Positions 1-34,767 of a stretch of 34,767 nucleotides of DNA are shown piece by piece; the first letter of the stretch is position 1, and every line of letters begins with the position of its first letter. The translations under genes were made by a program, and so were the position numbers. The DNA is from an uncultured beta proteobacterium (lineage in GTDB: Bacteria; Pseudomonadota; Gammaproteobacteria; Burkholderiales; Rhodocyclaceae): positions 1-34,767 of the forward strand of contig CAIXSK010000168.1 in the NCBI GenBank assembly GCA_903922075.1, given 5' to 3'. The notes under the pieces were generated by a model. That model was not told the origin of the DNA, ran no database searches, and saw nothing but the letters and a program-made list of their open reading frames with translations.

Positions 1-327
1 CTTGGCCTTGGTGGTGTAGGCGCCGGTGCACTCGAGCAGGATATCAACGCCGTGGCTGGCCCAATTGACGCCCTTCGGATCCTTGGTGGAGTAGAAAGCG
101 ACCTTCTTGCCATCGATGATGATGCAGTTTTCGCCTTCGGTTTCGACGCTGGTGCGGAAACGGCCGTGCGTGGTGTCGTACTTCAGCAGGTGGGCGTTGG
201 TGGCCAGATCGCCGGCGGCGTTGATGGCGACCACTTCGAATTCATTCTGCAGACCTTGCTCGTAAATGGCGCGCAGCGTGCAGCGACCGATACGACCGAA
301 ACCATTGATTGCAACCTTGATAGCCAT
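1..327 (-). CDS. gap: glyceraldehyde-3-phosphate dehydrogenase, N-terminal part (runs off window edge)
   Basis: Minus-strand translation from ATG at 327: MAIKVAINGFGRIGRCTLRAIYEQ...YDTTHGRF, the GAPDH Rossmann N-terminus. Confidence 0.95.
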   Translation of the reverse strand, partial: MAIKVAINGFGRIGRCTLRAIYEQGLQNEFEVVAINAAGDLATNAHLLKYDTTHGRFRTSVETEGENCIIIDGKKVAFYSTKDPKGVNWASHGVDILLECTGAYTTKAK

Positions 328-348
328 GAATTTCTCCTATTTTGTGAA

Positions 349-2355
349 TCAGGACAACAGCGCCTTGGCCGTCTCGACGACGTTGGCGACGGTGAAACCG
401 AACATGTCGAACAGCTGGCCGGCCGGTGCCGACTCGCCGAAGCGGTCGATGCCGATCACGGCGCCGTGCAGGCCGACGTACTTGCGCCAGAAGTCCGGGT
501 GAGCGGCTTCGATGGCGATGCGCTTCTTGCAGCCGCCAAGGACGGAGGCCTTGTATTCGGCGCTCTGGCGGTCGAAAACGTTGGTGCAGGGCATCGAGAC
601 GACGCGCGTCTTGATGCCTTCGCCGGCCAGCGTGGCCTGGGCGTCGAGCGCCAACTTGATCTCGGAGCCGGTGGCAATGAAAGTGATCTGCGCTTCGCCA
701 TCGGCTTCGGACAGCACGTAACCGCCCTTGGCGATGTCGGCGTCGGCAACCTTCTGGGTCACGGTCGGCAGGTTCTGGCGCGACAGCGCGAGAATGCTCG
801 GGCCATCCTTGCGGTCGACCGCAGCGGTCCAGGCAATGGCCGTCTCGGTCGCATCGGCCGGGCGCCAGACATCCAGGTTCGGGATGATGCGCATCGACGG
901 GATGTGCTCGACCGGCTGGTGCGTCGGGCCATCTTCGCCGAGGCCGATGGAGTCATGGGTGTAAACCATGATCTGGCGCTGCTTCATCAGGGCCGCCATG
1001 CGGATGGCGTTGCGGGCGTAGTCGGAGAAGACCAGGAAGGTCGCGGTGTAGGGCACCAGCCCGCCGTGCAGCGCGATGCCGTTGGCGATGGCGGTCATGC
1101 CGAATTCGCGCACACCGTAGTAGCAGTAGTTGCCGCCTTCGGTGCGGGTGACGCCCTTGCTGCCCTTGACGAAAGTCAGGTTGGAACCGGCCAGGTCGGC
1201 CGATCCGCCAAAGATTTCCGGCACGGCCGGAACCAGTGCGGCGATGGCGTTCTGCGAAGCCTTGCGGGTGGCGATATTTTCGGCCTTCTCGCGGCAGGTG
1301 GCGATGTAGGCAGCCTTGGTGGCAGCCCAGTTGGCCGGCAGTTCGTTCTTGATGATACGGCGCTCGAACTCGGCGGCTTCGGCCGGGAAGGCGGCGCGGT
1401 AAGCGGCGAAACGATTGCTCCAGTTTTCCTCGAAGACGGCACCGGCCACCTTGCGGTCCCAGGCAGCGTAGATGTCAGCCGGGATTTCAAACGGGCCGTA
1501 GGTCCAGCCGATGTATTCGCGGGCAGCAGCAATTTCGTCCTTGCCGAGCGGTGCACCGTGGCAATCGTGCGAGCCTTGCTTGTTCGGCGAACCCGCGCCG
1601 ATGGTCGTCTTGCAGCAGATCAGGCTGGGCTTGTCGGTAACCGCCTTGGCAGCGAGCAGCGCGCGTTCAATGGCATCGGAATCGTGACCATCGACGCCGG
1701 GGATGACGTGCCAGCCGTAGGCTTCAAAGCGCTTCGGCGTATCGTCGGTGAACCAGCCTTCAACGTGGCCGTCAATGGAAATGCCGTTGTCGTCCCAGAA
1801 GGCGATCAGTTTGCCAAGGCCGAGGGTGCCGGCCAGCGAACAGGCTTCGTGCGACACGCCTTCCATCAGGCAACCATCGCCGAGGAAGGTGTAGGTGTGG
1901 TGATTGACGATTTCGTGGCCGGGTTTGTTGAACTCGGCAGCCAGCACCTTTTCTGCCAGCGCGAAGCCGACGGCGTTGGTGATGCCCTGTCCAAGCGGGC
2001 CGGTGGTCGTTTCGACGCCCGGGGTGTAGCCGAATTCCGGGTGGCCCGGGGTCCTGGCGTGCAACTGGCGGAAGTTCTTCAGATCGTCGATCGAAAGGTC
2101 GTAGCCGGTCAGGTGCAGCAACGCATAGATCAGCATCGAGCCATGACCGTTGGACAGCACGAAACGGTCGCGGTCGGGCCAGTGCGGATTGGCCGGGTTG
2201 TGACGCAGGTGGCGCCGCCAAACAACTTCGGCGATTTCTGCCATGCCCATCGGCGCACCGGGGTGCCCGGAATTGGCCTGCTGGACGGCGTCCATGGCGA
2301 GAGCGCGGATGGCGCCAGTCAGTGGAGAAAACTTGGGGAGATTGCTGACGCTCAT
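349..2355 (-). CDS. tkt: transketolase
   Basis: 668 aa; [44 protein letters not shown] motifs. Confidence 0.97.
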
Positions 2356-2474
2356 GATCCGGAAATCCAGCCTGCTGAAAAGCCTAAATTATCCGGGAAA
2401 TGCCCTCTCTTGGGTAGGGCAATATGGCAAAACGGCAGGTCAGAGTGACCTGCCGTCAGCGCGGTTGGCAATGC

Positions 2475-3137
2475 TTATTGAATTTTCGGGTCGAAATTGA
2501 TCATCATCAGGATGCCCTGGCCGCCACCGAAGCTGCCACCGGTGTAGGCGACGCTGCCCTGGCCTGAATAGACGGCTTCGTAGCGATGGCTGTCACCGCC
2601 GAAATAGAAGGGAATCCAGGCCTTCGCCGTAACGTAGGCGCGAATGTTCGACGTCACGCCCAGAATGCGCTCGACTTCGGATTGATGCATGCCGATCTGC
2701 AGCTGGGACCACTTGCTACCCGAAGGAATACTGCCGTAAACCTCGCCATCAAACGTACCGTCCTTGGATTTGACTACGCAAGGATTGCAGGCTTTGCCAG
2801 CGGTGCTGTCCTTGGCCGGGGGTGGGGCTTGTGCCGGGGCCGGTGCGGCCGGTGCGGCCGGTGCGGCGGCCTTGGCCGTGGCTACTGTCTTGGGCGTTGC
2901 TGGTTCACAGTCGACAGGCGGCGTCTCGGTTTTCTTGGCTGTCTTGGATTTTTTGCTGGTTTTCTTGGTGGTCGTTGGTTCCGGGGGGCATACCGGCTTG
3001 GCTGCAACCGGGGCGGCGGCCGGCGCAGCAGCGGCCGCAGGGGGCGCCGTCTCTTCCGGTTTTGTTTCGTTGCTCTTGCAACCCGCCATGATAGTGCCGG
3101 CGGCGAGAAGCAACGCGATGCTGAGATTTTTCATCAC
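2475..3137 (-). CDS. Ala/Pro-rich lipoprotein with possible BamE/SmpA-like C-terminal region
   Basis: Signal peptide with lipobox (TIMAGC), low-complexity A/P/K linker, C-terminal IGMHQSEVERILGVTSN. Confidence 0.7.
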   Translation of the reverse strand: MMKNLSIALLLAAGTIMAGCKSNETKPEETAPPAAAAAPAAAPVAAKPVCPPEPTTTKKTSKKSKTAKKTETPPVDCEPATPKTVATAKAAAPAAPAAPAPAQAPPPAKDSTAGKACNPCVVKSKDGTFDGEVYGSIPSGSKWSQLQIGMHQSEVERILGVTSNIRAYVTAKAWIPFYFGGDSHRYEAVYSGQGSVAYTGGSFGGGQGILMMINFDPKIQ

Positions 3138-3176
3138 TTTGTCCTATGACATTGTTCGATGGGTAAATGTAGCAGG

Positions 3177-4190
3177 TCAGGCGCTGTGATAGCCAGTGAC
3201 GCGCTCAACTTCATTTTTTGAACCGAGGATGACCGGCACGCGCTGGTGCAGCTTTTCCGGAGCTATGTCGAGTATGCGCTGTCGCCCTGTGGTCGCGGCG
3301 CCACCTGCCTGTTCTACCAGCATCGCCATCGGATTGGCTTCGTACATCAGGCGCAGCTTGCCCCCTTGAGCGTTGAGCTTGCTATCCATCGGGTACATGA
3401 AAATGCCGCCACGGGTCATTATGCGATGCACGTCGGCGACCATGGAGGCGACCCAGCGCATGTTGTAGTCCTTGCCGAGCGGACCTTCCCTGCCTGCCAG
3501 CATTTCATCGACATAACGCTGGACCGGGGGTTCCCAGAAGCGCTGGTTCGACATGTTGATGGCGAACTCCTTGGTGTCGGCGGGAATCTGCATGTTCTCC
3601 TGGGTGAGCAGGAACTGTCCTTGTTCGCGATCCAGGGTGAAAGAGACCACACCGTCGCCGACGGTGAGCACGAGGAGCGTCGTCGGGCCATAAACCGCGT
3701 AGCCAGCGGCAACCTGGGCTGTTCCAGGTTGCAGGAAAGCTTTTTCTGCGGACTCGGGTGTGCTGAGGTCCGCGCCGTCCGGGCATTTGAGAACGGAGAA
3801 GATGGTGCCGATCGAGACATTCACGTCGATGTTCGACGATCCGTCGAGCGGGTCAAAGGTAAGCAGGTATTCGCCCTTCGGGAAACGATGCGGCACAAGG
3901 TGGGGCAGGTCCATTTCCTCGGAAGCCATGGCTGCCAGGTGGCCGCCCCATTCGTTGGCGTCGAGCAGGATATCGTTGGAAAGGACGTCGAGCTTCTTTT
4001 GTGCTTCGCCCTGGATGTTGTCGCTACCGGCTTCGCCCAGGACACCACCCAGTCCACCTTTGCCGATGGCAATCGAGATGGCCTGGCAGGCACGGGAAAC
4101 GACTTCAATCAGCAGCTTCAGGTCGCCGGTGATGACGCCCTTGTTGCGTTGTTCTTCGGTGAGATAACGTGCCAGCGTGCGCTGTGCCAT
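3177..4190 (-). CDS. fbp: class I fructose-1,6-bisphosphatase
   Basis: 337 aa; [23 protein letters not shown] and [13 protein letters not shown] motifs. Confidence 0.97.
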
Positions 4191-4223
4191 GAGAACCCCT
4201 GCGTCAATGACAAAAGCGGGATT

Positions 4224-6707
4224 TTACTCTGTCGGGTTCCTGCCGTGCAGGTAGGCGAAGGCGGCGGCGCCATTCAGGGGCTTGCTCATCAGGTAGCCCT
4301 GAACCTCGTCGCAGCCGTTGGTGCGCAACAGTTCAAGCTGGTCCTCGGTCTCGACCCCTTCGGCGATGACCCTCAGGCCGAGCGAGTGCGCCAGGGCGAT
4401 CGTGCCGAAGGCGATGGCGCGGTCGTTGAGATCGGTTTCGATATCGGCAACAAAGGAACGGTCGATCTTCAGGTGATCGATCGGAAAGAGCTTGAGATAG
4501 GCAAGCGAGGAATAGCCGGTGCCAAAGTCGTCGATGGCGAGCGTGACGCCCATGCGACCGAGGCGCTCAAGAATCTGGATGGCTTCCTGGGGGTTTTCCA
4601 TCACCGAACCTTCGGTGATTTCGAGTTCGAGCAAGTCAGCCGGCAGGCCCGAAACTGTCAGTGCATTGGCTACCGTTTCGCAGAAGTCGCGCCGACGCAG
4701 CTGGCGTGGCGAAACGTTGACGGCGATGCGCAGAGGCTTCAGGCCGGCATCGATCCAGCGTTTCATTTCGCGGCAGGCGGTTACGAGAACCCATTCGCCA
4801 ATTTCGACGATGATCCCTGTTTCTTCGGCAACCGGGATGAAACGGTCCGGGGCGATCATGCCTTCGGTCGGATGGTGCCAGCGGATGAGTGCTTCGACGC
4901 CGGTGGGTTCCATGTTGCCGGCGCGGAACTGGGGCTGGAAGCAAAGCGCGAGTTCATTGCGGGCAATGGCATGGCGCAATTTGTGTTCGATATTCAATCG
5001 CTCGGAGCTGATCCGGTTCATCTCGTCCGCGAAGAACTGAAAGTTGTTCCGGCCGGCAGCTTTGGCGTGATACATCGCCGTATCGGCGTTTTTCAGAATT
5101 GTGTCGCCGTCAGGGCCGTCATCGGGAAAAAGGCTGATGCCGATCGAAGGGCTGGTGTGCAATTCGTGGCCGTTGGCCTCGATGGACGACGAAAGGGCGG
5201 CGATTGCCTTGCCGGCAACTGCTGCGGCATCGGCTGCCGAAGCGATGCCGGGCAGGACAATGACGAACTCGTCGCCTCCCAGCCGTGCCACAAAATCCGT
5301 TTCGCGAACGACGCTGGACAGGCGGCAGGCGACTTCGCGCAACAGTTCGTCGCCTATCTGGTGACCGAGGGTGTCGTTGATGATCTTGAAACGGTCGAGG
5401 TCGAGGAACATCATGGCGATTTTCCAGCCGTGCCGGCGGGCCTCCGGTAGCAACTGGGCAAGCCGCATGAGCAGGGCCATCCTGTTCGGCAGACCGGTCA
5501 GGGCATCATGCTGGGCGATGTGCCGCATGCGCTCCTCGGACTGCTTGCGTTCCGTTATGTCGGCGAGAATCCAGATGTAATGGGCCGGCAGGCCGCTTTG
5601 CGGGTCATCGACCCGGTTGATGCGTGCCCCGGCAGGGAAGTCCTTGCCGTTCTTCTGGGTTACCTCGATTTCACCGTTCCAGGTGCCACGCAGGGAAATT
5701 TGCGCCTGAAGTGTTATTTCCGTTAGCCCATCATCTAGATTGATCAGCCCGAACACGGTTTGGCCGATCAGTTCAAACGGCTCGTGGCCGGTCATCTGGG
5801 TCGTGGCTGGGTTGATCGACAGGATGCGGTGTTCTTCGTCAGTAAAAATGATGCCGGCCGGGGTGTGGCTGTAGACTTTCTGTGCGAGTTGCTCACGCTC
5901 GGCACTGGTTCGGCGCTCGGTTATGTCGGTGTATATCGTGACAAAACCACCTTCGGCCAGCGGCACACCGCGGATTTCCAGCGTCTTTCCGTTCGGTCGG
6001 GAGCGCTCGAACCGGTGCGCAGTCAGGTGTCGGGAACGCTCCATCAGGGCCGCGACAATCTGCTCCGGATCTCCCGGACCATATTCACCCCGCTGTGCGT
6101 TGTAGCGAAAAAGCGTTTCCAGCGACACGCCAGGCTTCACGATGTCAGCAGGAAGATCCAGAAGGCGGGGAAATTCTGCGTTGAAGAGGGCAAGATTGGC
6201 GTTGCTGTCGAACAGGCTGACGGCACTTGGAATGCTTTCGATAACCGTCTGCAACTGACAGTGCTGCATGCGCAGCGCGGTTTCTGCGGCCTTGCGATCG
6301 GTGATGTCGGTGTAGGTTGTGATGAAACCAACCAGTTTTTCATCGATGTACAGGGGTTCACCCTGAACCAGATGGGTTTTCCCGTTCGGCCGGGTGCGCT
6401 CGAAGCAGTGAGCTTCAAATTTGTTGGCCAGCGCCGTGATGCGCGAAACGTGATCCTCGCTGTCGCCGGGGCCGTATTCGCCACGATTGGCCGGGATGCG
6501 GATCAGTTCGGAAAAATGTACACCTTCAAAAACGGCTTCTGGTGGCAAATTCAATACGTCAATGAACCCCTGGTTCCAGACGCGCAAGCGCAACTGCTCG
6601 TCAAAGACGCTGATGCCCTGGGGCATGTTCGTAACCACTGCCTGCAGATAGGCTAACTGGCGACCGATGTCGCCCGGTGGTAGTGAGGATGCGTCGGATG
6701 AAGTCAA
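4224..6707 (-). CDS. PAS-PAS-PAS-GGDEF-EAL signalling protein
   Basis: 827 aa; repeated PAS/PAC blocks, RLGGDEFVIVLPG, EALIRWHHP, DDFGTGYSSLAYL. Confidence 0.95.
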   Translation of the reverse strand: MTSSDASSLPPGDIGRQLAYLQAVVTNMPQGISVFDEQLRLRVWNQGFIDVLNLPPEAVFEGVHFSELIRIPANRGEYGPGDSEDHVSRITALANKFEAHCFERTRPNGKTHLVQGEPLYIDEKLVGFITTYTDITDRKAAETALRMQHCQLQTVIESIPSAVSLFDSNANLALFNAEFPRLLDLPADIVKPGVSLETLFRYNAQRGEYGPGDPEQIVAALMERSRHLTAHRFERSRPNGKTLEIRGVPLAEGGFVTIYTDITERRTSAEREQLAQKVYSHTPAGIIFTDEEHRILSINPATTQMTGHEPFELIGQTVFGLINLDDGLTEITLQAQISLRGTWNGEIEVTQKNGKDFPAGARINRVDDPQSGLPAHYIWILADITERKQSEERMRHIAQHDALTGLPNRMALLMRLAQLLPEARRHGWKIAMMFLDLDRFKIINDTLGHQIGDELLREVACRLSSVVRETDFVARLGGDEFVIVLPGIASAADAAAVAGKAIAALSSSIEANGHELHTSPSIGISLFPDDGPDGDTILKNADTAMYHAKAAGRNNFQFFADEMNRISSERLNIEHKLRHAIARNELALCFQPQFRAGNMEPTGVEALIRWHHPTEGMIAPDRFIPVAEETGIIVEIGEWVLVTACREMKRWIDAGLKPLRIAVNVSPRQLRRRDFCETVANALTVSGLPADLLELEITEGSVMENPQEAIQILERLGRMGVTLAIDDFGTGYSSLAYLKLFPIDHLKIDRSFVADIETDLNDRAIAFGTIALAHSLGLRVIAEGVETEDQLELLRTNGCDEVQGYLMSKPLNGAAAFAYLHGRNPTE

Positions 6708-6803
6708 TGGAATGGCGGGCGAACTTGCAATGCTTAATCATAGCCCAGCCCTTGAGACCGTGCTATTGGATTGGTTGTATTTTTCAATTCTGACGAATAT
6801 TTG

Positions 6804-7358
6804 CTAGCATTTCCACTTTATCGAGCATCCGATCGACGCTGTTTGCTGGCTTGGTCCTTGCCCGCTACGGGCAACTTCCTTCATCGCCTCGAACAGTTCG
6901 CGGCGCGCGTCAGGTGGCGCCGGGTTGCGTCCGGAGGCATCGAGCCGACCACGGTACTGAAGTTCGAGCTGGCTGTTGTAGCCGAAGAAATCCGGAGTAC
7001 AGACGGCGCCGTAAGCCGTGGCGATGGACTGATTTTCGTCGTACAGATAGGGGAACGGGAAGGCGAGTTCATTCGCCCAGCGGCGCATCATTTCCGGTGA
7101 GTCTTCCGGGTAGGCCGTTGTGTCGTTGCTCATAATCGCGACGCAGCCGACGCCGTGCTGCTCCAGTTCGACACAATCGCGGATCAGGCGATCGATGATC
7201 GCCTTGACGTACGGGCAGTGATTGCAGATGAACATGACCAGCAAGCCGTTGGGACCTCTGCTGTTCTTCAGCGTATAGCGCTCTCCGTCAGTGGCTGGCA
7301 GATCAAATTCGATGGCAGCTTGACCAAAATTACACACGGGCGGGTTCAAGGCGGCCAT
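6804..7358 (-). CDS. thioredoxin-family (AhpC/TSA/redoxin-like) protein
   Basis: LLVMFICNHCPYVKAIIDRL; start placed at MAALNPPV (7358) because the longer ORF overlaps the divergent rsmE. Confidence 0.85.
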   Translation of the reverse strand: MAALNPPVCNFGQAAIEFDLPATDGERYTLKNSRGPNGLLVMFICNHCPYVKAIIDRLIRDCVELEQHGVGCVAIMSNDTTAYPEDSPEMMRRWANELAFPFPYLYDENQSIATAYGAVCTPDFFGYNSQLELQYRGRLDASGRNPAPPDARRELFEAMKEVARSGQGPSQQTASIGCSIKWKC

Positions 7359-7399
7359 GTTTTTCCACTCCAAAACGCATTTCGCCCATAATAGCACCG

Positions 7400-8137
7400 A
7401 TGAATTTGCCCCGTTTTTACTGCCGAGAAGCCCTTTCGCCGGGCGCACACGTTGACCTTCCCGAGCCTGTGGCACGTCATGCGGTTCGCGTATTGCGTCT
7501 GCCGCCTGGTGCGCCAATGGTGCTTTTTGACGGGCGTGGAGGTGAGTACCCGGCGCGCATCGAACGCATCGAGCGCGACCGTGTGGTGGCTGAATTGGGA
7601 GCTTGGTGTGAAATCGAGCGCGAGTCTTCGCTGACCATCACGCTTGTTCAGGCACTACAGGCCGGTGACAAAATGGATTTCACCATTCAGAAAGCAGTGG
7701 AGCTGGGGGTCCGGGATATCGTTCCGGTCGAGAGCCGGCGCAGTGTGCTGCGTCTGGCCGGCGAGCGGGCCGGCAAGCGTGTTGCGCACTGGCAGGGGGT
7801 GGTTGCTTCGGCTTGCGAGCAGTGCGGCCGCAACCAGGTACCCCTCGTGGCTCCGCTGGAGAAACTGGAAAACTGGCTAGCACGGCCGGCGACTGGCGCC
7901 ATGCGCTTGATGCTGGCACCGGATGCCGAACAGACGCTGGCCTCCATTCGGCCGGTCGGCGAGGTACAACTGTTGATCGGGGCCGAAGGGGGGCTTGATC
8001 CGCAGGAGATGCTGGCGGCGGAATCGGCTGGATTTCAGGCGGTACGCGTGGGGCCGCGCATTTTGCGTACGGAAACGGCGGGACTGGCTGCGCTGGCTGC
8101 GTTGCAGGCGCTTTGGGGTGATTTCAGGGAGGGGTAG
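7400..8137 (+). CDS. rsmE: 16S rRNA m3U1498 methyltransferase
   Basis: 245 aa; IGAEGGLDPQEMLAAE, VGPRILRTETAGLAALAALQ. Confidence 0.93.
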   Translation: MNLPRFYCREALSPGAHVDLPEPVARHAVRVLRLPPGAPMVLFDGRGGEYPARIERIERDRVVAELGAWCEIERESSLTITLVQALQAGDKMDFTIQKAVELGVRDIVPVESRRSVLRLAGERAGKRVAHWQGVVASACEQCGRNQVPLVAPLEKLENWLARPATGAMRLMLAPDAEQTLASIRPVGEVQLLIGAEGGLDPQEMLAAESAGFQAVRVGPRILRTETAGLAALAALQALWGDFREG

Positions 8138-8140
8138 GCG

Positions 8141-9649
8141 ATGTTTGAATCAGCAGAACTGGGCCACAAGGTAGACAAGAAGACTTTCAAGACCGAAGTG
8201 CCGAAATTGCGCGCCGAGTTGCTCGACGTGCAGTACGACATGCTGGAAAAGAAGGAGTTTCCGGTCGTCATCCTGATCAGCGGTGTCGACGGCAGCGGCA
8301 AGGGTGAAACCATCAACTTGCTGTATTCGTGGATGGATCCGCGCCATATTTCGACGCTGGCCTTTTCGACGCCCAGTGACGAAGAAACTTCTCGGCCCTA
8401 CATGTGGCGCTACTGGCGCGCTTTGCCGCCCAAGGGCAAGGTCGGCATCTTTGCCGGTTCCTGGTATTCGCAGCCGATCACCGACCGGATCAATGGGGCC
8501 ATCCGGCGTTCCGAGCTCGACGAGCGGCTCGACGACATCAACCGCTTCGAGGCGATGCTGGTCAACGAAGGGGCGCTGGTCCTGAAATTCTGGTTCCACC
8601 TCTCCAAGGACGGGCAGAAGACCCGCCTCAAGGCGCTGGAGAAGGATCCGCGCACGGCCTGGCGGGTGACCAAGGAAAGCTACGAGCGCCTGAAAACCTA
8701 CGGCAAGCTGCAGGAAGTGGCTGGCCATGTGCTGCGCGTGACCAATACGGCGCATGCGCCGTGGATCATCGTCGAAGGGACCGATGACGAATACCGCTCG
8801 CTGACCGTCGGCCGCATCGTGCTCGAGGCGATGAAGCGTCGGCTGGGCCAGGAGGGTCTGCAGCGCGTGCCGGTAGCGCCGCCTATCGTCCATCCGATCG
8901 ACAAGAAGAACGTGCTCAGCGAGCTCGATCTGACGCAGAAACTGGGCAAGAAGGAATACGAAACACAGCTGGCCAAATACCAGGCGCGCCTGTCGGAACT
9001 GGTCCGCGATCCGAAATTCGTCGGCAAGCGGTCGCTGGTGCTGGTGTTTGAAGGTTCCGACGCGGCCGGCAAGGGCGGCAGCATCCGCCGGGTTGCATCG
9101 TCGATGGATGCGCGGCAATACCAGATCGTGCCGATTGCCGCGCCGACCGAGGAAGAGCGGGCGCAGCCCTATCTCTGGCGCTTCTGGCGCCACCTGCCGC
9201 GGACCGGACGGGCGGCGATTTTCGACCGTTCATGGTACGGCCGCGTGCTGGTCGAGCGGGTCGAGGGTTTCTGCGCCGAGGCCGACTGGCTGCGCGCCTA
9301 CGCCGAGATCAACGATTTCGAGCACCAGCTGGTCGATTCCGGCGCCATCGTCGTCAAGTTCTGGCTGCAGATCAGCGCCGACGAACAGTTGCGCCGCTTC
9401 AAGGAACGTCAGGACACCGAGTTCAAGCGCTTCAAGATTACCGACGAAGACTGGCGCAACCGCGACAAATGGAACGATTACGTGAGCGCCGTCTGCGATA
9501 TGGTCGACCGCACGTCAACGGGGCTGGCGCCCTGGACGTTGGTTGAGGCCAACGACAAGAACTTCGCCCGGGTTAAAGTACTGAAAACGCTGTGCGAGCG
9601 CCTGGAAGCCGCACTCAAGGACGACGACGGAAAATATTCGGAAAAATGA
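8141..9649 (+). CDS. pap: polyphosphate:AMP phosphotransferase (duplicated PPK2 domains)
   Basis: Two PPK2 Walker-type repeats: SGVDGSGKGETINLL and FEGSDAAGKGGSIRR; IFDRSWYGRVLVERVEGF. Confidence 0.93.
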   Translation: MFESAELGHKVDKKTFKTEVPKLRAELLDVQYDMLEKKEFPVVILISGVDGSGKGETINLLYSWMDPRHISTLAFSTPSDEETSRPYMWRYWRALPPKGKVGIFAGSWYSQPITDRINGAIRRSELDERLDDINRFEAMLVNEGALVLKFWFHLSKDGQKTRLKALEKDPRTAWRVTKESYERLKTYGKLQEVAGHVLRVTNTAHAPWIIVEGTDDEYRSLTVGRIVLEAMKRRLGQEGLQRVPVAPPIVHPIDKKNVLSELDLTQKLGKKEYETQLAKYQARLSELVRDPKFVGKRSLVLVFEGSDAAGKGGSIRRVASSMDARQYQIVPIAAPTEEERAQPYLWRFWRHLPRTGRAAIFDRSWYGRVLVERVEGFCAEADWLRAYAEINDFEHQLVDSGAIVVKFWLQISADEQLRRFKERQDTEFKRFKITDEDWRNRDKWNDYVSAVCDMVDRTSTGLAPWTLVEANDKNFARVKVLKTLCERLEAALKDDDGKYSEK

Positions 9650-10965
9650 GCGATACCCCTTACGACGAGCACTTCGTTTCCTGGTTCCGGGCGGTCACGC
9701 CCTACATCAACGCCTTTCGCGGCAGGACCTTCGTGATCGCCTTCGGCGGCAAGGCGGTGATGAGCGAATTCGCCAAGACGCTGGCTTACGACGTCAACCT
9801 GCTGGTCAGCCTGGGCATCCGCCTGGTCTTGGTGCATGGCGCCCGGCCGCAGATCGAGGAAGAGCTGCGCGAGAAGAACCTCGAATCGAAATACCACCGC
9901 GGCTACCGGGTGACCGATGCGGCGGCGCTCGACTGCGTGCTCGACGCGGTCGGCAGCGTCTACCTGGAAATCGAGGCGATGCTGTCGCAGGGCTTGCCCA
10001 ACACGCCGATGGCCAACAGCCGGATTCGTGTCATTGGCGGCAATTTCATCACCGGTCAGCCGATCGGCGTGCTCGACGGTATCGACATGCATTACGCCGG
10101 CAAGGTGCGCAAGGTGGACGGCGAAGGGATCAACGCCCAGCTTGGCCTGGGCAACATCGTGCTGCTCAATTGCGAGGGGCCGTCGCCGACCGGCGAGATC
10201 TTCAACCTGCAGATGGAAGAGGCGGCCGAAGCGGTGGCCGTCGCGATCAAGGCCGACAAGCTGGTCTACCTGACCGACAGCACCGGCGTCACCGATAACG
10301 GCGGGCAATTGCTGGATGAAATGACGGCCGACGAGGCTTCGCAACTGCTGCGCGATGCCGAGTGGCTGACGGCCGACATCAAGCGCTACCTGCCCTGCGC
10401 CGTGCGGGCCAGCCGGAGCGGCGTCGGCCGGGTGCACCTGATCGGCTTCGAGCAGGACGGCGCGCTGCTGCGCGAGCTGTTTACCCATGACGGCGTCGGC
10501 ACCGTGGTCACCCGCGAATCGCTGGAAAACATCCGCGAAGCCAAGCCGGACGATATCGCCGCGCTGATCGCGCTGATCGAGCCGATGGAGCAGGAAGGTA
10601 TCCTGGTGCACCGGCCGCGCGAGCTGCTTGAGCGCGAAATCGACCGTTTCTCGATCATGCTGCACGACGGCATCATCGTCGGCTGCGCGGCGCTCTACAC
10701 GCACTCCGACGAAGAGGCCGAGCTGGCCTGCCTGGCGGTCAGCGCCGAGCACCGCGAGTGGGGCTATGGCGAGCAGCTGATGGTGCGCATCGAGCAGCGC
10801 GCCCGCAAGCTGGGCATCAAGCGGCTGTTTGTGCTGACCACGCGGACCGAACACTGGTTCGTCGAGCGCGGCTTCAAGCTCGGTTCGGTCGACGATCTGC
10901 CGGCCAACAAGCGCGACATGTACAACTATCAACGGCGCTCCAAGGTGCTGTTCAAAACCTTATAA
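9646..10965 (+). CDS. argA: N-acetylglutamate synthase (AAK kinase fold + GNAT)
   Basis: ATGA overlap with pap; [23 protein letters not shown]-terminal GNAT. Confidence 0.95.
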
Positions 10966-10997
10966 TTTCGCCAACCCCATTTCTCACGGAGTTTCAC

Positions 10998-11270
10998 ATG
11001 GCACGTACCGTCAATTGCATCAAACTTGGCCGCGAGGCAGAAGGCCTTGATCTGCCGCCCTATCCGGGCGCCCTCGGCCTGCGGATTTTTGAGAATGTCT
11101 CGAAGGAAGCCTGGCAGCAGTGGATCAAGGTGCAGACGATGATCATCAACGAAAATCGCCTCAACCTGGTCGATGCCAAGCATCGCAAGTACCTGGCCGA
11201 GCAGCTGGAAAAGCATTTCTTCGGCGAAGGAGCCGACCAGATCCAGGGCTATGTGCCGCCCAAGGCCTGA
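10998..11270 (+). CDS. yggX: oxidative-damage-protection Fe-S/Fe trafficking protein YggX family
   Basis: [24 protein letters not shown]...[14 protein letters not shown]. Confidence 0.95.
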
Positions 11271-11288
11271 TCAGGTCTCGCCCCCGAT

Positions 11289-11317
11289 CAAACCCCGCTG
11301 CGGCGGGGTTTTGCTTT
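11289..11317 (+). terminator. Rho-independent terminator after yggX
   Basis: AAACCCCGC-tgc-GGCGGGGTTTT then T-rich. Confidence 0.85.
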
Positions 11318-11488
11318 TCAGGCGACCCGATTCAGCAGCCAGGCGAGCAGCATGCCGCCGGGCAGCGCGATGGCGGCCAGGATGACGCTGGTGCGTTTGA
11401 AGTTGGCCGCCTGTTCGGCGATGAATTGCTCCATGCCCTCGAACAGTTCGGGGAAGGCGGCGATGTCGCTACGATTCTGGTTGTCCAT
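11318..11488 (-). CDS. small single-TM protein
   Basis: MDNQNRSDIAAFPELFEGMEQFIAEQAANFKRTSVILAAIALPGGMLLAWLLNRVA; one C-terminal TM helix. Confidence 0.5.
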   Translation of the reverse strand: MDNQNRSDIAAFPELFEGMEQFIAEQAANFKRTSVILAAIALPGGMLLAWLLNRVA

Positions 11489-11696
11489 GTGAGGTTCCGG
11501 TGGGGCGAATGGCCTCACTATCGCCAGCCAATGTTGCATGGACGTGACCGGAAGTTTGCCGCTGTCACCTCCCCTTAACAGTTGCGCCATAGCCTGATGG
11601 TCTTCCACTTCGCCATATCGGGTGCTTGCTGAAGATTCAAACGGGCTATTTGCTGGTCGGCGCCGGAAATTCGGAAATTGCCTTTTTTGAAATGGC

Positions 11697-12143
11697 TTAG
11701 AACCGGCGCATCAGCAGGTGCCGGCCGCCGACGACACTGTTGCGGACCTCGCGGAAGCCGAGGTCGCGAAAACGCCGCGTCCTGGCCGATGAAACCAGGA
11801 TGCGGCCGGATTCGAAGGTCTGTTCGATCCAGTCGACCCGCGCCTTGATCAAGGCGCGCCCGATGCCCTGGCCGCGATGTTCCGGGGCTACGGCCGAGAG
11901 ATAGAGCAGGTGCGTTTTGGCGGCCCAGTCGGCGGCCTTGACGCCGCCGATGGCGATGACTTCGCCGGCCCGCATGGCGACGAAGAACTGACGGTAGAAG
12001 ACCGGATCGTCGGCGCCTATTTCCCGGACCAGGCGGGCGCGGCTGTAGCGCTCGGGGTCGGCGAAGGCGTTGAAGATCAACGTGACGCAGCTATCGACCA
12101 GGGCGGCGCTGCTGACGTCCAGCGTGTCGATACGCAAGTCCAT
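11697..12143 (-). CDS. GNAT-family N-acetyltransferase
   Basis: YLSAVAPEHRGQGIGRALIKARVDW. Confidence 0.88.
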   Translation of the reverse strand: MDLRIDTLDVSSAALVDSCVTLIFNAFADPERYSRARLVREIGADDPVFYRQFFVAMRAGEVIAIGGVKAADWAAKTHLLYLSAVAPEHRGQGIGRALIKARVDWIEQTFESGRILVSSARTRRFRDLGFREVRNSVVGGRHLLMRRF

Positions 12144-12149
12144 CGTCGC

Positions 12150-12389
12150 TTAGCCGGTGCGCAGTAGCGCCCGACTCAGATGCAAGGCTTTTTCGGCGGC
12201 GCGCTTGCTCGCTGCGCGATTGATGGCGGTCTGGTGGCGGCCGAAAGCGTCCCGCTCAAGGCGCTGGCCGGCGGCGGCTTCGATGCTGCGCAGGCAGCGC
12301 CAGCGTTCGCCCTGCCGGGTGGGGAAGCGGCGCATCTGATCCTTGGGGTGATGCACGCGGCAGCAGTAGCAGAACAGGGTTTCGGTCAT
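12150..12389 (-). CDS. small Cys/His-containing protein, possible zinc ribbon
   Basis: MTETLFCYCCRVHHPKDQMRR...RWRCLRSI. Confidence 0.6.
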   Translation of the reverse strand: MTETLFCYCCRVHHPKDQMRRFPTRQGERWRCLRSIEAAAGQRLERDAFGRHQTAINRAASKRAAEKALHLSRALLRTG

Positions 12390-12468
12390 GGCTGGCTCCG
12401 GTGATCGACGGTGGGACCACTATGCGGCGGCGATATTGCGGGAAGATGACCGGGAATCGCCGGAAGCC

Positions 12469-12502
12469 GTGTCATGGCGATGAAACATCGGCTTCCTAAA
12501 CT
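12469..12502 (+). promoter_or_regulatory. candidate PhoB promoter upstream of EAL-GGDDF gene
   Basis: GTGTCAT-ggcg-ATGAAAC-(10 nt)-TAAACT. Confidence 0.4.
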
Positions 12503-12531
12503 GACTGTCCGGTTATTAAGGAGTGAGCACG

Positions 12532-14367
12532 ATGATTGTCATGATCGACGACGAGGCGGACGAGTTGCGCTGGGTCATGGCGGAAAGGCTGCTCTGTCCC
12601 GTTTTTCAGCCGATCATCGACTTTCGCCTGCGCGCCATTCTCGGTTACGAGGCCTTGATCCGCGGTCCGGAAGGCAGTTCGCTGCAGCGCCCGGATCAGC
12701 TGTTTGCGGCGGCGACCCGTTGCGGCCTGTCGCTGGACCTCGAGCATGTCTGCCGCGAGGCCAGCCTGCGGGCTTTCGCTGCGCAGCGCCTGGCTGGCCG
12801 TCTGTTTCTCAATGTCACGCCGGGCTGCTTGCTTGATCCGCGCCTGATGAACGGCTACACCCGCGAATTGCTCAGCGAACTCGGCATCGCGCCCAACCGC
12901 ATCGTGCTCGAACTGACCGAGAACCAGCAGATCACCGACATGCCGGGCATCCACGAAGCGCTGCTGCATTATCGCGGACGTGGTTTCCAGATCGCCATCG
13001 ACGACCTCGGCGAGGGCTTCGCCAACCTGCGCATGTGGTCCGAGCTGCGCCCGGAGTTCGTCAAGATCGACAAGCATTTCGTCAGCGGCATCGCCGACGA
13101 CCGGATCAAGTTTCATTTCGTCCGCGCCATGCAAGATCTGGCGGAAATCTGCAACGCCTCGCTGGTCGCCGAAGGCATCGAATGCCTCGAAGATTTCGTC
13201 TGCCTGCGCGACATGGGGATCGCCTGCGGCCAGGGCTTTTTCATTGCCCGGCCGACCAGTCATCCGATCCGCAAGTTGCCGGTGCAGACGCTGAATGCGC
13301 TCGACCAGCAATCGCTGTCGCTGTCGCCGCTGACCGGCGGGCCGGGCAAGTTGCCGACGGCGCGCAACCTGGCCCGGCCGATCGAGCCGGTGCCGATGAG
13401 CGCCACCAATGCGACGGTGATCGACCGTTTCGAGAGCGACCCCGGTCTCGATGTCTTGCCGGTGGTGCAGGGCACGCAGCCGGTCGGCATGATCAACCGG
13501 CACAGCATGATCGACCGCTTCGCCCGGCCGTTTCGCAAGGAGCTGTTCGGCCGCAAGAGCTGCGAACTGTTCATGGACCACGCGCCGCTGATCGTCGACC
13601 AGCACGCCACCATCCAGGAGCTGGCAATGATGCTGTCGCTGGCCCCCAAGCATTACCTGTACGACGGCTTCGTCGTCACCGGCGACGGCAAGTACCTCGG
13701 CGTCGGCAGCAGCCACGACCTGATGGCGACGATTACCGAAATGCAGATCAGCGCGGCGCGCTACGCCAACCCGCTGACCCAGCTGCCGGGCAACGTGCCG
13801 ATCAACGAGCACGTCGACCGCATGCTGGCGGCGGGGGTGAGCTTCGTCGCCGCCTACATCGACATCGACAATTTCAAGCCCTACAACGATTGCTTCGGCT
13901 ACCGGCGCGGCGACGACGTGATCCAGATGCTGGCCCGCCAGATTTGCGAGGCGACCGACGAGCAGCTCGATTTCGTCGGCCATATCGGTGGCGACGATTT
14001 CTTCGTGATCTTTCGCAGCGCCGACTGGGAAATGCGCTGTTGGCAGCTGATCAGCGGTTTCGCCGAAGCGGTGGCCGGCCTGCTCGGCATCGATGAACGC
14101 CTGCGTGGCGGCTACATGGCCGAGAACCGGCGCGGCGAATTGAATTTCCAGACCCTGCCGACGCTGTCCATCGGTGTCGTGCGCATCGGGGCGGGCGATT
14201 GCGAGTCGCACCGCGAAGTCGCCGCCGCCGCCTCGGCGGCCAAGAAGCAGGCCAAGAAAAGAGCCAAGGACGCCGTCAGCGATCCGCTGAGCGGCAGCCT
14301 GTTCGTCGAACGCCGCCGGGTCGGCGGCTATGGTGAGATCGGCCTGGTGCCGCAGGTTCTCAACTGA
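12532..14367 (+). CDS. EAL-(CBS-like)-GGDEF-family c-di-GMP protein
   Basis: EALIRGPEG, LELTENQQITD, IDDLGEGFANL, HIGGDDFFVIF; SD TAAGGAG supports ATG 12532 over GTG 12523. Confidence 0.88.
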   Translation: MIVMIDDEADELRWVMAERLLCPVFQPIIDFRLRAILGYEALIRGPEGSSLQRPDQLFAAATRCGLSLDLEHVCREASLRAFAAQRLAGRLFLNVTPGCLLDPRLMNGYTRELLSELGIAPNRIVLELTENQQITDMPGIHEALLHYRGRGFQIAIDDLGEGFANLRMWSELRPEFVKIDKHFVSGIADDRIKFHFVRAMQDLAEICNASLVAEGIECLEDFVCLRDMGIACGQGFFIARPTSHPIRKLPVQTLNALDQQSLSLSPLTGGPGKLPTARNLARPIEPVPMSATNATVIDRFESDPGLDVLPVVQGTQPVGMINRHSMIDRFARPFRKELFGRKSCELFMDHAPLIVDQHATIQELAMMLSLAPKHYLYDGFVVTGDGKYLGVGSSHDLMATITEMQISAARYANPLTQLPGNVPINEHVDRMLAAGVSFVAAYIDIDNFKPYNDCFGYRRGDDVIQMLARQICEATDEQLDFVGHIGGDDFFVIFRSADWEMRCWQLISGFAEAVAGLLGIDERLRGGYMAENRRGELNFQTLPTLSIGVVRIGAGDCESHREVAAAASAAKKQAKKRAKDAVSDPLSGSLFVERRRVGGYGEIGLVPQVLN

Positions 14368-14387
14368 GCGCGGCAGGCCGGGGAGCG

Positions 14388-14427
14388 AATGCTACGGTCA
14401 GCGGCAAAAAATGGCCAAAATCCAAAA
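14388..14427 (+). repeat. TGCTACGGTC element, copy 1
   Basis: AATGCTACGGTCAgcggcAAAAAAtggccAAAATccaaaaa. Confidence 0.85.
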
Positions 14428-14443
14428 ATAGGCAGCCGCAAAA

Positions 14444-14471
14444 GACAAACCCCGCCGTGGCGGGGTTTGTC
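14444..14471. terminator. bidirectional terminator hairpin between convergent genes
   Basis: GACAAACCCCGCC-gt-GGCGGGGTTTGTC, perfect 13-bp stem. Confidence 0.9.
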
Positions 14472-14494
14472 TTGTCTGCTCGGACTGGCCTGTT

Positions 14495-15925
14495 CTAGCC
14501 GCGCACTATCCGGCGGCGGCGCTGCCAGCCCAGCAGACCGAGGCCGGAGAGCATCAGGGCGAGGCTCGCGGGTTCCGGCACGGCAGCGAAGGACTGATTG
14601 ACGAAACGGCTGCCCGGTCCGAGGTCGGCGTCGGTGAATTTGTACACGAAGAACTGGTTGGGGCCGGCGACGTCGGGCAGGAAGTCGTTGTCGTTGGCAA
14701 TGTACAGCGTGTGATAGAGGGTCGAGCCTTCCAGGATGTCTTCGCCGAAGCTCATCCCTTCCAGCTTGGCCGGGATGCTGGTGTCGGCAATGCCCGCTGC
14801 CTTGAGCGATGCGACCAGGTCGAGGAACAGGGTTTTGCTGACCGCATGGGGCAGCAGGTTGCTTTCGCCGCTGATGCCGGCGCCGCCATTCAGCGCGCCG
14901 ATATCGGTCGCTGCGCTGAGATCGATCTTGTAAACGCGCTTGACGACCGCCTTCGAGCCATCGCCCAGGCCCTTGCCATCGCGCTCGAGAACCAGGAACT
15001 CATGGTCGTTGATGGCCAGGATCTCGCTGCTGTTGTAAGCCTTGTTCCTGTCGGCCAGGTAGTTGTCGTAAACGTATTGGCGGGTGGTGCCGGTCGCGAT
15101 ATCGATCGTCACGATGCGGTTGGCGCGGCCGCCGTCGCCGCCGTCCTGGGCCAGCGGACTCTGCATGAAGCCGACCAGGGTCTTGCCGTCCGGCGTGATG
15201 GCCAGGCCTTCCATGCCCTTGTTGGCCACCCGGCCGCTGCTGTTGCCGCTGATCTCGGTGGCGCCCTGTGGGCTCAGATTGGCGGCGCTAAAGGCCCCCG
15301 GCAGCGTGAAGGTGTTGGTCCGGGTGCCGGTCAGGCGGTCGAACTGATAGACGTAGGGGCCGTATTCGTCGGAGATGAACACGCTCTTGCCGTCGTTGGA
15401 GACGCGGATGCCTTCCGGGTCGAGGCGGCCGTTGTTCGGATTGGTCGAAGCGCCGGCCGCAAAATTGTCGGAGCGGCCCGTGAAATAGTCTTTCCCGGCG
15501 CTGTTGTTGCCCGGCACGACGGGGCCGTAGGCAAGTGGCGTCGAGCTGCTGAGCAAGGTGGTCGCGTTCAGCGACGAGCTCAGCGAGTAGCTGTAACTGC
15601 TGCCGTTGAAATTTTGATTCAGGCCCAGGGACAGGGTCTGGAAGCGCGAGATGTAAGAGGTCGTGTTATCGACGGCAGCATTCCAGGCGGCCGCGTTCGG
15701 TCCGCGGTCCGGCAGGGCGAGGAAGGTGTTGCCGCCGGCCCAGGCCAGCCCTGAGCCAATGCCGCCGAAAACGGCGGCGGCGTCGCTGCCGTTTTCCAGC
15801 GTGCCGTTCAGTCCGGACAGGTCGAGCGCGTTGTTGAGGCTGCCTTGGGCAATGAAGATCGGGGCGGCCTGGCCGCCGGCCGAAAAGGCGAGCAGGAGGG
15901 CGCTGGCGATGAGCGTTTTTTGCAT
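14495..15925 (-). CDS. esterase-like-activity-of-phytase family protein with PEP-CTERM sorting signal
   Basis: Signal peptide; LDPEGIRVSNDGKSVFISDEYGPYVYQFD; C-term VPEPASLALMLSGLGLLGWQRRRR. Confidence 0.9.
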   Translation of the reverse strand: MQKTLIASALLLAFSAGGQAAPIFIAQGSLNNALDLSGLNGTLENGSDAAAVFGGIGSGLAWAGGNTFLALPDRGPNAAAWNAAVDNTTSYISRFQTLSLGLNQNFNGSSYSYSLSSSLNATTLLSSSTPLAYGPVVPGNNSAGKDYFTGRSDNFAAGASTNPNNGRLDPEGIRVSNDGKSVFISDEYGPYVYQFDRLTGTRTNTFTLPGAFSAANLSPQGATEISGNSSGRVANKGMEGLAITPDGKTLVGFMQSPLAQDGGDGGRANRIVTIDIATGTTRQYVYDNYLADRNKAYNSSEILAINDHEFLVLERDGKGLGDGSKAVVKRVYKIDLSAATDIGALNGGAGISGESNLLPHAVSKTLFLDLVASLKAAGIADTSIPAKLEGMSFGEDILEGSTLYHTLYIANDNDFLPDVAGPNQFFVYKFTDADLGPGSRFVNQSFAAVPEPASLALMLSGLGLLGWQRRRRIVRG

Positions 15926-15995
15926 GGTCGGACCTTGTCGAAATTCAGGATGGCAAACAGCGCCGGGGTCAGTTTTCCGGCGCCTTGTGGGGCCG

Positions 15996-16040
15996 ACGAT
16001 AGGCGATCTTCATTACCGTGCCTTGACAGCGAGATGTCCG
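15996..16040 (-). promoter_or_regulatory. candidate PhoB promoter of phytase-like gene
   Basis: Minus strand: CGGACAT-ctcg-CTGTCAA-ggca-CGGTAAT-(10 nt)-TATCGT. Confidence 0.65.
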
Positions 16041-16047
16041 GCAGACT

Positions 16048-17073
16048 TCAGTAAAAAACCTTGTCCAGATCGATGGAGGCCCGCCGGCCAACAGCGGCGC
16101 GATGCGTTGCCAGCCATTGCCGGGCATGCTCCCGGCCGTTGTCGCGCAGATGCTCGAAGAAGGGCAGGCTGACCGCCAGCTTGCTGTCGGAGGGCAGGTC
16201 GCCGAGAAAAGCATCGGCGGTGATGGCGTGGAAGCGCAGTTGGTCGATGCGGCGTTCCAGCCGCCCGCTCGCCAGCCACTTCGGCAGCCAGCGCTTGCCC
16301 ACTTGCTCGCGCAGATGGGCAAACATCCGCATTTCGCGCAGGAAGGTCGAATTAAAGGACAGTTCGAGCAGGCGATGCCGGATGTCGGCAGCCGATGCCG
16401 GTGTTGCCGCGTAGCGCAGCGGGGTGAGCAGGACGAGCAGGATGTCCGGCGAGTGGCATTGGTAGGCTAGCGGAAAGACTGCCGGGTTGGCGCTGTAGCC
16501 GCCATCCCAGTACGGCTCGCCGTCGATGACGATGGTCCGGTGGATGGTCGGCAGGCAGGCCGAGGCGAGCAGGGCATCGACCGACAGTTCATGGTTGTGG
16601 AAGATCCGCACCTGGCCGGAATTGGCATGGGTGGCGGCGATGAACAGCTTGAGCGGGCAGTCGTGGCGCAGGCGCTCGAAGTCGAACTGCGCGCCGAGGA
16701 TGTCGCGCAGCGGATTGAGGTCGAGCGGGTTGAGCTGCTCCGGACTCAGATAGTCGGTCCATTGCAGCATCAGCTTCATCGCCGCCGGTATTTTCGGGTT
16801 GGTCTCGCCGCTGGCGGCGAAGGGGGCGCCGCCAGCGACACTGGTCCAGAAGCGGGCCAGCGTTTCGCGGGCGCCATCGCGGCCGCCGGTCATCAGGCCG
16901 TGCCCGAGGCACAGCGCGTTCATCGCCCCGGCGCTGGTGCCGCTGATGCCCTCGAAGTCGAACTGCCCATCTTCAAGCAGCGCGTCGAGGACGCCCCAGG
17001 TGAAGGCGCCATGCGCCCCGCCGCCCTGCAGCGCGAGGTTCAGTGCGGTCGGATGTCCATGGCGCGGGTGCAT
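16048..17073 (-). CDS. patatin-like phospholipase/acylhydrolase
   Basis: LALQGGGAHGAFTWGVLD, GISGTSAGAMNA (GxSxG), DGGYSANP; start at MHPRHG or MGTDRSM (17091). Confidence 0.93.
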   Translation of the reverse strand: MHPRHGHPTALNLALQGGGAHGAFTWGVLDALLEDGQFDFEGISGTSAGAMNALCLGHGLMTGGRDGARETLARFWTSVAGGAPFAASGETNPKIPAAMKLMLQWTDYLSPEQLNPLDLNPLRDILGAQFDFERLRHDCPLKLFIAATHANSGQVRIFHNHELSVDALLASACLPTIHRTIVIDGEPYWDGGYSANPAVFPLAYQCHSPDILLVLLTPLRYAATPASAADIRHRLLELSFNSTFLREMRMFAHLREQVGKRWLPKWLASGRLERRIDQLRFHAITADAFLGDLPSDSKLAVSLPFFEHLRDNGREHARQWLATHRAAVGRRASIDLDKVFY

Positions 17074-17104
17074 GCTACGGTCGGTCCCCAAAAAAGCCCA
17101 AAAC
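17072..17104 (+). repeat. TGCTACGGTC element, copy 2 (overlaps patatin start)
   Basis: ATGCTACGGTCGgtccCcAAAAAagcccAAAAcgg. Confidence 0.8.
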
Positions 17105-17157
17105 GGCTGGCCGGTGTCGCTCGGTTCAGGTTAATGCCTGGCCGCGGAAAAGTGGAC

Positions 17158-17181
17158 AAAAAAATGCCCGGCAAGCCGGGC
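17158..17181 (-). terminator. terminator of phasin gene
   Basis: Minus strand GCCCGGC-tt-GCCGGGC-aTTTTTTT. Confidence 0.9.
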
Positions 17182-17206
17182 GGGAATGGAGAGACTGCTT
17201 TTTTGC

Positions 17207-17773
17207 TTATTGATCGCTAGTCGGGCGGGCCGTCGTGCGCTTTCTGGCCGCTGGCTTGGTGCCGGCGACGGATTTGGCGATCTGACGAACTTCATGTTCG
17301 GCCAGATCGACGGTTTCGATGGCTGCAGCGCTCATGCCTTGCAAGGTGGTTTCGGCCGTTTCCAGCGTGGTTTTCATTGCCCGCAAACCGATCTCCAGCT
17401 CCCAGGGACTACTCTTGGTGGCGCGGTTGATGGTGGCAAAAACGATTTCGTCGACGACGCGAACCTGAGACTCGGCGCTGCGGATCATCGCCTTGTGCGT
17501 TTCGCCGAGAATCTCCAGCGTATTGTCCAGCAGACGGCTGGCGCGGGCCGAATTCTCCAGCCAGGCGTTGGCCGGGAACTGCGTCATCGATTCGATCTGA
17601 CCGTGGCCGAACAGCGACCACTGCTTGCTGCCGTGGTGGATAGCCTCGCGGCTGGTCGACGAAACCAGTTCCGCAAAGCGTTGCCCAGCTTCGAGGCAGG
17701 CTGTGCTGAGATCAAGCAGGTTGCTCAGCGCGTGGTCACGGCTACGGGCGATTTCGTGGGCAGACAAGAACAT
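17207..17773 (-). CDS. phasin-family protein (PHA granule associated)
   Basis: 188 aa helical protein; WSLFGHGQIESMTQFPANAWLENSARASRLLDNTLEIL; basic Lys/Arg/Thr/Pro tail. Confidence 0.75.
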   Translation of the reverse strand: MFLSAHEIARSRDHALSNLLDLSTACLEAGQRFAELVSSTSREAIHHGSKQWSLFGHGQIESMTQFPANAWLENSARASRLLDNTLEILGETHKAMIRSAESQVRVVDEIVFATINRATKSSPWELEIGLRAMKTTLETAETTLQGMSAAAIETVDLAEHEVRQIAKSVAGTKPAARKRTTARPTSDQ

Positions 17774-17803
17774 GGAGCGCTCCCGGCGACTGGTATGGTC
17801 GTC

Positions 17804-17837
17804 AGATTAGCGCCCCGATGTGACAGGACGATGACTC
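17804..17837 (-). promoter_or_regulatory. candidate PhoB promoter of phasin gene
   Basis: Minus strand GAGTCAT-cgtc-CTGTCAC-(10 nt)-TAATCT. Confidence 0.6.
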
Positions 17838-18504
17838 AGCGGATCGTCTTGACGCCGTCGGCCGTGCCGAGCAGCAGCAGGTTGGCCGGGCGGACTGCGA
17901 ACAGGCCGTTGGTGACGACGCCGGTGATCTGGTTGATCTGCGCTTCCAGGCCCTTCGGGTCGGTGATCTGCAGGCCATGCACGTCGAGGATGAGGTTGCC
18001 GTTGTCGGTGACGAAGCCGGCGCGTTCCTGCGGGCTGCCGCCCAGCTTGGCCAGTTCCCGGGCGACATGGGCGCGGGCCATCGGGATCACCTCGACCGGC
18101 AGCGGGAACTTGCCCATCGTGTCGACCAGCTTCGAGCCGTCGCAGATGCAGACGAACTCGCGGGCCACGGCGGCGACGATCTTCTCGCGCGTCAGCGCAC
18201 CGCCGCCGCCCTTGATCATGTTCAGGCCGGCGTCGATTTCGTCGGCGCCGTCGACATAGACCGGGATGTCGGTCACGTCGTTGAGGTCGAAGACGGTGAT
18301 GCCGTGGCCTTCGAGGCGCTTGCGGGTGGCTTCGGAACTGGCCACGGCGCCCTTGTATTTGTCCTTCAGCGGCGCCAGGGCGTCGATGAAGAAATTGGCC
18401 GTCGAGCCGGTGCCGACGCCAATGATGCTGCCGGCCGGGGCGGTTTGCGCGACATGGTCGGCGGCAGCCTGGGCGACGGCCTGTTTGAGTTCGTCCTGGG
18501 TCAT
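17836..18504 (-). CDS. rpiA: ribose-5-phosphate isomerase A
   Basis: [58 protein letters not shown]. Confidence 0.96.
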
Positions 18505-18558
18505 GGCGGTGCTCCTGAAAGATTTGGCGCGCATTTTACCTTTTTTGCCGGTGCTGAA

Positions 18559-18603
18559 TTGTCATAAAAGTTTAATTTTTCAATGGTTTAATTTGGCTAA
18601 ACT
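18559..18603 (+). promoter_or_regulatory. candidate PhoB promoter of Lys/Ala/Pro-rich gene
   Basis: TTGTCAT-aaaa-GTTTAAT-tttt-CAATGGT-(10 nt)-TAAACT. Confidence 0.5.
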
Positions 18604-18631
18604 GTATATACCGTTTCAAGGGAGAGCAGGA

Positions 18632-19198
18632 ATGAACGATCAGAGCAAGAAACCCGTGGCAGCCAAGCCGGCTGCCGCACCCAAGCCGCCGAAAAATCTG
18701 GTGCCGCGCACGGCGCCAAAGGCCGAGACCCAGCCGCCGGCCGCAACCCCCGCGCCGGAAGCCCCGTTGCCCGCGCCGGTCGCCACGGCCGCTGCCGCTG
18801 TCAAGGTGAAGCCGGTACGCAAGCCGACCAAGGTCCAGGAAACCGTGGCCAAGCATCAGAAGGTGCTGGCCGATGCGCTGGTCAAGGCGCAGGCGATCAA
18901 GTACGACCAGCCCAAGGTGATGAAGCCGGCGCCGGCAGCGACCAAGAAGCCGGGCAAGGCTGAAAAGCCGCCCAAGGCCAAAAAGATCAAGCTGGTGCGC
19001 GACAGCTATGCGATGCCGGAAGCCGAGTACGCCCGCATCGGCGAACTGAAGAAGCGGATGGTGGCGCTTGGTAGCGAGGTCAAGAAGAGCGAGTTGCTGC
19101 GCGGCGGCATTGCCGTCCTGGCCGCTCTCAACGATGCCGAGCTGAAGGCGGTGATGGGGCGCATCGAGCGCATCAAGACCGGGCGCCCGTCCAAGTAG
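18632..19198 (+). CDS. Lys/Ala/Pro-rich (histone H1-like) protein with conserved-looking C-terminal domain
   Basis: N-terminal K/A/P-rich region, C-term KIKLVRDSYAMPEAEYARIGELKKRMVALGSEVKKSELLRGGIAVLAALNDAELKAVMGRIERIKTGRPSK. Confidence 0.85.
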   Translation: MNDQSKKPVAAKPAAAPKPPKNLVPRTAPKAETQPPAATPAPEAPLPAPVATAAAAVKVKPVRKPTKVQETVAKHQKVLADALVKAQAIKYDQPKVMKPAPAATKKPGKAEKPPKAKKIKLVRDSYAMPEAEYARIGELKKRMVALGSEVKKSELLRGGIAVLAALNDAELKAVMGRIERIKTGRPSK

Positions 19199-19220
19199 GC
19201 CAAAAGTCGTAATTTTTCCC

Positions 19221-19266
19221 GTTTGTTACAGTCTGTCATTTGACTGTAACAAACGCCGGGTAACCT
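19221..19266 (+). promoter_or_regulatory. Pho box / PhoB promoter of pstS embedded in a perfect inverted repeat
   Basis: CTGTCAT-TTGA-CTGTAAC (19233-19250), 10 nt, TAACCT; inverted repeat GTTTGTTACAGTC-8-GACTGTAACAAAC (19221-19254). Confidence 0.9.
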
Positions 19267-19306
19267 GCGTGGCGTTGTCACCTCAACCCCATGCAGGAGT
19301 AACCCC

Positions 19307-20308
<1,002 letters not shown>

Positions 20309-20334
20309 TTTTTGCTGCACCTCTCCGCAAAAAA

Positions 20335-20361
20335 AGCCAGCCCCGCAAGGGGCGGGCTTTT
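20335..20361 (+). terminator. hairpin/T-run between pstS and pstC (attenuator-like)
   Basis: AGCCaGCCCC-gcaa-GGGGCgGGCTTTT. Confidence 0.8.
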
Positions 20362-20380
20362 ATCATAGGGAATTCCTCCG

Positions 20381-21331
20381 GTGAATTCACAAGCCATGTC
20401 TGCAAACACTCCTTCTGACCTGCCTGTGGTCAGCGATCGCCTGGCCAAGAACGCCATGCGCCACGCCAGCGAGCGCGTGATCGAGGCGCTGCTTTTTTCC
20501 GCCGCCGCCGTTTCGGTGCTGACGACGATCGGCATCGTCTATGTGCTCGTCTCCGAATCAATCCACTTCTTCCAGAATGTCAGCATCGTCGATTTTCTGA
20601 CCGATACCCAATGGACGCCGCTGTTCGATGATGCCCACTTCGGCATCATGGTGCTCGTCTCCGGGACCCTGGTTTCCTCCGTGGTGGCGCTGACGGTTGC
20701 CATCCCGATGGGGACGATCATCGCCATCTACCTCTCCGAGTTCGCCAACGGCAAGGTGCGCGAAGTCGCCAAGCCCATCCTCGAACTGCTCGGCGGCATC
20801 CCGACCATCGTCTTCGGCTACTTCGCGTTGCTGATGGTGACCCCGCTGCTGCAGAAGATCTTTCCGGAGCTGCCCGGCTTCTCGCTGCTCTCCGCCGGTC
20901 TGGTCATGGGCATCATGATCGTGCCCTACATCGCCTCGCTGTCCGAGGATGCCATGCGCGCCGTGCCGATGAGCCTGCGCGAAGGTTCCTACGCGATGGG
21001 CTCGACCCGTCTCCACACCGCACTGCACGTCGTCGTCCCGGCTGCCTTCTCCGGCCTGGCTGCGTCCTACATCCTGGCCATTTCCCGCGCTGTCGGCGAA
21101 ACAATGATCCTGGCCGTGGCTGCCGGCATGCAGCCCAACCTGACCTGGAACCCGATGGAACCGGCCGCCACGATCACCTCGTTCATCGTCCAGGTGGCGC
21201 TCGGCGATCTGCCGCACGGCTCGATCGGTTACCAGACCATCTTCGCCGCCGGCCTGACGCTGATCCTGATCACGCTGGCCTTCAACATCCTCGGCCAGTG
21301 GCTGCGCCGCCGATTCCGGGAGAACTACTGA
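20381..21331 (+). CDS. pstC: phosphate ABC transporter permease
   Basis: 316 aa; LLGGIPTIVFGYFALL, ISRAVGETMILAVAAG. Confidence 0.96.
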   Translation: MNSQAMSANTPSDLPVVSDRLAKNAMRHASERVIEALLFSAAAVSVLTTIGIVYVLVSESIHFFQNVSIVDFLTDTQWTPLFDDAHFGIMVLVSGTLVSSVVALTVAIPMGTIIAIYLSEFANGKVREVAKPILELLGGIPTIVFGYFALLMVTPLLQKIFPELPGFSLLSAGLVMGIMIVPYIASLSEDAMRAVPMSLREGSYAMGSTRLHTALHVVVPAAFSGLAASYILAISRAVGETMILAVAAGMQPNLTWNPMEPAATITSFIVQVALGDLPHGSIGYQTIFAAGLTLILITLAFNILGQWLRRRFRENY

Positions 21332-22269
21332 TGCAACCGACTTCCCTGACCACCGAACAAATCCGCGCCCTGATCGCCAAGGGCAAGCTCAAGGATGCCA
21401 TCTTCAAGGCGATGGGCATTTTCTGCCTGGCCGTCGCGCTGCTGGTCATCGTGCTGCTTGTTTCCGACATGGTCGCCAAGGGCTCGGAGCGCTTCACGCT
21501 CGATTTCTTCCTCAACTTCGCCTCGCGCCGGGCGACGCAGGCCGGCATCCTGTCCGCCTGGGTCGGTTCGCTGCTGGTGATGCTGGTCACCGCCCTGGCC
21601 GCCGTGCCGCTCGGCGTCGCGGCCGGCGTCTATCTTGAGGAATACGCCAAGCGCAACTGGTTGACCGAGATCATCGAGATCAACATCACCAATCTGGCCG
21701 CCGTGCCGTCCATCGTCTATGGCCTGCTGGCGCTCGGCATCTTCGTCTATACCTTCGGCTTCGGCCAGAGCATCCTGTCGGCCGGCCTGACGCTGGCCCT
21801 CTTGATCCTGCCGATCATCATCGTGTCGACCCGTGAAGCGATCCGCGCCATCCCGGCGATGATCCGCGAAGGCTCGATGGCGGTCGGCGCGACGCGCTGG
21901 CAGACCTGCCGCTACCACATCATCCCCTACGCCATGCCCGGCATCCTGACCGGCGTGATCATCGGGCTGGCCCGCGCCATCGGCGAAACGGCGCCGATCA
22001 TCACCATCGGCGCGCTGACCTTCATCGCCTTCCTGCCGCCGGTGCCCTTCACCGAAGTCAGCCCCGGCGTGAATGCCGGCCTGTTCGACTGGGTGATGTC
22101 GCCCTTCACGGTGATGCCGATCCAGATTTTCAACTGGACCTCGCGCCCCGATCCGGCCTTCGAGGTGAACGCCGCCGCCGCCGGCTTCGTGCTGATGGCC
22201 ATGGTGCTGACGATGAACGGCATCGCCATCTGGCTGCGCTACAAGATGCGCAAGAACATCAAATGGTAA
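21331..22269 (+). CDS. pstA: phosphate ABC transporter permease
   Basis: TGATG overlap with pstC; NLAAVPSIVYGLLALGIF, GLARAIGETAPIITIGA. Confidence 0.96.
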   Translation: MQPTSLTTEQIRALIAKGKLKDAIFKAMGIFCLAVALLVIVLLVSDMVAKGSERFTLDFFLNFASRRATQAGILSAWVGSLLVMLVTALAAVPLGVAAGVYLEEYAKRNWLTEIIEINITNLAAVPSIVYGLLALGIFVYTFGFGQSILSAGLTLALLILPIIIVSTREAIRAIPAMIREGSMAVGATRWQTCRYHIIPYAMPGILTGVIIGLARAIGETAPIITIGALTFIAFLPPVPFTEVSPGVNAGLFDWVMSPFTVMPIQIFNWTSRPDPAFEVNAAAAGFVLMAMVLTMNGIAIWLRYKMRKNIKW

Positions 22270-22309
22270 ATGCTACGGTCAGCCCGAAAAAATGACCAAA
22301 ATCGAAATT
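22268..22309 (+). repeat. TGCTACGGTC element, copy 3 (pstA stop to pstB leader)
   Basis: AAATGCTACGGTCAgcccgAAAAAAtgaccAAAATcgAAATT. Confidence 0.85.
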
Positions 22310-22325
22310 CGAACTGGAGTCTCCG

Positions 22326-23105
22326 ATGCAGATTCATGACCACCCGACCCTCAAGGCCGAAGCCCGCAACCTGAATTTTTTCTACGGTGAAGCCAAGGCG
22401 CTCAAGGGCATCAACATGCCGATCTACGACAAGAAGGTCACCGCCCTGATCGGTCCTTCCGGCTGCGGCAAATCGACCTACCTGCGCAGCTTTAACCGCA
22501 TGCACGACCTCTACCCGGGCAACCGTTACGAGGGCGAGATCCGCTTCTTCCCGGACAACACCAACCTGCTGGCGCCGGAAGTCGATCCGATCGAAGTCCG
22601 GATGCGCATCGGCATGGTCTTCCAGAAGCCGAACCCCTTCCCCAAGTCGATCTACGAGAACGTCGCCTACGGCCTGCGCGTGCGCGGCGAAAACAACAAG
22701 CGCGTCCTCGACGACAAGGTCGAACACGCGCTGAAGGGCGCCGCCATCTGGGACGAGGTCAAGGACCGCCTGAGCGAGCTCGCCTCCAACCTGTCCGGCG
22801 GCCAGCAGCAGCGCCTGTGCATCGCCCGCGCCCTGGCCACCGACCCCGAACTGCTGTTGTTCGACGAGCCGACCTCGGCGCTCGACCCGATCGCCACCGG
22901 TGCCATCGAGGAACTGGTCCATGAGCTGAAGAAGCGCGTCACCATCCTGATCGTCACCCACAACATGCAGCAGGCCGCCCGCGTCTCCGACTACACGGCC
23001 TACATGTACCTGGGCGAGCTGATCGAGTTCGGCAAGACCGACGAGATCTTCATCAAGCCGCAAGATAAGCGTACCGAAGACTACATCACCGGCCGCATGG
23101 GCTAA
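22326..23105 (+). CDS. pstB: phosphate ABC transporter ATP-binding protein
   Basis: [37 protein letters not shown]. Confidence 0.97.
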
Positions 23106-23206
23106 TTTCAATTAGCCATGCGCCAATACTTTGTCGACTTCGCCTTGCCGTGCTGCAGCACTGTCTGCGGCTCGCCTTCGCGTCTTGGCGCATGGCGAAT
23201 TGAAAT
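23105..23206. repeat. 102-bp inverted-repeat element in the pstB-phoU gap
   Basis: 22-bp arms ATTTCAATTaGCCATGCGCCAA / TTGGCGCATGGCgAATTGAAAT, 1 mismatch, 58-nt loop with palindrome GTGCTGCAGCAC (23150-23161). Confidence 0.9.
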
Positions 23207-23218
23207 AAAGGAAATGAA

Positions 23219-23908
23219 ATGAACGAATCCCAACACCTGTCCAGCCAGTTCGACGAAGAGCTCAGCCGTCTGCGCACCCATGTGCTGCAGATGGGCGGCC
23301 TGGTCGAAACCCAGGTTTCCGCGGCCATCGAGGCTTATTCCACCGGCGAGGTGGCCAGCGTCAAGACCATCGTCGAGACCGACCGCAAGGTCAACGACCT
23401 GGAAAAGGCGATCGACGACGACTGCGCCCACATCATTGCCAAGCGCCAGCCGACCGCCTCCGACCTGCGCCTGATCCTCGGCATCAGCAAGATCGTCACC
23501 GACCTGGAGCGGGCCGGCGACGAAGCCAAGAAGATCGCCAAGGGCGTTCGCCGCATTTACGAAAACGGCCATCTGCCCGGGCAATACGGCGTCGGCATCC
23601 GGCATCTGGCGGAAGCCGCGCTGGTCATGATCCGCCGGGCGCTCGATGCCTTCGCTCGCCTCGACACGCCGCAGGCGGCCGACGTGATCAAGGCCGATAC
23701 CGATGTCGATACCGAATTCAAGTCGATCATCCGCCAGCTGATCACCCACATGATGGAAGACCCGCGCACCATCACCACCTCGATCGACATCATCTGGATC
23801 GCCCGCGCCATCGAGCGCATCGGCGACCACGCCAAGAACATTTCCGAACAGGTCGTCTATGTCGTCGAAGGCCGCGACATCCGGCACACCAAGGAGAAAG
23901 TCCAGTGA
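23219..23908 (+). CDS. phoU: phosphate signalling complex protein PhoU
   Basis: 229 aa; DLRLILGISKIVTDLERAGDEAKKIA, ERIGDHAKNISEQVVYVV. Confidence 0.96.
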   Translation: MNESQHLSSQFDEELSRLRTHVLQMGGLVETQVSAAIEAYSTGEVASVKTIVETDRKVNDLEKAIDDDCAHIIAKRQPTASDLRLILGISKIVTDLERAGDEAKKIAKGVRRIYENGHLPGQYGVGIRHLAEAALVMIRRALDAFARLDTPQAADVIKADTDVDTEFKSIIRQLITHMMEDPRTITTSIDIIWIARAIERIGDHAKNISEQVVYVVEGRDIRHTKEKVQ

Positions 23909-24591
23909 CACCGACCATCCTGGTGGTCGAGGACGAGCCGGCGATCCAGGAGCTCGTCGCGATCAACCTCAAGCACGCCGGTTTCCTGGTCGTCCGCGCC
24001 GGCAGCGCCGAGGAAGCCGAATCGGCGATCCGCGCTGCACTGCCCGACCTGGTCATCCTTGACTGGATGCTGCCCGGCCAGTCCGGCGTCGCGCTGGCCA
24101 AGAAGATCCGCGCCGACGAACGGACCCGCGAACTGCCGATCATCATGCTGACCGCCCGCGTCCATGAAGAAGACAAGGTCCAGGGCCTGGAAGCCGGGGC
24201 CGACGACTACATCACCAAGCCCTTCTCGCCCAAGGAAATGGTCGCCCGCGTCCGCGCCGTGTTGCGCCGCCGGGCCCCGCACCTGGCCGGCGAGGCGGTC
24301 GAGATCGGCAGCCTGGCGCTCAACCCGGCGACCCATCGGGTGCTGGCCAGCGGCCAGCCGATCGAACTGGGGCCGACCGAGTTCCGCCTGCTGTTCTTCT
24401 TCATGACCCATGCCGAGCGCGTCTATACCCGCGCCCAGTTGCTCGACGAAGTCTGGGGCGACCACGTCTTCATCGAGGAACGCACAGTTGATGTGCACAT
24501 CCGCCGCCTGCGCGCCGCGCTGGAAAACTCCGGCAACCATGAGCGGGTCGAAACCGTGCGCGGCACCGGCTACCGTTTCCGGGGAGCCTGA
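23905..24591 (+). CDS. phoB: phosphate regulon response regulator
   Basis: PTILVVEDEPAIQELVAINLKHAGF; LDWMLPG; winged-helix C-terminus. Confidence 0.96.
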   Translation: MTPTILVVEDEPAIQELVAINLKHAGFLVVRAGSAEEAESAIRAALPDLVILDWMLPGQSGVALAKKIRADERTRELPIIMLTARVHEEDKVQGLEAGADDYITKPFSPKEMVARVRAVLRRRAPHLAGEAVEIGSLALNPATHRVLASGQPIELGPTEFRLLFFFMTHAERVYTRAQLLDEVWGDHVFIEERTVDVHIRRLRAALENSGNHERVETVRGTGYRFRGA

Positions 24592-24593
24592 GC

Positions 24594-25886
24594 CTGTCCT
24601 CGCAAATCATCCGCGCCCTGCTGCTGGCGCTGCTGTCCACCGTCATCGCACTGCCGGTCGGTTACTTTGTCGCCCACTGGGCGGGATGGACCGTTTTCTG
24701 CATCGGCCTCGGCCTGCAGATGATTTTCCACTTCCGCAATTTCGCCCGCCTCGACCGCTGGTCGTACCGGCCGGTGGTCGATGCCAGCCTGGAAGGCGAG
24801 GGCGCCTGGGACGGCATCTTCGGCCGCCTCTATCGGCACGAAAAGGATCTGCGCGAGCAGATCGCCCAGCGCGACCAGGAAATCGGCATGCTGCTCGCCG
24901 CCGGCCAGGCGCTGACCGACGGCGTCGTGCTGCTCGCCCAGAACACCCAGATTCTCTTCTGCAACACCATGGCCGAGTCACAGCTCGGGCTGGTCATCCG
25001 CACCGACCGCGGGCAGCCGGTGGTCAATATGGTGCGCCAGCCGGAATTCGTCGCCTATCTCGAAGGCAGCGATTATTCCCGGCCGCTGACCATGCGCTCG
25101 GAGCGTCGCGACGACCGGGTGTTCTCGGTCCATGTCATTCCCTACGCCGGCGACCGGCGGCTGATGCAGGTCAAGGATGTCACGCAGACCGACCGCCTCG
25201 ACCAGATGCGGCGCGATTTCGTCGCCAACGTCTCGCACGAGCTGCGCACGCCGCTGACCGTGCTGGCCGGCTTCCTGGAAACCCTGCAGGAGATCGAGGT
25301 CGACCACGACGAGCAGCAGCGCTACCTGCAGATGATGGCCGACCAGTCACGCCGCATGCAGTCCATCGTCCAGGACCTGCTGACCCTGTCCTCGATCGAA
25401 TCGGCGCCGCCGCCGGACAACGAACCGGTCGATATGGTCAGCCTGCTCGACAAGCTGCGCCGCGATGCCGAAGGGCTGTCGGCCGGGCGCCATACCATCG
25501 TCGTCGAGTCTGACGGACACGCCGACCTGCGCGGCTCCGAGCCGGAACTGGTCAGCGCCTTCGGCAACCTGGTCGCCAATGCCGTGCGCTATACGCCGAC
25601 CGGCGGCACGGTGACGCTGAGCTGGCGCGCCACGCCACAGGGGGCGGAATTCGCCGTGCAGGATACGGGCATCGGCATCGACGCCAAACACATTCCCCGG
25701 CTGACCGAACGTTTCTACCGCGTCGACCGTGGTCGTTCGCGCGATGTTGGCGGCACCGGGCTGGGCCTGGCCATCGTCAAGCACTCGCTGAACCGCCACC
25801 AGGCGCAGCTCGACATCAAGAGCACGCCGGGCGTCGGCAGCCGCTTCGCGGCCAAATTCCCGGCCAACCGGGTGGCCGGCCTGTGA
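24594..25886 (+). CDS. phoR: phosphate regulon sensor kinase; likely non-ATG start
   Basis: FVANVSHELRTPLTVLAGFLETL; in-frame TM-coding sequence extends upstream of ATG 24720 to CTG 24594. Confidence 0.9.
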   Translation: MSSQIIRALLLALLSTVIALPVGYFVAHWAGWTVFCIGLGLQMIFHFRNFARLDRWSYRPVVDASLEGEGAWDGIFGRLYRHEKDLREQIAQRDQEIGMLLAAGQALTDGVVLLAQNTQILFCNTMAESQLGLVIRTDRGQPVVNMVRQPEFVAYLEGSDYSRPLTMRSERRDDRVFSVHVIPYAGDRRLMQVKDVTQTDRLDQMRRDFVANVSHELRTPLTVLAGFLETLQEIEVDHDEQQRYLQMMADQSRRMQSIVQDLLTLSSIESAPPPDNEPVDMVSLLDKLRRDAEGLSAGRHTIVVESDGHADLRGSEPELVSAFGNLVANAVRYTPTGGTVTLSWRATPQGAEFAVQDTGIGIDAKHIPRLTERFYRVDRGRSRDVGGTGLGLAIVKHSLNRHQAQLDIKSTPGVGSRFAAKFPANRVAGL

Positions 25887-25908
25887 AAAACCGGGCCGGC
25901 CGTTCGGC

Positions 25909-26391
25909 TTAGCGGAAGAAGCGGCCGAGCAGACCGCTGAGGAAGCCCTGGCTGGGCTGCCGCTCGACCACCGCCACGGCGGCGGGCTTGTCGTGGGCGC
26001 CGGTCATCTGCTTGACGGCTTCCGCGTAGTCGCGGTCCTCGTTGGCGATGTGGTTGAGCAGCCACTTGGTCAGCATCGAATGCAGCTCGTCGGCGATGTC
26101 TTCGCCCTTGGCGGCGCGCATCGTGAATTCCGTGACCCGCTTGATGAACAGTTCATGCACCTTGCGGTGCGGCTTCAGAAACTTGTAGCCGGCCTCTTCG
26201 AGCATCGCTTCCTCGAAGCCGAAGTGCGACTGCGTGTAGTCGATCAGCTGTTCGATGACGTCGGTGACCAGGCGCTTGTCCTCTTTCATCTTGGCGATTT
26301 CGAGGTCGTTGATGTACTCGACGATGCGCCGGTGTTGAGAGTCGATGACCTCGATGCCGGTATCCAGCTTGCTGTCCCAAACGATGGGCAT
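25909..26391 (-). CDS. bacteriohemerythrin
   Basis: DTGIEVIDSQHRRIVEYIN, HFGFEEAMLEEAGY, HRKVHELF, HIANEDRDYA. Confidence 0.93.
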   Translation of the reverse strand: MPIVWDSKLDTGIEVIDSQHRRIVEYINDLEIAKMKEDKRLVTDVIEQLIDYTQSHFGFEEAMLEEAGYKFLKPHRKVHELFIKRVTEFTMRAAKGEDIADELHSMLTKWLLNHIANEDRDYAEAVKQMTGAHDKPAAVAVVERQPSQGFLSGLLGRFFR

Positions 26392-26453
26392 GGCGGTTCT
26401 CCAGAACGGTTTTTATTGGAACAGGAGTAGATAGTACTTTTGGCCTAGCACTG

Positions 26454-26467
26454 TTGACTTAAGTCAA
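26454..26467. promoter_or_regulatory. 14-bp perfect palindrome, FNR/DNR-family-like box upstream of bacteriohemerythrin
   Basis: TTGACTTAAGTCAA. Confidence 0.5.
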
Positions 26468-26527
26468 TTTAGGCTTAGCTCCCGGCCGTGAAATGTGAAA
26501 TCCCCCGGCCTGGCCGCTGTCTTCGGC

Positions 26528-27727
26528 TCAGCCCTTGACCGGCCGGACCTTGCTGGCGGCCAGTTTGGCCCGTTCGCGCGCCTCGTCGGTGTTCTCGCCA
26601 TTGGCCACGGCGACGCCCATCCGGCGCTTGTTAAAGGATTCCGGCTTGCCGAACAGGCGCAGGTCGCTGCGCGGCACGGCCAGCGCTTCCTGCAGCTCGG
26701 TAAAGGCGATGCCCTGCTCCTCCATGCCTCCGTAGATCACCGCCGAAGCCCCGGGTTCGCGCAGCGCGGTATCGACCGGCAAACCGAGGATGGCGCGGGC
26801 GTGCAATTCGAATTCCGAAAAGCGCTGCGAGCATAGCGTGACCAGCCCGGTATCGTGCGGCCGCGGGCTGACTTCCGAGAACCAGACCATGTCGCCCTTG
26901 ACGAACAGTTCGACACCGAAGATGCCGCGTCCGCCAAGATTGCCGGTCACCGCCGCGGCGATTTCCTGGGCCCGCTGCAGCGCCGCCGGCGTCATCTCCT
27001 GCGGTTGCCAGGATTCGACATAGTCGCCGGCGACCTGCAGGTGGCCGATCGGATCGCAGAAGTAAGTGCGCACCTCGCCCGCGGTATTCCGGGCGCGGAC
27101 GGTGAGCAGGGTGATTTCGTAATCGAAATCGATCAAGCCTTCGACGATGACCCGGCCCTGATTGACCCGGCCGCCGCTGGCCGCGGTGTCCCAGGCCTTC
27201 TGCACGTCGTCCGGGCCGCGCAGTAGCGACTGGCCCTTGCCCGACGAGGACATCGTCGGCTTGACGATGCACGGGTAGCCGATGCCATCGTCGATGGCGG
27301 CCCGCAATTCGGCCAGCGAATCGGCGAATTTATACGGCGAGGTGGGCAGGCCGAGTTCCTCGGCGGCCAGCCGGCGGATGCCCTCGCGGTTCATGGTCAG
27401 TTTGGCGGCGCGGGCGGTCGGGATCACTTCGGCCAGCCCGGCGGCTTCGATCTCGACCAGCATGTCGGTGGCGATGGCCTCGATTTCCGGCACGATCAGA
27501 TGCGGCTTTTCCAGCTCGACCACCCGGCGCAGCGCCGCGCCGTCGGTCATCGAGACGACGTGGGCGCGGTGGGCGACCTGGTGGCCGGGGGCGTTCTCGT
27601 AACGGTCCACGGCGATCACCTCGACGCCGAGGCGCTGCAGGGCGATGATCACTTCCTTGCCGAGTTCGCCGGCGCCGAGCAGCATGACGCGCAGGGCGGA
27701 AGGGGAGAGCGGGGTGCCGATTTTCAT
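26528..27727 (-). CDS. purT: formate-dependent phosphoribosylglycinamide formyltransferase
   Basis: [46 protein letters not shown]-grasp. Confidence 0.97.
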
Positions 27728-27744
27728 GGGGGGCCTCGAAAGTG

Positions 27745-27786
27745 AAATTTGGAAATCGGACGAATTTAGGCGCCGACCGTAGCATC
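27745..27786 (-). repeat. TGCTACGGTC element, copy 5
   Basis: Minus strand GATGCTACGGTCGgcgccTAAATTcgtccgATTTccAAATTT. Confidence 0.8.
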
Positions 27787-27823
27787 GTCAAGCGACCGGC
27801 GTAGCGGGGGCGCCGAAACAAAA

Positions 27824-27868
27824 GCTTAACGGCGTCGTAACCTTGAGGTCACGGGCAGGAATTATCGT
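27824..27868 (+). promoter_or_regulatory. candidate PhoB promoter of plcP-like gene
   Basis: GCTTAAC-ggcg-TCGTAAC-cttg-AGGTCAC-(10 nt)-TATCGT. Confidence 0.65.
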
Positions 27869-27874
27869 GCGCCC

Positions 27875-28672
27875 ATGCCCAAGGTCAGATCCGTATTTTT
27901 ATCCGACATCCACCTCGGCACGCGGGCGTGCCAGGCGGACAGACTCCTCGATTTCCTGCGCGACCATCCGGCCGAGCAGACTTTCCTGATCGGCGACATC
28001 GTCGATTTCTGGGCGATGAGCCGCAGCATCAACTGGACGCAGGCCCAGAACACCGTGGTCCAGAAGCTGCTGCGCCGGGCCCGGCACGGCGAGCGCGTCG
28101 TCTTCATTCCCGGCAACCACGACGAAGTGCTGCGCGACTATTGCGGCATCGTTTTCGGCGAGGTCGAGGTGGTCGACGAACTGGTCCACCAGATGGCCGA
28201 CGGCCGTCGCTTCCTGCTCATCCACGGCGACCAGTTCGACCAGGTGACGCGCCACCATCGCTGGGTCGCGGTGCTCGGCGACAAGGCCTACGAACTGCTG
28301 GTCCGCATCAATACGCTGCTCTCTTGGGGCCGGCGCAAGCTGGGGCTGGCCGGTTACTGGTCGCTGGCCGGCTACGCCAAGCGCAAGGTCAAGACGGCGC
28401 TGAATTTCATTTTCGATTTCGAAGAATCGGCCATTCACCATGCCAAGGAGCGCGGGCTCGACGGGGTGATCTGCGGCCATATCCATTGGGCGGCGATCCG
28501 CGAGATCGACGGCCTGACCTATGTGAATTGCGGCGATTGGGTCGATTCCTGCACGGCCATCGTCGAACACTTCGATGGCCGGCTGGAACTGGTCAGCTGG
28601 GGCGAGGTGCAGGCGGTACGCCGGCTGGCGCCACCGGCGGTCGAGTCGGTCGCCGAAACAGTGGAGGCGTGA
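27875..28672 (+). CDS. calcineurin-like metallophosphoesterase (PlcP / UDP-2,3-diacylglucosamine-hydrolase-like)
   Basis: VFLSDIHLGTRACQADRLLDFL, LIGDIVDFWAMSRS, IPGNHDEVLRDY, ICGHIHWAAI. Confidence 0.88.
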   Translation: MPKVRSVFLSDIHLGTRACQADRLLDFLRDHPAEQTFLIGDIVDFWAMSRSINWTQAQNTVVQKLLRRARHGERVVFIPGNHDEVLRDYCGIVFGEVEVVDELVHQMADGRRFLLIHGDQFDQVTRHHRWVAVLGDKAYELLVRINTLLSWGRRKLGLAGYWSLAGYAKRKVKTALNFIFDFEESAIHHAKERGLDGVICGHIHWAAIREIDGLTYVNCGDWVDSCTAIVEHFDGRLELVSWGEVQAVRRLAPPAVESVAETVEA

Positions 28673-28673
28673 A

Positions 28674-29855
28674 ATGCGCGTACTGATGGTTTCCGATGTT
28701 TATTTTCCCCGGGTCAATGGCGTGTCGACCTCGATCGAGACTTTTCGCCGGACGCTGGCGGCGCAGGGCGTCGAGGTCCGGCTGGTTGTGCCGCGCTATG
28801 GTGACGAAGCCGAGGCGGAGGGCATTGTCCGGGTCGCCGGGCGACCCGTGCCCGGCGACCCGGAGGACCGTCTGGTCGGCTGGCGGGCGATGCACCGGGC
28901 GGTGCTCGAAGCAGCGACTGACTGCGACCTGATCCACATCCAGACCCCGTTCATCGCCCACTATGCCGGCCTGAAGGCGGCGCGCACGCTAGGTTTGCCG
29001 GTGGTGGCGACCTATCACACGCTGTTCGAGGAATACCTGCAGCACTACGCCCGTTTCATTCCGTCCGGCTGGCTGCGCGGCCAGGCCCGGGCCTTTTCCC
29101 GCCGCCAATGCAATGCGCTCGATGCGGTGATCGTGCCGTCGACGGCGATGCGCGACCGGCTGGCCGCCTATGGCGTGACGGCGCCGCTGCATGTGTTGCC
29201 GACCGGTATCCCGACGGCGCAGTTCGCAGCCGGCGACGGCGTTGCCTTTCGTCAGCGTTTCGGCATTGACGCGGCGCGGCCGCTGGCCCTGTTCGTCGGC
29301 CGTGTCGCCCATGAAAAAAATATCGGCTTTCTGCTCGAAGCGCTGGTCCATGCTCGCCAGGCGCAGCCGGACGTGCTGCTCGTCATCGCTGGCGAAGGGC
29401 CGGCGATGGCCGACCTGAAGGCGCAGACCGCCGCCCTCGGCTTGCAGGAGTCGGTCCGCTTCATCGGCTATCTCGATCGCCAGCAGGCGCTGCCCGACTG
29501 CTACGCGGCGGCCGATGTCTTCGTCTTCGCTTCGCGCACCGAAACGCAGGGCCTGGTCCTGCTCGAAGCGATGGCGGCCGGCCTGCCGGTTATTGCGCTG
29601 TCCGAAATGGGGACGACGGACATCCTGGCGCCGGGACGCGGCGCCTTCTCGCCGCCGCCCAATGCCATCGCTTTCGGCGAAACCCTGGGGCATTTCCTGA
29701 ATCATCCGGCGGCCTGGCGCCACCTGCAGCAAGAGGCGCCGGTCTATGCCGGGGAATGGACCGATGTGGCGATGGCCGAACGCCTGGCCCGCCTGTACGG
29801 CGGCCTGGCGATCCCGGAAATTGCCCCGGAAAACCCATTGACCGTAGCAATCTGA
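28674..29855 (+). CDS. GT4-type glycosyltransferase, candidate diacylglycerol glycosyltransferase (Agt-like)
   Basis: MRVLMVSDVYFPRVNGVSTSIETFRR, VGRVAHEKNIGFLLEAL, RTETQGLVLLEAMAAGLPVI; 1 nt after plcP-like stop. Confidence 0.88.
   Translation: MRVLMVSDVYFPRVNGVSTSIETFRRTLAAQGVEVRLVVPRYGDEAEAEGIVRVAGRPVPGDPEDRLVGWRAMHRAVLEAATDCDLIHIQTPFIAHYAGLKAARTLGLPVVATYHTLFEEYLQHYARFIPSGWLRGQARAFSRRQCNALDAVIVPSTAMRDRLAAYGVTAPLHVLPTGIPTAQFAAGDGVAFRQRFGIDAARPLALFVGRVAHEKNIGFLLEALVHARQAQPDVLLVIAGEGPAMADLKAQTAALGLQESVRFIGYLDRQQALPDCYAAADVFVFASRTETQGLVLLEAMAAGLPVIALSEMGTTDILAPGRGAFSPPPNAIAFGETLGHFLNHPAAWRHLQQEAPVYAGEWTDVAMAERLARLYGGLAIPEIAPENPLTVAI
29831..29851 (-). repeat. TGCTACGGTC element, copy 6 (overlaps 3' end of glycosyltransferase)
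   Basis: Minus strand ATTGCTACGGTCAatgggTTTT. Confidence 0.75.
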
Positions 29856-29865
29856 TCGCGCCGCG

Positions 29866-30060
29866 ATGACTGGGCAACTCGATGGCCCCTGCGGCCGCTG
29901 CCGCTATTTTCGGGCGCTGGAGGCGTCGACTGGCGCCTGTCATCGCTATCCGCCGGTCTTCGCCGGCGAGAGCTCGCCGCGGGAGGCGCACCACTGGCGC
30001 TTTCCCGTGGTCAGCATCCACGGCTGGTGCGGCGAATACCAGCCGCCGCCCGAGGCCTAG
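29866..30060 (+). CDS. small Cys-rich protein
   Basis: CGRCRYFRALEASTGACHRYPPVF...WCGEYQPPPEA, paired CxxC..C..YPP..WCGE pattern. Confidence 0.65.
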   Translation: MTGQLDGPCGRCRYFRALEASTGACHRYPPVFAGESSPREAHHWRFPVVSIHGWCGEYQPPPEA

Positions 30061-30431
30061 ATATCCTCGATCGGTGCGACCAGCTGATTGACGTGGCGCA
30101 GGCGTTCGGCCATCACGCGCATGACTTGGGTGGCGAAGAATGGCGTCTGCTGAACCAGGAACTGGAAACGCTTCTCATCGACTTCGACGAACTCGCAGTC
30201 GGTGGTCGCGACGACGGTGGCCGAGCGTGCCCCGGGCAGCACGATACTGATCTCGCCGACGATGTTGCCGTGCTGCAAGGTTTCGACCACGCGGTTGTTG
30301 ACGATCACTTCCGCCGTGCCGCTGGTCAGCACATACATCATGTTGCCCTCGTCGCCTTCTCCGAACAGTGTCCCGCCGGCTGGAATCTTGACGATAGTTG
30401 GGTTGTGGGCGAACAGCTCGAAGAAAACCAT
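30057..30431 (-). CDS. cyclic-nucleotide-binding (CAP_ED) domain protein, no HTH seen
   Basis: VKIPAGGTLFGEGDEGNMMYVLTSGTAEVIVNNRVVETLQHGNIVGEISIVLPGARSATVVA; start chosen at MVFFELF. Confidence 0.88.
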   Translation of the reverse strand: MVFFELFAHNPTIVKIPAGGTLFGEGDEGNMMYVLTSGTAEVIVNNRVVETLQHGNIVGEISIVLPGARSATVVATTDCEFVEVDEKRFQFLVQQTPFFATQVMRVMAERLRHVNQLVAPIEDI

Positions 30432-30488
30432 GATCCTTGCTTCCGATGTTTGCAGGCCGATATTTTTGCACGGCACCCGTCACGAGCC

Positions 30489-30506
30489 GTGACAGGAGTG
30501 TGACAA
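30489..30506 (-). promoter_or_regulatory. candidate Pho box upstream of cNMP-binding gene
   Basis: Minus strand TTGTCAC-actc-CTGTCAC; no good -10 at the standard distance. Confidence 0.45.
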
Positions 30507-30522
30507 GTGTCCTTGCGTTGAC

Positions 30523-31206
30523 CTAGAACAAGGTCGGCGAAATCAGTCGCAGGCCGACGGAAATCCAGTGCTGCTGGCCGATGTGCCCGAGCTGGCTGCC
30601 GTAGGTGGTGTCGATCTGGACCCGGTTGGGCACGATCCATTGCCGCAGGCCGAGCTGGAAAAACGGGCTGCCCTTGTCCTGGCCGTAGCTTTCGCCGATC
30701 AGCCAGGTGCGGGTGGTCAGCTGGATTTCGCTGCCGAGGCCCCAGGTCAGCCGGTTTTCACGGTTCTCGCGCTCGCGCGTGTAGCCGAGATTGCTGTGGA
30801 TGACGAGGCGGTCGTCGGCCAGCGAGACGCTGAGCGGGACATAGAAGTAGGGATTGGCGGTACTGTCGTTGCCCGGCTGGGTCGCATAGCCGAGCGCGAA
30901 GCCGATCCCGTAGCCGTTGGTTTCCAGCGGCTTGATCAGCGTCTTGCCCTGGATCAAGTGGGCGCCGCTTTCGGCCCGGCTGCCGTCATAGGCCAGGGCG
31001 CCGCCGATGGTCAGTTCGAAATTGCCGCCGGGGTTACAGGCCGGCAGCGCCCACCATTCGCGCTGGCGGCCGTGGAGATGCAGCCAGGTTTCGACCTGGC
31101 AGGCGCCGGCATCGGTCAGCCGGGCGTCGTCGGTGATCAGGGGGCGGGCGGCGTGGACGAACGGGGCGCCGAGCAGCAGGCCAAGCAGGGCAATGAGCGA
31201 GCGCAT
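30523..31206 (-). CDS. outer-membrane beta-barrel-like exported protein
   Basis: Signal peptide MRSLIALLGLLLGAPFVHA, alternating amphipathic strands, C-terminal aromatic residue. Confidence 0.65.
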   Translation of the reverse strand: MRSLIALLGLLLGAPFVHAARPLITDDARLTDAGACQVETWLHLHGRQREWWALPACNPGGNFELTIGGALAYDGSRAESGAHLIQGKTLIKPLETNGYGIGFALGYATQPGNDSTANPYFYVPLSVSLADDRLVIHSNLGYTRERENRENRLTWGLGSEIQLTTRTWLIGESYGQDKGSPFFQLGLRQWIVPNRVQIDTTYGSQLGHIGQQHWISVGLRLISPTLF

Positions 31207-31250
31207 GAGGGATAAACCTGAAGGAGCTTAGGGCGGGATTGTGACATCCC

Positions 31251-31295
31251 GATGACCTTTCCTGTCATCAAAGCTTAGTGCGGCCCGATTACCGT
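31251..31295 (+). promoter_or_regulatory. candidate PhoB promoter of dgkA
   Basis: GATGACC-tttc-CTGTCAT-caaa-GCTTAGT-(10 nt)-TACCGT. Confidence 0.65.
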
Positions 31296-31316
31296 GGGTG
31301 CTTTCACGGAGGTGTC

Positions 31317-31733
31317 ATGCAGGAACCGTCGCCGAACCGGCTGGGCCTCGATCCGGCCAACGAATCGCCCTTCAAGGGCAAGACCGGCCTGCGCCGGGTG
31401 TGGAATGCCTTCAGCTATTCGCTGGCCGGCCTGAAGGCCGCCTACCTGTGCGAAGACGCCTTCCGCCAGGAAGTCCTGCTCGCTGCGCTGCTGATCCCGG
31501 CCGCCTTCCTGCTCCCCGTGCCGTGGCTGGGGCGCGGCCTGATGATCGCCAGCGTGCTGCTGGTGCTCGTCGTCGAGCTGCTTAACTCGGCCATCGAAGC
31601 CGTGGTCGACCGCGTCGGCCTGGAGAACCACCGCCTGGCCAAGCGCGCCAAGGACATCGGCAGCGCCGCGGTGCTCGTTTCGCTGCTCATGGTCGTCACC
31701 GTCTGGGCCTGCGTGCTGCTGGAGATTGCCTGA
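31317..31733 (+). CDS. dgkA: diacylglycerol kinase
   Basis: FRQEVLLAALLIPAAF, ELLNSAIEAVVDRVGLENHRLAKRAKDIGSAAV; SD ACGGAGG before ATG 31317. Confidence 0.95.
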   Translation: MQEPSPNRLGLDPANESPFKGKTGLRRVWNAFSYSLAGLKAAYLCEDAFRQEVLLAALLIPAAFLLPVPWLGRGLMIASVLLVLVVELLNSAIEAVVDRVGLENHRLAKRAKDIGSAAVLVSLLMVVTVWACVLLEIA

Positions 31734-32854
31734 TGTCGATCGCCATCGCCTTCGTCACCGAAACCTTTCCGCCCGAGGTCAACGGCGTCGCGATGACGGT
31801 CGGCCGGCTGGTCGGCGGCCTGCGCGAACGCGGCCACCGGGTCAGCGTCATTCGGCCCCGCCAGGGCAAGGACGATGCCGGCGGCGAACACGAGCTGGCG
31901 CTGCCCGGCCTGCCGCTGCCCGGCTACCCGGGCCTGCGCTTCGGCCTGCCGGCCGGTCGTCGGCTGGCCCGGCAATGGAAGCAGAACCGGCCTGACCTGG
32001 TGCATGTGGTCACCGAAGGGCCGCTCGGCTGGTCGGCGGTCAGCGTCGCCCGCAAGCTCGGTATCCCGGTGACTTCCGGCTTTCACACCAATTTCGACCG
32101 CTACAGCGTGCATTACGGCGTTGGCTGGATGCGCCCGGCAGTGGCTGCCTACCTGCGCACCCTGCACCGGCGGACGCGGGCGACCATGGTGCCGACCGCG
32201 GCGCTGGCCGCCGATCTGGCCGGCGAGGGGCTGAGCGGTGTGCGCGTGGTCGGCCGCGGCGTCGATACGCAGTTGTTCGATCCGGCCCGGCGCAGCGCCG
32301 CCCTGCGGGCCCAGTGGGGCGTCAATGGCGAAGGCCCGGCCTGCCTCTACGTCGGCCGGATGGCGGCGGAAAAGAATCTGGCGCTGGTCGAAAAGACCTT
32401 TGCCGCCATCCAGGTCTGGCATCCCAAGGCGAAGATGATCTGGGTTGGCGACGGTCCCTCGGCCAAGCAACTGGCCGTCGTGCATCCCGAACACCATTTT
32501 GCCGGGGTGCGTCTGGGCGAGGATCTGGCGACCCATTACGCCAGCGCCGACCTGTTCCTTTTTCCGAGCCTGACCGAAACCTACGGCAACGTCGTCGCCG
32601 AGGCGATGGCCAGCGGCCTGCCGGTCGTCGCCTATCGCAGCGCAGCCGCCGCCGAACTGATCGTCGATGGCCGCAACGGCCGGCTGGCTGCACCGGGCGA
32701 CGACGAGGGCTACCGCAATGCGGCGCTCGACCTGGTGTCGCTGGCCGAAAACCTGCCGCAACTCGGCGCGGCCGCCCGCCACTCGATGTTGGCCCACCAG
32801 TGGGCCGTGGTCGTCGAACGCTTCGAAACGGTCGTCCGCGAAGCGATGGCCTGA
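31733..32854 (+). CDS. GT4-type glycosyltransferase (MgtA/SqdX-like)
   Basis: TETFPPEVNGVAMTVGRLV, GFHTNFDRYSVHYG, VGRMAAEKNLALVEK, TETYGNVVAEAMASGLPVVAY; TGATG overlap with dgkA. Confidence 0.9.
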   Translation: MSIAIAFVTETFPPEVNGVAMTVGRLVGGLRERGHRVSVIRPRQGKDDAGGEHELALPGLPLPGYPGLRFGLPAGRRLARQWKQNRPDLVHVVTEGPLGWSAVSVARKLGIPVTSGFHTNFDRYSVHYGVGWMRPAVAAYLRTLHRRTRATMVPTAALAADLAGEGLSGVRVVGRGVDTQLFDPARRSAALRAQWGVNGEGPACLYVGRMAAEKNLALVEKTFAAIQVWHPKAKMIWVGDGPSAKQLAVVHPEHHFAGVRLGEDLATHYASADLFLFPSLTETYGNVVAEAMASGLPVVAYRSAAAAELIVDGRNGRLAAPGDDEGYRNAALDLVSLAENLPQLGAAARHSMLAHQWAVVVERFETVVREAMA

Positions 32855-32860
32855 GCGGCG

Positions 32861-33472
32861 TCAGGCCAGGCGGCGCACCTCGACGACGGCCGGATCGTCG
32901 GCATGGTCGATCAGCAGGCGGCGGACGCGGTCCTGCCAGAGTTCGCCGAACAGCCGGGTCTGCGCCGCATCGGCGCCGCCGTGGATGATCATCGGCAGCA
33001 GTTCGCCCAGGCGCGGATCGGCGGTTACTGAATTTGGCCGAAAAAAGCAATCGACCGTAGCATTCGTGTCCAGGCGCCGGAAAGCCATGCCGGCAATGCC
33101 CGACAGCCCGAAGCTGAGCAGCCCGCGCCGGCAGTGCTGGCCGCCCAGTCCCTTGAAGCCGCCTTCGCCGGCGGCGCCGGTGAGTAGCGTCGCAACGCTG
33201 GCGACGACGCCGGCCACACCGCTGTCGAGCGTTTCATGCAGGGCGACGGCGAGCTGGCCGCGGACCGGGGTTTCCTCGCCATAGAGGGCACGCAGGGCGC
33301 GCATGCTCATCAGCCAGGCGCCGGCCACGGTCGGGCAGGCATGCCCGGCCAACTTGACGGCATCGGTGAAGCGATATTCGATCAGTCCGTCCTCGGCGGC
33401 GCCGAGCAGTTCGGCCAGCGGGTCGCGGACGGTGATGGCGGGAACGCGGGAAAAGAATTCAGGGAAGGCCAT
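32861..33472 (-). CDS. FmdE-like domain protein
   Basis: KLAGHACPTVAGAWLMSMRALRALYGEE. Confidence 0.65.
   Translation of the reverse strand: MAFPEFFSRVPAITVRDPLAELLGAAEDGLIEYRFTDAVKLAGHACPTVAGAWLMSMRALRALYGEETPVRGQLAVALHETLDSGVAGVVASVATLLTGAAGEGGFKGLGGQHCRRGLLSFGLSGIAGMAFRRLDTNATVDCFFRPNSVTADPRLGELLPMIIHGGADAAQTRLFGELWQDRVRRLLIDHADDPAVVEVRRLA
33029..33064 (-). repeat. TGCTACGGTC element, copy 7 (inside FmdE-like CDS)
   Basis: Minus strand AATGCTACGGTCGattgcTTTTTTcggccAAATTcag. Confidence 0.85.
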
Positions 33473-33531
33473 GGCAATCTCCTTTGCAGCTTCAGTATCG
33501 GCGGCCTCAAGGAGTGCGACTTTGATCCTGA

Positions 33532-33915
33532 TCAGTCGCGCTGGATCAATTCGATTTTGTAGCCATCCGGATCTTCGACGAAGGCGATGATGGTCTTGCC
33601 GTGCTTCATCGGGCCGGCTTCGCGCACCACCTTGCCGCCACGTTCCTTGATCGCGGCGCAGGCAGCGGCAGCGTCCGGCACGGCCAGCGCGACGTGGCCG
33701 AAGCCGTTGCCGAGGTCGTAGGCCGGGGTGTCCCAGTTGTGCGTCAGTTCGAGCACCGCCTCCCTGTCTTCATCGCCGTAGCCGACGAAGGCCAGCGTAA
33801 AGCGGCCTTCCGGGTAGTCCTTGCGGCGGATCAGCTGCATGCCGAGGATTTCGGTGTAGAAGGCGATCGACTGGTCGAGATCGCCGACGCGGAGCATGGT
33901 GTGCAGGATGCGCAT
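33532..33915 (-). CDS. gloA: lactoylglutathione lyase (glyoxalase I)
   Basis: [47 protein letters not shown]. Confidence 0.96.
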
Positions 33916-34020
33916 GGGTTTTAGTCGGTAGTGGTTAGTCGGTAGATGTTAGCGAAGTTTGGGGGCGCCAGGGCGCCCATGGTTTTGCTAGCGACTAATG
34001 ACTAATAGCTAGCAGCTAGC
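33916..34020. repeat. inverted heptad-TAG element around a GC hairpin
   Basis: TAG at 33922/33929/33936/33943/33950; hairpin GGGCGC-cagg-GCGCCC (33963-33978); CTA at 33988/33995/34002/34009/34016. Confidence 0.85.
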
Positions 34021-34727
34021 ACTTGCTTTCCCAGTTGGCGCAATTCCAGCCGCCGTGCTTTCCAGTCCGGGCAAAGCGTCTCCACCACAGACCAGAAGCG
34101 CGGGCTGTGGTTCATTTCCTTGAGGTGGGCCAGTTCGTGGCAGACGACGTAATCGACGACCGGCAGCGGCATCAGGACCAGGCGCCAGTTCAGCGCAATG
34201 CCGCCGCGGTGGCTGCAACTGCCCCAGCGCGTGCGGGCCGAGGACAGGCGGAGCGGCGGCACCGGGACGCCGAGGCGGGGGGCATGAAGGGCCAGGCGTT
34301 CGGCGAAGACGGCGCGGGCCTTGTCGCGCAGGGCGGCTTCGAGTAGCGGGTTGGCGTCAGCGCCGGGCGTGACGCGCAGGTAAAGCCGGCCCGGGCCGAA
34401 CTGCCAGCGGGCGCGACCGATGGTCGTAAATGCTACGGTCAGTGCCTCGCCGAGGGCAAAAATGACGGTGCCGTCAGTGATTTCCAGCTTATTGGTAGCG
34501 GGGCGGTCGCGCCAGGCGGCCAGTTTGTCGAGCACCCACTGGCCATGCTGATGGATCAGGGTCTCGATGTCGCCGATGCGGGCGCGGGTCGGTGCGCCGA
34601 GACGCAGGCCGCGATGGTCGATGGAGAGGCCGATGGTCCGTCGCTGGCTGCGCCGCAGCTCGTAGGCTACCGCCTGGCCGGCGATGACGATACGGCGGGC
34701 CGGTTCAGGTGGCGTTGTGCGAGGCAT
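34002..34727 (-). CDS. YgjP/SprT-like metal-dependent hydrolase
   Basis: WRLVLMPLPVVDYVVCHELAHLKEMNHSPRFWSVVETLCPDWKARR (HExxH). Confidence 0.93.
   Translation of the reverse strand: MPRTTPPEPARRIVIAGQAVAYELRRSQRRTIGLSIDHRGLRLGAPTRARIGDIETLIHQHGQWVLDKLAAWRDRPATNKLEITDGTVIFALGEALTVAFTTIGRARWQFGPGRLYLRVTPGADANPLLEAALRDKARAVFAERLALHAPRLGVPVPPLRLSSARTRWGSCSHRGGIALNWRLVLMPLPVVDYVVCHELAHLKEMNHSPRFWSVVETLCPDWKARRLELRQLGKQVLAASY
34428..34463 (+). repeat. TGCTACGGTC element, copy 4 (inside YgjP-like CDS, antisense to it)
   Basis: AAATGCTACGGTCAgtgcctcgccgagggcAAAAAtg; shares 17-mer GTAAATGCTACGGTCAG with copy 3. Confidence 0.8.
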
Positions 34728-34767
34728 CCAGGTAGCGGTGCGGCGAGATGCGGTGCATCTCGTCCTC
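34705..34767 (-). CDS. C-terminus of an upstream gene running off the window (possibly plsC-like from usual betaproteobacterial neighbourhood)
   Basis: Open frame ...EDEMHRISPHRYLDASHNAT* overlapping the YgjP-like start by 23 nt. Confidence 0.4.
   Translation of the reverse strand, partial: EDEMHRISPHRYLDASHNAT

Follow-up and report, generated by a model that had tools for sequence, protein, structure and literature searches.

The window, a contig of 34,767 nt from an uncultured beta proteobacterium of the Rhodocyclaceae, carries an inverted array of TAG triplets in the gap between a YgjP-like metallopeptidase gene and gloA. On each arm, five TAGs stand exactly 7 nt apart around a GC hairpin, as the first-pass annotation had described; its coordinates for the arms and the core were all reproduced, as were the use of an array TAG as the stop codon of the YgjP-like gene and the position of the left arm directly upstream of the gloA start (Table 1). 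The array is far beyond chance: a run of three phased TAGs is matched six times in the window, whereas shuffled sequence gives 0.01 such matches. The element also folds better than its own shuffles (z of -4.35 on the plus strand and -2.48 on the minus strand). No covariance model of Rfam 15 matched the window at its gathering score, and no Shine-Dalgarno-like sequence precedes the gloA start.

Table 1. Features of the TAG-heptad element and its flanking genes (positions in the window).
Feature	Position	Strand	Details
gloA (glyoxalase)	33532..33915	-	PF00903; start 6 nt from the left array
Left arm, five TAGs at 7-nt spacing	33922..33952	+	TAG starts 33922, 33929, 33936, 33943, 33950; spacers TCGG, TGGT, TCGG, ATGT
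GC hairpin core GGGCGC-CAGG-GCGCCC	33963..33978	unassigned
Right arm, five minus-strand TAGs (CTA on plus) at 7-nt spacing	33988..34018	-	CTA starts 33988, 33995, 34002, 34009, 34016; spacers CTGC, CTAT, TCAT, TCGC
Array TAG serving as stop codon of the YgjP-like gene	34002..34004	-
YgjP-like metallopeptidase gene	34002..34727	-	PF01863 (E 6e-52)

The same genome contains a whole family of such elements. The pattern TAGN4TAGN4TAGN4TAG gives 81 matches genome-wide, against 1 for the reversed control pattern, and these merge into about 33 elements of approximately 100 bases, most of which have two facing arms with TAG every seven bases. None of the approximately 33 lies inside a gene, and most fill the whole gap from a stop codon to the next start, bearing out the earlier suggestion of a dispersed, phased, inverted family in intergenic DNA. 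The flanking genes are codirectional at 22 elements, convergent at 9 and divergent at 2, the low last figure being no significant departure from the local background. The predicted association with gene 3' ends was also found: the stop codon is TAG at 22 of 33 genes near elements but at 10 of 88 elsewhere, and is often supplied by the array. Shine-Dalgarno sequences accompany 4 of 17 starts beside elements versus 42 of 84 elsewhere (p 0.06), which is suggestive only of their loss. At one locus (L043 985-1010), the final heptad before the start codon reads CTAGGAG, and the Shine-Dalgarno sequence may there be part of the array. Genome data were used in the form of pattern searches and sequence stretches around the elements, several genomes being drafts, and genes were called with a simple codon-usage finder written for this analysis.

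The unit follows a TAGTYRY-like consensus, with T at the fourth base in 91% of units (in the statistics for relatives, this T was built into the search pattern), mostly C or T at the fifth, G or A at the sixth and C or T at the seventh. Runs of three or more G, of the kind able to form G-quadruplexes, are absent from the common TAGTYRY units. The middle between the arms is variable, at 0-51 nt, and contains a GC hairpin in some copies. Arm length, in turn, has a sharp upper edge: 58 arms have five TAGs, 34 have four and only 10 have more than five, five of these being long tandem expansions. Ascertainment by the TAG pattern biases the unit statistics of relatives and not this upper edge.

The elements have a hairpin energy of -29 kcal/mol compared with -13 for shuffled letters. 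The two arms of a copy are nevertheless not matched to one another. Arm-to-arm covariation was absent at every register from -2 to +2 units, spacer identity between partner arms was 0.509 versus 0.546 for permuted arms, and arm-swapped hybrids folded no worse than the native elements and, if anything, slightly better. Because partner-specific complementarity is absent and swapped arms fold as well, there is no sign of selection on the base-paired stem as such; the fixed ladder and the pyrimidine/purine pattern suffice to make it. Perfect repeats and perfect palindromes may be mildly avoided.

Many elements lie between the same pair of genes in at least two species, with flanking DNA that is about 80–93% identical. 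The array of the window is neither unique in its genome nor unpreserved, having orthologous copies in related species. At five orthologous sites picked independently of the TAG pattern, the TAG columns are kept at 0.87 (T), 0.90 (A) and 0.97 (G) and the T that follows at 0.875, whereas the other spacer positions are kept at 0.55, 0.75 and 0.68. The value for the TAG guanine is not a mere effect of base composition, since the sixth position, which is also mostly G, is kept at 0.75. Among 150 changed TAG triplets in orthologues, 50 read TGG, 46 CAG and 28 GAG, and only 6 read TAA, the sole stops left. Judged from these alignments, the TAG phase and scaffold are conserved while the spacers drift, and the spacing itself seems to matter. 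At many sites the element is inherited vertically.

Comparison of relatives also revealed turnover at fixed sites. At the ygjP-gloA site, the element is present in genomes G073 and G082, and several relatives carry only a TAAGGAAAAAGC-type spacer with a Shine-Dalgarno sequence. At a second site, between genes that we take to be fis and purH (names based on translated ends in the sequence), some relatives have the short empty spacer TAAATCACC, many have TAG arrays, and others have facing arrays of AGGATCG or GGGATTG heptads whose strongest periodicity is mostly at lag 7 or 14. Two orthologous sites show empty spacers or inverted AGGATCG arrays in other species, with GGGATTG at one of them. Filled, empty and dialect states are interleaved on the tree of the flanking genes, which is well supported only in part. 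The sister dialect came to light through the reversed control pattern, whose 63 matches in genome G011 are that genome's own AGGATCA heptads in long tandem arrays; in this dialect, AGGATCG/GATCCAG heptads stand at orthologous slots in other species (L235 in G011, L338-L350 and L362).

Three rRNA operons of the complete genome G073 carry an inverted TAG-heptad element in the spacer that separates tRNA-Ile from tRNA-Ala (L263 1371-1455, L272 and L273; part of one copy is masked). In most relatives, the spacer in this gap is short or of unrelated sequence. Several others have a different palindromic insert of approximately 80 nt there (L304-L309).

Four-unit TAGTNNN matches were found in 21 of 77 genomes of the window's genus, six of which have 31–63 matches each. 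Across 250 genomes of the order, a stricter pattern matched only in the genus itself and in one simple tandem array, and across 299 genomes of the phylum there was, besides the own genome, a single simple tandem match. The matches listed from the collection scan include TTAGTYR-type arrays, mostly perfect tandems, in cyanobacteria, Bacteroidota and others. Two observations come from outside the genus. A Gallionellaceae genome has a degenerate facing TAGTYRY pair with its own small hairpin core (L107, ~6050-6200), and genome G058, from another family of the order, has facing arrays of GGGGCTA/GGGACTA-type heptads, similar in architecture and built of a G-rich heptad (L062, ~1430-1560).

The first-pass annotation had proposed that the element combines a phased three-frame stop with a terminator, with arrays that halt stray translation arriving from either side and a hairpin that halts transcription. 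The arithmetic behind this proposal holds, as a 7-nt period puts a TAG stop in every reading frame of both strands, and the stop of a flanking gene is often an array TAG (22 of 33). However, only 6 of the 150 changed TAGs remain stops in orthologues, and the third-base G is the most conserved even though a change from G to A would keep the stop. Constraint on stop codons predicts the opposite substitution spectrum, and a stop function is thereby contradicted; copies between tRNA genes in rRNA operons and dialects at the same sites that are not based on stop codons argue against it as well. On the side of termination, four core-bearing copies between convergent genes have the GC hairpin followed by TGTTTTTGC on one strand, a hairpin with a T-tract that could terminate one flanking gene. 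The core is, however, present in only 5 of about 33 copies in the own genome. For the copy in the window, the plus strand holds the T-tract and the minus strand both genes, so that the tract is antisense to both; with the T-tract off the coding strand, this copy does not fit an intrinsic terminator. The combined function is highly improbable.

Of the two origins suggested for the array, slippage and mobility, each stands in part. If the arrays were ordinary heptamer microsatellites, produced by replication slippage and decayed by mutation, seven would be an unsurprising period, as the long repeat units of many bacterial genomes are most often of this length (Mrazek, reviewed in PMC4679880). 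Real tandem expansions do occur: in three species, one TAG array has grown into long near-perfect tandems (L270 1300-1560, L289 1400-1560 and L262 860-1050; the genomes with genuine expansions are G062, G073 and G095). Yet no slippage signature was detected within arms, where adjacent units are 0.523 identical versus 0.534 for randomly dealt units. Arm length ends sharply at five units, decay has spared the TAG, and the inverted pairing is left unexplained. Slippage acts on single copies and accounts for only a few long arrays, and as the origin of the family it is improbable. A somewhat better case can be made for a selfish, MITE- or REP-like palindrome with no host function that inserts at stop codons and short gaps, the TAG scaffold being what a transposase recognizes. 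It would account for the empty and filled states of the same site, interleaved on the gene tree, and for the apparent substitution of the stop codon and leader upon insertion, in which the Shine-Dalgarno sequence is often lost (the depletion at p 0.06). The core hairpin, with its flanks, is common across the genus and shared by paralogous copies; in the window copy, it appears with flanks GCGAAGTTTG / TTTTGCTAGC as a flipped version of the genus-wide core (TTAGCAAAAACAGAGGGCGCC..GGCGCCC.CAAACTTCGCTAACA). There is, however, no single conserved palindromic sequence across copies, only the GC-core minority sharing sequence. The copies share a grammar, and near-identical recent copies were seen only in the rRNA operons. 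Comparisons of empty and filled sites show a few bases replaced and no clean target duplication. Decay after landing should be even, but orthologues keep the TAG and lose the spacers. The search for an autonomous transposase partner covered PF01797 (Y1_Tnp), the RAYT/IS200 family, which is absent from the element-rich genomes G096 and G082; as a driver it was rejected, showing no correlation with element richness. What remains of mobility is thus gain and loss at fixed sites, and a purely selfish palindrome is a minority reading. We rate only slightly lower, and still as unlikely, an array of binding sites, five per arm, for a putative DNA-binding protein acting in nucleoid organization or in a gyrase-like manner and not through RNA. 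Repeated protein contacts would give a conserved scaffold with free spacers and a fixed number of units, and would not require the arms to pair with each other. On the other hand, a 7-bp step does not match the 10.5-bp helical turn, placing successive sites on different faces, and the placement of the elements fits transcribed spacers equally well.

We consider it highly probable that these elements form a dispersed, intergenic family in which a variable middle is flanked by two facing arms, each of about five heptads. The observations behind this description are the dispersal, the fixed phase, the arms of about five units, the placement from stop to start, the turnover of sites and the replacement of one dialect by another. 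As read from the sequences, what stays constant is a purine-G step (TAG here, AG in the sister dialect) that recurs on the 5' arm at intervals of seven nucleotides, the 3' arm having its complement; within the pyrimidine/purine pattern, the intervening three to four bases are free. We tentatively hypothesize that the element works as a stem-loop whose 7-nt ladder is read by a putative host factor as a gene boundary, a proposal that we hold with less than even confidence. In transcripts, the TAG/CTA ladder would hold the element in an imperfect stem-loop; in DNA, the element might form cruciforms. The putative factor would read the ladder and use the element as a boundary between genes at the RNA or DNA level, perhaps with a role like that of REP elements in processing RNA or protecting 3' ends. 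If perfect repeats and palindromes are avoided, as they seem to be, the spacers would stay diverse. Anatomy and function taken together, this is the best explanation at hand, and we put its chances at about even. More speculative, and in our estimate rather unlikely, is its extension to a class present in several phyla, in which one G step per seven nucleotides and its complement, repeated about five times, would be the constant. The letters would be rewritable (TAG, AGGATC, GGGATT) while the phase stays, a conserved reader would count in sevens, and the G-quadruplex explanation given for Xanthomonas would be wrong.

Among known repeats, the inverted intergenic GGGAATC heptamers of Xanthomonas are anatomically the closest; TAACTGA repeats are also similar. 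In X. campestris and X. axonopodis, the GGGAATC repeats are 7 nt long, combine fixed with free positions and come mostly in sets of four, in intergenic DNA and near or overlapping a stop codon; there are 70–75 facing pairs per genome, 7–8% lie between divergent genes, and the gene context is kept between species while the sequence varies (PMC4692102). The elements described here share the period, the fixed and free positions, the intergenic location near or overlapping stops, the facing short arrays of about four units, the small number between divergent genes and the constancy of gene context across species despite sequence variation. They differ in that TAGTYRY is not G-rich, so that no G-quadruplex is expected, that most elements are facing pairs or their remnants, that some have a GC hairpin core, and that sister species can have different dialects at one and the same slot. 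TAACTGA repeats are intergenic direct repeats in marine Beggiatoaceae, cyanobacteria and Bacteroidetes (PMC4679880). They resemble our family in being 7-nt intergenic units that immediately precede start codons and are oriented like the right arm, and their reverse complement, CAG-TTAT, is one transition away from the TAG-TTAT unit. Unlike ours, they consist of identical units, are direct with almost no inverted sets, and belong to other lineages; tandem identical TAACTGA units were not found in the family described here.

The cyanobacterial STRR are likewise heptanucleotide intergenic arrays, and TTAGTCA/TTGGTCA-type arrays from cyanobacteria, some of them facing, are among the matches listed (L122). 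Those listed are mostly long near-perfect tandems, in contrast to the short, degenerate five-unit arms of the present family. REP, BIME and REPIN sequences are also short, dispersed intergenic palindromes at gene 3' ends and vertically stable at many sites. REP elements have one conserved sequence and usually a RAYT transposase, whereas the units here vary freely and no RAYT link was found.

Earlier reports of heptamers in Xanthomonas, Nostoc and Beggiatoaceae tied their explanations to one sequence, for example through G-quadruplexes, or to polymerase slippage. The TAG family has the same architecture with no expected quadruplexes and no slippage signature in ordinary copies, and its phase is conserved even though the spacers drift. 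What is constrained (facing arms, each of about five units, in steps of seven bases) is thereby separated from the letters, and the question of a reader becomes testable within one genus, where the same sites exist in filled, empty and rewritten form.
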